A stretch of 64,000 nucleotides of DNA, from contig JAUIDY010000006.1 in assembly GCA_030428385.1 (NCBI GenBank), positions 1 to 64,000 on the forward strand. Direction: 5' to 3'. A program made the translations under genes and the position numbers. This DNA comes from Rhodothermia bacterium. GTDB lineage: Bacteria; Bacteroidota; Rhodothermia; Rhodothermales; JAAAOL01. Within the stretch, counting starts at the first letter, position 1, and each line of letters starts with the position of its first letter. Positions 1 through 64,000 of the stretch are shown here, one piece after another. The notes beneath the pieces are model-generated. The model worked only from the letters and a program-made list of their open reading frames with translations. It was not told the DNA's origin and searched no databases.

Positions 1-574
1 AATGCCGGGACACGTCCAGCATGGCGCCACGCCACGCATACCGGGGTGAATCGATAATTTCACCCACTGGTACTGGCAACGGTTGTTCGAAAGCAGCCTC
101 ATACTCGACGGCAGGCGGAAGCAACTGCCGGAGGGTCTGGACGCCATAAAACAAGCCTGCGGCGGTGACAGCCCGGATCGTTATCTGATCGGAAGCGATT
201 GTCAAGGCATACCCTTCTTCGCCCCAGGCTGAGTCGGCATCGGCGGTCGTGAGCAGAATATGATCTCCGGTTGGCTCTCCTGAATGGTACCGCACCTCGG
301 GCGTGGTTTCCTCCGTGTTTCCGATCAATGCCGCCAACATGTTTCCGATGCGATGGGCTTCGGTATTTCCGGGATCAACCAGAATGGGAGTCTCGGCCGT
401 CACCATAAACCGTTCTGATAGTGAAAGCGTGACTTCGGCGGGGATGGGAATGAGTGCATGCATGGAAGCAGGTACCGGGCGAGCATCGTGCCCTTCTGGT
501 TCACATCCCCCCAGGAAACACAAAAGGATGAGGCCGCCGAGCCATACAGGAAACGACAGAAAGGGTTGACGCAT
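1..574 (-). CDS. Beta-N-acetylhexosaminidase (GH20) lipoprotein, 3' end cut by window edge
   Basis: Reading the minus strand from an ATG at 574 gives an open frame of about 190 codons that runs off the left edge. It begins with a lipoprotein signal peptide: a hydrophobic core, then L-G-G-C with the lipidated cysteine at residue 24. The following domain has the fold signature of the GH20 N-terminal non-catalytic domain, including a G-[LV]-[FY]-Y-G-[VI]-Q-[TS]-L-R-Q-L segment. The frame ends in P-R-Y-x-W-R-G-x-M-L-D-V-S-R-H, the classic entry into the GH20 catalytic barrel. GH20 enzymes remove terminal GlcNAc/GalNAc from chitin oligomers or glycans with a D-E pair that lies beyond the edge here. 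An in-frame ATG at 583 would add three residues. The family call is firm; the substrate is not visible. Confidence 0.85.
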   Translation of the reverse strand, partial: MRQPFLSFPVWLGGLILLCFLGGCEPEGHDARPVPASMHALIPIPAEVTLSLSERFMVTAETPILVDPGNTEAHRIGNMLAALIGNTEETTPEVRYHSGEPTGDHILLTTADADSAWGEEGYALTIASDQITIRAVTAAGLFYGVQTLRQLLPPAVEYEAAFEQPLPVPVGEIIDSPRYAWRGAMLDVSRH

Positions 575-751
575 GGATCGCATGGTGCCGATACGATTGT
601 CTGAAAAGGAAGAGCATCTGGGCGAACAATATACACCCTTAGCGATGCCTCTTTTCTATGCGTGCCATTGACAAAACGCCCCTGCCTGGAGCATCAACTT
701 TTCAGGGCTCTTCACGAACAGCTATTTGCCAACCATCAGCCCAAGACGCTC

Positions 752-1738
752 TTAGTGTGCAACCAGATACAACACCGCAAACCACTGATGCTCATCCATC
801 CAAACCTCTTCCACCGAAAAACCCGCCTTGGCCGTCAAACGTTCGATATCGTCGAGGCTGTACTTATGAGAGTATTCGGTACAGATCGTCTCCCCTTCCA
901 AAAATGAAACGGTATCGGATCCTACCTGAACGACCTGATTGTGGCTGCTGCGGAGGTGCATTTCAATACGGCCTTCGGTCTCGTTGTAGAACGCTTCGTG
1001 CGTAAACTGATCAAGATCGAAGGTGCCCCCAAGTTCTTTGTTGATCCGTACCAGCAGGTTTTTGTTAAACGCTGCCGTGATGCCTTTGCGATCGTTGTAA
1101 GCGGCTTCCAAAACGGCACGGTCTTTTTTTAAATCGACCCCTAAGAGCAACCCACCGCCGGGTCCAACCACGTGGGCCACCTGGTTTAAAAAAGCCTCGG
1201 CTTCTCCCGCCGTAAAATTCCCCAACGTAGAGCCAGGGAAAAAAACCACTACGTTGTCGGCTCCCCACGCAGGCAAGGTCAGCGGCGAGGAATAATCCGC
1301 AGCAATGGGTTGAATCGCTAGCTCGGGATACGCCTTTGCGAGTGCCGCTACCGATTGCATCAGGTGTTCTTTCGAAATATCGATGGGCACATACCCTGCG
1401 GGCTCCATCAGATGATCGAGCATGATGCGGGTCTTGAGGCTACTGCCGCTCCCATATTCCACCAACAGGACATGCGAACCAATCCGGGCCACCATCGCAC
1501 CAATATGCTGATGCAGAATCCCGATCTCCGTACGTGTGAGGTAGTATTCTTCCAGTTGGGTGATTTCGTCGAACAACTGCGAGCCGCGCTCATCATAAAA
1601 AAACTTACTCGGGATCTGCTTGGGAACGGCTTGTAATCCACGCACGACTTCCTCACGGAATGAATCCTCCGGGGGCACCAAATCGAGTACCGGATGGGCA
1701 GTTGGGTCGGCTATCGTTTCACGAAGCTCACAAATCAT
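752..1738 (-). CDS. egtD: L-histidine N-alpha-trimethyltransferase EgtD
   Basis: 328 residues, close to the roughly 320 usual for EgtD (Methyltransf_33 family). The enzyme transfers three methyl groups from S-adenosylmethionine to the histidine amino group to make hercynine, the first step of ergothioneine synthesis. Visible features are the N-terminal S-K-F-F-Y-D-E-R-G-S-x-L-F motif, the SAM loop V-E-Y-G-S-G-S-S-x-K-T near residues 93-103, and F-F-P-G-S-T-L-G-N-F further on. It follows egtB on the same strand after 45 bp, so the two are very likely co-transcribed. The leader just before the ATG is strongly A/T-rich and has no Shine-Dalgarno sequence, as is common in Bacteroidota-type translation. 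Confidence 0.93.
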   Translation of the reverse strand: MICELRETIADPTAHPVLDLVPPEDSFREEVVRGLQAVPKQIPSKFFYDERGSQLFDEITQLEEYYLTRTEIGILHQHIGAMVARIGSHVLLVEYGSGSSLKTRIMLDHLMEPAGYVPIDISKEHLMQSVAALAKAYPELAIQPIAADYSSPLTLPAWGADNVVVFFPGSTLGNFTAGEAEAFLNQVAHVVGPGGGLLLGVDLKKDRAVLEAAYNDRKGITAAFNKNLLVRINKELGGTFDLDQFTHEAFYNETEGRIEMHLRSSHNQVVQVGSDTVSFLEGETICTEYSHKYSLDDIERLTAKAGFSVEEVWMDEHQWFAVLYLVAH

Positions 1739-1783
1739 ATATCTATACGTAATTGTTTTTTATTAGCATAACGAGTGACGGTT

Positions 1784-3145
1784 TTAATCGGAGTCCCCAT
1801 CCTTTGCAAGTCGAATCCCCATAAATTGCCACGTGGCATCGGGCGGAAAGAAATTGCGGTACGTGGCCCGAATATGGGTCTCTGAGGTTGCACAACTGCC
1901 GCCTCGGAGCACAAACTGGTTGCACATAAACTTGCCGTTGTATTCGCCCAAAGCGCCCGGCAAGGGTTCATAACCGGGATACGGGCTGTAGGGACTGCGC
2001 GTCCATTCCCACACATCGCCGTACATTTGCAATAGGTCGTCGCCCGTTTCTTCAGCCACGGTGGGATGAAAATGACCGTCCTCTACCAAGCGTCCAGAAA
2101 CAGGCACCTGCTGGGCGGCGATTTCCCATTCCTGCTCAGTAGGCAAACGGGCCCCCGCCCATCGGGCAAAGGCATCGGCCTCGAAGTAGCTGACATGGCA
2201 CACCGGCTCCTCGGGATCGACGGGCTGGCTCCCCCCTAGGGAATAAAGACACCACCTGCCTTCTTGCTTTTCCCAGTAGAAGGGCGCGTTCCACCCTTCG
2301 GCTTGGGCAGTGGCCCATCCGACAGACAGCCATAATTCGGGCCGTTCGTACCCCCCGTCATTCATAAATTCGAGGTACTCCCCGTTGGTCACGAGGCGGC
2401 TCGCGAGTTGAAACGGCTCCAGAAACGAACGGTGACGGCGTGTCTCGTTGTCATAACAGAAATCGGGACCAACGTGCCCTATCTCATAGAGCCCTTCGTC
2501 GATGGATACCCAGCGAAGCGACGGCGCTGTTGTTGCGCCTGACTCCTTTCGCTTCCGATAGACTGGTCGCAATGGATTTACGGAAAAGACATGCTTGATG
2601 TCGGTCAGGAGTAATTCTTGATGCTGTTGCTCATGATGCAAACCCAATTCCACCAATGGCCGTAGCGTTTGATGCTGCGCCTCATCGGCCCGCTCAAGTA
2701 ACCGCAGCATGTGTTCATCGACATAGGCCCGGTAGGCATACACCTCCTCCACGGTAGGGCGAGAAAGGTATCCCCGTTGTGCCCGGCAATGGCGCTCGCC
2801 TGCCTGCACATAGTAGGAGTTAAACAGGTAGGCGTAGGCTGGATGCAGGGGGCGATAATTTGGAAAGTGCGTCTGCAAGACAAACGTCTCAAAAAACCAA
2901 CTCACATGGGCAAGGTGCCACTTCGTGGGGCTGACATCCGGCATCGACTGAACGACGTAATCTTCGGGCACCAGGGGCTCCGCCAAATACTCGGTGAAGC
3001 GGCGCACCGTTTGATACCGTTCGGCCAAGGTGTCAGGGCGCACTTCCGAACGCACAGGTGGGGAGAGCAACATATAAACAATCGAACAAGATCGAGGAAT
3101 GCGAGGCAAGGCAAGCCACGTGGGCTGCTTGATGCTACGTTTCAA
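1784..3145 (-). CDS. egtB: Ergothioneine biosynthesis sulfoxide synthase EgtB
   Basis: 453 residues from the first ATG; an ATG at 3073 (M-L-L-S-P-P) gives 429 residues and may be the true start, because family similarity begins just after it. The N-terminal DinB-like domain has W-H-L-A-H-V-S-W-F-F-E-T and the iron-binding H-x3-H-x-E motif (HHEQQHQEL). The C-terminal half is a formylglycine-generating-enzyme (FGE-sulfatase) fold with W-E-W-T near its end and L-R-G-G-S. EgtB is a non-haem iron enzyme that joins hercynine to a thiol donor using O2. There is no C-terminal methyltransferase, so OvoA is unlikely; the methyltransferase is the separate neighbour egtD. Neither egtA nor egtC lies nearby, which leaves the thiol donor (cysteine or gamma-glutamylcysteine) open. 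Confidence 0.9.
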   Translation of the reverse strand: MKRSIKQPTWLALPRIPRSCSIVYMLLSPPVRSEVRPDTLAERYQTVRRFTEYLAEPLVPEDYVVQSMPDVSPTKWHLAHVSWFFETFVLQTHFPNYRPLHPAYAYLFNSYYVQAGERHCRAQRGYLSRPTVEEVYAYRAYVDEHMLRLLERADEAQHQTLRPLVELGLHHEQQHQELLLTDIKHVFSVNPLRPVYRKRKESGATTAPSLRWVSIDEGLYEIGHVGPDFCYDNETRRHRSFLEPFQLASRLVTNGEYLEFMNDGGYERPELWLSVGWATAQAEGWNAPFYWEKQEGRWCLYSLGGSQPVDPEEPVCHVSYFEADAFARWAGARLPTEQEWEIAAQQVPVSGRLVEDGHFHPTVAEETGDDLLQMYGDVWEWTRSPYSPYPGYEPLPGALGEYNGKFMCNQFVLRGGSCATSETHIRATYRNFFPPDATWQFMGIRLAKDGDSD

Positions 3146-3186
3146 CTCGGCAAAATGCGTTACACGAAACTGCTCCTATCGAGATG

Positions 3187-4008
3187 TTACAAAATCTGCA
3201 CGTCGCGCAGCGGATCTGGGTGCAAAAACGAATAGCCGAGGTGTTTTTTTAAGCGTTGGTTGCTAATGACCTTGTAGGCTTGGGGCTCTGCGGAGAAAGA
3301 AGGCGGCTCAAGCCCGAGGGTCCGGGCAGCAGCAACATATAGATGCGCTCGGGTAGGATGTTCATCCGCGCAGATATTATACGCCCCTCCCCGTTTGTTT
3401 TGGGCAAGCAACCTCACCACCACCCGCACGGCATCGGCTTGATGCACCAGATTAACAGGCGACGTAGCCCCAGCGACTCCCTTTTTTCCTGCCATAAATC
3501 GCCCCGGAAATCGGTTGGGGCCATAGAGGCCAGCATACCGAAGAATGGTGGCATCGACAGACGCTTGGCGGAGCATCTCTTCTGCAAGACGGAGGGCTTG
3601 CCCACTTTCCCGAGCCGGGATTCCGGTCCGCGCATCCGCCTCTGTGACCACCCGGTTTAAGTTGGCATACACCGAGGTGGAACTGGCAAAGATGATCCAC
3701 TGAACCCCGGCGCTCGTCGCCTTTGCCAACATCCGGCGCATCTGGTCCTGAACCCGAGCCTGTACGTTGGGTAATCGCCGTTGAGGAGGAACGTTGTAAA
3801 ACAATACGTCGGACTCAAAAAACGCGGGGGGGGTCTGGCTATTCTCCCCATCGAGAATCACTACGTAGGGATCGATTCCTTTGGCCTTCAGCTGGGGCAT
3901 TTTTTCGAGAGTGGTCGTTGCCCCTTTTACCTGCCATCCTTGCTGTACAAGTTGTTCGCCCAACGGAAGTCCCAGCCAGCCACACCCAAGAATACTAATG
4001 GTTTGCAC
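3187..4008 (-). CDS. Atypical NAD(P)-dependent SDR-family protein (YeeZ-like)
   Basis: 273 residues with an N-terminal Rossmann motif G-C-G-W-L-G at about residues 8-13. The S-S-T-S-V-Y-A segment near the middle is typical of extended SDR epimerases/dehydratases. The usual catalytic Y-x3-K is not obvious (the matching stretch reads E-S-G-Q-A-L-R), as in the atypical SDR group that contains E. coli YeeZ. It stands first in a minus-strand run ahead of egtB (41 bp gap) and egtD, so it may be co-transcribed with ergothioneine synthesis. A direct role in that pathway is only inferred from position. The reaction and substrate are unknown. Confidence 0.75.
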   Translation of the reverse strand: MQTISILGCGWLGLPLGEQLVQQGWQVKGATTTLEKMPQLKAKGIDPYVVILDGENSQTPPAFFESDVLFYNVPPQRRLPNVQARVQDQMRRMLAKATSAGVQWIIFASSTSVYANLNRVVTEADARTGIPARESGQALRLAEEMLRQASVDATILRYAGLYGPNRFPGRFMAGKKGVAGATSPVNLVHQADAVRVVVRLLAQNKRGGAYNICADEHPTRAHLYVAAARTLGLEPPSFSAEPQAYKVISNQRLKKHLGYSFLHPDPLRDVQIL

Positions 4009-4138
4009 AGAATATTGCGTTTGTTCGACGAAGGTGTCGCTGGTACCACCGCCTAAAGATCTGGTTCAGATTGGCGATGCATCGAAACATAACGTGCGCC
4101 CCCGTTTTCATTGGGGCCTTCACCTTCCCCAATCAGTT

Positions 4139-4606
4139 ATGCAACCGCTGCATCCCGCCATCCAAACTGTATGGCGCATCAAGATGGGCCTGGTCACTTC
4201 TGTTCTGGTATTCGGCGTCCTGGCCTATGACGTGCTAAACCTCTTCGACCGCTCCCGGATGCTGCCCTTCGGCCTATTGCCAGGCCTTTGTCTTGTCCTT
4301 GGTCTCCTGAGCACCTTTTATCTTCCCCGCCTGAGGTATCGATTTTGGAAGTTTGAGTTGACCCATGAAGAATTGTATCTGGAGCGGGGCATCTTAAACC
4401 GGGTGCGCACCATCGTCCCCCTGCGTCGTATTCAGCACCTCGATGTCTCACAAGATGTGATTGAGCGCAATTTTGAGTTGGGAAAACTCATTGTGCATAC
4501 CGCCGGGACACGCAGCAGCGATGTGATTCTGCCGGGGCTTCAACTCCAGCACGCCGAACAACTCCGCGACGCCGTAAAAGCATACATTACTGAAGACGCC
4601 CTTTAA
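4139..4606 (+). CDS. Bacterial PH-domain membrane protein (YdbS-like)
   Basis: 155 residues from ATG 4139. The frame stays open further upstream, but that part overlaps the divergent SDR gene and is not protein-like. Two membrane segments lie at about residues 15-35 and 42-62, followed by a bPH_2 domain with E-L-Y-L-E-R-G-I-L-N-R and V-P-L-R-R-I-Q-H-L-D-V, the hallmark of YdbS/YdbT proteins. The next gene, 8 bp downstream, carries further copies of the same domain. The pair matches the YdbS-YdbT gene pairs known in Firmicutes and other phyla, where the proteins sit in the cytoplasmic membrane; their molecular role is poorly defined. Confidence 0.8.
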   Translation: MQPLHPAIQTVWRIKMGLVTSVLVFGVLAYDVLNLFDRSRMLPFGLLPGLCLVLGLLSTFYLPRLRYRFWKFELTHEELYLERGILNRVRTIVPLRRIQHLDVSQDVIERNFELGKLIVHTAGTRSSDVILPGLQLQHAEQLRDAVKAYITEDAL

Positions 4607-4614
4607 CCAATCGC

Positions 4615-6150
4615 TTGCAACCCCCACCGCTTCATACTGCCACGCCGCAGCGGCTCCACCCGCTCTCGCTCATTCAGCGCTTTGTGCGGAGCCTTCCGGG
4701 GTTTTTGGTTCTGCTACTCCCGATGATGTTTCGCACCACGGGCCGCAGTGACTGGTTCACCCTAGTCCTTGTCATCATCGTTGGCGCGCTTACGTTACCC
4801 CTCATCATTCTGCATTATCTCCGATTCAGTTATCTGATCTCGCCGACAGAAATTGTTATCCACAGCGGCATTCTGACCCGTCGCAAACGGAATATTCCAC
4901 TGGAAAAAGTACAAAACATCGAGATTGAGCAGAGTTTATTGCCTCGGTTTCTTGGGATTGCGAAGGTAAAGATTGAAACGGCTGGCAGTCAGGCCGCAGA
5001 AGGTATGCTTGAGTATGTGGGGTTGGACGAGGCCCAGCGTATTCGAGCCACGGTACGGGCCTACCAAAAAAATCCAGGGACCGCGTCACCGGTACCTGAC
5101 CACCCCGTTGTGCCGCTGTCTGATGAGCAATCCTCCGAGACGCTCCTCTTCGAAATACCCTTTCGGCGGTTGTTGCTCAGCGGGACCTTTCGCTTTTCCT
5201 TGCTCTACCTGGCGGTTATCTTTTCGCTCCTTCAGCAGTTCGACCTGAGTCAGGTGGTAGAATCTGCGCTCGACTGGGTTTCTCGGGGTCGGTTCGAGCC
5301 TTACCTGGATCAGGCAATGGCGTCTCCCTTTCTCACTGCAACCGTGGCCGTAATCCTCACTGCAGCACTGGGTTGGCTTACCGGCATTGCCATAACCATC
5401 GCGCGGTACTACGGCTTCCGCCTGTCGCTTGAAGGAGATAAGCTACACAAACGGAGTGGGTTGTTCACCGTTGCCGAAGGAACCATTCCCCTTGCCAAGA
5501 TTCAAGCGCTGATTCTTCGCTCGAATCCGCTTATGCGCAAATTTGGATGGTATCGGCTGGAGTTACAGACGATGGGTACCGACGTGCGGGAGCGTGGACA
5601 CCAAGTGGCGGTTCCGTTTGCGCAAGAGGAAGTCCTCCTGCAGGTGGCCTCCCATATTCGCCCGCTTGTCTTTCCTGATGCTTTTTCGCCCGTCTCCAAG
5701 CTGCACATCCGGCGCACCTTCATCCGTTACGCGCTGATGCTGAGCATATCCCTGGCTCCCATCGCCTATTGGTGGCCACTGGCATTATGGGGTTTTGCGG
5801 CCCTTCCTTTGCTGCTGGTGTTTGCGTATCTGCAATGGCGACACCATGGCTATGCCCTAGTCGACAACATGCTGTATATCAAACGCGGCGTCTTGACGCA
5901 ATACCTGTGGATGGTGCCGCTTGATAAGTTTCAGGTGCTCTATGCCACCCGCTCCTTGTTTCAGCGTCGCTTGGAACTGGCCTCCCTCATCGTCGACACC
6001 GCCGGAGCGGGACCGTTTTCGTCACCGGTCATCCACGACGTCCCACACCCCGACGGGATGGCGTTCCTTGAACATCTCTACAACGCGTTCCAAGCTACCT
6101 TTTTGCCCGCTCAAACAGTTTCATCGGAGGTTTCTCCCGAGGCACCATAG
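4615..6150 (+). CDS. Multi-PH-domain membrane protein (YdbT-like)
   Basis: 511 residues starting at TTG 4615; the next in-frame ATG would remove part of the first membrane hairpin. Three bPH_2 domains can be read, each led by a pair of membrane segments: near residues 75-145 (I-V-I-H-S-G-I-L-T-R-R and I-P-L-E-K-V-Q-N-I-E-I), 275-350 (L-H-K-R-S-G-L-F-T) and 415-490 (L-Y-I-K-R-G-V-L-T). This is the YdbT architecture. It follows the YdbS-like gene after 8 bp and is surely co-expressed with it. Its last 40 bp overlap the convergent YaaW-family gene. The function is unknown beyond a membrane protein-complex role in homologues. Confidence 0.8.
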   Translation: MQPPPLHTATPQRLHPLSLIQRFVRSLPGFLVLLLPMMFRTTGRSDWFTLVLVIIVGALTLPLIILHYLRFSYLISPTEIVIHSGILTRRKRNIPLEKVQNIEIEQSLLPRFLGIAKVKIETAGSQAAEGMLEYVGLDEAQRIRATVRAYQKNPGTASPVPDHPVVPLSDEQSSETLLFEIPFRRLLLSGTFRFSLLYLAVIFSLLQQFDLSQVVESALDWVSRGRFEPYLDQAMASPFLTATVAVILTAALGWLTGIAITIARYYGFRLSLEGDKLHKRSGLFTVAEGTIPLAKIQALILRSNPLMRKFGWYRLELQTMGTDVRERGHQVAVPFAQEEVLLQVASHIRPLVFPDAFSPVSKLHIRRTFIRYALMLSISLAPIAYWWPLALWGFAALPLLLVFAYLQWRHHGYALVDNMLYIKRGVLTQYLWMVPLDKFQVLYATRSLFQRRLELASLIVDTAGAGPFSSPVIHDVPHPDGMAFLEHLYNAFQATFLPAQTVSSEVSPEAP

Positions 6151-6884
6151 CGATCCCGGAGCCCACACAGCCCGAGATACAGCACAGCCGGCACCGTTTT
6201 CCGGTAAGCGGGTCCCTGCAAATCGATGACGGCCCAACTCACCGACGCCCCCCACGTGATCGGACCCACCCAGCGCACCCACCAGGGGAAACGCGCCACA
6301 AGCATTTGGAACAGCTTGGCTGAAAGCTGCTTACCGACGATTTTGGCGATGGTGCCAAAGATGACTGTTTTGATGAGCCCATCAACGACGATGATGCCAA
6401 ACGCCTGCAAAAGGGCAGGAACGGCAAATATCCCGGCTGACTTTTTGATGAACGACGCCGCCCGGTCTTGCTCAACGCCAAGGCTTTCAAGCAATTCCTG
6501 TTGTTTTTCGGGCGAGAAAGAAGCGAATTGCTTGGTGGCATATTGCTCCACCAGGTCTTCGAGCACTTCGCGGTCGGAGCCCAGCGGTTTCAGGTCTACT
6601 TTTAAGGTTTTCGCCACATCACGAAGCACTTCCCGAAACGCAACGCCAGGATGATCGCCCGAAAGCCAGCGCACAAAATAGGCCAACTCCGCGCTCCCCA
6701 AATACCTGATCTCGCGGTCGAGATGCACATCCAGCGCCCGCCGATTTTCCGGGGTGTCATCATCCTCCACGGCTTCGAGCAACGTGTGGAGTTTCCGGTT
6801 ATCGGTGAAGTTAATGTCGCTCTCTATGATCCCTACCAAAAAGGTGTAGTCGGCAAGGGTGAGCGGCGTATATACATCAGACAT
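6111..6884 (-). CDS. YaaW-family (UPF0174-like) protein
   Basis: 257 residues from ATG 6884; starts at 6905 and 6917 are also possible. The N-terminal half is helical and acidic. The C-terminal third has a glycine/valine-rich hydrophobic region, then W-V-G-P-I-T-W-G-A, D-L-Q-G-P-A-Y-R-K-T-V-P-A-V. This closely resembles the G-P-I-G-W and G-P-A-Y-R-x-T-[IV]-P-A-[VI] end of the E. coli YaaW/UPF0174 family as I recall it. Members are widespread, usually single genes of unknown function, possibly membrane-associated. The gene converges on the PH-domain gene with a 40 bp antisense overlap and diverges from malQ. The family assignment rests on the C-terminal motif and is moderately sure. Confidence 0.6.
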   Translation of the reverse strand: MSDVYTPLTLADYTFLVGIIESDINFTDNRKLHTLLEAVEDDDTPENRRALDVHLDREIRYLGSAELAYFVRWLSGDHPGVAFREVLRDVAKTLKVDLKPLGSDREVLEDLVEQYATKQFASFSPEKQQELLESLGVEQDRAASFIKKSAGIFAVPALLQAFGIIVVDGLIKTVIFGTIAKIVGKQLSAKLFQMLVARFPWWVRWVGPITWGASVSWAVIDLQGPAYRKTVPAVLYLGLCGLRDRYGASGETSDETV

Positions 6885-7127
6885 AGCTTTCAAGAGACGT
6901 TGCATGGACGTTGGCAAACTTGACGAGCGACCCGATTAAAGGTTACGCTTGTCGGCCCTCCCTTTGCTGGCTTCAACAGGGGAAGGAGACAGGCTGGAAA
7001 AAAGGAACACAGGGAAGCTGGTTCGAATCGCATTTGCAATGCACAGAGACTTGGAAAAAGAAATCACCTCCATAGGTTACATTGTGTGGTCAGGACATGA
7101 TCATCTTTTCCCGCCCTTTTCCATCTT

Positions 7128-8666
7128 ATGGACCTCACTCGTTCCAGCGGTCTGCTGCTGCATCTCACTTCGCTGCCCAGCCCCTACGGAATCGGCGACT
7201 TAGGACCGTCAGCATATCAATTTGTCGACTTCCTGGCGGCTTCCCATCAGCGCATCTGGCAGGTGCTTCCCCTCGTTCCGGTCGGCTATGGCGATTCTCC
7301 CTACGCCAGCCCTTCGACCTTTGCAGGGAATACGATACTAATCAGTCCAGATGAATTGGTTCAGATGGGCCTACTTCTTCCTGAAGACGTGGCCCAGCCC
7401 CCGGACTTTCCCGAAGAAGAAGTCCATTTCGAAGCGGTAACAGCGTATAAGCGCACCCTCCTCGAAAAAGCATTCGACCAATTTGAAGCAGGCGTTTTCC
7501 ACGAGGTGCAGACCGAGTTGGACGCCTTTATTGGTCAAAATGCCGATTGGCTGGAAGACTATGCCCTTTTCCAGGCCATTCGTGAGGCCCACGATTTTGC
7601 CATCTGGACCGACTGGCCGACACCGCTGGCCCAACGAGACCCCGAGGCGTTGGCGCAGGCGCGCGTGGACTATGCCCGGAGCGTGCGCATGCATACGTTT
7701 TGGCAGTACCTGTTTGATCGGCAGTGGCGCTACCTACACCGCTATGCCCGAAGCAAACATATCCAAATCTTCGGCGACCTCCCGATTTACGTCGCCCATG
7801 ATAGCGCCGACGTTTGGAGCCATCCTGACCTCTTTTTCCTGAACGATGATGGGACTTCCATTGTGGTGGCAGGAGTCCCGCCTGACTATTTCAGCGAAAC
7901 GGGGCAACGTTGGGGCAATCCCATCTACCGTTGGGAGGTGATGGCGGCACAAGGCTTCGCCTGGTGGACCCGGCGTTTTGAAAAGATTTTCCAACGCGTC
8001 GACATCATCCGCCTTGATCACTTTCGAGGGTTTGAAGCTTACTGGGAAATCCCCGCAGACGAGCCAACAGCCATTAATGGACGCTGGGTGCAAGGCCCCG
8101 GTGCCTCCCTGTTTCATGCCGTGGAAGCAAAACTGGGCCGCCTGCCCATTGTTGCCGAAAACCTTGGCCTGATCACAGACGAAGTCACTGCCTTGATGAA
8201 TAACTTTCGTTTTCCGGGTATGGCAGTGCTCCAGTTTGCGTTCGAAAGCAGCACCGACTCCTACTTTTTACCCCACAACTACGAACAACAACTGGTGGCG
8301 TACACCGGCACGCATGACAACGACACCGTTGTGGGTTGGTGGGAGCAAAACAACAGCACCTTTGCTTCCGAGGCCATGAACCGGATGAAAGCCTACGCCC
8401 GAATGTACCTAAACCTGAATGGGCATGAACGTATTCACTGGACGTGTATTCGGGCGTTAATGGGCTCTGCGGCGGGACTGGTAGTGTTTCCCGTGCAAGA
8501 CCTTTTGGGCCTTGGGAGTCGTGCCCGCATGAACATTCCCGGCAAGGGCAGTGAAAACTGGCGGTGGCGTGTCACGGCGCAGGCCCTGTCCTCTGACCTC
8601 GCAGAACGGCTCGGCGCCCTGACCCGTATTTACGGACGGGCAGCGGACAAAAGCCTGCCTACCTAA
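7128..8666 (+). CDS. malQ: 4-alpha-glucanotransferase (amylomaltase, GH77)
   Basis: 512 residues, standard for bacterial MalQ. It transfers maltosyl or longer alpha-1,4-glucan segments between chains and releases glucose in the cytoplasm. The start M-D-L-T-R-S-S-G-L-L-L-H-L-T-S-L-P and the motif Y-G-I-G-D-L-G are typical. Catalytic residues can be placed: nucleophile D297 in I-R-L-D-H-F-R-G, acid/base E344 in V-A-E-N-L-G and D397 in T-H-D-N-D. The 47-residue D-to-E spacing agrees with Thermus amylomaltase. It converges on glgX with a gap of 5 bp, so the two form a glucan breakdown pair although they are on opposite strands. Confidence 0.95.
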   Translation: MDLTRSSGLLLHLTSLPSPYGIGDLGPSAYQFVDFLAASHQRIWQVLPLVPVGYGDSPYASPSTFAGNTILISPDELVQMGLLLPEDVAQPPDFPEEEVHFEAVTAYKRTLLEKAFDQFEAGVFHEVQTELDAFIGQNADWLEDYALFQAIREAHDFAIWTDWPTPLAQRDPEALAQARVDYARSVRMHTFWQYLFDRQWRYLHRYARSKHIQIFGDLPIYVAHDSADVWSHPDLFFLNDDGTSIVVAGVPPDYFSETGQRWGNPIYRWEVMAAQGFAWWTRRFEKIFQRVDIIRLDHFRGFEAYWEIPADEPTAINGRWVQGPGASLFHAVEAKLGRLPIVAENLGLITDEVTALMNNFRFPGMAVLQFAFESSTDSYFLPHNYEQQLVAYTGTHDNDTVVGWWEQNNSTFASEAMNRMKAYARMYLNLNGHERIHWTCIRALMGSAAGLVVFPVQDLLGLGSRARMNIPGKGSENWRWRVTAQALSSDLAERLGALTRIYGRAADKSLPT

Positions 8667-8671
8667 ACGGT

Positions 8672-10900
8672 TCAGGACACGGCCCGCAGGACCATTAGTT
8701 CGTGGGGATCGACCACCACTTCCTCGGCGGCACCATACGCATCCCGCGTCGTCACGCTCTCGAAATCGACCTTCCAATGCTGCGGGTCTCCCGCTTCCTT
8801 GATTGGCAAACGGACAGTAACCGGCAGATCGCCGGCATTTACCAGCAGCAGCAAGGTATCATCGTGAAGAGGCTGGCCATGGGCATCCATCCCTTCGATC
8901 CGATCGCCGCGAAGTAACAACCCAAACGCGTGTAAGGATGGCGCGCGCCAATCTTCCGAGTCCATCTCCCGACCTTCGGGATGCCACCATAACGCATCCC
9001 GAATGCCAGCGCTGTCTGCACGCCCCGTTAGGAAGTGGTGTCGCCGGAAGCTACGGTGCGCTTTCCGAAACGCAATAACATGCTTGACGAATGCGAGGAA
9101 CTCCTCGGCACGTTCATCCAGGTCCCAATCATACCAGCTAATGGTGTTGTCCTGGCAATAGGCGTTGTTGTTTCCGCATTGAGTCCGAGACAATTCGTCT
9201 CCCCCCAAGAGCATAGGAACCCCTTGCGATAGCATCAGCGTCGCAACCAGGCTACGCTTCAGGGCATCCCGTTTCGCGAGCACCCGAGGATCGTTTGTAG
9301 GCCCTTCTACTCCTCCATTGATGCTGTTATTCGCATTGTTTCCATCCCGGTTAAACTCCCCATTGGCATGGTTGTGCTTTTGTTCATAGGAGACCAGATC
9401 CTCCATGGTGAACCCGTCATGGGCCGTCACAAAATTGATTGATGCAAAGGGGCGGCGGCCCGACAGTTCGTATAAGTCGCTGGAACCTGCAACCCGCGTC
9501 GCAAACTCCCCCATCGTCCCCTCATCGCCCCGCCAGAACCGCCGTACGGCGTCGCGATACCGGCCATTCCACTCGGTCCATTGCCAGGGAAAGTTGCCCA
9601 CATGGTACCCTCCCGGACCGACATCCCACGGTTCGGCAATAAGCTTCACCTGACTCAACACGGGATCTTGCTGTATGACTTGGAAGAAGGCAGCTAACAT
9701 GTTTACGTCGTACAAATCCCGGGCAAGTGCCGACGCCAAATCAAAGCGAAAGCCATCCACATGCATTTCCGTGACCCAATAACGGAGGCTGTCCATGATG
9801 AGTTGAAGCACATACGGGTTGCCCGCATCTAGTGTATTGCCCGTACCCGTGTAGTCGATAAGAAAGCGGTGATTACTGGGGTTTTCTTTGTAATAGGCCC
9901 TGTTATCGATTCCTCGAAATGAAAGCGTTGGGCCCAGCCGATTGCTTTCCGCCGTGTGGTTGTAGACCACATCAATAATGACTTCGAGCCCGGCTCCATG
10001 GAGTGTCTTCACCATCTGCTTGAATTCTTTCACTGCCGATGTGGCCCCGTTGGTCGCATACTCTGGCTCCGGTGCGAAGAAAGACAGGGTGTTGTACCCC
10101 CAATAGTTGCGTAGCCCCTGTTGCACCAACCGCAGGTCGTGCACCTTGGCATGCACCGGCAACAACTGAACCGTTGTCACCCCCAGGTCGTGCAGATGCT
10201 CCAGAATCGGATGAGTCGCAAGGCCGAGATACATTCCTCGCAGCTTCCGAGGAACCTTGGGGTGTCGCTGGGTGATGCCTTTGACGTGGGTTTCGTAGAT
10301 AATGGTGTCTTCCCATGGGATATTTGGCGGATGATCCGCGCCCCAATCAAAGGCATTGTCCACGACGGCTCCCAATGGGGCGTACGGCGCACTATCCCGG
10401 GTGCTAAACGCAAGATCTTCCTCTGAGCGGCTTCCATCATAGCCCACCTTGCTTTTGTACCCAAACAGGCTTTCATCCCAGCGCAAGGGACGCCCAATGG
10501 CTTTGGCGTAGGGGTCGAGCAGTACCTTGTTTGGATTAAACCGGTGGCCCTGTTCCGGCTCATAGGGTCCATACACCCGATAGCCGTAAAGCTGTCCGGG
10601 CCGCACCTGAGAGAGATACCCGTGCCAGATCGGTCCCGTGCGTTCTGGCAAGCGAATGACCGCCGCTGCATGTTGAGGCGAGGAATCATCAAAAAGAAGC
10701 AGTTCTACCGCTTCTGCATGTTCACTGTAGAGGGCATAGTTTACGCCCCCGCCATCCCATGTGGCTCCCAATGGGTAGGGCTTTCCGGGCCATATTTTGT
10801 GGTGAGTCTTCGGAGCGGGGCGCGAACTACTTTTTTCGGTCAGGATTTTCACCATGCGCTTGGTTTCAGGCTCCTCTCGGGGGATGCCTCGGGAAATCAT
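8672..10900 (-). CDS. glgX: Glycogen debranching enzyme GlgX (GH13)
   Basis: 742 residues. It hydrolyses alpha-1,6 branches of glycogen or limit dextrin. An N-terminal CBM48 domain (about residues 38-150) starts with G[15 protein letters not shown][YF]-A-L-[YF]-S. The GH13 barrel holds D387 in D-G-F-R-F-D, E423 in A-E-P-W-D and D495 in T-A-H-D-G-F, the full catalytic triad. The first about 35 residues are polar and poorly conserved, so a start at 10855 (M-V-K-I-L) is possible. It diverges from glgE across 67 bp, which must hold both promoters. Confidence 0.93.
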
Positions 10901-10967
10901 TACTTAACAGGCCATCGGTCCAAAAGTACTATTTGTCACACGAGGTTCATGAACCTTCCATCCGAAG

Positions 10968-13070
10968 ATGCGGTTTAGGAATCCCGTCGTCTCGATACGA
11001 CCCTTTGTTCACCCAACCACGCCCATCCTCGTGAAAAAACCAGCACTGACGGCGACGAAGAATAAGAAACCACGCACACAATCGACATCCAAATCAACGA
11101 GAAAAAAAGACGTTGCGGGCGCTCCTGTTTCCGACATTCCGTCTTCCTTTTCTCGCATTGACATTGTCCGGGTCACCCCAAGCGTAGACAACGGTGCCTA
11201 CCCCATCAAGCGGTCGGTGCATGAACCCGTCGACGTACTGGCGGGGGTTATCTGCGACGGGCATGAACACCTGGGTGTGGAATTGGTCTGGGGACCTGTG
11301 GGCGGTGAAGAACACGTCACGCCTCTGAAGCTGCGGTACAACGACGAGTATTTGGGTGCCTTTACGCCCTCTACCCTCGAGCCCTATCAGTATCGCGTGC
11401 GGGCCTGGATTGACCGCTATACTACCTGGCAGGATATGTTTAAGCGGCGCGTAGACGGTGGGTCTGACAAGGCCGAGCTTCACACAGAACTACAAGACGG
11501 CGCATCGCTCCTGCGTGATGCCGCCGCCCAGGCTAGCGGGCGCGACCGTAAGCGTTTGGAGCAGGCAGCCACAGCGTTTGAAAAAGGCACCGTTAAGCGG
11601 GCATTGGATGAGTCGTTGCTGGCGCTCGCCCAACAGTACGATCCGCGACAAGGAGCCGTGGAAAGCAAACCGTATCCGGTATATGTAGACCCCGAGCTTG
11701 CGCGCTTTGGCGCATGGTATGAGTTCTTTCCCCGCTCGGCCCCCTCATCCCAACGCCATGCCACCCTCGATGACGCGGCGTCGCTGCTTCCTCGTATCAA
11801 AGAACTTGGCTTTGACATCGTTTATCTTCCCCCGATTCATCCGATTGGTACCGCCTTCCGAAAAGGGAAAGACAACAGCCCCACTGCCCAGCCCGGTGAG
11901 CCAGGCAGTCCCTGGGCCATCGGTAACACCGACGGAGGCCATAAGGCCGTCCATCAGGAACTGGGCGGAATGGATGCCTTCGAGCGCTTCGTTGCCAAAG
12001 CCACCACCTATGGACTCAAGGTAGCCCTCGACATAGCCTTCCAAACATCGCCCGACCACCCGTACGTAAAAGACCACCCCGAATGGTTTAAGCACCGCTC
12101 GGATGGGACCATTCGGTACGCAGAGAATCCGCCCAAGAAATACCAGGACGTGTATCCGTTCGATTTCGAAGGAGAGGAATGGCAAAGCTTGTGGGAAGAA
12201 CTGAGGAGCGTATTTCAGTTCTGGATGGATAAAGGCATCACGGTCTTTCGGGTGGACAACCCGCATACCAAACCACTCGCGTTCTGGGAGTGGTGCATCG
12301 GAACACTGCGCCAAGACCATCCCGAGCTTATCTTCCTCGCCGAGGCCTTTACCAAGCCGAAAACGATGTACCAGCTGGCAAAAATTGGCTTCAACAACTC
12401 GTACACCTACTTTGCCTGGCGCAACAGCAAACAGGAACTCACGGAATACGCCACGGAGCTTTTCCAAACCGGTGCCGTCGATTTTTACCGCCCCAATTTC
12501 TGGCCCAATACGCCCGACATCCTCACCGACTACCTGACGCATGGCGGACGCCCTGCGCATGTCATCCGGTTGGTGCTGGCTACCACCCTGTCTTCGGTGT
12601 ATGGCATCTATGGCCCCCCGTATGAACATGTATACAACCACCAGCACCCGAAACGCGAAGAATATGCGGACAACGAGAAATACGAAATACGGGCCTGGAA
12701 CTGGTACGACGACCATTCGCTGCAACCCCTGATGAAGCGTTTGAATCAAATCCGCAAAGGCAATCGCGCGCTTCAGTTTATGCACAACCTGCGGTTTCAC
12801 ACCATCGACAATCCGCAACTGATCGCCTACTCGAAGACGGCGGAAGACCATGTCATCCTATGTGTGGTCAACCTGGACCCCTACACGCATCAGTTCGGGT
12901 GGGTAGATCTTCCCCTTGCTGAGCTCGGCTTGCCGGGGGATCGGGGCTATGAGGTCTACGATATGCTGGGCGGCGAGCGGTATTCGTGGCACGGATCGCG
13001 CAACTTCGTTGCCCTCAACCCACACGTACTTCCGGCACATGTCTTCCGGATCGAACGTATGGCCTCCTAG
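10968..13070 (+). CDS. glgE: Alpha-1,4-glucan:maltose-1-phosphate maltosyltransferase GlgE
   Basis: 700 residues. GlgE extends alpha-1,4-glucan using maltose 1-phosphate as donor. After a basic, lysine-rich leader of about 60 residues the protein enters the GlgE N-domain (R-I-D-I-V-R-V-T-P-S-V-D-N-G-x-Y-P-I-K-R). Catalytic residues are nucleophile D430 (F-R-V-D-N-P-H-T-K-P) and acid/base E459 (F-L-A-E-A-F-T-K-P), 29 apart as in Streptomyces GlgE. Y-R-P-N-F-W-P-N-T-P-D-I-L is also typical. The leader is odd, and a GTG at 11031 could be an alternative start. Maltokinase follows after 14 bp, so donor synthesis and use are co-transcribed. No trehalose synthase gene is in view. Confidence 0.95.
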   Translation: MRFRNPVVSIRPFVHPTTPILVKKPALTATKNKKPRTQSTSKSTRKKDVAGAPVSDIPSSFSRIDIVRVTPSVDNGAYPIKRSVHEPVDVLAGVICDGHEHLGVELVWGPVGGEEHVTPLKLRYNDEYLGAFTPSTLEPYQYRVRAWIDRYTTWQDMFKRRVDGGSDKAELHTELQDGASLLRDAAAQASGRDRKRLEQAATAFEKGTVKRALDESLLALAQQYDPRQGAVESKPYPVYVDPELARFGAWYEFFPRSAPSSQRHATLDDAASLLPRIKELGFDIVYLPPIHPIGTAFRKGKDNSPTAQPGEPGSPWAIGNTDGGHKAVHQELGGMDAFERFVAKATTYGLKVALDIAFQTSPDHPYVKDHPEWFKHRSDGTIRYAENPPKKYQDVYPFDFEGEEWQSLWEELRSVFQFWMDKGITVFRVDNPHTKPLAFWEWCIGTLRQDHPELIFLAEAFTKPKTMYQLAKIGFNNSYTYFAWRNSKQELTEYATELFQTGAVDFYRPNFWPNTPDILTDYLTHGGRPAHVIRLVLATTLSSVYGIYGPPYEHVYNHQHPKREEYADNEKYEIRAWNWYDDHSLQPLMKRLNQIRKGNRALQFMHNLRFHTIDNPQLIAYSKTAEDHVILCVVNLDPYTHQFGWVDLPLAELGLPGDRGYEVYDMLGGERYSWHGSRNFVALNPHVLPAHVFRIERMAS

Positions 13071-13084
13071 CACCAATCTTGGGC

Positions 13085-14515
13085 ATGTCGCATTCGCCGC
13101 TTCCGACCCTGGACGCTCCCGCGGGGCTTCACTCGGTGCTCTTTTCACCAGAGCTACACGCCCTCCTGCCAGGCTACCTGCAGCGGCAGCGCTGGTTTGG
13201 AAACAAGACGCGGCCCATTTCTTCGCTGCGTCTGGTAGATGCCGTTCGCATTCCGGGTACCCAGCCCTTTTTTTTAGGGCTGGTGGCGGTAGACCAAGAT
13301 CATTATCTCCTTCTTCTTGCGTTTTCCCTCTTGGCCACGGCTCACCATGCCGCTGGTGGCATGGCGCACGTAGTCACGTCAGAAAGAACGTACCTGCTTC
13401 ATGATGCCACGCGGTTGCCGTCGTTTTGGGAGGCATTGGATCAGGTTTGGAAAGCCGGAACAACGCTTTCCTCGTCCACAGCCCATCTGGTATTTGAAGC
13501 GGCCCCTGTAACACAAGAGTCGTCTTCGGTCACGCCAGCGTTGCTTTCCGGCGAGCAAAGTAATTCCTCGGCCATCTTGCGTGGGCGTTTTTTTGCCAAA
13601 CTGTATCGCCGCCTGGAGGCAGGGCGCCATCCGGAGATTGAGGTGTTCCGGCATCTCACGGCAGCATCGTTTCCTTTTGCGCCTGCTCTCCGTGGCACCA
13701 TCTTTTTGCAACGTGGAGATCAATCGGTAGCGGTGGGGCTGCTCCAAGAGGCATTGGTTGATGGGGTCAATGGCTGGGCGTTCACCACACAGTTGCTTCA
13801 AACACCCTCAGCGACACATGAGGGCTTGTTAAATACGATGCAGGTACTTGGCGAAACCACTGCCCGCTTGCACAAAACCCTCTCCCAGGCCCACGCTGAC
13901 GACCTTCAACCCCAACCCTGCACTTCCCAAGACCTGCATGGGCTGAGCCAACGCATCACGACTCAATTAAACGCTACGCGGAGCTTACTGGCACAGGAGA
14001 CAGACACGTCCATTACTGATGCCGAGTGGCAAGCGGGTCTGCATCGATTGAAAGAACTCCGTCAATTGCCCCCGTCGGGCTTGCGTTTTCACGTGCACGG
14101 AGACTATCACCTTGGGCAGGTGCTCCAATCAGGCGGAACATGGTTTATTCTTGATTTCGAAGGTGAGCCAGACCGCCCCCTGGCTGAGCGGTGGCAGCAC
14201 GACTTGGCACTGCGCGACGTGGCCGGGATGGTGCGTTCGATAGAATATGCCGTGGCACACACCACCGGGTCTGATCAGTCTACTTGGTATCAGCAGGCCA
14301 TGCCGTTCACCCTAGCCTTTGTGCAGGGCTACTTCGATGCCGCACAAGAAGCCGCTTTCTTGCCTTCACCGGATACCCGTGAGGCACTGTTGTGGGCGTA
14401 CTTACTGGACAAGACGCTGTATGAAGTGCGCTATGAGTTGGGACACCGTCCCGATTGGGCCTGGATTCCCAAGACCGGTCTCGCCCGGCTCCTTCAAGAA
14501 TGTGCTGCGAATTGA
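13085..14515 (+). CDS. mak: Maltokinase (Mak/Pep2-like)
   Basis: 476 residues from ATG 13085; the frame is open further upstream, but that overlaps glgE. The enzyme phosphorylates maltose to maltose 1-phosphate, the GlgE donor. The N-terminal cap has L-x-x-Y-L-x-x-Q-R-W-F-G-N-K, typical of Mak. The kinase lobe has the catalytic-loop motif H-V-H-G-D-Y-H-L-G-Q and the metal-binding I-L-D-F-E-G-E-P, both characteristic of aminoglycoside-phosphotransferase-like maltokinases. In many genomes this domain is fused to trehalose synthase; here it stands alone directly behind glgE. It ends 4 bp before the convergent glmS stop. Confidence 0.88.
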   Translation: MSHSPLPTLDAPAGLHSVLFSPELHALLPGYLQRQRWFGNKTRPISSLRLVDAVRIPGTQPFFLGLVAVDQDHYLLLLAFSLLATAHHAAGGMAHVVTSERTYLLHDATRLPSFWEALDQVWKAGTTLSSSTAHLVFEAAPVTQESSSVTPALLSGEQSNSSAILRGRFFAKLYRRLEAGRHPEIEVFRHLTAASFPFAPALRGTIFLQRGDQSVAVGLLQEALVDGVNGWAFTTQLLQTPSATHEGLLNTMQVLGETTARLHKTLSQAHADDLQPQPCTSQDLHGLSQRITTQLNATRSLLAQETDTSITDAEWQAGLHRLKELRQLPPSGLRFHVHGDYHLGQVLQSGGTWFILDFEGEPDRPLAERWQHDLALRDVAGMVRSIEYAVAHTTGSDQSTWYQQAMPFTLAFVQGYFDAAQEAAFLPSPDTREALLWAYLLDKTLYEVRYELGHRPDWAWIPKTGLARLLQECAAN

Positions 14516-14519
14516 GGCC

Positions 14520-16355
14520 CTATTCTACCGTCACGCTTTTCGCCAGGTTACGCGGCTGATCCACATCGCACCCCCGCATCACGGCAATGTGATAGCTCAG
14601 CAGTTGTAGCGGAATGGCCGTCAGGAGCGGCGAGAGGAATTCTTCGGTCGCCGGGACACGAATGACATATTCACACAGCCGGTCCAGTTCGCCATTGCCT
14701 TCGTCGGTGATGGCGATGACGGAGCCTTTGCGGGCCACGACCTCTTCGATATTTGAGACTACCTTGTCGTAGGTGCGGTCTTTGGTAGCAATAAATACCA
14801 CCGGCATAAAGCGGTCGATAAGCGCGATGGGGCCATGCTTCATCTCCGCCGCGGGATAGCCCTCTGCGTGGATATAGCTGATCTCTTTGAGCTTCAACGC
14901 ACCTTCGAGGGCAACCGGGAAGTTGTAGCCACGCCCCAGGTACAGGAAGTTGCTCGCATAGCGATACACACTTGCCATTTGCTCGAATTCACGATCCAAG
15001 GCCAGCACCTGGCGCACCTTGTCGGGGATCATGCTGAGCGCGTGGAGTGCCTGGGTCATCTCCGCATCGCTGAGGGTACGTCCTTGCGCCAGCTTGAGCG
15101 CAATCATGGTAAGGACCGCTACCTGACATGTAAACGCCTTGGTAGAGGCCACACCGATTTCAGGCCCAGCGTGCAGGTACACCCCGGCGTCGGTCTCGCG
15201 TGCAATGGTAGAGCCGACCACATTGCAGATTCCCAACACCAACGCTCCCTTGCGCTTCGCTTCTCGAACGGCGGCGAGCGTATCCGCCGTCTCCCCGCTC
15301 TGCGATATCACGATCACCACGTCATTATCGTCGATGATGGGGTTGCGGTACCGGAACTCGCTGGCATACTCTACCTCTACGGGAATACGCGCATACTGCT
15401 CGATGAGATATTCCCCAACGAGCGCCGAATGCCAGGAAGTGCCGCAAGCCGCAAGGATGATGCGGCGGGCAGCTTGCAGCCGGTCCATCACATCAATCAG
15501 GCCACCCAACACAATCTGGTTCTCCTCGGAGCGGACACGTCCACGCATACAATTTTCAAGCGCCTCGGCCTGCTCCATAATCTCTTTGAGCATAAAGTGC
15601 TCGAAGCCCCCCTTTTCAATCTGCCCGAGGTCCCATTCCAACTCATGTACGGTTTTCTCCAGCCGCTCGTTGTCGATGGTTCGGACCTCGTATCCATTAC
15701 GACGAATCACGACCAGTTCGCCATCGTTCAGGTACACCACCTGGCGGGTATGTTCTACCAGCGGGGCGGCATCGGAGGCGATAAAATATTCCCCCTCGCC
15801 TACGCCCAGAATCAATGGGCTTCCCATGCGGGCGGCGATCAGTAAATCGGGGTCGCGGGACGAAACCACGGCAATCCCGTAGGTCCCGACCACCTGGGTC
15901 AGCGACTGCCGGACAGCCTCGGGCAGCGGCAGGGCTGTCTCCTTGCGCACGCTGTCGATAAGATGCACCAACGCTTCGGTGTCGGTTTCGGTGCGGAAAT
16001 AGTAGCCTTTTTCCTGTAGCCGCTTCCGAATCGCCCCGTAGTTTTCGATGATCCCATTGTGCACCAGGGCAAAATCCTCGGTCGCGTTGGTGTGGGGATG
16101 GGCGTTGGTGTCGTTCGGGAAGCCGTGTGTTGCCCAACGGGTGTGTCCAATCCCCAGGGTCCCCGGGAGGCTGGCCTCCTGAAAAGTAGAAGCCAACTCG
16201 CTGACTTTTCCTTTCTGCTTACGTACCCGCAACACCTCATCATCAACGATGGCTAGACCGGCGGAGTCGTACCCGCGATATTCAAGACGTTGTAACCCGG
16301 TAATAAGAAGGTTTCGGACGGGCTTTTCTCCGATATACCCAACAATGCCACACAT
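14520..16355 (-). CDS. glmS: Glutamine-fructose-6-phosphate aminotransferase (isomerizing)
   Basis: 611 residues, the normal GlmS length. It converts fructose 6-phosphate and glutamine to glucosamine 6-phosphate, the entry into UDP-GlcNAc for peptidoglycan and LPS. The sequence opens M-C-G-I-V-G-Y-I-G, exposing the catalytic Cys2 after Met removal, followed by L-x-x-L-E-Y-R-G-Y-D-S-A-G. Two SIS domains follow, with A-C-G-T-S-W-H-S and S-Q-S-G-E-T-A-D-T in the first. The C-terminus N-L-A-K-S-V-T-V-E is typical. It lies downstream of the DAHP synthase gene on the same strand. The 100 bp between them holds a hairpin, so it may be a separate transcript. No ribozyme-like leader was recognised. Confidence 0.97.
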   Translation of the reverse strand: MCGIVGYIGEKPVRNLLITGLQRLEYRGYDSAGLAIVDDEVLRVRKQKGKVSELASTFQEASLPGTLGIGHTRWATHGFPNDTNAHPHTNATEDFALVHNGIIENYGAIRKRLQEKGYYFRTETDTEALVHLIDSVRKETALPLPEAVRQSLTQVVGTYGIAVVSSRDPDLLIAARMGSPLILGVGEGEYFIASDAAPLVEHTRQVVYLNDGELVVIRRNGYEVRTIDNERLEKTVHELEWDLGQIEKGGFEHFMLKEIMEQAEALENCMRGRVRSEENQIVLGGLIDVMDRLQAARRIILAACGTSWHSALVGEYLIEQYARIPVEVEYASEFRYRNPIIDDNDVVIVISQSGETADTLAAVREAKRKGALVLGICNVVGSTIARETDAGVYLHAGPEIGVASTKAFTCQVAVLTMIALKLAQGRTLSDAEMTQALHALSMIPDKVRQVLALDREFEQMASVYRYASNFLYLGRGYNFPVALEGALKLKEISYIHAEGYPAAEMKHGPIALIDRFMPVVFIATKDRTYDKVVSNIEEVVARKGSVIAITDEGNGELDRLCEYVIRVPATEEFLSPLLTAIPLQLLSYHIAVMRGCDVDQPRNLAKSVTVE

Positions 16356-16404
16356 AAGCGATTGGCGTATGAAAAAAGAAGGGGGAGGTTAGGGCTGGTA
16401 CAAC

Positions 16405-16441
16405 AAAAGCTGAGCCAATATGCAAGGCATCGTCAGCTTTT
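16405..16441 (-). terminator. Possible intrinsic terminator between aroF and glmS
   Basis: A 9 bp perfect inverted repeat (AAAAGCTGA at 16405-16413, TCAGCTTTT at 16433-16441) with a 19-nt loop. Read on the minus strand it lies just after the DAHP synthase stop and ends in TTTTGTTG. It is weak because the loop is long and the U-run is partly inside the stem. It could also act for the other strand, where a longer T-run follows. Confidence 0.4.
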
Positions 16442-16455
16442 TTTAGACGACGGCC

Positions 16456-17490
16456 TCAGGACGCGGCGGCAGGCTCACGGATGGTCCGGTCTAACGCATG
16501 GGCGATCAGCCGAACCTGATGCATGAGTTCCGCGAATTGCTCCAGAAACAGCGACTGCGGGCCATCGCTGGCGGCGTTCGGCGGGTCAGGGTGTACCTCG
16601 ATCATCAGCCCGTCGGCCCCGGCTGCGACGGCGGCACGCGCCATGGGAATCACCTTGCCGCGAATACCTGTGCCATGACTCGGGTCGACGAAGATGGGCA
16701 GGTGGCTTTTTTTCTTCACCACGGGCACCGCCGAAAGATCGAGGGTATTGCGGGTATAGGTTTCAAACGTGCGGATTCCCCGTTCGCATAGGATAACATG
16801 TGGATTGCCTTGGCTCATCACATATTCAGCGGCCATGAGCCATTCTTCGATTGTGGCCGACGGTCCCCGCTTGAGGAACACGGGTTTGTCGCCGCGCCCT
16901 AGTTCTTTGAGCAGGTTAAAGTTCTGCATGTTGCGGGCCCCCACCTGGAACACATGGGTGTAGGAATCAATCAGGTCGATCTGTCCAATTTCCATCACCT
17001 CCGTGATCACGCGTAAGCCGTGTCGGTCAGCCGCCGCCCGCATGTAGCGCAACCCTTCTTCGCCCAGCCCCTGGAACGAGTAAGGCGACGAGCGGGGCTT
17101 AAAAGCGCCCCCGCGCAAGAACGTCGCCCCCTGTGTCGCCACAAAAGCCGCCGTCGCTTCCATTTGCTCCTCACTTTCCACCGAGCACGGCCCTGCCATC
17201 ACCAAGACCTCACTCCCCCCAACCGTCACGCCGTCAATATCAAACGTGGTGTTTTCGTGCTTCCAGGATCGGCTGGCGAACTTATACGGCTCGGTGACGC
17301 GGTAGACATCGGCCACGCTGTCCAGCACCTTGATCAGGCGGATGTCGAACTCCCGTTTGACGCCAACGGCACAAAGGACACTTTGCCCCACGCCGGTGGT
17401 GCGATGTACGCCAAATCCTTCGTCGTTCAAACGTTGGATAACGGCTTCAATTCGGGATTCGGGTGCCCCCGGCTCCATCACAACGACCAT
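16456..17490 (-). CDS. aroF: 3-deoxy-7-phosphoheptulonate synthase (DAHP synthase, type I-beta)
   Basis: 344 residues from ATG 17490 (M-V-V-V-M-E-P-G), which matches the start of the Thermotoga-type enzyme; an ORF extension to 17544 is not family-like. It condenses phosphoenolpyruvate and erythrose 4-phosphate in the first step of the shikimate pathway. The N-terminal about 70 residues form the ferredoxin-like regulatory domain. The barrel shows [32 protein letters not shown] and V-D-P-S-H-G-T-G. The regulatory domain suggests feedback inhibition by aromatic amino acids. The product pathway leads to chorismate, which also feeds the menaquinone operon elsewhere in this window. lptB lies 77 bp upstream on the same strand. 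Confidence 0.94.
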
Positions 17491-17567
17491 GGTATCCTCA
17501 AATGGATGGTACAAGAGAAGGCCGCAAGATACGGCGGACGGCAAGCGATGTTCAAAAGCATTTGGCC

Positions 17568-18350
17568 CTATCGATACCGTTCCAGCGTGAACTTTTCGCC
17601 GAGGTAGCGTTTGCGCACAAAAGGATCGGCGGCCAGTTCTTCGGCAGTGCCATGCCGATAGATTTCGCCATCGATGAGCAGATAGGCCCGGTCTGTGATG
17701 GCGAGGGTCTCATGCACATTATGATCGGTAATGAGCACCCCCAGGCCACGGTCTTGCAAATCTGCCACGATGGCCTGGATGTCTTCGACGGCGATAGGAT
17801 CAACGCCAGCAAAAGGCTCATCGAGAAGGAAAAATTTGGGATCGGAGGCGAGCGCCCGGGCAATCTCCGTCCGCCGCCGTTCCCCTCCCGACAACATGTA
17901 CCCTTTCGAGCGACGCACTTTTTCCAGACCAAACTCTTCTATCAAGGCGTCCACTTTTCTCTGGCGTTCCGCTTTGCGGAGGGGTTGAAATTCGAGCACT
18001 GCGTGCAGGTTGTTCTCCACCGTCAGGTGCCGGAAAACCGATGCTTCCTGCGCCAGGTATCCAATCCCGCGTCGGGCACGGCGAAACATCGGCAGGTTGG
18101 TGATGTCTTCCGCTCCCATGTAAATGCGGCCGGTGTTGGGCCGCACCATGCCCACAATCATATAAAACGTCGTGGTTTTACCCGCTCCGTTGGGGCCCAG
18201 CAACCCTACTATTTCTCCCTGTCGCACTTCCAGGTTCACCCCCCGCACCACTTCTCGTTTTTTGTATCGCTTGCTCAGATCCTTGGCCTGTAAGGTGAGG
18301 ACCTCGTTGGCCTCCACAGTTCCAAGAGCTTCGGATGGAGGATCGGACAT
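17568..18350 (-). CDS. lptB: LPS export ABC transporter ATP-binding protein LptB
   Basis: 260 residues from ATG 18350 (M-S-D-P-P). The longer frame to 18419 adds an implausible leader. LptB is the cytoplasmic ATPase that drives LPS from the inner membrane through LptFG and LptC to the LptA bridge. Walker A is G-P-N-G-A-G-K-T-T, the signature is [15 protein letters not shown], and Walker B is [15 protein letters not shown], the LptB-specific form. The lptC and OstA-like partner genes are about 11 kb away at 27896-29982. It diverges from the sigma-factor gene across 133 bp. Confidence 0.95.
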
Positions 18351-18483
18351 CGCAAAAACAGGGATGGCGGAGGAGGAAGGAGGCCGGAACACAACCAAGG
18401 GCGCAACGGTCCCGGTCAAACGAAAGGGTTTAATTCCTTGATCCCTTGCTTATCTTCCGCCTTTATTTGGCGTTGGGCACTCA

Positions 18484-19314
18484 GTGCCTTCTCTTTTTTC
18501 CCCCACGTCCGTGCCCCCTACCCGACTTCCTCTCGACCCGTTGAGCGATGCGGCGCTGCTGGAGATGTTGCGTTCGGAAAATTCCGAGGCTCAAGAACAA
18601 GGGTGGAAGGCGTTTCTACACCAATTCTCGAACCTGTTTCTCAAAATAATCTGGCACTTCGAGGGTGACATCGATGCGGTGATGGAGAAGTATGTGTATG
18701 TCTGTGCTAAATTGGCCGAGAACAATTTTTCCCGGCTTCGAAAATTTCTTCCAGATGAACAACAGCGCCCCGTTAAACTATCGACCTGGCTGACGGTGGT
18801 GGTCAAAAATCTATGCCGGGAGCATCACCGGGTCCAGCATGGGAGGCGAAGGCACCCACGCGCCCTGAAGCAGGCCAGTCCGTTGCAGCGGGCTGTTTTT
18901 GAACTATACTACTGGAAGGGATTTACCCTTGACGAGATCGAGCAAGCCCTTGCCAATCACCCTGCTCGCTTAAACGGCTCCTCCATTGCAGAGACCTTGC
19001 GCGAGGTTGAAGACCTCTTCGCGTCGGCGATGCCTGCCAGACAGCCTCCACAAAAGCCCCAGTTTGTGCCATTTGACGACCAACAACACGCCCACCAGCG
19101 CGTTGAGCCAGCCAACATCGCGATGCAGGAAAAACTCTTGGGCAGCTTGGAGCCTCAAGAACGGCTGGTGGTACGCCTGCGCTATTGGGAAGACTTGAGC
19201 GCTCCGGCAATTGCTCAATTGCTCCAGTTGCCGTCCCCCCGCAAAGTGTATACGGTGATGCACCGGGCGCTCAAAAAAATTCGGGCCCAGGCACAAAAAG
19301 AGCGCGAATGGTAA
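18484..19314 (+). CDS. ECF-like RNA polymerase sigma factor with two region-4-like segments
   Basis: 276 residues from GTG 18484. Residues about 20-120 are a divergent sigma region 2 (W-K-A-F-L-x-x-F and the S-T-W-L-T-V-V-V-K-N-L-C-R-E-H-H-R segment typical of ECF region 2.4/linker). Two related helix-turn-helix segments follow: 132-178 (L-Q-R-A-V-F-E-L-Y-Y-W-K-G-F-T-L-D-E-I) and 222-270 (P-Q-E-R-L-V-V-R-L-R-Y-W-E-D-L-S-A-P-A-I). The second is the canonical region 4; the first looks like a duplicated or degenerate copy, which is unusual. It is followed after 51 bp by a zinc-finger anti-sigma gene. It likely controls its own operon, but no target promoter can be named. Confidence 0.8.
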   Translation: MPSLFSPTSVPPTRLPLDPLSDAALLEMLRSENSEAQEQGWKAFLHQFSNLFLKIIWHFEGDIDAVMEKYVYVCAKLAENNFSRLRKFLPDEQQRPVKLSTWLTVVVKNLCREHHRVQHGRRRHPRALKQASPLQRAVFELYYWKGFTLDEIEQALANHPARLNGSSIAETLREVEDLFASAMPARQPPQKPQFVPFDDQQHAHQRVEPANIAMQEKLLGSLEPQERLVVRLRYWEDLSAPAIAQLLQLPSPRKVYTVMHRALKKIRAQAQKEREW

Positions 19315-19365
19315 ATATGAGGCCCCTGTCCATAGGATATCAGTACAGAATTCCCCACCCGATGA

Positions 19366-20028
19366 ATGGAGCAGACCATGCATCTTGATGAGCTTCTTCT
19401 CGCTCGGTATCTCGACCAAGCCGTCAGCACCGAGGAGCGGCTACGCATTGAAGCCCACCTGGCAGACTGCGCCCGTTGTACCAAAGAGGTTGCAAGTACC
19501 GCTCAACTGCTCCAAGCGTTGGACGGCATGGACCTTCCGCCTGCGCTCCCCCCTACGATTCGGCAACGGACGGAGCAACTCCCGTTTCGGAAACCCGACC
19601 GTCCTCCAAGTGCTGGCGTCTCCCGAAGGTTTCGGACACTGGCAGCGACACTGGGTACCCTCCTCCTGTTTAGTGTGGGCATTTGGTTCTGGCAATCTGG
19701 TTCGTCTCCCACACCAGAACGATTTCGATCAACGGGTTCAGCGACAGTGCCCGCTCTGCTTTCTCCAGCAGACGATGCCGTACTGCTGGCATATCCAACA
19801 TTCTCTTGGAACACCCTCTCGTCTGCACAGAGCTATCGGCTTCGTCTTACGACGGCGGCGGGGCTGCCCATTTGGGAAGCCGCCTCGGAATCCAACACGA
19901 TTCCCCTTTCTCCCGACATTGCCCTTGAGCCGGGACAGGAATATCTTTGGCAGGTCGAAGCCCTTTCCGCTTCAGGAAGCGTTCAGACCTCTGCGCTTTA
20001 CGCTTTTACGTACGCGCCTTCTCCCTAG
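19366..20028 (+). CDS. Membrane-bound anti-sigma factor with zinc-finger (zf-HC2/ZAS) domain
   Basis: 220 residues. The N-terminal cytoplasmic part carries H6-x24-H31-x3-C35-x2-C38, the zinc-binding anti-sigma (ZAS) signature. One membrane segment lies at about residues 88-106 (a leucine/phenylalanine-rich stretch ending G-I-W-F-W). The C-terminal about 90 residues would be periplasmic and read like a single Ig/FnIII-type domain (P-T-F-S-W, Y-R-L-R-L, G-Q-E-Y-L-W-Q-V-E-A-L). In known systems such a protein holds its ECF sigma at the membrane until a periplasmic signal leads to proteolysis. The CHAT lipoprotein gene starts 19 bp after its stop. ATG 19378 is an alternative start. Confidence 0.85.
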   Translation: MEQTMHLDELLLARYLDQAVSTEERLRIEAHLADCARCTKEVASTAQLLQALDGMDLPPALPPTIRQRTEQLPFRKPDRPPSAGVSRRFRTLAATLGTLLLFSVGIWFWQSGSSPTPERFRSTGSATVPALLSPADDAVLLAYPTFSWNTLSSAQSYRLRLTTAAGLPIWEAASESNTIPLSPDIALEPGQEYLWQVEALSASGSVQTSALYAFTYAPSP

Positions 20029-20047
20029 CCCAAACGCCCGGCAATCG

Positions 20048-22870
20048 GTGAACTTCTTGTCGTCCCTCACAAGCTTGTTCACACTGGTTCTGAAAGTCGT
20101 TTTGGCTTCTTTCCTTTTTGGGTGCGGCCCTTCTGTTCAACGGCACCACATCCAAGCCCAACGCCTTTACGCGGAAGGAAGGTATCGGGAAGCAGCTACT
20201 GTCTTACGCCCCCTTTCTTCCAACCTGGCGCACCTGCCAGACAGCACGGCGTGGTTGCTGGCCGACGTCTGGTTCGCCCATGGCGAGGTAAAACGGGCCG
20301 CGCCCCTTCTTCGGCGGCTGGCTACTGCCGACACCGCCAACACGCTTCGTGCCCTTCGGCTTTTGGCCCATACGCATTACTTTTTGGGCAACCCGGACTC
20401 GGCCACGGCCTACGCGAATGAACTGTTTATTCGGGCCCAGCAACGCCACGACACCTTGCGGCTTTCTCAGGCCCATCACCTGCTGGGGCTGGTGGCTTTT
20501 TTTCAAGCCGCGTACGACGATGCCCAGACCCACCAACAGCAAAGTTTAACATGGGCGCGGGTCGCCAACGATCCGCTGGCCGAAGCCGACGCCCTGCGAC
20601 AAATCGGGGTCTTGCACTGGTACCGGGGTCAGTTGGACGAAGCCCTCACCGAAGGGTACCTGCCCGCCCTAGAACGGTATCGCGCGGCGCATCACCCCAT
20701 TGGCGAAGCCACCACCTTAAGCAATATCGGGTTGCTCCATGCCGCCCAAGGTGCGCCCGAGATCAACCTGCGCTATCAACTCGAAGCCTTCGACCTACGC
20801 GTCCAAATGGGCGACCAGATCGGTCTTAGCGACAGCTACCTGTTCCTTGGAAGCGACCCCTTTGTGCGTCACCCCGCTGCCCGGTTTGCCCAGCACTCGT
20901 TCAGCTTTATCCAAAAAAGCCTTACCCTAAGTACCCAGATCGGGTATGCATGGGGACGAGAGGTGGCGGCACGGGCATTGGGCGGCCTCATGGCCCACCA
21001 AACCGACTATGCCTCGCTGAGCACGTGGGCCTCCTGGGCTGATTCTGTCCACACCCTCTCGGGAGAAGGATACGCCCACCTACGCCTCCAGGCAGCCACC
21101 CGTGCCGTCTTTGAGCACCGCTGGCAAGATGCGCTGTCCCTGCTTCAAGAAGCCGAGGTTTGGATCGACTCGCTGCACATTCCTTCGATGAAATACCAGA
21201 CGCTTGCCTGGCAAATAGTCCCTCTCCGCAAGTTGGGACAGGACGTACACGCAAGGCGAGTATTGCACAAAGCGAGAGAACTTAATCCAACGGACCTGCG
21301 CTTGATGGGGGCCTTGGCGGAGTGGCACCTCGATCAGGGTCACCCTGATTCTGCCCGCGCCTTGCTTGAACCCCTTGTGGCCACCCAAGACTCCGTTTAC
21401 CTGCATCATCTACATCGTCCCTCCACTTCCTTTTCCTTTGAACGGGCGGCGGGGGCCGTTCATTTGCTGCGCAGCGACCTATACCACCCATTAATTCGTG
21501 CTGCAGCGCTGCAAAACGACCTAGAAGCGGTGTTTCGGTTTATTGAACAGGAGCGCGACTTGCCGTTTTGGGGAAACCCCGAGGCGGCTGAGTCCGACGA
21601 AGCCCACAAGGCCGTACGTACTTTTGCCGAGCGTTTACAATCTTATGAGGCTTCGCCCCCTGCTGAAAAAGACCTGGACGGGCTCCTCAACGCAATGGGA
21701 CAGATGCACAGAGCCCTGGTCCCTTCACCCCAGGCACTCCTGGCTCCGGCCCTTTCTTTCGAACGCCGTTCTATTTCAAACCTTCCCACCCTTCAAGCGG
21801 CCCTTGCCACCGATGAAGCCCTGATTGCATACGTGGTAGGGCGTTCGTCAGACGTCGTCTTCCCACATCACAACGAAGAAACGCTGCAGGTTCTGGTCGT
21901 GCGACCTGACACGGTGGTATTCCAAACACTTCCGCAGACTGCCACTGATGTTGAATCTGTTGTTTCCATTTTTCAACAAACCCTGGCTCGCGGTCGCGAC
22001 GACCCCATGGATCAGCGGTGGCGTAGCCCGGCGGCCACCTTGTACGCCACCCTGCTCCTTCCGCTGATGGAGCAGGGCCTTTTAGAGCCCCAGACTCGTT
22101 TAATATTTCTACCCCATCGGTTTTTGCATCAGGTGCCTTTTCATGCCCTGCCTACTACGCTCGATGGTCCCCCACGCTTTGTTATCCAAGACCATACCGT
22201 TTCCTACCTACCCGCAGCCACCGCCCTCGTCAGTGCTCGGCAACAACCGCCGGCGCCGTTCCACTCGGTTGGTGGTTTTGCACCCGACCAAGCGACGCTC
22301 CCTTATTCTAAGGAAGAGGTAGAGTCGATTCCAGGCACCCTTTTCCCCGACCGAACCCTTTTGCTTGGAGGGGATGCAACTGTTGATTCGTTTTTCGGGG
22401 CTTTGTCTCGCTTCACCGCCCTGCATATTGCGGCCCACGCGCGGACCCGCCCCGCCTTTCCCCTCCATTCAACCATCGAGTTTGCGCATCGTCCGCTTGC
22501 GTTGCATGAAGTCATGCATGCCACCGTTTCGGCCCGCCTCGTTGTCCTCAGCGCGTGTGATGGGGGCTATACACAAGGTGCATTCGATGACGAAATAACG
22601 AGCGAAAGTCTCGTAAGCTTTCCGCGTGCTTTTCTTGAGGCTGGCGCCAGATCCGTTCTAGCTTCCCACTGGCTCGTCGAAGATCAGGCAGCGGCCACAT
22701 TGATGCAGTCCTTCTACCATCGTTTGGCGACACCGTGTCCTTCCAGCGCTTTATGTGGTGTCGCTGAGTCCCTGGCCCACGCCCAACGTGACGCCCTCGC
22801 GGCACCAGAAGCCCAACGGCACCATCCTTACTACTGGGCGGGTTTCTATCTGATGGGCGACAGCCGATAG
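20048..22870 (+). CDS. TPR-CHAT domain lipoprotein (caspase-like protease family)
   Basis: 940 residues from GTG 20048. The same frame is open back to 19385, but that part lies in the anti-sigma gene, and the GTG places a clear lipoprotein signal at the N-terminus (hydrophobic core, then L-F-G-C, C26). Residues about 30-450 are helical repeats of TPR type. The C-terminal about 300 residues are a CHAT domain, a clan CD peptidase fold, with P-H-R-F-L-H-Q-V-P-F-H-A-L-P, the histidine in L-H-I-A-A-H-A (H797) and the cysteine in V-L-S-A-C-D-G-G (C837). The end H-P-Y-Y-W-A-G-F-Y-L-M-G-D is typical. The catalytic dyad is intact, so peptidase activity is plausible. The lipid anchor puts it in the periplasm or outer membrane, facing the anti-sigma periplasmic domain. 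Confidence 0.85.
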   Translation: MNFLSSLTSLFTLVLKVVLASFLFGCGPSVQRHHIQAQRLYAEGRYREAATVLRPLSSNLAHLPDSTAWLLADVWFAHGEVKRAAPLLRRLATADTANTLRALRLLAHTHYFLGNPDSATAYANELFIRAQQRHDTLRLSQAHHLLGLVAFFQAAYDDAQTHQQQSLTWARVANDPLAEADALRQIGVLHWYRGQLDEALTEGYLPALERYRAAHHPIGEATTLSNIGLLHAAQGAPEINLRYQLEAFDLRVQMGDQIGLSDSYLFLGSDPFVRHPAARFAQHSFSFIQKSLTLSTQIGYAWGREVAARALGGLMAHQTDYASLSTWASWADSVHTLSGEGYAHLRLQAATRAVFEHRWQDALSLLQEAEVWIDSLHIPSMKYQTLAWQIVPLRKLGQDVHARRVLHKARELNPTDLRLMGALAEWHLDQGHPDSARALLEPLVATQDSVYLHHLHRPSTSFSFERAAGAVHLLRSDLYHPLIRAAALQNDLEAVFRFIEQERDLPFWGNPEAAESDEAHKAVRTFAERLQSYEASPPAEKDLDGLLNAMGQMHRALVPSPQALLAPALSFERRSISNLPTLQAALATDEALIAYVVGRSSDVVFPHHNEETLQVLVVRPDTVVFQTLPQTATDVESVVSIFQQTLARGRDDPMDQRWRSPAATLYATLLLPLMEQGLLEPQTRLIFLPHRFLHQVPFHALPTTLDGPPRFVIQDHTVSYLPAATALVSARQQPPAPFHSVGGFAPDQATLPYSKEEVESIPGTLFPDRTLLLGGDATVDSFFGALSRFTALHIAAHARTRPAFPLHSTIEFAHRPLALHEVMHATVSARLVVLSACDGGYTQGAFDDEITSESLVSFPRAFLEAGARSVLASHWLVEDQAAATLMQSFYHRLATPCPSSALCGVAESLAHAQRDALAAPEAQRHHPYYWAGFYLMGDSR

Positions 22871-22959
22871 CCCGTTTATTTCTCTCGGCGTGGTAATTCC
22901 CTTCCGTTTGTCCATATGGTATCCATGTTCCTGAATTCCCTCTGTCCAGGCCATTCCAT

Positions 22960-25900
22960 ATGCCGTCCTCTTCTTCCTTCCGCACAGCCCTATTCTTGCT
23001 ACGGTCGCTGTTCCTTAGTGCTGTGCTCTTTAGTACCACTCTGCTTTTCGCTGCCCGTCTTTCGAACGCGCAGACGTTTGTACTGACCGATCTCACCACG
23101 ATCACCAACGGCTTCCTCCCCCTCAACCAGACGACGGCAGGAGGGCCTCCCGGGACTTTGTTGGACTGGGCCACCTCGGATGGCGGCGAAATCGTCAGCT
23201 TTACCCTTGGCTATGCCACTGACCTAACGACGGTTGACCTGTGTGTCATATTTTACACAAGCACCTCTGATGGAGGCAACGGCACCGAGATCGCACGCTA
23301 CGACTTTACGGGCCTCCCTGGTTCGGGGTCGGGCAACTTTGAAATCGTCACCCATACCGTCGACATTTCGGGGACCCCCTTTACCCTTCCCGCAGGCCCC
23401 TTTGGATATGCGTATGAAGTAAAAGACGATCGCACAGGCCCCCTCACTGTCAGTGCAGGAACAGGAACGACTGATTTCTATCGTGTCTTTCCAGCCCTGA
23501 CGAACCAGGTGATTGATGGTTTTTACGCCCAGCTGTACCTACGCCTGACGGCCCTGGTGCCGCCCCCGCCACCGTCGGGCTTGTGGTATGTTGATAATTC
23601 CGTGGCAGGCCCAGGCGATGGTTCTGAAGCTAACCCTTTTCCTACGCTGCTACAAGCAGAAACCGCTGCTGGTGAAGACGAAACCATCATCGTGCGAAAC
23701 GGAGCCGGTCCGTATGCGGAAGGATTCACCCTGAAGCGCGGACAAACGCTCATGGGCGGTCCCGATGATCCGCCCCAGGTACGCGGGATCATGCTTGGCA
23801 CCGACACCCACGTCATCGGCATTCATTCGATAGATAGTGACGGGCCAGGTATACAGGCCCAAGGTATTAATTTGGGCAACTCCACCATCGATGACACCGC
23901 TGTTTCCAACAGCAACGGCCAAGGGATCTGGCTGAACAACTCCACGGGCACCCTAACCATCTCAACTACGGACCTTTCCGGAACAGGCGGCGTGGGCATC
24001 ATGATGCAAGGTGGATCACCTTCGGTTTCCTTCAACGGCACCATCACTATGCCGCTGGAAGATGATGCTCCTCCGGCTGTACACCTTCAAAGTCCCTCCG
24101 ATTGCGACTTCCGCGTGGTCGAAGGAAGCACCATCTCAACCCGCGTGATGGTCTTCGACGATGTTTCGTTATGCAATGTGGAGTTCATTGGCAATACCAA
24201 TTTGGAAAGTGGCGGCATCGACATCCTGTCCTCCTCGGGTACCTTTACTTTCTCCAACACCACCATCACGAACCCGACGGGGTCGGCCATTAACATCGAA
24301 GGAGGCAGCGCAGACGTAACGTTTAATGGTAGTGCTGTCATCTCCAGTGATTCGCCCATCCCAGCCTTGGCGGTCCAAGACCATAGCGGGGGCACGTTTG
24401 TGTACGAAGGCACGCTGGAAGCCGATGGTCGTCCCGGCTTAGGATTCAACAATGCCGACGGGGTTTACAACTTTGATGGTGAAATCTCGCTAAACGGGGG
24501 CGAAAGGGGGATTGACATCATTGGCGACTCGCACGGTACCTTTACTTTTTCCAATACAACCATTACCGAACCTACAGGCCCCGCCATTCGGATCGAAGAT
24601 GGCGGTCCAGATGTGGACTTTACCGGCACCATTTTTCCTAAAAGCGACTCCACCGCCATCATCCTTCGCCGATTGAGAGAGGCTACTGTTAAAGCAAAGG
24701 GGGGACTCACTGACAGCACGGGAGGGTCGCTGATCGAGATTAGCGAGTCAGAAGGTACGTTCGACCTTGATATGCCCATCTTTTCAGGCGGCACCGGCAA
24801 TGATGGCCTCTTCCCCAGCATAGCGGTTCGCAAGAGTTCTGGCACCATTCGCTTTGGGTCGATTTGTATCACCAATACCGGCGCAAAAAGCGTGGCCGAG
24901 TTGAGCTTCGAGGAGGTGACCAACGCCTTTCTGGATATCAAAAACCTAAAACTCGATGACCTCCCGGATACCGCCATCGAACTCACCCAGGCACAGAACA
25001 CCAAAATCAACATCGACTCCCTACTCGCGCGGGGAGGCAAAACCGGCGTTCGGGTAGAAAAAGCCGACAGCGTGGATATCACACTGGGTCATGTAGAACT
25101 CACGGACGTAGACCAAAACTTTCATGTCAGCGACGTAGACAGGCTCAAATTCTTCGTCTCCTCCTATTCCGCTACTAACTCCGGCCCACCGATTGAGAAC
25201 GAATCCCTTGGATTTTTCGAGTTCGCCGTGGGTGAGGCAACATTTCAAAACGTACAGATCTCTTCCCCACCGGATCGTTCGGTATTTGATGTGCAGAACT
25301 CGGAAATGACGTTTACCCTTGATAATGCCATTTTTGACGGGGGGGACCATGCGATGCATGCGACGGGCTCCAGCCTGGAGATGCAGATGGACAACACAAC
25401 GATTCAGAATACCTCGGAGGCAGCGTTTCAGTATCAGCAGATGACGTATGTTTCACATGATATGAAAGGCTCTTCCATCCTAAATGTACCACAAGGAATC
25501 AGCATTACGGACACCGAGGAAGCATCCGTCACCCTGGAGTCCGTTGAAATTGAAAGCCCGCAGGCCCTCAGTGTGACGAATGTCGGCGTCTGGATCTCCG
25601 ACGTTTCGAACAGTTCGCTTCATCAAACCCTTGCTAACCCAATTCCGCCTGATTTCTTCGGTGTCACAGCCGGAAATATGGAGGAGGGGTTTCCGCCAAC
25701 CGACACACCAGTTTTCCGAATCAACAATACGGATATCCACGCGGATCCTGGGTCCCGCGCTCTCGAAATCACGCTCCTCAACCTCGAATCGGAAGCACCA
25801 TTACAGGTTGAATTGGATAATGTCAACGTGTTCGGGGGCAAGAATGCCATTCAGGTCCAAGGCAATGGGGTTGTGTTGTCCTTAACCGGGAGTACGTTCG

Positions 25901-27201
25901 AAGAAACCGAAGAGGATGCCATCGTCGTCACGGACATCGAGGAAGCCCGTTTGATATCAACCCTCCTGCAAAACATTGGCGGCAATGGCGTGACCATGAA
26001 GAACGTACGCGTGGTCACCATGGGAGAACTGCTGATGGAAAACATCGGAGGGAGCGGTTTTGTCCGCCTCCCCAACCGGCTCGTGGCTGCTCCCAAAACA
26101 CAAGCCCTCCAGACCCTTTCGCTCGATGGAAGTACCATCACTGGAACAGGTAGCACCGCGGTTGACATTGGTGTGGGCGAAGGCGAAGCATTGGCCTTGA
26201 GTGCCATCAACAACACCGTCTCCACGACCACCCCGTATGGATTCGCTATCGCTACGGAAGGGACAGGAACCGCCCTGGCAACGTTGACAGACAATACCGT
26301 ATCCGCCTCGACGGCGGCGTTCTTCCTTAGCCAAACAGGTAGGTCTGGGCTATCGCTCGTTGGCTTTGAGGGTGGTGATGCGGATGCCGTTGCCGCTTTC
26401 CTCCAGAGTATCAACGACGGTACACCAGGCGTAGAAGTCATCGGGACGGTCAGTGCAGGCCCGGCAGCCAATGCGGTGGACATGCGGTTGATTGATAAAG
26501 CTGTTTCTTCGGAGACACCGGCTGCAGGTGACGTGGTATCCTATACCCTGCGGATCACCAACGCCGGTCCCACCGATGCGACCCAGGTCATGGTCTCCGA
26601 CGTCTTGCCAACAGGACTAGCGTTTATACCCGGGTCGCTAACCGTAAATGGCACCACGATGACCGACGCTGGGGATGGCGACCTGGCAGATTTTGGAGAG
26701 ACACAAGCAGGGGCCGTAACCGTGCTGTCCCCGATGATGGCCGTAGATGACACCTTGGTGGTTACGTTTGATACGCAGGTGGATGAACAGGCCGCCGGTT
26801 CCTCCATCCAGAACCTAGCGCAGGTAGCTGCCGCCGAACCCGAAGCCTTTTCGAATAACAACACCGCCGAGGTGACTATCGATGTGATGCTGCCGACGGA
26901 TACCGAAGAGGCTATCCTTCCTTCCTCGCTCAGCCTTTCGCCCGGGTACCCCAACCCCTTCCATCAGCACACGACCCTCACGTTTACGTTGCCCCAAGCC
27001 AGTCACGTGCTGTTGGAAATATTTGATGTGTCTGGGCGTCGGGTTCGCAGCTTACAGCAGGAACGTCTCTCAGCAGGAATCCATCAGGTCAGGTGGGATG
27101 GACTGAACATGCAGCAACGCCCGGTTCCAAGCGGATTGTATCTGGTGCGGTTGCAAACCGAAGAGACGGCCTTACAATCCTCTGTCGTTCGCATCCGCTA
27201 G
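22960..27201 (+). CDS. Large secreted right-handed beta-helix protein with DUF11-like and C-terminal sorting domain
   Basis: 1413 residues. A signal peptide (basic start, leucine-rich core) ends near S-N-A-Q-T at about residue 38. After a jelly-roll-like region comes W-Y-V-D-N-S-V-A-G-P-G-D-G-S-E-A-N-P-F, the usual entry to pectin-lyase-like beta-helices (DUF1565 type). A long asparagine/threonine-rich helix region runs to about residue 1160. Residues about 1165-1305 are DUF11-like (Y-T-L-R-I-T-N-A-G-P-T-D-A, V-S-D-V-L-P-T-G-L). The last about 75 residues (Y-P-N-P-F, F-D-V-S-G-R-R-V-R, S-G-L-Y-L-V-R) match the type IX secretion/FlgD-like C-terminal sorting domain. It is probably a surface or secreted adhesin-like protein, 89 bp behind the CHAT gene and perhaps in the same operon. 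No catalytic activity is evident. Confidence 0.8.
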   Translation: MPSSSSFRTALFLLRSLFLSAVLFSTTLLFAARLSNAQTFVLTDLTTITNGFLPLNQTTAGGPPGTLLDWATSDGGEIVSFTLGYATDLTTVDLCVIFYTSTSDGGNGTEIARYDFTGLPGSGSGNFEIVTHTVDISGTPFTLPAGPFGYAYEVKDDRTGPLTVSAGTGTTDFYRVFPALTNQVIDGFYAQLYLRLTALVPPPPPSGLWYVDNSVAGPGDGSEANPFPTLLQAETAAGEDETIIVRNGAGPYAEGFTLKRGQTLMGGPDDPPQVRGIMLGTDTHVIGIHSIDSDGPGIQAQGINLGNSTIDDTAVSNSNGQGIWLNNSTGTLTISTTDLSGTGGVGIMMQGGSPSVSFNGTITMPLEDDAPPAVHLQSPSDCDFRVVEGSTISTRVMVFDDVSLCNVEFIGNTNLESGGIDILSSSGTFTFSNTTITNPTGSAINIEGGSADVTFNGSAVISSDSPIPALAVQDHSGGTFVYEGTLEADGRPGLGFNNADGVYNFDGEISLNGGERGIDIIGDSHGTFTFSNTTITEPTGPAIRIEDGGPDVDFTGTIFPKSDSTAIILRRLREATVKAKGGLTDSTGGSLIEISESEGTFDLDMPIFSGGTGNDGLFPSIAVRKSSGTIRFGSICITNTGAKSVAELSFEEVTNAFLDIKNLKLDDLPDTAIELTQAQNTKINIDSLLARGGKTGVRVEKADSVDITLGHVELTDVDQNFHVSDVDRLKFFVSSYSATNSGPPIENESLGFFEFAVGEATFQNVQISSPPDRSVFDVQNSEMTFTLDNAIFDGGDHAMHATGSSLEMQMDNTTIQNTSEAAFQYQQMTYVSHDMKGSSILNVPQGISITDTEEASVTLESVEIESPQALSVTNVGVWISDVSNSSLHQTLANPIPPDFFGVTAGNMEEGFPPTDTPVFRINNTDIHADPGSRALEITLLNLESEAPLQVELDNVNVFGGKNAIQVQGNGVVLSLTGSTFEETEEDAIVVTDIEEARLISTLLQNIGGNGVTMKNVRVVTMGELLMENIGGSGFVRLPNRLVAAPKTQALQTLSLDGSTITGTGSTAVDIGVGEGEALALSAINNTVSTTTPYGFAIATEGTGTALATLTDNTVSASTAAFFLSQTGRSGLSLVGFEGGDADAVAAFLQSINDGTPGVEVIGTVSAGPAANAVDMRLIDKAVSSETPAAGDVVSYTLRITNAGPTDATQVMVSDVLPTGLAFIPGSLTVNGTTMTDAGDGDLADFGETQAGAVTVLSPMMAVDDTLVVTFDTQVDEQAAGSSIQNLAQVAAAEPEAFSNNNTAEVTIDVMLPTDTEEAILPSSLSLSPGYPNPFHQHTTLTFTLPQASHVLLEIFDVSGRRVRSLQQERLSAGIHQVRWDGLNMQQRPVPSGLYLVRLQTEETALQSSVVRIR
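23947..24840 (+). repeat. Internal repeats of about 97-102 codons in the beta-helix gene
   Basis: A unit beginning G-T-[FL]-T-[FI]-S-x-T-x-[IL] recurs at 23947, 24238 and 24535, with a fourth, degraded start (G-T-I-R-F) at 24841. Periods are 291, 297 and 306 bp, always a multiple of three. The copies at 24238 and 24535 are still similar at DNA level over about 70 bp (both begin GGTACCTTTACTTT). This indicates in-frame tandem duplication of a multi-turn helix block, followed by divergence. Confidence 0.7.
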
Positions 27202-27209
27202 CAAGGCCC

Positions 27210-27740
27210 TTACGCGAGGGCAGGCAGGTACCGAGCCACGGCCATCCCCACGACGGCTAAAAACAGAAGCAGAGCAGCTACCCGTCCGGCCAAGCGAAGG
27301 CGGGCTTGCAGGTGCTGCATCCGGTCTACCTGTTCCGCGCTGGGTGGGCCCTCACTGGCATGCATTGCCTGCCCCAACTGGTCCATTTCGATGGCGGTAG
27401 GCCGGTTGATCGTGATTCCCATGACCATAGCAACCAGCGCCAGCAACCCTCCAATCGATAGAGAAAGCCCCATCCCCGACAACAGCCATGTCCCCTGAAA
27501 GCCGTTGGACAAGATCCAGAGTATCCAGATGCCCGAGACGACAGTAAGAATCGCTGCCACCGTGATAAATTGAGAGAGTCGAGAGCGGCCCATCAGGTGC
27601 TGCATAAACGGAGCGCCCTTTGCTCCCACGGCGCGCATAGTGGGTTCCAGGAACCCGGCGATCATAAAGACCGCCCCGGCCCAAAAGATACCTGCAACGA
27701 TGTGAACGGTGCGGAGCACAAGCATTAAAGAAATGGACAT
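27210..27740 (-). CDS. Small integral membrane protein, DUF2269-like
   Basis: 176 residues from ATG 27740 (M-S-I-S-L-M-L-V-L-R-T-V-H-I-V-A-G). The frame continues upstream to 28019, but that leader is not protein-like. Four hydrophobic segments are visible at about residues 5-28, 55-75, 83-105 and 152-172. The opening R-x-x-H-I-[VL]-A-[GA]-x-F-W-x-G-[AG] is common to DUF2269/CopD-like membrane families, where the histidine may bind haem or copper. The gene is convergent with the beta-helix gene (8 bp gap) and 155 bp downstream of the OstA-like gene. The function is unknown. Confidence 0.65.
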   Translation of the reverse strand: MSISLMLVLRTVHIVAGIFWAGAVFMIAGFLEPTMRAVGAKGAPFMQHLMGRSRLSQFITVAAILTVVSGIWILWILSNGFQGTWLLSGMGLSLSIGGLLALVAMVMGITINRPTAIEMDQLGQAMHASEGPPSAEQVDRMQHLQARLRLAGRVAALLLFLAVVGMAVARYLPALA

Positions 27741-27895
27741 GGCCGTGAATCTGAAGATTGGAGTATGCCGAACGTTGCCCTCGCTCCCTTCCAAGGTACA
27801 CGATGTTCCAGTTTGAGTAAATCCCCGTCCCTGTTCCCGAATTGTTGCTAGTACCGCCTGCGCCTGCGCGATCTCGACATTCACTTTTGAGAGAT

Positions 27896-29383
27896 TTACT
27901 CTTGGGAGGTGGGTACCTGTGCGCTTGTATGCTGATTTTCCTTGTATTCCGTCATTCGATGTTGAAAGATTGGATGTGTCAACAGGTCTTCTTTCGCCGG
28001 TCGTTCCTCCGGCTTCCACCGCATACCTTCAAGCTGAAATGATGCTGGTAGTTGTGTTTCATCGTAGTAGGTCCCTTGTGGATCTCCTGTTACCTCCATA
28101 CGCTGGGGCGCATCGTTTTTAACCACAAACAACAGTGCATCGCCAGAAAGCCGAACCCCACCATCCGGCTGATCGGCCTCATCCTTGAGGTAATAAATCG
28201 CTTCAGCAGTTGGCCCCACACGAAATGTCTGCACGGAATCGCCCTCAAATAATCCATGCAAGGTTTGGCCTTTGAGTTGTTGCAGGCGACTGGTTAATGT
28301 ATCACGCTGTACCACAAAAGCCCTGGCCTTGACGAAAACGGAGTCTAACGATTCATTTCTTGCCCATACCCGAATCGAATCGCCAGAGAGTTGCGCCTCT
28401 TCGAGCCACGCAACCGGCTCCTGAAAAAGAGACAAAATGTCCCGCGCGTCGGTGCTGTCTGTGGAAGGGACATGATGATAGATCACCGAATCAGCAACGG
28501 CTGCATACGCGCTTTTCCAGATCTGCACCGCTCCCACGGCCTGAAGCTGCTGCAACGAGTCGGTATCCGACGCCCAAAGCCGGTGCGCCTGTACCACAAG
28601 CGTGTCAGCCCAGGCCCCGGTGCTGTCTGCTTGCACCTGAAGAAGCAACGCCTGCCCTTCCACCCGACTCCGATTCGTTTCCTCCTCATTGTAGGCATAG
28701 TCTCCAAAGAGCAAAGTCCGTGACGGGGGATCAGCAAGATTGTCCCGGTTCTGCTGATCCATATACACCCGCCCGAATGCTTCCGAAATGCGGGTCGCTC
28801 GGTAATAATTAACGGTATCCGCCTCAAGAACTGTACGCTCTTGAAAGAGTGACACGTCCCCCACAAACAACGCCCGTTCTTCTTCTGTCCAGTAGGTGCC
28901 TACTTCGCTTGTCAGCGTGCTGGTGCTGTCAAGCAGCGTAACGCCCTGCATAAACTGGCTGCGTTTTTCGTCTACGTAATAGATACCGGACGGAGCCATC
29001 ACCAGCACCTCGCCATCAAAAAGCTCCACGCGCCCTCCGGCCCGGCCCACTTTACTCACCCGGTTGTAGTGCACCGTGTCAGCCCGTAGGGTATCGCCTT
29101 GATCAATGATGGATACATTTCCGAAAAAGGAAATATCATCGCGGTCGAGATACTGAAGCACGCGGTGTGCTTGCAAAAACGTACTGTCTTGGCGGAGCCT
29201 CACGTTGCCCTCCAGTCGCCGTACCCGTTCCCCTTGCATCATGCCACCCACCAGCGAATCGGCATGGAGAATATGCACCTCTCGTACGGCGGGACGTGAT
29301 GGGGCTTCCTGGGCCTGGGCCACGTGCAGCATGGCCAGCATCATCACAATCCCCCCCAGCAAACACTGCCGTCCGTGATTCAC
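27896..29383 (-). CDS. OstA-like (LptA-type) LPS transport protein
   Basis: 495 residues from GTG 29383. The start overlaps the lptC stop as GTGA, and a GGAGG lies 5 nt upstream, a rare Shine-Dalgarno match in this window. A signal peptide ends near A-Q-A-Q-E at about residue 25. The body is made of repeating beta-strand turns of OstA type (G-N-V-R-L, F-F-G-N-V-S-I, A-D-T-V-x-Y-x-R), as in Bacteroidota OstA-like proteins. These are longer than the about 180-residue E. coli LptA and are thought to form the periplasmic bridge that carries LPS to LptD. It is translationally coupled to lptC and complements lptB at 17568. Confidence 0.85.
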   Translation of the reverse strand: MNHGRQCLLGGIVMMLAMLHVAQAQEAPSRPAVREVHILHADSLVGGMMQGERVRRLEGNVRLRQDSTFLQAHRVLQYLDRDDISFFGNVSIIDQGDTLRADTVHYNRVSKVGRAGGRVELFDGEVLVMAPSGIYYVDEKRSQFMQGVTLLDSTSTLTSEVGTYWTEEERALFVGDVSLFQERTVLEADTVNYYRATRISEAFGRVYMDQQNRDNLADPPSRTLLFGDYAYNEEETNRSRVEGQALLLQVQADSTGAWADTLVVQAHRLWASDTDSLQQLQAVGAVQIWKSAYAAVADSVIYHHVPSTDSTDARDILSLFQEPVAWLEEAQLSGDSIRVWARNESLDSVFVKARAFVVQRDTLTSRLQQLKGQTLHGLFEGDSVQTFRVGPTAEAIYYLKDEADQPDGGVRLSGDALLFVVKNDAPQRMEVTGDPQGTYYDETQLPASFQLEGMRWKPEERPAKEDLLTHPIFQHRMTEYKENQHTSAQVPTSQE

Positions 29384-29982
29384 GAGTCCTCCAGGGTTAG
29401 TTGGCCGGTTACCCGTGCCAGGGAATAGGACTCCAAGTCCTCATCGGCCACCAAGTCGTAGCCCTGCAGGATTTCTTTTTCGGTGGTGATGCGCACAAAC
29501 CCATCCGTTCGCAACATTCGTTCGGCTTCTAGCCAGTGCAGCTGTTCACCCTCCAACCGTCTCCCTTTTGCCGTGGTGACCTCCACGGCTCCCTGTGCTT
29601 CAAAACGACGGGCATCTTCCAAATATCGAATCTCGTCGGCCAAAACCACGGCGGAGGAATCACCCATCTCGTCGAAGAGAAAAGCCTGAACTTGTTTCTC
29701 CAATGAGGCGGTGTCTGGTTTTAGCAGAAGGTAGGTGCTATCCGGAATCTCATACCGCGCCATATACGCAGCAACCAGCGTGGCGCGTGGCAAGCTAGAC
29801 TCGGCTTCTACTCCCAATTCCGTAATCATATATCGAACGTCCCAGCTTTCCTGATCCGGACCAGGCGGCGAGAGGGCATTGGCAGACATCCCGGGGGGCC
29901 GCGCTTGCTGCTGACATCCCATCGACCACGCAAGAAGTCCTATCACTAATCCCCAAAGCCCCACCTTCATGTCGCCACTCAT
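29380..29982 (-). CDS. lptC: LPS export ABC transporter periplasmic protein LptC
   Basis: 200 residues from ATG 29982; ATG 29970 is an alternative start. The N-terminus has a short hydrophobic segment ending M-G-C, so it may be a lipoprotein, as in many Bacteroidota LptC proteins, rather than a transmembrane anchor. The body has strand motifs of the OstA/LptC fold (V-V-L-A-D-E-I-R-Y-L, A-Q-G-A-V-E-V-T-T-A-K-G-R-R-L-E-G-E-Q-L and L-R-T-D-G-F-V-R-I-T). LptC receives LPS from LptBFG and passes it to LptA. The gene starts 4 bp after the B3/4-domain gene and overlaps the OstA-like gene by 4 bp, so the three form one transcript. Confidence 0.82.
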   Translation of the reverse strand: MSGDMKVGLWGLVIGLLAWSMGCQQQARPPGMSANALSPPGPDQESWDVRYMITELGVEAESSLPRATLVAAYMARYEIPDSTYLLLKPDTASLEKQVQAFLFDEMGDSSAVVLADEIRYLEDARRFEAQGAVEVTTAKGRRLEGEQLHWLEAERMLRTDGFVRITTEKEILQGYDLVADEDLESYSLARVTGQLTLEDS

Positions 29983-29986
29983 TTTC

Positions 29987-30676
29987 TTACAGCGTCTTGG
30001 TTTCACCCGGATGAATCACGGCATGTCCCGTCTCAACACCAGTGCCACACCCAGCAAGCCAGTTGGCAAACGTACGGGTCACGTTGCGAAGTTTCTCATC
30101 TGGCACCACATCTATGGGAGCATACAGGCACGCACCCACAGCGGTTGTCTCCGGCGTCGTTTTGGTTGCGAGGCTGTCTTTTACCGGATTTACGATTGGA
30201 CTCGAACCCGCTGTCTCGTTCACCATACAACCGACCACCAGATCCTGAAGGGCAATGTGTTGCCCACCGGTATTAAAAACGTAGTGTTCTTCGGGACGTC
30301 CTAACCGAAACTCATACCGGTCAGATCCAGCCCGCCGTAGGTCCCACAAAGAGACAGGCAACAAGGTTTGAAGGCTGATGAAATTACATATGTCGACGGG
30401 TGCGTTGATGCGCGGAAAAGTGCGGTCAGGGGCTTGGGCCGACCGCAATAGGTATTCGCTGGCTGGCTTTCCCCGTCCCGTTGGCTTATAACGCCCCTGC
30501 CGCAACATATCACGTACTTTCAAGCGGCGTTCCTCCAACTCCTTCGTGCGTTTTTTAATAAGATCAGAGAGGGCGGCTTCAAATCCGGCGGGGATGTTCG
30601 AAACCGTAAGGGGACTTGCCCATACGGCCCCAAGCACCACCCGGTTGGTTTCTATGTTATTCGTAATCGTGATCAT
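29987..30676 (-). CDS. B3/4 domain-containing protein (tRNA-synthetase-like)
   Basis: 229 residues from ATG 30676 (M-I-T-I-T-N-N); the longer frame to 30772 is not needed. The central part, R-I-N-A-P-V-D-I-C-N-F-I-S-L-Q-T-x-L-P-V, is the signature of the B3/4 domain found in the phenylalanyl-tRNA synthetase beta chain and in free-standing proteins. In the synthetase this domain takes part in editing misacylated tRNA; free-standing members are of uncertain function but may be trans-editing or amino-acid-binding proteins. It is the first gene of a run into lptC and the OstA-like gene (4 bp gap), a functional mismatch with no clear explanation. It is divergent from the STAS gene. Confidence 0.75.
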   Translation of the reverse strand: MITITNNIETNRVVLGAVWASPLTVSNIPAGFEAALSDLIKKRTKELEERRLKVRDMLRQGRYKPTGRGKPASEYLLRSAQAPDRTFPRINAPVDICNFISLQTLLPVSLWDLRRAGSDRYEFRLGRPEEHYVFNTGGQHIALQDLVVGCMVNETAGSSPIVNPVKDSLATKTTPETTAVGACLYAPIDVVPDEKLRNVTRTFANWLAGCGTGVETGHAVIHPGETKTL

Positions 30677-30684
30677 GGCATGAT

Positions 30685-30708
30685 ACCCTATTCTTTGTAT
30701 TTTAGGGT
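30685..30708. promoter_or_regulatory. Inverted repeat in the divergent B3/4-STAS intergenic region
   Basis: ACCCTA at 30685-30690 and TAGGGT at 30703-30708, separated by an A/T-rich 12-nt centre. It lies 8 bp upstream of the B3/4 start codon, in the only short region that can hold promoters for both divergent operons. It is a candidate operator; no known regulator is recognised. Confidence 0.3.
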
Positions 30709-30809
30709 TCCGCAGATATATTAATACCCCCTGTGGATTCCCCCATCGGAAAATACCAGACCCGGGTGTCATTTTCAGCCTGAATGCCCCCTAGATACAG
30801 CCATCCATT

Positions 30810-31148
30810 ATGAGTTTCGTTTTAGAATCAAACGCTGACGGCACCACCATTGTCCACATCGGCAAAGCCCTGGATTTCCGCAACGCCGCGGATTTTAAGA
30901 AACTTTGCCAGGATCAGGTACGGAACGGAGTACGCAACTTTATCCTCGATTTTTCAGAGACTGGGATTCTGGATTCGACCGGCCTGGGCTCCATCTTTTC
31001 GTTGTACCGACAGGTGTCTCCCTTAAACGGTCAAGTAGTCTTCGCTTCTGTCTCGCGCCCCGTCCAGGTGGTGGTACAATTGACCCGTACCTACAAGGTA
31101 TTCCGCCAATTCCCCTCCGTCGATGCGGCCCATAAGTCGCTCGCTTAA
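30810..31148 (+). CDS. STAS-domain anti-sigma factor antagonist
   Basis: 112 residues, one STAS domain of SpoIIAA/RsbV type. The phosphorylatable serine is S56 in I-L-D-S-T-G-L-G, preceded by the F-I-L-D-F strand. When unphosphorylated, such proteins bind the switch kinase and free its target; when phosphorylated, they release it. The matching kinase (56 bp downstream) and phosphatase follow in order, making a complete partner-switching set. No sigma factor is next to it, so the final target is unknown. Confidence 0.88.
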   Translation: MSFVLESNADGTTIVHIGKALDFRNAADFKKLCQDQVRNGVRNFILDFSETGILDSTGLGSIFSLYRQVSPLNGQVVFASVSRPVQVVVQLTRTYKVFRQFPSVDAAHKSLA

Positions 31149-31204
31149 GTGCCTGTTCCACTGGTAGCGCGTGCTCCCGCCCTAGCCCCAGGACCCTTTT
31201 CCAT

Positions 31205-31657
31205 ATGGAGGCTTACATCCACCATTTCGAGTCCTTTGATACCCTCATCGAGGAGGTCCATGACTTGTTCGACACGTGGGAATCTGGAAACAAACTGCCG
31301 TTTGACTACGACCTAGGTGTCTTGTACATGTTAAAACTCGCCGTGCATGAGTGGATTGCCAACATGGTCCAGCACGCCGTTTTTTCCACCCCCTCTCCCA
31401 AAGTGACCCTGAAGATCCGAAAGGACGAAGATCGGCTGTTTTGCTCGATAAGCGATAACTCCAACGGATTTGACCTCGCTGCGTACTACGACTCACTGCC
31501 CACCTCGCTCAAGGTGTTCCCCGAACGCGGGACCGGCCTTTTGATCCTTCGTTCTTGCACCGAAAACCTGAGCTACACACCCCTGGAAGACGGGACGTTT
31601 TGTCTCTCCTTTCTCGTCTCCGCGAATCAAGACCCATGGCTGAGCATTCAATTTTAG
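31205..31657 (+). CDS. RsbW/SpoIIAB-like serine kinase (anti-sigma, HATPase_c_2)
   Basis: 150 residues, a GHKL ATPase domain of the RsbW type. The N box is H-E-W-I-A-N-M-V-Q-H-A (Glu, Asn and His in the usual spacing). The G2 box is R-G-T-G-L-L-I-L. The G1 box reads D-N-S-N-G-F-D where most relatives have D-x-G-x-G-F, so one glycine is a serine here; ATP binding may be altered but is not excluded. In known systems it phosphorylates the STAS partner and sequesters a sigma factor or other output protein. Its last 22 bp overlap the next gene, so translation is coupled. Confidence 0.82.
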   Translation: MEAYIHHFESFDTLIEEVHDLFDTWESGNKLPFDYDLGVLYMLKLAVHEWIANMVQHAVFSTPSPKVTLKIRKDEDRLFCSISDNSNGFDLAAYYDSLPTSLKVFPERGTGLLILRSCTENLSYTPLEDGTFCLSFLVSANQDPWLSIQF

Positions 31658-32748
31658 TTGTTGAGGACGAGCATACGCTACGAAGACTGCTCGAGTACCG
31701 CCTTGGGAAGCTGTATAATGTGCGGACGGCGGCAAACGGAGAAGAAGCGTTGGTGCGCATCAAGGAAGAGGTCCCTGACCTCATTGTTTCTGATATCATG
31801 ATGCCGCGCATGGATGGCTTTGCCCTGCAAGAAGCCCTTCAAGACGAACTCGATACCCGCATCATCCCTTTTATCTTTCTCACGGCCAAAGCGGACGAGC
31901 AGAGCCGTCTCAAGGGGTTGCGCACAGGTGTGGATGATTATATCACCAAGCCGTTCGACATCGAACAATTGCTGACCCGCATTGCTCGTCTTCTGGAACG
32001 AACGCGGCTCTTCCAAACCCAACTCGATGCCAAGATTGGGCAAGACTTTTCGCAAAAGTTGATGCCCAAAACCATGCCCGAGGTGGACGGGTACCGGATC
32101 CATTTTCACAACAGCCCGCTTGAACACGGCGGCGGCGACCTTTTCGACTGGACCGAAGCGAAGCCGGGGATCTTTTTCTTCACCATCGGAGATGTCATGG
32201 GAAAAGGCGTGCGGGCGAAATTTTACGCCTTCAGCTTCCTCGCCTATGTTCGGAGCCTGCTCCACGGATTGCTCAGCGAATCAGTGTCACCCGCCGAACT
32301 TATGCATCGCATCAATGAGTTGTTAATGCGAGACGACGTTTTGGTGGATACATTCGCCTCCTTGCTCATCCTACGATGGGAACCCGCGACGCATTCGATC
32401 ACCTACGTTAATGCCGGTCACTGCCGCCCCGCCCTGGTGCATACCCGTGGGGCTCAGTTGGTGGCCCATAGCGACATGATCTTAGGGCTCGATGCCCGTA
32501 CCGAGTTCATCGACACAACCCTCACGCTCGAACCGGACATGGCCTTGATGGCCTATACCGATGGGTTGATGGAGCAACTAATGCCGGATGGGAAGATGTT
32601 AGGAGAAAGTGGCATCCTTGAGGTTGCACACCAGGCGCATCATCAAAATGACCCCATCGATGCACTGCTGACCCATACGTTAGCCCTGAGCCAATCGACT
32701 GAGTTCGAAGATGACATCCTCATCTTCTGGCTCGAACGACTCGCCTAG
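31636..32748 (+). CDS. Response regulator-PP2C (RsbU/SpoIIE-type) phosphatase
   Basis: 370 residues from ATG 31636 (M-A-E-H-S-I-L-V-V-E-D-E), which overlaps the kinase gene by 22 bp. Residues 1-120 are a receiver domain with acidic pocket E10-D11, phosphoacceptor D53 (V-S-D-I-M-M-P) and lysine in Y-I-T-K-P-F. Residues about 165-370 are a SpoIIE-type PP2C phosphatase with G-G-G-D-L-F-D, G-D-V-M-G-K-G-V-R-A and a terminal E-D-D-I metal site. It would dephosphorylate the STAS protein when the receiver is phosphorylated, linking a two-component input to the switch. The cognate sensor kinase is not adjacent. It ends 4 bp inside the convergent menE. Confidence 0.9.
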   Translation: MAEHSILVVEDEHTLRRLLEYRLGKLYNVRTAANGEEALVRIKEEVPDLIVSDIMMPRMDGFALQEALQDELDTRIIPFIFLTAKADEQSRLKGLRTGVDDYITKPFDIEQLLTRIARLLERTRLFQTQLDAKIGQDFSQKLMPKTMPEVDGYRIHFHNSPLEHGGGDLFDWTEAKPGIFFFTIGDVMGKGVRAKFYAFSFLAYVRSLLHGLLSESVSPAELMHRINELLMRDDVLVDTFASLLILRWEPATHSITYVNAGHCRPALVHTRGAQLVAHSDMILGLDARTEFIDTTLTLEPDMALMAYTDGLMEQLMPDGKMLGESGILEVAHQAHHQNDPIDALLTHTLALSQSTEFEDDILIFWLERLA

Positions 32749-34181
32749 CACCCTTTCTCCTGGCTCCACCGTTCGGCGGCATCTACAAAGACCGCGTAGG
32801 GTATTTTTACTCCCGTGCGGCCTGCTACTTGCGGCCAGGGCAGAAAGGCATCTGGTATCTTAAACCGAGCAAGGGTCATTGCTAGCGCCGCTTTTAAGTC
32901 TTCGGCGTCGCGTGGTGTGGTGCTGCGGATGAAGGCCACGGGACGGTGGCCGAAAACATCACTGGGAACGGGTACTACCACCACCTCCTGAATACCGGCC
33001 ATACCGGACAACGCCCGTTCTATTTCTTCAGGATGAATGTTTTCACCTCCGGAGATAAACATCCGGTCTTTCCTGCCTGTTACGATCAGGTTGCCGTCTG
33101 CATCCCAGCGGCCGAGATCGCGGGTCGGAAACCACCCCTCCTCATTGGTTGCCTTCTCCACCTTCCCGGCATGAACATACCCGGCAAACAGGGTGGCTCC
33201 ACGAACCCAAATTTCTTGATCGGGCGCAAGCATCACTTCCCGATATGGCAGCACTTTCCCCGAATCAGAATGCGAATGGAAGGCGGTTCCTGGTGGGGTC
33301 GTGGTTACCTGCGATCCCATTTCGGTCAGGCCGTATGTGGTATGGACAGGAATACCTTTCCGCATGGCCTGATCTACGAGCGCAGGGATTACCATACTTC
33401 CACCCAGCAAAACGGCCTTGATTTGCGCTAACCGAGTTGGTGGATGCTCCAAAAGTCGCTGAAGTTGGGTAGAGACCAGCGAAAGGTGGGTGATGTGATG
33501 CCGGTCTACGGCTTCGGCAAGGGTGCCTCCCGGTTCGGGAATTACCACGGTGGCCCCTGCCAACAGACAACGAAACAAAATCCCTAACCCGCCTACATGA
33601 TACAGCGGTAGGGACAACAGCCACCGGTCGCCCGGTTCTAAGGCTATGTTTTCATTCGATCCCAGGGCATTAAAATAATGATTGCCTAAGGTGAGCAAGG
33701 CCGCCTTGGGCATGCCTGAACTACCCGAGGTATACACCACCGTCGCAGGCTGATCTGCCTCAAACGTCTGCCACCCCGCAACCACTGGTTCAGCACGTAG
33801 CAGTTCATCGGAAGGAAGCACCCGAATACGGGCATCTTTCGGCGTCCATGCCCGATCACCAATCAAAACATCTGTCCCAAGCGTTGAGAGCAAGCCTTCG
33901 ATTTGCTCGTCCGGCATCCGTCGATGTATCAAACAGGCTACCCGCCTGGCCCGAACAAGCGCAAGAATGAGCACGACCTGTTCCCATGAGCGAGGCAGGC
34001 AAAGCCCCACAAAAGTGCTGGCGTCAGGCAGAAGCGTCTCGATGCGATGTGCCGTCCCTTCCACAAGTGCATGGAGTTCGCCATAGCTCAACGCTTGGGA
34101 AGGGGACACCACCGCGCTCCGTTCGGGGTGGGCTAACGCTCCGAGCGCCACCGGCCATGGCACGACCGTTGGAGGAATCAT
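32745..34181 (-). CDS. menE: O-succinylbenzoate-CoA ligase MenE
   Basis: 478 residues from ATG 34181, chosen because it forms an ATGA overlap with the menC stop (34178-34180); ATG 34193 is also in frame. It activates o-succinylbenzoate with ATP and CoA in menaquinone synthesis. Adenylate-forming motifs are visible: the P-loop V-Y-T-S-G-S-S-G-M-P-K, T-T-Y-G-L-T-E-M-G, the hinge T-G-R-K-D-R-M-F-I-S-G-G-E-N-I and the catalytic lysine in G-V-K-I-P-Y. It is the last gene of the men operon and converges with the phosphatase gene with a 4 bp overlap. Confidence 0.93.
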   Translation of the reverse strand: MIPPTVVPWPVALGALAHPERSAVVSPSQALSYGELHALVEGTAHRIETLLPDASTFVGLCLPRSWEQVVLILALVRARRVACLIHRRMPDEQIEGLLSTLGTDVLIGDRAWTPKDARIRVLPSDELLRAEPVVAGWQTFEADQPATVVYTSGSSGMPKAALLTLGNHYFNALGSNENIALEPGDRWLLSLPLYHVGGLGILFRCLLAGATVVIPEPGGTLAEAVDRHHITHLSLVSTQLQRLLEHPPTRLAQIKAVLLGGSMVIPALVDQAMRKGIPVHTTYGLTEMGSQVTTTPPGTAFHSHSDSGKVLPYREVMLAPDQEIWVRGATLFAGYVHAGKVEKATNEEGWFPTRDLGRWDADGNLIVTGRKDRMFISGGENIHPEEIERALSGMAGIQEVVVVPVPSDVFGHRPVAFIRSTTPRDAEDLKAALAMTLARFKIPDAFLPWPQVAGRTGVKIPYAVFVDAAERWSQEKGC

Positions 34182-35254
34182 GTGGGATTCCATGGCTTCA
34201 CCACCGCATGGTTGAGACTAAACGTATGGGCAAAGACATCTGCTACTGTCACAGAGGAGCCTGCCAGTGGGAGCCGGGGCTGCAGGACATCCGTGGCAAG
34301 CCAACGGTAGGTGCCAAGCCCAACAGCCGCACTAGGCTCCCCCCAGGCGGAGGCCATGGCAATCAGCGCACGCAGCCCTACTCCGGTTTCGAATGACGAA
34401 CTAAAGACCACACGAATGCCTGATTCTTTGGCTTCCTGAAGCAGTCCTTGAACCCGAATGACGCCCAGCAACGTTGGTTTTAGCACGACGGCCTGTACCC
34501 ATGCCTTGTCTTTAAATGAGTGTACAGCACCCTCCATCAAGGACTCGTCGAGCGCGACCGGGATTCCAGTGGCTTCCGCAAAACGAGGAAATGCTTCAGG
34601 ATCTGCCACGGGTTCCTCAATATATTCGATCTGCTTAGGGCCGATGGTCCTTCCAAAACAAACGGCTTCCTCCAATGACCAGGCGCGGTTGGCATCCAGA
34701 CGGATTCGCATATCAGAGGGACCCAAGCGGCGCAACGCTTCAACAAGCGCCACCTCTTCCTCAAGTGCATGCCGCCCGACTTTCAGCTTCAGGCAGGTAT
34801 ATCCTTCCCGAATCAATTCCGTCGCTTGCGTGAGGATATGAACCGAGGTCCCCGCTAGTAATCCATTGATCGAAACAACGGGGTGAAAGGAATCAGACAG
34901 TACCTCTGGAAAGGGTTTGTTGACATGGTGGGCTGCGCACGCCCAACAGGCCGTGGTCCATCCAAATCCAACGGAGGCAGGCAGGTGTGGGAGGAGACGA
35001 TTTACTTCATCCAGCGGTATCTCACAAAGCGTTGTCAGCGCCTCTTCAACCTCTGTGGCCGCTTCTCGGCTAAAACCTGGCAAGGGTGCAATGTCGCCCC
35101 ACCCTTCGGCACCCGAAGAGCCAGTCATACGCAAGAGCCATCCTTTCCGATGATGGATTGGCATACCCTTGAGCATCAACGAATCAGCCAGCGGAACCTG
35201 ATACTGATACACCGCAAGCTGTTCAGCCCCAGCAGGTGGAGGTAGTTTATACAT
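34178..35254 (-). CDS. menC: o-Succinylbenzoate synthase MenC
   Basis: 358 residues from ATG 35254, 8 bp inside the end of menA; the frame is open to 35278. It is an enolase-superfamily enzyme that dehydrates SHCHC to o-succinylbenzoate. Visible residues: the K-x-K base in C-L-K-L-K-V-G, metal ligands in I-R-L-D-A-N-R-A-W, Y-I-E-E-P and V-A-L-D-E-S, and the second lysine in V-L-K-P-T. MenC is among the most divergent men enzymes, but all active-site positions are present. It is coupled at both ends, to menA and menE. Confidence 0.92.
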   Translation of the reverse strand: MYKLPPPAGAEQLAVYQYQVPLADSLMLKGMPIHHRKGWLLRMTGSSGAEGWGDIAPLPGFSREAATEVEEALTTLCEIPLDEVNRLLPHLPASVGFGWTTACWACAAHHVNKPFPEVLSDSFHPVVSINGLLAGTSVHILTQATELIREGYTCLKLKVGRHALEEEVALVEALRRLGPSDMRIRLDANRAWSLEEAVCFGRTIGPKQIEYIEEPVADPEAFPRFAEATGIPVALDESLMEGAVHSFKDKAWVQAVVLKPTLLGVIRVQGLLQEAKESGIRVVFSSSFETGVGLRALIAMASAWGEPSAAVGLGTYRWLATDVLQPRLPLAGSSVTVADVFAHTFSLNHAVVKPWNPT

Positions 35255-36155
35255 TCCAGCCCACAGCAAACAAGACACTATAGATCAGCAACAGCCGCCC
35301 CGTTGCCCCCAACAGCGGATTTAAAGCAAGGGGGTTTTGTTCGGTTGCCAGTTGCCGAATGACAGGAACGGCGAGCGGGAGGATTAGCAAAGCGAGTAAC
35401 GCAGGCAGGTGTCCTTCTTTCAATACCAACACGGCTACGACTGTAGCGGCTCCGAGCACGCACCCCGTATATAACCCGACGCCAACCCGACGCCCCGTTC
35501 GCACAATCAAGGTTTTTTTTCCTGCCGCCCGGTCCTCCTCTACGTCCCGGATGTTATTAACCAGCAAAATGGCTGTGGCCAGCAATCCGGGACCAAGCCC
35601 CATCAGCAATACGGCTGGTGTCACGTCGAGGGATTGCACATAATACGTGCCCGCCACCGCAACGGGGCCAAAAAAGATTAATACAAAAAGGTCGGCCAAA
35701 CCCAGATAGGCGAGGGAATACCGGCCGGCGGTGTAGAGCACTCCGCAGGCAATAGACACGACCCCGATCAAAACAACCGGCCACCCTCCGCGCCACATTA
35801 GGTAAATCCCGGCAACAACGGCCAGGCCAAATGTGAGGATGGTTGCCCCCTTCATGGTGGAGGGAGTCACCCACCCTGCCTGAGTCACCCGCAAGGGTCC
35901 TTTCCGCGCCTCCGTGTCTGCTCCTTTTAAATAATCGACGTAGTCGTTGCTGAAGTTGGTGCCGATCTGGATGAAGACCGCTCCCAACAAGGCACAAAGC
36001 GCGGCGGGCACATGCAATGCCCCTGCCTCAAGGGCCATCGCAGTGCCTACAACCACGGGCGCAATGGCCGCCCCTAACGTTTTGGGACGGGCCGCTGTCA
36101 CCCATAACTTGAGCGTTGATGGTTTTTGCGTGGACATGGTTGTGCCGCCGGGCAT
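35247..36155 (-). CDS. menA: 1,4-dihydroxy-2-naphthoate polyprenyltransferase MenA
   Basis: 302 residues, a UbiA-family integral membrane protein with about eight or nine hydrophobic segments. It attaches the polyprenyl tail to DHNA. The two aspartate motifs are N-F-S-N-D-Y-V-D-Y-x-x-G-A-D-T and N-N-I-R-D-V-E-E-D-R-A-A-G-K-K-T-L, the second being the MenA-type form. ATG 36137 is an alternative start. It is the only clearly membrane-embedded enzyme in the operon. It starts 15 bp after menB and overlaps menC by 8 bp. Confidence 0.94.
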   Translation of the reverse strand: MPGGTTMSTQKPSTLKLWVTAARPKTLGAAIAPVVVGTAMALEAGALHVPAALCALLGAVFIQIGTNFSNDYVDYLKGADTEARKGPLRVTQAGWVTPSTMKGATILTFGLAVVAGIYLMWRGGWPVVLIGVVSIACGVLYTAGRYSLAYLGLADLFVLIFFGPVAVAGTYYVQSLDVTPAVLLMGLGPGLLATAILLVNNIRDVEEDRAAGKKTLIVRTGRRVGVGLYTGCVLGAATVVAVLVLKEGHLPALLALLILPLAVPVIRQLATEQNPLALNPLLGATGRLLLIYSVLFAVGWNV

Positions 36156-36170
36156 GGAGAACTGCTCGTT

Positions 36171-37058
36171 CTAAGGCCGATACCCTTCCTTGTCGAACTC
36201 CGGGGGACGCTTGTCGAGATACGCGTTTTTGCCTTCCTGACCCTCTTGCGTCATGTAAAAAAGCATGGTGGCATGGCCCGCCAATTCCTGCAACCCGGCC
36301 TGTCCATCACAATCCGCGTTGAGCCCGGCTTTCAGCATTCGGATGGCGATGTTGGAGTTGGCGAGGATTTCGCGGCACCATTGCACCGTTTCGCGCTCGA
36401 GTTCTTCCAAGGGAACCACCGTATTGACCAGCCCCATCTCCTTCGCCTGTTGGGCATCGTAGGGACGGCATAAAAACCAGATCTCGCGGGCCTTCTTCTG
36501 CCCCACGATGCGCGCCAGAAACGACGCCCCATAGCCCCCATCAAATGAGCCCACCTTGGGGCCTGTTTGCATAAACTTCGCATTCTCGGCAGCGATGGTG
36601 AGATCGCAGATGACATGCAACACGTGACCGCCGCCGACAGCCCACCCTGCCACCATGGCAATCACTGGCTTGGGGCAGGTGCGTATTTGGCGTTGCAGGT
36701 CCAGGACGTTCAGGCGCTGCATCGAGGCATTGCCTTCTTCCTTGTAGCCGTGGTCTCCTCGAATGCGCTGATCTCCACCGGAGCAAAAGGCATGCGGCCC
36801 CGCCCCGGTTAGAATGATCACCCCCACCGACTTGTCATCGCGGGCCTGGGCGAAGGCAAGCTGCATTTCGTGAACCGTCTTAGGCCGAAACGCATTGCGC
36901 ACCTCGGGGCGGTTGATGGTCACCTTGGCAATGCCTTCCGTGGCGGTACCTGCCTTTCCGGTATGATACAATATATCCTCAAACGCACCTTCGCTCTCCC
37001 ACTCAAACGGGCCTTCTACGATGGGGCGATGGGTGAAATGATGTTTACGTGTGCTCAT
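36171..37058 (-). CDS. menB: 1,4-dihydroxy-2-naphthoyl-CoA synthase MenB
   Basis: 295 residues, crotonase superfamily. It closes the naphthoate ring of o-succinylbenzoyl-CoA. The highly conserved MenB sequences are visible: H-A-F-C-S-G-G-D-Q, the oxyanion segment [22 protein letters not shown] and the P-E-F-D-K C-terminus. A leader of about 20 residues precedes the usual start but is common in this enzyme. It lies 3 bp after menH. A DHNA-CoA thioesterase, needed after this step, is not recognisable in the operon. Confidence 0.96.
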
Positions 37059-37061
37059 AAA

Positions 37062-37853
37062 TCAGGGATGTAACCAGTTGGTGAGAATCGAAAAAAAAGC
37101 ATCGGGGCGCTCGGCGTGAACGTTATGTCCGGCCTCGGGCACAACCACGGCGTGTAAGAGTGGGCTTGCCGCTTCCATGCGTTGTGCCAGGTCCACATAT
37201 TTCTGGTCAAGCGCTCCTGCCACAGCGCACGTAGACACCCGCAACCCGCCAAGCCGTTCCCACAACGAGGGCTGCTTCCCCGTCCCCATCTCGCGCAGCG
37301 ACCGGGCCAGTTCAGCCGGACGATTCTGGAGTCGCGCGGCGATCATCTGACCGCGTAGATCTGGAATCCTATCCAGCGAGGTAAAAAGCGGTTGTTGATA
37401 CCACGCCTCCAGAAAAACGCTGAAGTCACCCTGCTCCAAGGCCCGTGCCCGTTCCTCATCATGCTGACAGCGCAACGACCGCTCCGCAGCCATTGGAAGA
37501 CCAGCGGATGCCGACTCTAACAAAAGCTGCTGACAGCGACTCGGATAATGCAACGCCATATACAAGGCCAGCCGTCCTCCCATGGAATATCCCACCCAGG
37601 CACTGGGTGACACCGTCAAGTCGTCAAGGACATGCAATACGGCCGCCGTGGCCCCAGCCATTGAATAGGCCTTGTGGGAGAACTTAACAGACCTTCCATG
37701 TCCCGGTAGATCCACAGTTATGCAAAAATGGGTGTCCGCCAGTCGTTCACAGTGGGTTGTCCAATCGCGTCCCTTTCCCATAAACCCATGCAGGAACAAC
37801 ACGGCCGGTTGAGTGGGTTTTCCCCAGGTTTGCACGTACAGCCGCTCTGTCAT
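37062..37853 (-). CDS. menH: 2-succinyl-6-hydroxy-2,4-cyclohexadiene-1-carboxylate synthase MenH (alpha/beta hydrolase)
   Basis: 263 residues from ATG 37853, which forms an ATGA overlap with the menD stop. Alpha/beta-hydrolase motifs: L-F-L-H-G-F-M-G, nucleophile elbow G-Y-S-M-G-G-R and catalytic histidine in E-A-G-H-N-V-H. The G-Y-S-M-G-G-R elbow and the position between menD and menB fit MenH, which eliminates pyruvate from the MenD product SEPHCHC. General hydrolase similarity alone would not prove it; the operon place does most of the work. Confidence 0.87.
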   Translation of the reverse strand: MTERLYVQTWGKPTQPAVLFLHGFMGKGRDWTTHCERLADTHFCITVDLPGHGRSVKFSHKAYSMAGATAAVLHVLDDLTVSPSAWVGYSMGGRLALYMALHYPSRCQQLLLESASAGLPMAAERSLRCQHDEERARALEQGDFSVFLEAWYQQPLFTSLDRIPDLRGQMIAARLQNRPAELARSLREMGTGKQPSLWERLGGLRVSTCAVAGALDQKYVDLAQRMEAASPLLHAVVVPEAGHNVHAERPDAFFSILTNWLHP

Positions 37854-39598
37854 ACCCGCAGCCATGCCTCCACCGCCTCTCGGCAGCGTGTCAAAATCTG
37901 CTCATGGATCGCATGGTTGGCCTCCCGTTCCGTCTGCACTTCGAGGATGACCGATTGCTGACGGGCGCACGCCTGTTGGTAGGCTTCAACAAACGCCGTG
38001 GTATCCTCGACCTTCTGATATCTCACACCAAACTGGTGGGCGGCGTGTTCAAAGGTCATCCCGTGCGGCGTCCCAAAAAATGGTTCAAAAACCTGTTCCT
38101 TGGCAGCAATGGGTAGAAAATGAAAGATGCCACCCCCGTTGTTGTTAAGCACCACCACAACCACGGGGATATCGCGCAAGAGTGCCAGTGAATTCAGGTC
38201 ATGAAGGAGCGCCAGGTCTCCTATCAACAATGTCACGGGAGCCTGCAGGCCCGCGGCATAGCCTGCCGCTGTTGCCACCAACCCGTCGATACCGCTTGCG
38301 CCCCGGTTTGCCGTGACAAACACCCCTGAGGACGTTGCCTCCACAAACATATCAGCATCCCGAACCGGCATACTGCTCGCCAACACCCATCCATGACCAG
38401 CGGGGATATGGGCGGCAATTAGACGCGCTACGGTCGGTTCTTGTAGCACGGACAATTCCGGCACCGCCGGTATCACCTCGGCCAATACCTGCGCGGCGTC
38501 TTGCCACCAGCGTTGATAGGCCCCACGTGCTCGGTTTGGTATCTCACGCTCCAATGCTGAACAAAATGTGGCGATGTCAGCGTCGAACCGATGGCTCACC
38601 TGATGACTAGGGTCGTACCGGTTGGCGTGATTCTGCACCACTGCGTAAATCGGGGGACGACACTCGTTCAAAAACCGCAGCAACCGCTTTGACGTGGGCC
38701 TCCCGCCAATATGCAAAACTGCTTTCGGGGCTGCCTGTTGTTGAAATCCCGCACTCTCAAGCAGATGGTCGTAATAGGCAATCCCCGCTCCACGCAATGC
38801 GTCCTCCACACGCAATCCCGACAATATATCAGGCAATAGCGGCCATTGTAGCCGTTTGCTCAGCGATGCTACCGCCCGTGCTTCCTGCTCATTTTTCAGC
38901 GACCCCACGACCAAAAGCCCTCGCTCAACCTCAGACATCGAAGTGGCAAATGTGTTAAACGCGGATGATTCGGGCCCCTTTTGTATGGCCGGGTACGCTG
39001 TATACGGGTGGCCTCGTTCTGCCCATGCCTTCAAGGAGTCCGGAACCTCGGGCTCCCTTTCAGGCACTAAGGGCTCTCGAAACATGCAGTTCAGGTGCAC
39101 GGGACCGCCTGGGCATTGACGGGCCCTGTGCACTGCCTGATCAACGGTGGTGAGCACGAAGGCTAGATCAATAGCATCCGTTGGAGCAGGTACGTCGAAA
39201 AACCAACGCACAGCTTCGCCAAACAACTTCACTTGATCTATGGTCTGGTTGGCTCCGGTATGGCGTAGTTCAGGCGGTCGATCAGCCGTTAGCAACACCA
39301 TGGGGACGCCTGCTGAAGCGGCCTCGATGACAGCGGGGAATCCATTCGCCAGGGCTGTTCCCGAGGTGGTAATCCAGGCGGCAGGATCACCTGTTGCCCG
39401 GGCATAACCGAGGGCAAAAAACGCCGTCCCTCGTTCGTCATAATGAACCGTCGTGCGGGCTTGGGGATGTTGGGCTACCGCAACGGTAAGGGGCGTACTT
39501 CGTGAGCCTGGCGCGATACAAAACTGCCGTACGCCACAGCGGATCAACTCTTCCACCAGCAGATGTGCCCACTGCGCGTTGAGGTCTGTACCCATCAT
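37850..39598 (-). CDS. menD: SEPHCHC synthase MenD (thiamine diphosphate enzyme)
   Basis: 582 residues. It joins isochorismate and 2-oxoglutarate using thiamine diphosphate. The N-terminus has F-C-I-A-P-G-S-R-S-T-P-L-T, the Y-D-E-R-G-T-A-F-F segment carries the catalytic glutamate, and the ThDP/Mg motif is G-D-L-A-L-L-H-D followed by N-N-N-G-G-G-I-F. The start codon shares one base with the menF stop (TAATG), with a second ATG 3 bp on. It overlaps menH by ATGA. Confidence 0.96.
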   Translation of the reverse strand: MMGTDLNAQWAHLLVEELIRCGVRQFCIAPGSRSTPLTVAVAQHPQARTTVHYDERGTAFFALGYARATGDPAAWITTSGTALANGFPAVIEAASAGVPMVLLTADRPPELRHTGANQTIDQVKLFGEAVRWFFDVPAPTDAIDLAFVLTTVDQAVHRARQCPGGPVHLNCMFREPLVPEREPEVPDSLKAWAERGHPYTAYPAIQKGPESSAFNTFATSMSEVERGLLVVGSLKNEQEARAVASLSKRLQWPLLPDILSGLRVEDALRGAGIAYYDHLLESAGFQQQAAPKAVLHIGGRPTSKRLLRFLNECRPPIYAVVQNHANRYDPSHQVSHRFDADIATFCSALEREIPNRARGAYQRWWQDAAQVLAEVIPAVPELSVLQEPTVARLIAAHIPAGHGWVLASSMPVRDADMFVEATSSGVFVTANRGASGIDGLVATAAGYAAGLQAPVTLLIGDLALLHDLNSLALLRDIPVVVVVLNNNGGGIFHFLPIAAKEQVFEPFFGTPHGMTFEHAAHQFGVRYQKVEDTTAFVEAYQQACARQQSVILEVQTEREANHAIHEQILTRCREAVEAWLRV

Positions 39599-41028
39599 TA
39601 ATCTGCGGGCTGTAATACCAACCCCATCACGTCGAGAAAGTCACTGATTTTGTTCTCGATTTCCTCCCACTCTCGCAAGGGCTCTGAACCTCGAACAATG
39701 CCCGCCCCCGAATACAACGACAACTTGTTTCCCTGAACATATCCCGACCGGATGCCCACGGCAAATTCGGCCGCATCGCGCCCAACCCAGCCGATCGGCC
39801 CCGCATACCATCCGCGATCAAAATGCTCTCTTTCGCGCAATACGCGCAGGGCATCTTTATGGGGGTATCCGCCAACGGCGGGCGTGGGGTGCAACTGCTC
39901 CAACACGTCAAGGCTTGTTACGCCTGGATGCAACCGTCCTGTCAACCGTGTAACCAGATGCCTTCGGCGCGCCAGCTTCATTTCTGATGGCGTCGGTTCT
40001 ATGTCTACAGACTCGCATACCTGCTCCAGGTGGTTTTTGACGCTCAGCCGGACAAATTCATGCTCCCGATGATCTTTGGTGCTCCCAAACAGATCGGCAC
40101 GGAACTGCGCATCTTCAGCAGCGGTTGCGCCTCTCGGCCGGGTCCCCGCGACGGCCTCACTTCTAATCAGCCGTCCCTGTTGCCAGAATAAGCGTTCGGG
40201 GGTGGCAGCGAGAAAGGCATGATCGTCATCCGGTTGAAAGAGGAAATGAAAGCACCCCGGTGTGGCTACCGCCAAGCGCTCCATAAACGCAGCGGGGTTA
40301 ATGCCTTCTTTTAGGGTAAGAATGACTTCCCGCGCAAACACTATTTTGCGCAACGCACTCTGCCCAAAAGTTTGAAGGGCCCAGTCGATATTCTCTTTCC
40401 AGTCTTCGTAGTCGGGAATATTCAACCGATGCAGGAGCATGGGTATTTCCACGAAGGACTGAGACACGGAAGGCTTCAAGGCATTGAAGGCCGCTTCTAC
40501 TTGTTCCCACCGGTCATAATCTCGGGGAAGGACGAGGTTACAAACCAGCGTGGCGCTTTGGCCCTTCAACACCCACTCAAACCGGGGCAAGACAAAACAG
40601 AATTCCCCAAAGGGCTTCCACTTCGTGTCTCTTGTTTGGTGCCTATCGAAACGGTGCCCCCCATAATAGCGCACGTCGGCATCGGCCCCACTCAGCATTT
40701 TGTCAACCTGATGATTCAGGTCAACAACCGGATCATGACTGCTCCATACATCCGCCTGCCCAACCCCAGCCACCTGGTGCGAATGTGTTCGATTCGACCA
40801 GTAAATTTTTTGTCCCGGCCCCTGCTGCTGTAACCAGTGAAGCGGTTGGGCTGTGTTCACCGAAACGTGGATCCGCTCCACCTTCGGATGGTGTACCCGA
40901 TACCCATTTTTCTGAGACAGTGAATGGCGCACCCGTTGTTTTAACACCTGCAACGCCTGAGTCCATCCGTATACGTACCTGTCGGGATGGGCGTTCTGCA
41001 CGTCGGTATGTTTCGTCGCCTGGGTCAT
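39598..41028 (-). CDS. menF: Isochorismate synthase MenF
   Basis: 476 residues from ATG 41028, which forms an ATGA overlap with the upstream phosphatase stop. A chorismate-binding domain fills the C-terminal about 260 residues: R-K-I-V-F-A-R-E, S-E-A-V-A-G-T-R-P-R-G, the E-H-x-F-V-R segment and H-P-T-P-A-V-G-G-Y-P. It converts chorismate to isochorismate, the committed step. The alternative identities (salicylate or anthranilate synthase) are made unlikely by the menD neighbour. The first about 200 residues are variable, as usual for MenF/EntC. Confidence 0.94.
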   Translation of the reverse strand: MTQATKHTDVQNAHPDRYVYGWTQALQVLKQRVRHSLSQKNGYRVHHPKVERIHVSVNTAQPLHWLQQQGPGQKIYWSNRTHSHQVAGVGQADVWSSHDPVVDLNHQVDKMLSGADADVRYYGGHRFDRHQTRDTKWKPFGEFCFVLPRFEWVLKGQSATLVCNLVLPRDYDRWEQVEAAFNALKPSVSQSFVEIPMLLHRLNIPDYEDWKENIDWALQTFGQSALRKIVFAREVILTLKEGINPAAFMERLAVATPGCFHFLFQPDDDHAFLAATPERLFWQQGRLIRSEAVAGTRPRGATAAEDAQFRADLFGSTKDHREHEFVRLSVKNHLEQVCESVDIEPTPSEMKLARRRHLVTRLTGRLHPGVTSLDVLEQLHPTPAVGGYPHKDALRVLREREHFDRGWYAGPIGWVGRDAAEFAVGIRSGYVQGNKLSLYSGAGIVRGSEPLREWEEIENKISDFLDVMGLVLQPAD

Positions 41029-41666
41029 GCCGGTTCGTCGAGCGTCTCCAAATGAGCGGTGCAATTTAATACCTCGGGGGTGTAGGTACCTGCTGCATAG
41101 GTCAGTTCGTACACCGCCGTGTTTGCATGTTTAATCTCGTGCATGCGTGCCAACCCATACGTGTCGAGCAAGGAAGCCAGCAAAACCCGCAAGAAGCGCC
41201 CATGCGCCACCACCAATACCGTTTTGCCTCCATGAGCTTCACATATGGTATCCATCGCGCGCAGGGCACGCCGCTGGACATCATGAATGGATTCTCCGCC
41301 CGGAATAAACGCGTCGTACGCCCCGTTTTCCCATTGTCGATACATTCCCTGAAGCACCTCCTTGGTTTCAGGGGTTGGTGCCGCGCCTTCCAGTTCACCC
41401 CACGCCATCTCCTCAAGATCTTCTAAGGTGAAGAAGGGGACATCGCTGTGGAAATGAGCGATTGCGTTTGCGGTCTCTTGGGCACGCCGGAGGGGGCTTG
41501 TATAAATAACATCCAAGTCGGTCATCGCAAATCGTTCTGCCAACACTTTTGCCTGGGCCTTTCCGGTTTCGTTGAGACCCATATTTACGCCACGCCCTTG
41601 CATAATTCCGAGCCGGTTATATTCCGTCTCGCCATGGCGTACAAAATAAAACGTGGTCGTGTCCAT
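41025..41666 (-). CDS. Histidine phosphatase (phosphoglycerate-mutase-like) family protein
   Basis: 213 residues with the R-H-G-E-T-E-Y-N motif (catalytic histidine), S-P-L-R-R-A-Q-E-T and the second histidine in V-V-A-H-G-R-F-L-R. The family covers phosphoglycerate mutases, alpha-ribazole phosphatase and diverse small-molecule phosphatases. The gene is locked to menF by an ATGA overlap, so it is surely expressed with the men enzymes, but no menaquinone step needs a phosphatase. It starts 8 bp after the preceding membrane-protein gene. The substrate is unknown. Confidence 0.85.
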   Translation of the reverse strand: MDTTTFYFVRHGETEYNRLGIMQGRGVNMGLNETGKAQAKVLAERFAMTDLDVIYTSPLRRAQETANAIAHFHSDVPFFTLEDLEEMAWGELEGAAPTPETKEVLQGMYRQWENGAYDAFIPGGESIHDVQRRALRAMDTICEAHGGKTVLVVAHGRFLRVLLASLLDTYGLARMHEIKHANTAVYELTYAAGTYTPEVLNCTAHLETLDEPA

Positions 41667-41674
41667 CAGAACGA

Positions 41675-42295
41675 CTATTTATTGCGAAGCCAGATAGCCA
41701 GAATGTCGTTGGCCATGGCATCAATTTCAGGAAGCGCTACCCGATATTTAAGCGCAGCGCGGTGAATAAGGGCTCGCAAGACCTGATCGGGCACGGGCAA
41801 GGGATACATTCGCTGCAAGAGCGTTGTGAGCCCTGGTTCTACTATTTTTCGTATCACGCCCCAACGCAAGATGATGAACCCTGCCAGCCCCACAACAAGT
41901 GCGGCATAGTGCGCAGTTATGGCAAGCAGACTGAGCACCCCCACATAGTACATCAATTGCACAAACACGTGGTCCAGCAGGGAGGCCACCTTCAGCATCG
42001 GTCGGTTCACCAATGCGGGCCCCAACAGGCTCCATGTAACATACACACCTAGTGAGACCCCTACGGCCCCCCATACAGGCAACACCCATAAGGCGGCGGG
42101 CAAACACCACAGCGCAAGGGTTTCGGGCAACCGAAGCCATACTTCGGCATGGCGTACGAGCACCCGTAATGGTTCATGGTCGAGCACGTCGCCCGCATAG
42201 TCCCGAACTCCGGCCTCGGAAGTTCGAAACCAGATTCCCGAGGCCGTAAAAATGCCCCGGGGCGTATCTACAAACGTGGGAGAGGCTGCACCCAT
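41675..42295 (-). CDS. Membrane protein of unknown function
   Basis: 206 residues with a soluble N-terminal about 55 residues, then two long hydrophobic regions (about 60-92 and 112-145, each perhaps two helices), and a polar helical C-terminus. No family was recognised. It is the first gene of the run leading into the histidine phosphatase and the men operon (8 bp gap), so it may be co-transcribed. An A/T-rich region with a palindrome lies upstream. Confidence 0.6.
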   Translation of the reverse strand: MGAASPTFVDTPRGIFTASGIWFRTSEAGVRDYAGDVLDHEPLRVLVRHAEVWLRLPETLALWCLPAALWVLPVWGAVGVSLGVYVTWSLLGPALVNRPMLKVASLLDHVFVQLMYYVGVLSLLAITAHYAALVVGLAGFIILRWGVIRKIVEPGLTTLLQRMYPLPVPDQVLRALIHRAALKYRVALPEIDAMANDILAIWLRNK

Positions 42296-42419
42296 AGGAT
42301 TTCAGATTGCGAGCACCCTGGGGAAGATTCACAAAAAGTGCTCCCCGTTGCAGGGCCGGAGCAATGACGAATAAGCGTAACTCGATGCGGAGATCTTTGT
42401 TACACCTTCCGGGGTGGCT

Positions 42420-42450
42420 GTAATTTATTTTCAAAAATAATTGAAAACAA
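42420..42450 (-). promoter_or_regulatory. A/T-rich segment with inverted repeat, candidate promoter of the men run
   Basis: In the 176 bp between 42296 and 42471 a sharply A/T-rich patch stands out. It contains TTTTCAA (42428-42434) and TTGAAAA (42441-42447) around a 6-nt loop. It could be a promoter/operator for the minus-strand run beginning at 42295, or the end of the preceding transcript. No clear -35/-10 pair is assigned. Confidence 0.3.
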
Positions 42451-42471
42451 GCCAGCGTCTGATTGACCTGC

Positions 42472-43146
42472 TCACCGTCCAGGCACACGCGTCGACGTAG
42501 TCGCGGTGATAAAACGAAAACGGGGAGACTCGATACCTCCTGCTTGTAACACCGGAGTCAGCATTTTTTCCAGGGCCCGTTCTGTGTTTTCAAGGGGCTG
42601 CTGGTTGGTTTGCAGGTACTCGTTGGCCTGAACCCGCAGGGCGGCTTGCGCCTGACGCATCGCTTGCGCCTGCACCCGGTCACGCTCCGCTTCATCGCCC
42701 AACCATCGTTGCCACGTCCCTGTGGAGGTGCGTATCTGCAACCGGGTGAAGTCTGGCTCTACCGAATACGGTGAAAGCGGAGGCACAACCACTTCGATTC
42801 CTCCGTCTTCTGATAAACGAATGTGTTCAGGCCGAAGGGCTTCTATGCCAAAGCCATAGGACACTTGTCCCGGCATTCGCACGGTGGCTTCCGTAGAACC
42901 AAGGGGAAGCCGAAATGAAGTAGGCATCAGGTATTCGGTTTCTTCGACGGTGCTCGTGGCAGCGATAGTTAATACTCCGGTGACGTAAAAAGACGCAGGC
43001 GCTTCTTCCTGAATGGTGGTAATCACCAACTGTCGTACCTCCGTCTCCGTCAGGGCGGGCTGGTCCATCCACATCAATATCCCCATCCCCACCACGAGCA
43101 CGGCTGCCCCCCAAACAATTCCATTTATGAACTTTAAGGACTTCAT
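42472..43146 (-). CDS. DUF4230-like protein
   Basis: 224 residues from ATG 43146 (M-K-S-L-K-F-I-N-G); the extension to 43257 is not protein-like. One N-terminal membrane segment (about residues 8-26), then an extracytoplasmic domain with strands such as V-S-Y-G-F-G-I-E-A-L and G-I-E-V-V-V-P-P-L. A long polar helix (D-E-A-E-R-D-R-V-Q-A-Q-A-M-R-Q-A-Q) and a final strand follow. This order fits DUF4230, a family of single-pass proteins of unknown role common in Bacteroidota. The assignment is from overall pattern and only moderately sure. Confidence 0.6.
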   Translation of the reverse strand: MKSLKFINGIVWGAAVLVVGMGILMWMDQPALTETEVRQLVITTIQEEAPASFYVTGVLTIAATSTVEETEYLMPTSFRLPLGSTEATVRMPGQVSYGFGIEALRPEHIRLSEDGGIEVVVPPLSPYSVEPDFTRLQIRTSTGTWQRWLGDEAERDRVQAQAMRQAQAALRVQANEYLQTNQQPLENTERALEKMLTPVLQAGGIESPRFRFITATTSTRVPGR

Positions 43147-43266
43147 GGTCTCGTACGTTAATGGATTTGTCAGATACGCTGTATCACGTCTCCCCGCTAC
43201 CCGCGCCTTTTTTTTCGCGATTGCACTTTCTAACACAATGAGGCGATGTGCACCCAAAGGTTGCTG

Positions 43267-43950
43267 TCATAGGCTCAGACGCAGATGAACCTGCATGCCG
43301 CCTTGACCCTTCGTTCGGCGTAACCGTTCGGGCGTGATTTGATCCTTCCAGTGATGGACGGCCCAGGCAATGAACGACCCAAGCACGGCTCCTGCGAGCA
43401 CATCGGTTGGATAATGAACGCCGAGCCACACCCGCGTCGTCGCAACGGTTGTGGCCCATGCATACAGCGGCACCGCTACATACCAGCGAGGATAGGAAAG
43501 GGTGAGCGATGTGGCAATGGAAAACGTGACCGCGGCATGCCCCGATGGAAACGAGTAGGGGTCCTTTTGGTCATCGCCGGGTTGCAAGCCTGACGACCGG
43601 GATTCAATCTCCAACTGATTGTATGGCCGTGGCCTTCGGGTCACATTCTTAATTCCTCCGACTGCAAACACCGTCCCGATCTCAGCAATCGTCAATCGGT
43701 ACGCTTCCTCGAAGTGGGGATCCTGACCGGTTAGGGCCTGCCCTCCTGCTATCCCCCAATGTACCAGTGGAATGATGGCGACGCCGGGGAAAAAGGCATC
43801 ATTCGACGCCCGAAACGTTTGTGTGACAGCAGGATGATCAATGGCATAAACCGCGTCCAACACCTTTCGGTCGAACGCCCCCTGCCCAAACACCTGCCCG
43901 ATGGGCAGAACCAACAGCAAGAGCCCAATACCTAGCAGGCGTTGAATCAT
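43267..43950 (-). CDS. PAP2-family phosphatase
   Basis: 227 residues from ATG 43950, with a signal-peptide-like or first membrane segment ending near V-F-G-Q-G. The three phosphatase motifs are present: K-N-V-T-R-R-P-R-P-Y (K-x6-R-P), P-S-G-H-A-A-V-T-F and R-V-W-L-G-V-H-Y-P-T-D (R-x5-H-x3-D). Such enzymes dephosphorylate lipid phosphates such as undecaprenyl diphosphate or phosphatidic acid at the periplasmic face. The substrate is not determined. A strong terminator separates it from recA upstream. Confidence 0.88.
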   Translation of the reverse strand: MIQRLLGIGLLLLVLPIGQVFGQGAFDRKVLDAVYAIDHPAVTQTFRASNDAFFPGVAIIPLVHWGIAGGQALTGQDPHFEEAYRLTIAEIGTVFAVGGIKNVTRRPRPYNQLEIESRSSGLQPGDDQKDPYSFPSGHAAVTFSIATSLTLSYPRWYVAVPLYAWATTVATTRVWLGVHYPTDVLAGAVLGSFIAWAVHHWKDQITPERLRRTKGQGGMQVHLRLSL

Positions 43951-43984
43951 GATGGGTGTATTCAGATGGCGAAAAGCCGAATAT

Positions 43985-44022
43985 AACAAACGCCGCCTCA
44001 GCGTACCGAGGCGGCGTTTGTT
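43985..44022 (-). terminator. Terminator hairpin downstream of recA
   Basis: A perfect 15 bp inverted repeat (43985-43999 pairs with 44008-44022) with an 8-nt loop, 18 bp past the recA stop on the minus strand. The top of the stem is GC-rich (CGCCGCCTC) and its base is A/T-rich, so the U-rich tract is partly in the stem. It probably ends recA transcription before the PAP2 gene and may work in both directions. Confidence 0.75.
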
Positions 44023-44040
44023 GTTGTTCAAAGCCGGAAA

Positions 44041-45090
44041 TTACACCTCTTCGGTGGCCACTCCGTTGACTGCTTCTTCGGGCAGCGGCGGCTCGATCAT
44101 GCCGAGGGCTTCCTTGATCCGCTCCTTCACCTCGGCTTGGTGGTCGGCATTTTCGCGGAGCCATTGCTTTACGGCTTCTCGGCCCTGCCCCACGGTGCTG
44201 TCGTTGTAGGAGTACCAGGATCCGCTTTTGGTGATGATGTCATTCTCCACACCGAGGTCCACCAACTCACCCAGTGACGAAACGCCTTCGCCATAAATGA
44301 TGTCGAATTCGGCTTGCCGGAACGGCGGGGCGACCTTGTTTTTCTTGACCGTCACGCGCGTCCGGTTGCCCACCACCTCCGCGCCATCCTTCACGGCTCC
44401 AATGCGGCGGATGTCCATACGTACCGACGCGTAGAACTTGAGCGCCCGCCCACCCGAGGTGGTCTCGGGGCTGCCAAACATGACGCCGATTTTCTCGCGG
44501 ATCTGGTTGATAAAGATCACCACCGTCTTCGTGCGGTTGATCGTCCCGGCCAGCTTCCGCAGGGCCTGGCTCATCAGGCGGGCTTGCAGGCCCACATGGC
44601 TGTCGCCCATGTCGCCTTCGAGTTCAGCCCGGGGAACCAGCGCCGAAACGGAGTCAATCACAATGACATCGAGGGCCCCACTGCGGACCAGCATGTCACA
44701 AATATTCAAGGCTTGCTCGCCGGAGTCGGGCTGCGAGATCAGCAAGGTATCCAGGTTCACGCCCAGCTTTTCGGCATAGGTAGCGTCGAAGGCGTGTTCG
44801 GCATCGATAAAGGCGCATGTACCACCCAGTTTCTGAGCTTCGGCGACCACATGGATCGTCAGCGTGGTTTTACCCGACGACTCCGGGCCATAGATCTCGA
44901 TGATCCGTCCACGCGGCACCCCGCCAATCCCAAGCGCGGCGTCGAGGGCAAGCGAGCCGGTAGGCACAGCGTCGATTTTTACCACGGGCGCATCGCCGAG
45001 GCGCATAATGGAACCTTTGCCAAACTGCCGCTCAATGTGCTTCAGGGCAAGGTTGAGGGCTTTTTCTTTTGATCCGTCGTTCTGGGCCAT
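44041..45090 (-). CDS. recA: Recombinase RecA
   Basis: 349 residues, typical length. It forms filaments on single-stranded DNA for homologous recombination and triggers LexA cleavage where SOS exists. Walker A is G-P-E-S-S-G-K-T-T, Walker B lies in L-D-V-I-V-I-D-S-V, and loop 2 includes the [25 protein letters not shown] region. The C-terminus is short and acidic. A tandem TGTCAC repeat sits in the promoter region (see 45161). It is likely monocistronic: it is followed by a terminator, and cinA lies 135 bp upstream. Confidence 0.98.
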
Positions 45091-45160
45091 GTCTGATCGT
45101 TGTCTATACAGCTAAATGGAAGGATTTCGAGGTATCAACAGAAAGCTAAAACCCGGCGGG

Positions 45161-45177
45161 TGTCACCCCTCTGTCAC
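45161..45177. promoter_or_regulatory. Tandem TGTCAC repeats upstream of recA
   Basis: TGTCAC occurs at 45161-45166 and again at 45172-45177, exactly 11 bp apart, about 70-90 bp upstream of the recA start in the 135 bp cinA-recA gap. One-turn spacing on the same face of the helix is typical of a dimer-binding operator. It does not match the E. coli or B. subtilis LexA boxes. A damage-response role is a guess from position. Confidence 0.3.
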
Positions 45178-45225
45178 ACTATCCTGGACATACACAAAAG
45201 AAGTGTGATTTATTTCGTTTGGCGC

Positions 45226-46473
45226 TTAGGTCGCCCCTTGTAACAACTGCCTACGCACGAGATCGAGGGCGGCGGTCGCGCTAAGCGACTTGTTCAGCAA
45301 CCGATCCGGGGTAAAATGCCGCATGATGGCATGGGCACCCGCCGAATCCGCATACCCAATCCAGACGGTGCCGACGGGTTTATCCGGGGTGCCGCCGCTG
45401 GGACCCGCGATGCCGGTGATAGCAAGTCCGATGTCTGCCTTCAGCTTGTGGCGCACCCCGTGCGCCATCTGCGCCGCCACGGATTCACTGACGGCCCCTT
45501 CCGCCTTCAGCACAGCCGGATCTACATCCAACTGTTCCCGCTTCACACTGTTGCAGTAGGCAATGATGCCGCCCCGCACATACGCCGACGAGCCCGCAAT
45601 GTCGGTCAGACGACTCGTGGTGAGCCCGCCCGTGCAGCTTTCGGCGAGGGCAATGGTTAAGCCCCGCTCCTTCAGCATCTCCCCGACCACTTCCTCTAAC
45701 AACGCCTCGCCCCGTGTATAGATATAGGCCCCCGCCCGCTGACGCAGGTGGTTTTCGAACGCATCAAGCCGTGCCTCCAGCGCTTCCTCGGTGTCTCCAA
45801 GGGCCGTAAGCCGTAGCCGAATGATGCCATCTGCAGGCAGGTACGCCAGCCGAAGCTGCTGGCTGAGCCATGCCGACAGGTCACCAAACAGTTCCTGCAA
45901 CGTAGACTCTCCAATACCTGCTGTGCGCAACACCCGCTGGCGCACCATGCGTAGCGCTCCTCGTTCTCGCAAACGGGGCTCTACCGCCTCGCGGATCAGC
46001 GCTCTGAGTTCACTGGGCACCCCCGGCAACAGCACCACCACCTGCGTTCCATCCGACCACCAGAGCCCTGGCGCAGTACCGACCGGGTTGGGCAACACGT
46101 CGAATCCTTCCGGTACCTGGGCCACCTTGCGATTGGCAACAGGCATCGGCTGTTTTCGGGCGGCGTACCGCTGTTGGATCCGAGCCAACGTGCCTGCATC
46201 TTCGCCCAGAGACACACCAAAATGTGCAGCAACGGCCTCACGAGTCAGGTCATCGTGCGTTGGTCCCAGCCCTCCCGAAAGCACCACGAGCTCCGATTCC
46301 GCCCGGGCCTGGGTGAGGGCCGTCATGATAGCCGGTTGTTCATCAGCAAGCATAACCACCCGCTGCACCTCCACGCCGAGACCGTGGAGCCGGTCGCCTA
46401 GCCAACTGGCGTTGGTGTTCACGGTCTGCCCAATGAGCAGTTCATCGCCAATGGTAAGGAGCGTTGCTTTCAT
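45226..46473 (-). CDS. cinA: CinA family protein (NMN amidohydrolase/ADP-ribose pyrophosphatase)
   Basis: 415 residues, the full two-domain CinA. The N-terminal about 170 residues are a MoCF-like (COG1058) domain with L-T-I-G-D-E-L-L-I-G-Q and L-S-G-G-L-G-P-T-H-D-D-L-T. The C-terminal about 160 residues are the PncC-type nicotinamide-nucleotide amidase with A-E-S-C-T-G-G and I-T-G-I-A-G-P-S-G-G-T. Together they salvage damaged or spent pyridine nucleotides. It lies upstream of recA on the same strand, an order also seen in other phyla, and 27 bp downstream of pyrE. Confidence 0.95.
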   Translation of the reverse strand: MKATLLTIGDELLIGQTVNTNASWLGDRLHGLGVEVQRVVMLADEQPAIMTALTQARAESELVVLSGGLGPTHDDLTREAVAAHFGVSLGEDAGTLARIQQRYAARKQPMPVANRKVAQVPEGFDVLPNPVGTAPGLWWSDGTQVVVLLPGVPSELRALIREAVEPRLRERGALRMVRQRVLRTAGIGESTLQELFGDLSAWLSQQLRLAYLPADGIIRLRLTALGDTEEALEARLDAFENHLRQRAGAYIYTRGEALLEEVVGEMLKERGLTIALAESCTGGLTTSRLTDIAGSSAYVRGGIIAYCNSVKREQLDVDPAVLKAEGAVSESVAAQMAHGVRHKLKADIGLAITGIAGPSGGTPDKPVGTVWIGYADSAGAHAIMRHFTPDRLLNKSLSATAALDLVRRQLLQGAT

Positions 46474-46500
46474 GGGCGCAGAAGGAAAAAAAGACCGCTC

Positions 46501-47148
46501 TTATTCATGAGCCGCTGACCATGCTGCGGGGTCCTGGTTCCATGTTTGCAGCTTGGCAAGGGCATCGGGCGTCAGTGCCTCCGATTCAGCCGCAACGGCG
46601 AGCAGCGCGGAAAACGAGGTAAGCGTATGCAACGGGACTTGTGCCTCCGCAAACCGTTGGGCCGCGATGGGCAATCCATAGCTGAAGATGCCCAGCACCG
46701 CCAGCACCGCCACTCCCGCCTCGCGCAGCGCCCCTACCGCCTCCAGCGACGAGCCTCCCGTAGACACCAGATCCTCAATGAGCACCACCCGTTGTCCCGG
46801 CTGTAGGCGTCCTTCAATCTGGTTGCCCTTGCCGTGTGCTTTGGGTTTGGAGCGGACATACACCATCGGCAAATCGAGGCGTTCGGCCAGCCATGCGGCG
46901 TGCGGAATGCCCGCCGTGGCCGTGCCAGCAATCACATCTGGCGTCAGCTTTTCAGCCTCGATATGAGACGCAAAACCAGCCGCTATGGCACGACGCACTG
47001 CAGGATAAGAAAGCGTCAGGCGGTTGTCGCAATAAACAGGAGAGCGCAGCCCCGAGGCCCAGGTAAACGGTTGGTCAGGCGACAACACCACTGCGCCAAT
47101 GGCGAGCAACTGCTCAGCCAGCCAGCGCGCACTATGCACATCAGCCAT
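46501..47148 (-). CDS. pyrE: Orotate phosphoribosyltransferase
   Basis: 215 residues. It makes orotidine 5'-phosphate from orotate and PRPP in pyrimidine synthesis. The PRPP-binding motif is [14 protein letters not shown], and K-x-K-x-H-G-x-G-x-x-I-E-G (from [12 protein letters not shown]) is the flexible catalytic loop. The start overlaps the pgsA stop by 8 bp, so translation is coupled, and cinA follows after 27 bp. Confidence 0.95.
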
Positions 47149-47737
47149 TCAGTTTGGCAGAAGAAATGAACTCTTGATTCACGAAGTACCACACCCCCGT
47201 AAAGAGCGTCACCGCCACCAGGGTCATCAACAGAACGAACGGGATCAGGCTGCTCAACACCCAATGGGCAACCTCGATCAATATCTCTGGCATGTACGGA
47301 TGACGAGCCACAAGCATAACCAGAATCCCAATCAGGAAGGTCAGTTGCAGCGCTGTTTTGGTCTTCGCCATCGGCAGCGTGCGTAGCGTGCGTCCCCGCA
47401 CTTCGGCCCACATGCGCAGCAGCGTCACCGCAATATCACGAACCGCGATGAGGGCCACCGCCCACCACGGCACAATGGTTGGAAGCATAAAGGACAGGGT
47501 AGCGAACGTTCCTAAAACCAATACCTTATCGGCAAAGGGATCCAGGAACTGCCCCAGGCGCGAGCCTGCTTCATAACGGCGAGCCAGGTGCCCATCCCAA
47601 TAATCGGAAACGGCGGCCAAGATAAACAGCACCAGCGCCCCACTTTGCCCAGCGAACGTGCCCGAAAGCAGCAGCACAAGCAAAACCGGCGTCAAAATGA
47701 TGCGGGCAACCGTCAGAATGTTGGGCAAAAAGCGCAT
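47141..47737 (-). CDS. pgsA: CDP-diacylglycerol-glycerol-3-phosphate 3-phosphatidyltransferase
   Basis: 198 residues, integral membrane with about four to six helices. The CDP-alcohol phosphotransferase motif D-x2-D-G-x2-A-R-x8-G-x3-D-x3-D is complete ([11 protein letters not shown] to F-A-D-K). It starts [17 protein letters not shown], the normal PgsA opening. It makes phosphatidylglycerophosphate for anionic phospholipids. It is first in the pgsA-pyrE-cinA run and divergent from dnaK. Confidence 0.93.
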
Positions 47738-49978
<2,241 letters not shown>

Positions 49979-49999
49979 CAGGCCTCTCTCTCCCTGACT

Positions 50000-50037
50000 A
50001 CGCCCCGGTTGCTTCGGTAGCCGGGGCGTTCTTTTTT
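50000..50037 (+). terminator. Rho-independent terminator after dnaK
   Basis: A 13 bp stem (50000-50012 with 50017-50029, including two G-U pairs) capped by a TTCG tetraloop, followed by TTCTTTTTTT. It lies 22 bp after the dnaK stop. It is textbook in form and the clearest terminator of the window. Confidence 0.93.
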
Positions 50038-50245
50038 TACAAAGGTGCCCAAATTAATGCAATAAGAAATAACATCATCGATTCTCCTCCGTGCCCAAAC
50101 CCAACCCTTGAGTTCAATGATTTGTCCGGCCCGTCTCGGTACCAGCTACCGGGAAAAATTCGACAAGCACTAAGAAACCCGAAACGCCGCAACGTATCTT
50201 GCGCGCTTCCTGCGTTTTTTGCTGTCAGGCAGGCACACCATCCTC

Positions 50246-51808
50246 ATGCCTAAACGTTTTATTTGGTTTCTATCTGTAGGTCTCCTTTTGGTAGCGATAG
50301 GTATCTGGCACGGTGCTACGCTACAAGAGGGGCATACGTGGGTGGGGGATGGCCCGGGATATATCATGCAGGCCCAAGCGATAGCAGCCGGCACGCCCTT
50401 TCAGGGGACCAACTATGCCCCCAACCCCTATCGGTTTGGCGCTCCCAGCCTGTATCCCCCCGGCTTCCCTCTGTTGCTTGCTCCCGTATTGGCGGTATTC
50501 GGCGTATCTATACCCGCCCTGAACGGCGTGATGGTGCTACTCTTGGTCTTTTTCGCTGGCGTGATCGCTTGGTTGTTTAAGGAAGAGTTGCCTGGGATGA
50601 GCCTGCCTTTCCTCGTTGCCTTCCTGGGCTTCCACCCCCTGCTCTGGTACATAAAGCACCATATTCATTCGGATCTGCTATTCTCCGCGCTATTGCTCTT
50701 GAGTCTGTACGCGTACGAACAAGCGAGCCAAGAAGAACAAACGTGCGTACGATGGACGTTCATCACCGCGTTTCTCGTTTTCGCCGCCACGCTTACCAAG
50801 GTACAAGGGCTCATTCTGCCCATCACCTTTTGCGTATACAGCGTCCTCCGGTCGAGGAAGCTGTCCTCCATCGCCTTGGTGACACTTTTGGCGGGAGGCA
50901 GCGCCTATGTCTTTTATCAATTTGTCTATCTCGCGCTCGACCCCCATACCGGATCAACCTACGTTGAGTTGGTGAGCTCAACCGCATCACGTGATCACGG
51001 TTCGATGGGTGCTGTTATGTGGCAGCAGAGCATCCGCATCAAGAATACGCTGGTGTCACTTTGGGCTAATGGCCGACCGGGGCTTTATGCGCTCAAGATG
51101 GCCCCGTTTTACCTTTCGTGGCCGTTTTTTTTCTGGGGATTCTTCCGCCGGATGCGCACCCGTTTTTCGTCGTTCGAAGTGTTTACGGTGTTATATACTG
51201 CGTCACTGTTGCCATGGAGCTTTTACTGGGATCGCTACCTGTTACCCATCCTTCCATTCTACCTGTTTTATGTCGTCCAAGGCGTACTTGAACTAACCAA
51301 AAAAATCTCCCCCCGCGTGACAGCGGCCCTATTCTTGGTTGCAATCGCTGGAAGCATGTGGATGTTTTCCGGCCGATACCTCCATCATTATCACCGTTCA
51401 GTGGTGTATAACATGGCAGGCCCATTCGCATCAGCAGATGTCCAGCATTTCATTGCAGAAGCACCCGCCCTCCTTCCAAAAGAGGCCAAGTTGATGGGCG
51501 AACAACCGCGCAGCTATGCCTTGCTCTTAGACCGATTGGCCACTTTCCCCCACCGAGGACGCTTTGGTCTTCCGCTTTTTCACGACCTCTTGAATCTCAA
51601 TGTGACGCATGTGATCGCAAACGAGCGGTTGCCTGAAAACCTGAAGGCATTGCTTACCACCCATCCTTCCCTGTTTCGACTCAAGTATTACACCCCCTCT
51701 ATTAAACTGTATGCACTTCACCCCGACGCCCTCCCCTCTACTATTCTTCCAGCCCATGCACCGTTTCCGCGTCACACTGTGATTCCTCTCACACTCTCTC
51801 CACTTTAA
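50246..51808 (+). CDS. GT-C-type membrane glycosyltransferase (ArnT/PMT-like)
   Basis: 520 residues from ATG 50246 (M-P-K-R-F-I-W-F-L); a TTG at 50219 is possible but unneeded. About ten hydrophobic segments run through the protein. The first periplasmic loop has V-G-D-G-P-G-Y-I-M-Q-A-Q-A-I-A, where GT-C enzymes (GT39/GT83 type) keep a catalytic aspartate, followed by P-S-L-Y-P-P-G-F-P-L-L-L-A-P. Such enzymes transfer sugars from polyprenyl-phosphate donors to lipid A, proteins or glycans. Acceptor and donor are unknown. It stands alone between the dnaK terminator and tatD. Confidence 0.7.
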   Translation: MPKRFIWFLSVGLLLVAIGIWHGATLQEGHTWVGDGPGYIMQAQAIAAGTPFQGTNYAPNPYRFGAPSLYPPGFPLLLAPVLAVFGVSIPALNGVMVLLLVFFAGVIAWLFKEELPGMSLPFLVAFLGFHPLLWYIKHHIHSDLLFSALLLLSLYAYEQASQEEQTCVRWTFITAFLVFAATLTKVQGLILPITFCVYSVLRSRKLSSIALVTLLAGGSAYVFYQFVYLALDPHTGSTYVELVSSTASRDHGSMGAVMWQQSIRIKNTLVSLWANGRPGLYALKMAPFYLSWPFFFWGFFRRMRTRFSSFEVFTVLYTASLLPWSFYWDRYLLPILPFYLFYVVQGVLELTKKISPRVTAALFLVAIAGSMWMFSGRYLHHYHRSVVYNMAGPFASADVQHFIAEAPALLPKEAKLMGEQPRSYALLLDRLATFPHRGRFGLPLFHDLLNLNVTHVIANERLPENLKALLTTHPSLFRLKYYTPSIKLYALHPDALPSTILPAHAPFPRHTVIPLTLSPL

Positions 51809-51847
51809 CGAATTTACTAACAGCAAGGGCCGCGACAACAGAAAAAA

Positions 51848-52642
51848 TCAAAGATTAAACAGCCGTGCTGCGTTTGCCGAAGTGATGGCAGCGACATCCT
51901 GAACATTCATGCCCTTAATTTCTGCTAAACGCTGCGCAACAAGCGCGGTGTAGGCCGATTCATTGCGCTTTCCACGGTGGGGAGATGGTGCCAAGTATGG
52001 GGCGTCGGTTTCCAACACCAGTTCGGCAAGATCCAGTTCTTCGACCAACACATCCAACCCGCTGTTTTTGAACGTCAACACACCGCCAATACCAAGCAGA
52101 AAACCCAGTTCCTGGGCTGTATCTGCCAACCAGCGGGGACCAGTGAAACAATGAAAGATTCCACGCAGGCGTTCAGGCGTCCCGGAGGCCTCCCGCTCGT
52201 CCTTAAGAATGGCCACCAGGTCGCGATAGACTGTTTCCTCGCCCTTTTTGTCCCGGCTATGCAAAATCAAAGGGAGATCTTTCTCGATAGCGAGACGGAT
52301 GTGCCAGCGAAAATAGTCCTGCTGTTTCGCATCGAAGGAGCGGTCCCAGTAATAATCGAGCCCACTTTCCCCAATGGCAACAATGCGTGGATGATCGCAG
52401 ATCGCCGCCACCTGCTCAAGATCGGCGGGGCGGGCTTCCTTTACATACGAAGGGTGCAGGGCCGCCATGGCGAACATCCCCTCATGCGCCTCACAAAGTG
52501 CCAGCGCCTGGTGAATCGAGGGGACATCAATTGCCGGAAGCAGAATGCGTTTAACCCCGGCATCCTGGGCACGGGCAACCATTGCATCGCGGTCCTGGTC
52601 GAACCGATCGAGGTACAAATGGGCGTGGGTATCGATATACAT
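51848..52642 (-). CDS. tatD: TatD family metal-dependent hydrolase (3'-5' DNase)
   Basis: 264 residues, standard length. Metal ligands of the TIM barrel can be read: D-T-H-A-H-L near the start, G-E-S-G-L-D-Y-Y-W, L-I-L-H-S-R-D, F-H-C-F-T-G and V-L-E-T-D-A-P-Y-L-A-P. TatD enzymes are 3'-5' exonucleases linked to DNA repair and turnover. It converges with the glycosyltransferase gene and has no operon partner. Confidence 0.94.
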   Translation of the reverse strand: MYIDTHAHLYLDRFDQDRDAMVARAQDAGVKRILLPAIDVPSIHQALALCEAHEGMFAMAALHPSYVKEARPADLEQVAAICDHPRIVAIGESGLDYYWDRSFDAKQQDYFRWHIRLAIEKDLPLILHSRDKKGEETVYRDLVAILKDEREASGTPERLRGIFHCFTGPRWLADTAQELGFLLGIGGVLTFKNSGLDVLVEELDLAELVLETDAPYLAPSPHRGKRNESAYTALVAQRLAEIKGMNVQDVAAITSANAARLFNL

Positions 52643-52885
52643 AGAGGTAGTAATCTACAGATTCGGAGGACAAATTAAGGCTTCCAACAATAACGGGTTC
52701 GATGCGCGCGTAACCTCTCCAGCGGACCATCAGGTGGGTGAATAAATTTCTTGTTCGAACGGCGACCCTACGCGTCGCGCACTTCTTTCTCGCACGGACT
52801 CAACAGACGCCGTGCCTTCTCAATCGGTGTGGCACACCGTTCGGTGGCATTCTAGGGCTTTTGGCTCACCTTTTTGTTGACTTCG

Positions 52886-52893
52886 TATAAAAT
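52886..52893 (+). promoter_or_regulatory. Candidate -10 element of the sensor-kinase gene
   Basis: TATAAAAT at 52886-52893, about 40 bp before the kinase start, inside a 289 bp region otherwise without features. A TTGGCT lies 19 bp upstream as a possible -35. The assignment is by eye only. Confidence 0.35.
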
Positions 52894-52931
52894 ACCTCGT
52901 AGGTAGCACCCATTCATTAGTCTTTGCTGCG

Positions 52932-55496
52932 TTGGATCGACTGTCACATATCACCCGCATCCTGATCGTTACCGCCGTCATGATGGCGCTGGTACCGTTG
53001 GCCCGCCTCGTTTCCGACTGGATCGAGGTCACGCAAGTGATGGGCATTACGTCCGTTGACCGAACCGCACGCGGGTTTGACTGGAGCGTTTGGGACGACA
53101 ACGATGGGCTGATTACTGTACAATATGCCTTCGAGCAAAACGGAGACGCCCCCGCCCTCCAGGAAGGCGATGTATTTTTTCAACTCGACTTTCAGCAATA
53201 TTTTAATGTTGAAGACCTAAAACGCGCCATTGATGGCATCCCGCCGGGGAGCGAACGAACATACTCCGTACTCCGGAACGACCGAATGGTCGAGATCCCT
53301 GTTCTCTTTACCCGCTATCCCACGTTTTTGTATCCGCTCTCCGAGCCGCTGTGGAATTTTGCAATCTGGGGTTTTCTGCTGGGTGCCTTCTTCCATTTGC
53401 TGGGGCTCATAATCGCCGCCCCGTTGGCCACCCGGAGTCGCCCGGCCCGCTTTTCGCTGCTGCTTGTTGCCGTCTCTTCCCTCTGGCTGTTTGGCAACCT
53501 GCTCCGGTTGCTGATGATTGAGTTTATTGGTCCTTGCCCTCCCGGGAGCTTTGAAGACCGGGTGTTTCAGGGACTGACCCTGGTGGGAATGGTGGGATGG
53601 ATCGGATTTCCGGCGTTGCTGCTCCACAAAGTGGTGGACGATGCGCGCTATACCAACCCGGCCCGGATTGGTCTATCTCGGTTTCTCTTATACATTCCGC
53701 CCGTCATTCTTGCCCTCGCGGCCCTCCTGACTACGTTTGGAGGAAGCCTGGGCCCCGTTACCCTGGACAGCCTCGCCGCTCCCATCCTGTTTTATGCCTG
53801 CTGCTACATTGGCGTGGCTGCGGCTCTGGTGCTGGCGCTTCACTTGGTCCATCCGGAAACGGGCGATGAGCAAATTACTCGCTTGAGCAAGACGGGAAGC
53901 GCCCTCATGCTGGCAGTTGCGTTACTCTTTGGGCTGTCGGTACTGGGAATTGTGCCCATCTTTGGAATTGTAAATGACACCACGGCGGGATGGCTGATTG
54001 TGGGGGCCCAGCTGCTCTCGGTGGTTCCGGTGGTGCTGGTGGCACATGCGTCGTTAAAACACGGTAAAATTGACCAGGTGGTGAACCGGGCGCTCGCCTA
54101 CCTCACCATCTTAGGGCTGATTTTTTTCCTCTTTGTGGGCGGAATGACGTTGCTTGACCCGTACCTCGACCGCCTCAACATCTCGCGCGTCGTGGCTGAA
54201 GGGCTTTATGTGTTGGCCTTGCTGTTTCTGTTTGAACGTTTCGCCCGCATGTTGCGCCGTCCGGTGGCGTCGTTCTTCGCCACAGACCGGCAGCGGGCGC
54301 GGCAGGTGTTGGCCCGCTTTCAGGAACACATGCCGTCCCTGCTCGACTATGAAAGCCTGGGGAATGAAACCATGCAGGTGGTTGGGACCGCCCTCCAGAG
54401 CCGATCGGGCCGTTTCTTTATGCGCCCGCAAGGCATTTCAGGTCCCTGGCTCTCCAGTGCCTATCATCCCGAACCGCCGTTTCTCACGGAGCGCGTAGTG
54501 CTTCAGGTGTGGCCTCACCTGCAACGCGAGGGCGCCATCTGGGCACGCAACCCAGAACTCAATGAGAGTACCTTACCCGCTGACCTTGCCCGGTTGCTTA
54601 CCGAACGGAAAGCAGTGTTGGCCATTCCGGTGATGGGCGACGGCACGGCACTGGGCCTGCTCGTGCTGGGCGAGAAAAAACAAAAGCGGGCTGTTTACAA
54701 CCTCGAAGACCTCGACCTCTTGCGTTCCTTATGCGGGCAGTTGGCGCTCGCCATCGAACGCCTCAACCTCGTCGAGCGTGAGCGGGAGTTGGTCCGCGAA
54801 AGCGCCGAAGCACAGCTTAAGGCACTGCGGGCACAAATTAATCCGCATTTTCTATTTAATGCCCTGAACACCATTGTCTCGCTGATTGAGGAGCACCCAG
54901 AGGATGCCGAAGCCGTGGTGGAACACCTCGCCGCGATTTTCCGCCACATTTTGCACACCGGGGAGCGGGCCTTCGTTACCGTGCAGGAGGAATTTGCCCT
55001 CGTTTCGCACTATCTGAGCATCGAACAGGCGCGGTTTGGCGACCGGCTGACGGTTCACCAAAAGATTGACCCCGGCCTCCACGGCGTACTAGTACCTGCC
55101 TTTGCCGTCCAAACACTCGTCGAGAACGCGGTGAAGCATGGGCTCGAAAAACGGCGTAATGGAGGGACCCTCACCTTAACGTGTCATCCGGGCCCGTCGC
55201 CCTTGAATGAAGTGGAAGTGACGGATACGGGCATCGGAATTGCCGCCTTGTTTGAGCAGGGCGAACAGGTTATTAGCACCGAAGCTGCGTTTTTTGGTAT
55301 TGGCTTGCGAAACGTCGCGGCGCGGCTGGAACGGCTGTATGGCCGGACGGACCTGCTCCGCATGCGGAGCGATCCCGTCACAGGAACTACCGTGCGCCTG
55401 CTGCTACCTCCTGAATCCCCCTCCGATGCGGCGCCGGGGTCGTTGGCGTTGCCTGCCACTCCGCCGCCGTCGCTTAATGTTTCTTCCCTGGATTAA
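52932..55496 (+). CDS. LytS-type sensor histidine kinase with PDZ-like, multi-TM and GAF-like regions
   Basis: 854 residues from TTG 52932. Residues about 8-28 are a membrane segment, followed by an extracytoplasmic stretch that reads like a PDZ domain (A-L-Q-E-G-D-V-F-F-Q-L, V-E-D-L-K-R-A-I-D). Seven or eight membrane helices follow (about 135-440), then a GAF-like domain (about 470-615). The His_kinase domain has H639 in Q-I-N-P-H-F-L-F-N-A-L-N, and the GHKL ATPase has V-E-N-A-V-K-H-G and D-T-G-I-G-I. The tail is proline-rich. The LytTR response regulator follows after 12 bp, forming a two-component pair. The signal is unknown; the PDZ-like module suggests sensing protein C-termini or envelope state. 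Confidence 0.87.
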   Translation: MDRLSHITRILIVTAVMMALVPLARLVSDWIEVTQVMGITSVDRTARGFDWSVWDDNDGLITVQYAFEQNGDAPALQEGDVFFQLDFQQYFNVEDLKRAIDGIPPGSERTYSVLRNDRMVEIPVLFTRYPTFLYPLSEPLWNFAIWGFLLGAFFHLLGLIIAAPLATRSRPARFSLLLVAVSSLWLFGNLLRLLMIEFIGPCPPGSFEDRVFQGLTLVGMVGWIGFPALLLHKVVDDARYTNPARIGLSRFLLYIPPVILALAALLTTFGGSLGPVTLDSLAAPILFYACCYIGVAAALVLALHLVHPETGDEQITRLSKTGSALMLAVALLFGLSVLGIVPIFGIVNDTTAGWLIVGAQLLSVVPVVLVAHASLKHGKIDQVVNRALAYLTILGLIFFLFVGGMTLLDPYLDRLNISRVVAEGLYVLALLFLFERFARMLRRPVASFFATDRQRARQVLARFQEHMPSLLDYESLGNETMQVVGTALQSRSGRFFMRPQGISGPWLSSAYHPEPPFLTERVVLQVWPHLQREGAIWARNPELNESTLPADLARLLTERKAVLAIPVMGDGTALGLLVLGEKKQKRAVYNLEDLDLLRSLCGQLALAIERLNLVERERELVRESAEAQLKALRAQINPHFLFNALNTIVSLIEEHPEDAEAVVEHLAAIFRHILHTGERAFVTVQEEFALVSHYLSIEQARFGDRLTVHQKIDPGLHGVLVPAFAVQTLVENAVKHGLEKRRNGGTLTLTCHPGPSPLNEVEVTDTGIGIAALFEQGEQVISTEAAFFGIGLRNVAARLERLYGRTDLLRMRSDPVTGTTVRLLLPPESPSDAAPGSLALPATPPPSLNVSSLD

Positions 55497-55508
55497 ACCC
55501 CACTACCC

Positions 55509-56345
55509 ATGCTGAACGTCCTGATTGTGGATGATGAAGCCCCCGCCCGCAAGCGGCTCCAAAAAATCCTCACGCCTCACCTTGCGTCCGGGCGTGTTCA
55601 CCTGGTAGGCGAAGCAGGCGATGGCGTGGAAGCCCTCGACCTTCTCAAGACCCAACCGGTAGATGTGGTTTTTCTTGACATCCGCATGCCCGAACTGGAT
55701 GGGTTTGATGTCGTCGAACGAACCGCTCCGACCAACCGCCCCGTCATCATTTTCACCACGGCGTATGATGAATATGCCCTGCGTGCCTTCGAGGCCAATG
55801 CCGTCGATTATCTACTCAAGCCGATCAAAAAGGAACGCCTCGAAGAAGCGATTGCACGGGCCGAGCGGGTACGCAAGTCCCCCGAAACCCGCCAGATCAA
55901 TGAAGAGCGATTAAATAAACTGCTCGATTGGATTGATGCACGGTCCGAAGCCGAAGCCACGCCCCCCGCAGCGCCTTCAGAAAGCCACCTGGAGCAGATC
56001 TCCGTTCCATACCGCGACCGCATCCTGATTGTCCCAACCACCGACCTGATCACGGCTGAAATCAACGAGGGCATTACCCGACTTTTTGTCCTTTCGCACG
56101 ACGACGACCATCCCCGCCACCGGCTGCGCCAACATGTGGTGGGGTACACCCTTGACCAGTTGGAGCAAAATCTCAACCCCAGCCACTTTATGCGGGTGCA
56201 CCGGGCAGCGATTGTTCAACTCTCCCATATCCGAGAGATGATTCCCTGGTTCAGCGGTCGGTATAAACTGGTGCTCACGGGAGACCACGAAGTAATTGCC
56301 AGCCGCGAACGGTCGAAGTTGCTGAAAGAACGCCTGATGCTTTAG
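55509..56345 (+). CDS. LytTR-family response regulator
   Basis: 278 residues. The receiver domain has D8-D9, phosphoacceptor D57 (V-F-L-D-I-R-M-P-E) and K in Y-L-L-K-P-I-K. A short linker is followed by a LytTR DNA-binding domain (about 170-275) with H-F-M-R-V-H-R-A and the R-Y-K-L-V-L-T-G strand. Such regulators bind direct repeats upstream of their targets. It is the partner of the kinase directly upstream. Possible targets are the small secreted protein and SpoIID genes that follow, but no binding repeats were identified. Confidence 0.93.
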   Translation: MLNVLIVDDEAPARKRLQKILTPHLASGRVHLVGEAGDGVEALDLLKTQPVDVVFLDIRMPELDGFDVVERTAPTNRPVIIFTTAYDEYALRAFEANAVDYLLKPIKKERLEEAIARAERVRKSPETRQINEERLNKLLDWIDARSEAEATPPAAPSESHLEQISVPYRDRILIVPTTDLITAEINEGITRLFVLSHDDDHPRHRLRQHVVGYTLDQLEQNLNPSHFMRVHRAAIVQLSHIREMIPWFSGRYKLVLTGDHEVIASRERSKLLKERLML

Positions 56346-56387
56346 AGGCTGACTTTTTCTTTTATAAAGAATCACCGCCGAATTGCC

Positions 56388-56933
56388 ATGAAGACTTTTA
56401 AGGTTGCTTTATTGGTTGTCCCTCTGTTCCTGTGCGTTGCACTTCCTGTCTCAGCAGAACCAGATCCCATGCCCGCGTGGGCCAAGGCAGAGATGCAGCG
56501 CATGGTGGGCACCTGGCTTGCCGACAACAGCGCGTATCAGAGTACCGATGAGCCCATCGATGCTTACGGGATGGAATGGCAGTGGGGCATCGGCGAGCAA
56601 AGCCTGACAGGACGGCTGTATGGCCTGCGGGACGGCGCCGAGATCGGGACGTTCTGGGAGTTTCGCCAGTTCTGGCATCCGGGTGAAAACCAGCTACTGC
56701 TTTACCAATTTGGTGCAAACGGAACCGTTGGTTGGGGGCCCCTGCGCCAAACAGCGGAAAAAGAGAATGAGATGATTCAGACGTTTGTGGGTCCCGATGG
56801 GCATTCATCGCAGGTTGGGCACCGCACCGTGTTTACGAGCGCGGATGAACATGTAGGGAGTTCCTTCACGGTGGACGCGGATGGTACCTGGACTGAGAAT
56901 CGCTCGTACACCTGGCGGCGGGTGCAACAATAA
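56388..56933 (+). CDS. Small secreted protein of unknown function (lipocalin-like)
   Basis: 181 residues with a signal peptide (M-K-T-F-K-V-A-L-L-V-V-P-L-F-L, cut near V-S-A-E-P). The mature part alternates strands with many tryptophans (M-V-G-T-W, G-M-E-W-Q-W-G-I, G-T-F-W-E-F-R-Q-F-W), resembling small lipocalin-like or DUF6265-type beta barrels that often begin with a G-x-W motif. It starts 42 bp after the response-regulator gene on the same strand and may be its co-transcribed output. No enzymatic function can be assigned. Confidence 0.65.
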   Translation: MKTFKVALLVVPLFLCVALPVSAEPDPMPAWAKAEMQRMVGTWLADNSAYQSTDEPIDAYGMEWQWGIGEQSLTGRLYGLRDGAEIGTFWEFRQFWHPGENQLLLYQFGANGTVGWGPLRQTAEKENEMIQTFVGPDGHSSQVGHRTVFTSADEHVGSSFTVDADGTWTENRSYTWRRVQQ

Positions 56934-57112
56934 AAAATGCACGGCGGCTTCTCCTGTACTTTTCACAATAGAACGACTTGTGCGCTTTGCACACATTTGA
57001 CAGCCTCTCCTCTGGTTGATTATACTTAAGGGTGGCGTTGCTGCCATCTTTTCCTCACTCGCATACCCGTTCCACTCTCCGCAACCCGACCTCATCGTCC
57101 GGTAGCTGTCTT

Positions 57113-58498
57113 ATGCGAGTTCTTGATCTACGTTTTACAGGCATCCTGGTCTGTTTACTGCTCCTCTCCATGCCATCGTTGGCCGACGAGCCGATGGTAC
57201 GGGTACGACTGTTGGAGCAATACCAGCCGCAAACGGTGGTGCTTTCTAGCCACGAGGGACGCCTTGCCGTGTATGCCGGGACCGCATCCCAGCCCATTGA
57301 CCACCTCTCTCCCGGTACCGAAGCCACCATTACCCGGCGCGACAATGAAGTGAGGGTGGAATATGGCGAATTGGCCTTCTTTGCGATGAACGTGCGCATC
57401 CTCCCGGAACAGGGCGCGACCATGCAACTCACGCGTGGGAGCAACAGCGACACCGAACCCCGGCTTTATGAAGGAGAGCTGCGCCTCTCTGCCGACACCG
57501 ACGCGGTGAAGATCGTTAATCATGTGCCGTTAGAATCCTATGTCGCCGCCGTCATCACCCGGGAATACGGGTTTAATGACCTGGAAGGCAACAAAGCCAT
57601 GGCCGTGCTGGCCCGAACGTATGCGCTGCATCACCGCGCACCTTCTGCTGACTACGACCTGGGCGACTACATCGGCTCGCAGGTATACAAAGGAGTGAGT
57701 TCCCTCAACCCTGTGGCGGTCGAAGCCACCCACCAGACCGTGGGCGAAATCCTGCTCTATGGCGACCAGCCGGTTGACGCCGTGTATTTTGCCTCCAGCG
57801 GTGGCCATACGGCCAGCAACGCCACCGTCTGGGCCAGCCGTTCGCTTCCTTACCTGCAGGCGAAGCATGATCCGTTCGATGCCATTTCTCCTTATCAGGA
57901 ATGGAGGACAACCATCCCGCGCACGCCTTTGCTCCGCCTGCTTAGCCAACGGTACAACACCAACGTGACGGGTTTCTTTTTGGGCGACCGAAGCAGCGAC
58001 GGGCGGGTGCAATACATCAAGCTACGTGCTCCCCGCGAGCCTCAGATCCTCAGCAATGAATTCCGGCTGTTGGTAAACCAGCACTTCGGCGAGCAGACGC
58101 TAAAAAGCACCTTCATCAGCGATGCCCGGCGAGACGGCGACGTGTATATCCTCGAAGGAAAAGGCTACGGGCATGGCGTGGGGTTGAGTCAGTGGGGGGC
58201 CCATGCCATGGCCGAGCAAGGCTATGCCTACCGCGACATCCTGGGTTATTACTACGAGGGTACGGCGCTGAGCACCACCGGGGCCCTGCCCGAACCGACG
58301 GTGTTATTTGCCGAGGCCGACGTTAACAACCCACCCCCAACGCCCCGAGAAACACCAACACGCCGCACGGTTGATACACCGGAAGGAACGGCGAGCGAGG
58401 ATCCCGTTCGGGTGGACACGCGTCCAAGCGCACCGCCGATGCACTGGTCGGCCCCGCGCTCGCGTCCCCCCCAACCCAAACGCCGTATCGGGTGGTAA
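57113..58498 (+). CDS. SpoIID/LytB-domain protein (peptidoglycan lytic transglycosylase-like)
   Basis: 461 residues from ATG 57113. A signal peptide ends near S-L-A-D-E. The SpoIID domain (about 125-390) shows V-P-L-E-S-Y-V-A-A-V-I-T-R-E (with the expected catalytic glutamate), A-V-L-A-R-T-Y-A-L, Y-F-A-S-S-G-G-H-T and G-Y-G-H-G-V-G-L-S-Q-W-G-A. In sporulating Firmicutes SpoIID cuts glycan strands during engulfment; related proteins in Gram-negative phyla are thought to trim peptidoglycan or enhance amidases. The last about 60 residues are proline/arginine-rich and variable. Its stop overlaps the TonB-receptor start by 7 bp. Confidence 0.88.
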   Translation: MRVLDLRFTGILVCLLLLSMPSLADEPMVRVRLLEQYQPQTVVLSSHEGRLAVYAGTASQPIDHLSPGTEATITRRDNEVRVEYGELAFFAMNVRILPEQGATMQLTRGSNSDTEPRLYEGELRLSADTDAVKIVNHVPLESYVAAVITREYGFNDLEGNKAMAVLARTYALHHRAPSADYDLGDYIGSQVYKGVSSLNPVAVEATHQTVGEILLYGDQPVDAVYFASSGGHTASNATVWASRSLPYLQAKHDPFDAISPYQEWRTTIPRTPLLRLLSQRYNTNVTGFFLGDRSSDGRVQYIKLRAPREPQILSNEFRLLVNQHFGEQTLKSTFISDARRDGDVYILEGKGYGHGVGLSQWGAHAMAEQGYAYRDILGYYYEGTALSTTGALPEPTVLFAEADVNNPPPTPRETPTRRTVDTPEGTASEDPVRVDTRPSAPPMHWSAPRSRPPQPKRRIGW

Positions 58499-60510
58499 CA
58501 CTCCCTCGCTCTCTCGCCCTGCTGGTCCTCAGCCTCCTCGTCACTCCCTCCTCCATCTACGGCCAACAATCCGACACGCTTGAGGTCGATCTCCCGGAGA
58601 TTCAGATTCAGGCAACGCGCGGCACCAACAGCGAAGCGTCGGCTCCTTTTGCCGTCGCCGTGCTTAAACGGGATGCAGCGACCCAGGCCACGGAAGCGCC
58701 CATCGCGGTTGCGAACTTATTGAATCAGCTACCGGGTGTGTGGGCATCCGACCGCACTCATTTTGCATCGGGTGAGCGGCTGGTGGTGCGTGGCATGGGC
58801 TGGCGCTCGCCCTTTGGGGTACGCGGTGTGCAAACGGTGCTAGACGGCGTCCCCCTCACCCTGCCCGACGGACAGGCCGTCCTCGACATTGTCGATCCTG
58901 CGCTCGTCCAGCAGGTCGAGGTCATCCGTGGTCCCAATGCCCTCTTCTGGGGCAACGCCAGCGGAGGCGTGGTCTTTTTCTCTACAGAACCTCCTGCCGA
59001 AGCCACCCGCCTCCGATTAACCGGTGCCATGGGCCAGTATGGCTTACGCCGTTTTTCCGGCGCCGCGACCTACGCTTCCGGTCAGAAAAAGTGGGCATTG
59101 GGTGCAGGACATGCAGCGCTCGATGGCTACCGAGATCACAGCGACGGGAGCCGTACCTATGCCACCCTGCACGGCCAACACCCACTCAGTTCCAACACGA
59201 CCCTGCGTGTCAACGGAGCTTTTGGATATCAGGATGTGGCCCACCCCGGTGCGCTGACCCAAGAACAGCTTTCGGAAAACCCACAAGCCGCCGATGCACG
59301 CAACGTAACAAACCAGGCTGGCAAAGAAAGCACCCACCTTGTGGGAGGCCTCACGCTGGAGCACCAATGGGGCAATGGGACGCTGAGCGAAACGGTGTAC
59401 GGCCAACTGCGTGACTTAAACAATCCGCTCTCCTTTGCCTTTATCGACTTGGATCGCTGGGTAGGTGGCGCACGGGTGCAATATCAACACCGGGCTCCGT
59501 GGGGACGTTGGAACGTTGGCATCGATGCTGCCCGCCAGCACGACGAGCGCAAAAACTTTAACACCGTGGAAGGTGAACCCGGCGATGAGACCTCACTCTC
59601 GCAGATTGAAACGGTGGACGCACTAGCCGCCTTTGGCCTGCTGACCGTGCCGCTGGCAACTGGTTTCGAGGTGTCGGCGGGTGTACGGGGAGATCGGCTG
59701 CGTTTTGGACTGGATGACCAGTTACTCGGTGATGGTGACCAAACAGGCGAACGCAACTTCACCGCCCTGAGTCCCTCGGTAGGTGCCATGTACCGGCATT
59801 CATCCATCGTCTTTTTTGCCAATGCCAGCACCGCCTTCGAGACGCCAACGACTACGGAGTTGGTAAACAGCCCCGATGGCAGCACGGGCTTCAACCCGGA
59901 ACTCGATCCCCAACGTACCCTGGGGCTTGAGGTTGGAGCGCGAGGTGCGCTTGCCACGGCTCCGTTTTTCTTCGACGTGGCTCTCTTTCATTTAAATGTG
60001 CGGGATCGGCTGGTGCCCTTCGAAGATGAATCGGGACGCGCGTTTTTCCGCAACACCGGACGCAACACCCATCAAGGCATTGAACTCGCGTTCGAGTGGG
60101 CTCCGACGCCCACCATGAACCTGCACACCAGCTATACGGGGAGCAAGCTGGCGTTCAAAGACGAAACCCTGGACGGCAAGGAAGTCCCGGGCGTGCCGAG
60201 CCACCGATTGGCAGCCCAGTTGGCCGTGCACACCTCGCACTTTTGGCTCCGCCCCACTGCCGAAGCCGTGAGCGCGTACTTTACGAATGAAGCCAACACC
60301 GCCGAAAACGAAGGCTACGTCGTGCTCCATCTTCGGGGCGGCCCCGCCCCCCTCTCGTTCAGCGACACCAAGCTCCATCTTTTTGCGGGCCTCAACAATG
60401 TGCTCGACACCTCCTATAACGGCTCGGTGGTCATCAACGCCTTTGGCGGTCGCTACTATGAACCGGCACCGGGCCGGACGTGGGAGTTCGGTATCTCGCT
60501 TACTCGGTAG
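58492..60510 (+). CDS. TonB-dependent outer-membrane receptor
   Basis: 672 residues from GTG 58492, overlapping the SpoIID stop by 7 bp. A signal peptide ends near I-Y-G-Q-Q. The plug (about residues 35-165) has L-P-E-I-Q-I-Q-A-T-R, L-L-N-Q-L-P-G-V, L-V-V-R-G-M-G and V-E-V-I-R-G-P-N-A-L-F-W-G. The rest is a beta barrel ending T-W-E-F-G-I-S-L-T-R. No carboxypeptidase-like SusC extension is present, so it is a classical metal/cofactor receptor rather than a SusC type. The cargo is unknown. Confidence 0.92.
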   Translation: MVTLPRSLALLVLSLLVTPSSIYGQQSDTLEVDLPEIQIQATRGTNSEASAPFAVAVLKRDAATQATEAPIAVANLLNQLPGVWASDRTHFASGERLVVRGMGWRSPFGVRGVQTVLDGVPLTLPDGQAVLDIVDPALVQQVEVIRGPNALFWGNASGGVVFFSTEPPAEATRLRLTGAMGQYGLRRFSGAATYASGQKKWALGAGHAALDGYRDHSDGSRTYATLHGQHPLSSNTTLRVNGAFGYQDVAHPGALTQEQLSENPQAADARNVTNQAGKESTHLVGGLTLEHQWGNGTLSETVYGQLRDLNNPLSFAFIDLDRWVGGARVQYQHRAPWGRWNVGIDAARQHDERKNFNTVEGEPGDETSLSQIETVDALAAFGLLTVPLATGFEVSAGVRGDRLRFGLDDQLLGDGDQTGERNFTALSPSVGAMYRHSSIVFFANASTAFETPTTTELVNSPDGSTGFNPELDPQRTLGLEVGARGALATAPFFFDVALFHLNVRDRLVPFEDESGRAFFRNTGRNTHQGIELAFEWAPTPTMNLHTSYTGSKLAFKDETLDGKEVPGVPSHRLAAQLAVHTSHFWLRPTAEAVSAYFTNEANTAENEGYVVLHLRGGPAPLSFSDTKLHLFAGLNNVLDTSYNGSVVINAFGGRYYEPAPGRTWEFGISLTR

Positions 60511-60731
60511 GCCCTTCGGTGTAATTGGGACACTTTTTTTCTGACCAGGGCAACGCATCTCTTCCTGACTTGTCCTGTGAACAAGCGATGTGCCTGTAAC
60601 TCTTTCAGGCACCCTTCCGTCTTGTGGGTATTCGCCGTTGGCCCACCCGGCACCCGCAACCCTGTGATGGTGCGCCCGTAGCCCGCCGCCACTCACCTCG
60701 CCACACCCTTTTTAAGCGACCGATTCTTCCC

Positions 60732-61784
60732 ATGCGGATTTTTTCCTCCTTATTCACGCTGTGCGCACTGTTGATGTTTGGCTTCACGCAAAGCGGATGC
60801 AGCAGTGACGCGCAATCCAAAGAACCCGACGCCGAAGAGATCGTCCCGGCAGTGCCTGTGGAAGCTGCCTCGGTAGCAACGGGCACGATTGCCGCCTACT
60901 TTACCGGCACCGCCTCGCTCGAAGCGGAAGACGAAGCCATGGTGGTGGCCCGCGCAGGCGGGGTGGTCGAGCGCATCTTCGTGGAAGAAGGCGACTATGT
61001 GCAACAAGGCCAGACGTTGGCGCAGCTTGACGGGGCCCGGCTGAAGCTGGAACTCGACCGGGCAGAGATGGAAATGGCCCAACAGCAGCGCATCTATGAG
61101 CGCAACGAGGAACTGCACGCCAAGCAACTCATCAGCGAAGAAGAATACGAGCGGGTGAAATCGGCGTATGAAACCCAGCAGGCCGCCCGAGACATGGCGC
61201 AGTTGGATTTGGAGTACACGACCATCCGCGCACCGTTTACAGGGGTCGTCTCCGAGCGGATGATCAAGGTGGGCAACATGGTCGCTACGCATGAACCTGC
61301 CTTCCGCCTCACGGACTTCGACCCCCTCCTGGCGGTGATGCATGTACCCGAACGCGAACTCAACAAGTTGAGCAAAGGCCAAACCGCCCAACTCCGCCTG
61401 GATGCCCTTCCCGGACAACTATTTACCGGACATATTGAGCGAATCAGCCCCGTGGTGGATCCCACAACCGGGACGTTTAAGGTAACCGTGGAAGTCCGCG
61501 ACCGCTCCGGAAACCTCAAACCCGGCATGTTTGGCCGCATTCGCATTGTGTACGACACCCGCAACGAAACCCTGCTGGTGCCCAAAGCCGCCGTTGACGC
61601 CGAAGACGATGAAGCTGCCGTCTACATTGTGCGCGACAGCATGGCGTTCCGTCAGATTGTGGAAACGGGCTACGAGGATGACCAGCACATCGAGATCCTT
61701 ACGGGCGTTACCGATGGGGATGTGGTTGTCACGACAGGCCAGAGCAGCCTCCGCGACAGTTCGAAAGTAGACGTGATTAATTGA
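60732..61784 (+). CDS. RND efflux periplasmic adaptor (membrane fusion protein)
   Basis: 350 residues from ATG 60732; the frame is open to 60624, but the ATG gives a lipoprotein signal (F-T-Q-S-G-C). The lipoyl-type halves flank a helical hairpin (about residues 95-160), with V-E-E-G-D-Y-V-Q-Q-G-Q-T-L-A-Q-L-D and T-T-I-R-A-P-F-T-G-V-V. The beta-barrel part has I-S-P-V-V-D-P-T-T-G-T-F-K-V. It links the inner-membrane pump encoded next (99 bp on) to an outer-membrane channel. Substrates may be drugs, lipids or metals. The outer-membrane channel gene is not in view. Confidence 0.92.
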   Translation: MRIFSSLFTLCALLMFGFTQSGCSSDAQSKEPDAEEIVPAVPVEAASVATGTIAAYFTGTASLEAEDEAMVVARAGGVVERIFVEEGDYVQQGQTLAQLDGARLKLELDRAEMEMAQQQRIYERNEELHAKQLISEEEYERVKSAYETQQAARDMAQLDLEYTTIRAPFTGVVSERMIKVGNMVATHEPAFRLTDFDPLLAVMHVPERELNKLSKGQTAQLRLDALPGQLFTGHIERISPVVDPTTGTFKVTVEVRDRSGNLKPGMFGRIRIVYDTRNETLLVPKAAVDAEDDEAAVYIVRDSMAFRQIVETGYEDDQHIEILTGVTDGDVVVTTGQSSLRDSSKVDVIN

Positions 61785-61883
61785 AGGAAGCGAGATGTGG
61801 TTTGAGGGGTGAATGGGCGTGAAACGTGTCTTTTCTCCTTCAAGATATTTCGCTGATAGCCAATAGCTGAAAGCCGACAACTC

Positions 61884-64000
61884 ATGAAATTAGTTGCTCT
61901 TTCCACCCGGCGGCGCGTGACGATTGCCATGTTCACCCTGGCCGTGGTGCTGTTCGGGGCGGTGTCGCTGGGGCGGCTGAAGGTGAACCTCCTCCCCGAC
62001 CTGAGCTACCCGACGCTCACCGTCCGCACGGAGTACGAAGGCGCGGCACCCATCGAGATCGAGAACCTGATCACGAAGCCGATTGAAGAGGCGCTCGGTG
62101 CAGTAAAAAACGTCAAGGAAGTCCGATCCATTTCACGGACAGGCCAAAGCGACGTGGTGCTGGAGTTTGAGTGGGGCACCAACATGGATTATGCCGGGCT
62201 CGACGTCCGGGAGAAGCTCGACGCCCTCCTGCTCCCGCTCCAGTCCGAACGCCCGATCTTGCTCCGTTTTGACCCGTCGCTGGACCCGATCATGCGGTTC
62301 GGGCTGGCCCTGAGAAGCGACACCGACGAGGCCCTGCGTGCGGACGCCGAAGGCGAAACCCCCGTTCAGTCCACCCGCTTGTCGGCAGCCGATGGCTCGC
62401 TCAATGAGGACGGGCTGAAATACCTGCGGCGTTATGCCGACGAGTCGCTCAAAAAAGACCTCGAGTCGGCGCTGGGTGTGGCAGCGGTGAAAATCAGTGG
62501 CGGGCTGGAAGACGAAGTGCAGGTGTTCATCGACCCGCAAAAACTGTCGCAGCTAAACTTGCCCGTCGAGCGCATCGTGCAGGTGCTGAACGCCGAAAAT
62601 GTGAACCTGTCGGGCGGACGGCTCGAAGAAGGGACCCAGCAATACCTCGTACGCACCGTTAACCAGTTTCAGTCCGTCTCCGAGATTGGAAATGTAATTG
62701 TTGTGCAGCGCCCCGGAACGCCCATTTACATGCGCGACGTGGCCGACATCCGGCTGGGCTACCGCGAGCGCGAGGCGATCACGCGCATCAATGGCACCGA
62801 GGCGGTCGAGATCGCCGTCTACAAAGAAGGTGATGCCAACACCGTCGCCGTGGCGAAGGCCGTACAAAGCCGGCTGAGCCAGATCCGTCGCATCATGCCG
62901 GAGGACATTGAGGTGGTTCCGGTGTACGACCAATCAACATTTATCTCCCAAGCCGTGGGCGAAGTCATCAAAAACGGCATCATCGGGGGCATCCTCGCCA
63001 TCATCATCCTGTACCTGTTCCTTCGGCATTTCGGCACCACGGTCATCATTTCCCTGTCGATTCCGGTCTCCATCATCGCCACGTTTTCGCTGATGTTCGG
63101 GTTCGACCTGACGATGAACATTATGTCGCTCGGCGGGCTGGCGCTGGGCATCGGGCTGTTGCTCGACAACTCGATTGTGGTGCTCGAAAACATCGCCCGG
63201 CATCGAGAGATGGGCAAGTCGGCACTGCAAGCCGCCACCGATGGCGCGAGCGAAGTCGGGCGGGCGGTGGTCGCCTCCACGCTGACGACCGTTGCGGTGT
63301 TTTTCCCGCTCGTTTTTGTGCAGGGCATCGCCGGTCAGCTTTTCCGCGACCAGGCGCTGACCGTCACGTTTTCACTCCTCGCCTCCCTCCTTGTCGCCCT
63401 TACGCTGATCCCGATGCTGGCGTCTTTTGGAGAGAAACGGGCACAGGACTTCAAAGAAGAAACCGACCCACCCACCCCGCCCAAGACCAAAGTGGGCGGC
63501 TGGATTCGTATCGGACGCGTGTTTGTTTTCACCACCATTCCACAATACATCGCGTGGGCCGTTGTCAAGGCGGCCAAGGGTATTGGGCAAGGCGCACATT
63601 GGGTCTTGCGCCCCATCGTCGGCGGCTTCAATAAAGGCTATGAAGCCATCGAGAAGCGATACCCGGCATTGATTGACCAAGCCTTGCACCGAAAAGGGTT
63701 GGTGCTCGGCACCTCGTTTCTACTCTTTGCGCTGACGATGTTGCTCGTCCCCACCCTCGGTGTCGAACTCATCCCGCAGCTTTCGCAGAGCGAGATGACG
63801 CTGGAATTCCGCATGCCGCCCGGCACGCCGCTCGAACAGACCGACGCCTCGCTGGCCCGCGTGCAGCGGGCCGCCGCCACGCTCGGCGAGGTACACACCA
63901 CATTTTCGGTGGCGGGCTCGGGCAACCGCATGGATGCCAACCCGGAAGAAGGCGGTGAAAACTGGGGCGAATTGCACATAGCGATGACGCCCGGCAGCGC
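61884..64000 (+). CDS. RND-family efflux pump (AcrB-like), 3' end beyond the window
   Basis: About 705 residues of a pump expected to exceed 1000; the right edge cuts it. The first membrane helix (F-T-L-A-V-V-L-F-G) and porter segment (L-L-P-D-L-S-Y-P-T-L-T-V) are typical, as are G-G-L-A-L-G-I-G-L-L-L-D-N-S-I-V-V-L-E-N in TM4 and the V-A-V-F-F-P-L-V-F region. The lysine/proline-rich stretch after TM6 (near 63420-63650) is longer than in AcrB. The sequence around L-L-L-D-N-S suggests a drug/lipid (HAE-type) rather than a heavy-metal pump. It pairs with the adaptor upstream. Confidence 0.93.
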   Translation, partial: MKLVALSTRRRVTIAMFTLAVVLFGAVSLGRLKVNLLPDLSYPTLTVRTEYEGAAPIEIENLITKPIEEALGAVKNVKEVRSISRTGQSDVVLEFEWGTNMDYAGLDVREKLDALLLPLQSERPILLRFDPSLDPIMRFGLALRSDTDEALRADAEGETPVQSTRLSAADGSLNEDGLKYLRRYADESLKKDLESALGVAAVKISGGLEDEVQVFIDPQKLSQLNLPVERIVQVLNAENVNLSGGRLEEGTQQYLVRTVNQFQSVSEIGNVIVVQRPGTPIYMRDVADIRLGYREREAITRINGTEAVEIAVYKEGDANTVAVAKAVQSRLSQIRRIMPEDIEVVPVYDQSTFISQAVGEVIKNGIIGGILAIIILYLFLRHFGTTVIISLSIPVSIIATFSLMFGFDLTMNIMSLGGLALGIGLLLDNSIVVLENIARHREMGKSALQAATDGASEVGRAVVASTLTTVAVFFPLVFVQGIAGQLFRDQALTVTFSLLASLLVALTLIPMLASFGEKRAQDFKEETDPPTPPKTKVGGWIRIGRVFVFTTIPQYIAWAVVKAAKGIGQGAHWVLRPIVGGFNKGYEAIEKRYPALIDQALHRKGLVLGTSFLLFALTMLLVPTLGVELIPQLSQSEMTLEFRMPPGTPLEQTDASLARVQRAAATLGEVHTTFSVAGSGNRMDANPEEGGENWGELHIAMTPGS

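Follow-up and report, generated by a model that had tools for sequence, protein, structure and literature searches.

A cluster of four genes in the window analysed here, a 64,000-nucleotide stretch of contig JAUIDY010000006.1 from a Rhodothermia bacterium, is reasonably likely to encode an envelope-signalling module. In this module, an exported TPR-CHAT protein would act as the site-1 protease for an ECF-like sigma factor, with the cut placed after Arg117 of the membrane anti-sigma factor. In the resting state, the anti-sigma ZAS domain would keep the sigma factor at the membrane, and a folded FN3 domain would cap the periplasmic end of the anti-sigma factor. A signal would reach the TPR part of the CHAT protein, whose His797/Cys837 dyad would then cut the linker after Arg117, directly before the FN3 domain. 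The uncapped stub would be cut within the membrane by an RseP-type M50 protease, and the sigma factor would be freed. The adjoining secreted T9SS protein is likely either an output of the module or its signal source. M50 proteases were present in all five genomes examined.

The four ORFs lie on the + strand at 18484-19314, 19366-20028, 20048-22870 and 22960-27201, flanked on one side by lptB (17568-18419), which is divergent, and on the other by a gene for a membrane protein in convergent orientation (27210-28019). An earlier note on this DNA had described four same-strand genes for a sigma factor, an anti-sigma factor, a CHAT protein and a large surface-type protein; ORFs and Pfam matches agree with this order and confirm it, and the ZAS motif, lipobox and H797/C837 are in the sequence as the note gave them. 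According to homologues, the anti-sigma gene starts at the ATG at 19378 rather than at 19366; consequently, of the gaps of 51, 19 and 89 bp reported earlier, the first is corrected to 63 bp. The sigma gene may start with GTG at 18511 instead of at 18484. No terminator-like site was found in the three intergenic gaps, and the regional count of such sites equals that in shuffled DNA.

The product of the first gene (18484-19314) is a sigma factor of the sigma-70 family that contains two region-4-like HTHs (approximately 18892-18954 and 19132-19281). The protein matches Pfam sigma-70 r4_2 in two stretches (4e-14) and TIGR02937 above its cut-off (4.5e-15). Compared to the ECF pattern, its Pfam region 2 is weak, below cut-off, and the second region-4-like HTH is present. 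Homologues in the related loci are 38-46% identical. Within the Rhodothermia order, related double-HTH sigma factors were also observed near a CPBP membrane protease (L056-L060), several of them with DUF2007, cdsA and mutL nearby. These neighbourhoods contain no anti-sigma factor or CHAT and were rejected as part of the system.

The second gene (19378-20028) encodes a membrane anti-sigma factor comprising a ZAS zinc finger, a transmembrane helix, a short linker and a periplasmic FN3/Ig domain. It matches Pfam zf-HC2 (5e-8), with an additional weak Ig match, and its AlphaFold2 model has a mean pLDDT of 87. The residues of the ZAS motif H27-x3-C31-x2-C34 (19456-19479) are invariant in the anti-sigma alignment; with this Hx3Cx2C pattern, one transmembrane helix and an adjoining sigma gene, the protein belongs to the ZAS membrane anti-sigma factors. 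The transmembrane helix spans residues 83-108 in the model (19624-19701), and high-confidence strands together with FN3 matches in the PDB delimit the periplasmic domain at residues 127-212 (19756-20013). The periplasmic Ig-like tail of the earlier note is retained as a domain, and its fold type is FN3. The linker carries the motif R115-F116-R117-S118 (19720-19731), in which R117 marks the candidate cut. This arginine falls inside the sole disordered stretch of the model (residues 111-119, pLDDT <50), outside the modelled domain.

The third gene (20048-22870, GTG start) encodes an exported TPR-CHAT putative protease with lipobox Cys26 (LFGC26) at 20123-20125. Its assignment to the CHAT family (PF12770) follows from a profile match of 7e-49, with 167 bits against a curated cut-off of 24, and from the His-Cys dyad; the TPRs also match. 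The predicted catalytic residues are His797 (22436-22438), which is H in all CHATs aligning there, and Cys837 (22556-22558), which is C in 71 of 71 aligned CHATs. The dyad is intact in every sigma-linked CHAT aligned over it, with one exception: the CHAT at L067:1945-4503 (G493) has lost the catalytic Cys through a deletion and a frameshift beside an intact sigma/anti-sigma pair, which may represent decay or an assembly error. CHAT homologues carry N-terminal export signals, several having a transmembrane helix or signal peptide instead of a lipobox. The lipid anchoring proposed earlier is thus borne out by the lipobox in the window but is not a general trait; export is conserved while anchors differ, and lipoprotein anchoring was rejected as a defining CHAT feature. 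Separately, CHAT-like lipoproteins without the His-Cys dyad were noted near an S41 protease and tmk in L078 (G493 C59) and L080 (G526 C81).

The product of the fourth gene (22960-27201) is large and secreted, has beta-helix and DUF11 parts, and carries a T9SS type A sorting tail at approximately 26947-27174. Matches were obtained to Beta_helix (6e-19), DUF11 (1e-16), FlgD_ig and Por_Secre_tail, and the TIGR04183 match (8.5e-9, 35 bits versus a cut-off of 23) places the protein among T9SS type A cargo. A large secreted repeat protein is the next gene 3' of the CHAT gene in the window, in a second locus of the same genome (C212), in G001 and in L038, and less tightly in L066 and L067; the G001 protein is of the SdrD_B/GEVED/T9SS kind. 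No sequence is common to all these secreted partners. As a member of the cluster, the fourth gene varies and can be missing, and it may be an output, a signal source or a mere neighbour. The suggestion that the beta-helix protein is a member of the regulon is not supported as worded in the earlier note; the partner varies and is sometimes absent.

The same four-gene order, which the note had proposed to seek in other genomes, recurs. The genome of the window (G000) has three CHAT genes, and its C212 locus repeats all four genes of the window in unchanged order; the CHAT protein and sigma factor there are 41-42%, and the anti-sigma factor 28%, identical to their window counterparts. The order was found again in G001 C358, from another genus of the same family, a locus that was also returned from the MAG Bacteroidetes bacterium GSL.Bin22. 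Because of its presence at both loci, the order is more than chance. Among 114 genomes of the order Rhodothermales, no other one had a full-length CHAT relative at the threshold used. Beyond the order, searches with the sigma factor and full-length CHAT yielded a few Ignavibacteria-type loci, placed as such by kinship assignment and two Ignavibacteriales records, with variants of the arrangement. All four parts are present in L038 and L066 and the first three in L055, whereas L065 has the sigma and anti-sigma genes without a CHAT gene, and in two more loci a truncated sigma gene alone remains. L039 begins within the anti-sigma gene, and no secreted protein adjoins its CHAT. In L055 and L066, the window-type sigma/anti-sigma pair stands beside a CHAT of another type, with R-S kept. 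The pair is kept in G472, where a CHAT was not found in a genome that is 81% complete.

To place this linkage in the phylum, 40 CHAT loci were sampled. Approximately 34 of them lack an adjoining sigma/anti-sigma pair, and most CHATs of the phylum are exported with no sigma factor nearby, so CHAT proteins also do other jobs. Among the exceptions, three CHAT genes converge on the gene of a ZAS-TM-Ig anti-sigma factor, whose longer linker likewise closes with FRS or LRS ahead of the Ig domain. A profile built from the convergent-type anti-sigma factors was run on 381 genomes, and 41 Ig-type anti-sigma factors were tabulated in all. A CHAT was present in the fetched stretch for 31 of these 41 (8 of 9 of the window type and 23 of 32 of the convergent type), compared to none of 20 ZAS anti-sigma factors without Ig, which match in the zinc-finger/TM part only (Fisher's test, p = 5e-9; the value is indicative only, given that CHAT-linked members had supplied the profile and the convergent loci share ancestry). 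Most linked Ig-type anti-sigma factors show this second arrangement, with the CHAT gene convergent with the anti-sigma gene, and since most of these loci are related by descent, the counts overstate independence. Weak anti-sigma matches were rejected as a control: the ones examined came either from Ig domains of otherwise unrelated proteins or from a ZAS protein lacking Ig.

L065 is one of the ten Ig-type anti-sigma factors without a CHAT in the fetched stretch; the other nine are of the convergent type. Two of these loci, L229 and L188, lie near contig ends. The arginine is kept in nine of the ten, so R-S can occur with no CHAT beside it. CHAT genes occur somewhere in eight of nine of their genomes checked, a weak point because half of the phylum's genomes have CHAT genes. 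Unlinked CHAT genes in relatives, which the note had regarded as evidence against the association, were mostly not what was observed, linkage being kept in the related loci and for 31 of the 41 anti-sigma factors.

Several related arrangements were seen alongside. In L134 (G172) and L137 (G176), which are also exceptions among the 40 sampled loci, a sigma factor, a ZAS anti-sigma factor with a TPR tail, a CHAT with a C-terminal TM and a T9SS protein are encoded on one strand, in the order seen in the window. In L081 (G342 C16), another sigma/ZAS anti-sigma pair is divergent from a CHAT gene and has R-S in its linker EQIGRSVSV. The sigma-like proteins 5' of some convergent-type anti-sigma genes (L193:4371-5150, L186:2200-2958, L198:6154-6954 and L128:6116-6934) show a weak match to region 2 only (1.7e-6 to 0.16), with no recognisable region 4, and are possibly a divergent sigma type.

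In the nine window-type anti-sigma factors, R117 is invariant and followed by S or A, with entropies near 2 at most nearby linker positions. Across all 41 Ig-type anti-sigma factors, arginine occupies P1 just before the Ig domain in 40 (entropy 0.17), and P1' is S in 36, A in 3, N in 1 and G in 1 (entropy 0.70). The entropies of P6-P2 and P2'-P5' are 2.2-3.6, and 35 proteins have F, V, L or Y at P2. The motif was set by eye in L028, L038, L196, L200, L201, L222 and L224, where the script took another arginine or none. Among the 41, L230 alone lacks the arginine, and no CHAT gene lies in its vicinity either. A separase-like ExxR motif with an acidic P4 is present in the Rhodothermia copies and L038 but fails in the wider set; therefore, only R-S with a mostly hydrophobic P2 was retained. 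Judged by sequence conservation, R-S between the membrane and the Ig domain is probably the CHAT cut site, and the conserved arginine fits a separase-like cut after this residue, although it could alternatively be a structural or docking residue.

Asp879 of the W-x-V-x-D motif (22682-22684) is invariant in this family of CHATs, and its position matches separase Asp1082 of the P1-Arg pocket. In the model, it lies directly before helix 880-894 and after strand 869-873; in a separase modelling study, Asp1082, close to where the equivalent helix starts, was set against P1-Arg (PMC4626109). Nearly all CHATs, unlinked ones included, have this residue. As a general property of CHAT domains, it supports an arginine preference in general and not a pairing with the anti-sigma factor, and it was rejected as evidence specific to the pair.

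A CHAT fold search returned separases, Csx29 and DdvA. Separases, which combine a helical-repeat arm with a caspase-like domain, gave the best fold matches to the CHAT model, yet with low scores (TM 0.3-0.4) that limit the resemblance to domain type. Separase sites have Arg at P1 and an acidic residue at P4 (PMC4626109), but the enzyme is eukaryotic and cuts cohesin. Myxococcus xanthus DdvA (PDB 8rot, 8rw5) is a transmembrane anti-sigma factor whose chain includes a TPR-CHAT-like part by fold and profile, with the CHAT His, Cys and Asp kept in the alignment. Its partner DdvS is an ECF sigma factor, and the signal for DdvA was given as unknown in 2015 (PMC4374960). Whereas the CHAT is part of the deposited DdvA anti-sigma chain, the window has separate genes, an FN3 cap and an R-S linker, and the loci read encode the two proteins in two ORFs. 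In Craspase, the TPR-CHAT protein Csx29 cuts the sigma inhibitor Csx30 and frees CASP-sigma (PMC10028731), and its CHAT is the closest solved CHAT by sequence. However, Craspase is RNA-guided and has no membrane anti-sigma factor. Unlike the window CHAT, Craspase CHATs align without an acidic residue at position 879, and the cut in Csx30 falls between residues 427 and 429, not after Arg judging by the cited residues (PMC10028731). The window protein scores 52 bits with the Csx29 model against a cut-off of 300, and no gRAMP/Cas7-11 or Csx30 gene is found among the adjacent window genes, which sets it apart from type III-E systems.

The DegS/RseP/RseA and RsiW-type systems of intramembrane proteolysis resemble the proposed module in having a periplasmic-capped membrane anti-sigma factor, site-1 and then site-2 cleavage, and M50 genes. 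The site-1 enzyme DegS is a PDZ serine protease, whereas the candidate in the window is a clan CD cysteine protease. In the type III CRISPR system CalpL/CalpT/CalpS, a SAVED-Lon protease cuts an anti-sigma factor and frees the sigma factor (PMC11229360); it differs in its Lon-type protease and cyclic-nucleotide signal. DdvA already unites CHAT and anti-sigma function in a single chain, and in Craspase a sigma inhibitor is the substrate of a TPR-CHAT protein. The earlier interpretation, that the CHAT protein cleaves the periplasmic part of the anti-sigma factor, is partly supported: the proposed cleavage would be like these systems in kind and gains a candidate R-S site. In the open-access literature searched, only the Craspase paper brought together a CHAT domain, an anti-sigma factor and a sigma factor, and the split, exported form with an R-S linker had no record; an earlier description may exist.

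The secreted neighbour allows for the CHAT protein being an output, a reading that we consider rather unlikely. The sigma factor would induce the exported protease and a T9SS partner that the CHAT matures or degrades, and another protease would cut the anti-sigma factor. The large secreted protein next 3' in the window, C212, G001 and L038, and more loosely in L066 and L067, is consistent with this, as are the same order with a T9SS protein in L134 and L137 despite an unrelated anti-sigma tail and the many exported CHATs with no sigma nearby. However, such a role leaves the conserved R-S of the linker unexplained, along with linkage where no secreted protein adjoins (L039 and the second-arrangement loci), and the lack of a common sequence among the partners also argues against it.

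It is improbable, in our estimate, that the CHAT binds instead of cutting, docking on the FN3 domain and the linker arginine and thereby shielding the anti-sigma factor from another site-1 protease or exposing it. Retention of R-S in anti-sigma factors without a neighbouring CHAT, the G493 CHAT lacking its catalytic Cys beside an intact anti-sigma factor, and the single-chain DdvA would suit docking; against this, the dyad is intact in all other linked CHATs aligned there, and the G493 change is possibly decay or an assembly error. That the genes are neighbours without a joint function, with the arginine belonging to the FN3 domain, seems very improbable. The approximately 34 of 40 other CHAT loci without the pair point that way, but the genes stay linked at protein identities of 28-46% and in both of two orientations, and the arginine sits in a low-confidence stretch (pLDDT <50) outside the modelled FN3 domain.

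Although CHAT proteases are common, to our knowledge few of those not tied to CRISPR or defence have a known substrate. The conserved partner, with its conserved candidate cut site, offers a direct test of the CHAT role and P1 preference, and a caspase-like enzyme would join the few protease types known to start envelope sigma-factor release. More tentatively, and with somewhat more doubt than confidence, we suggest that in Bacteroidota, above all in Ignavibacteria-type genomes, widespread non-CRISPR exported CHAT site-1 proteases may activate sigma factors by a cut after arginine in the R-S linkers of Ig-capped anti-sigma factors, with several gene arrangements. DdvA, as a fusion, and Craspase, with its CRISPR link, would then be relatives of this signalling use.
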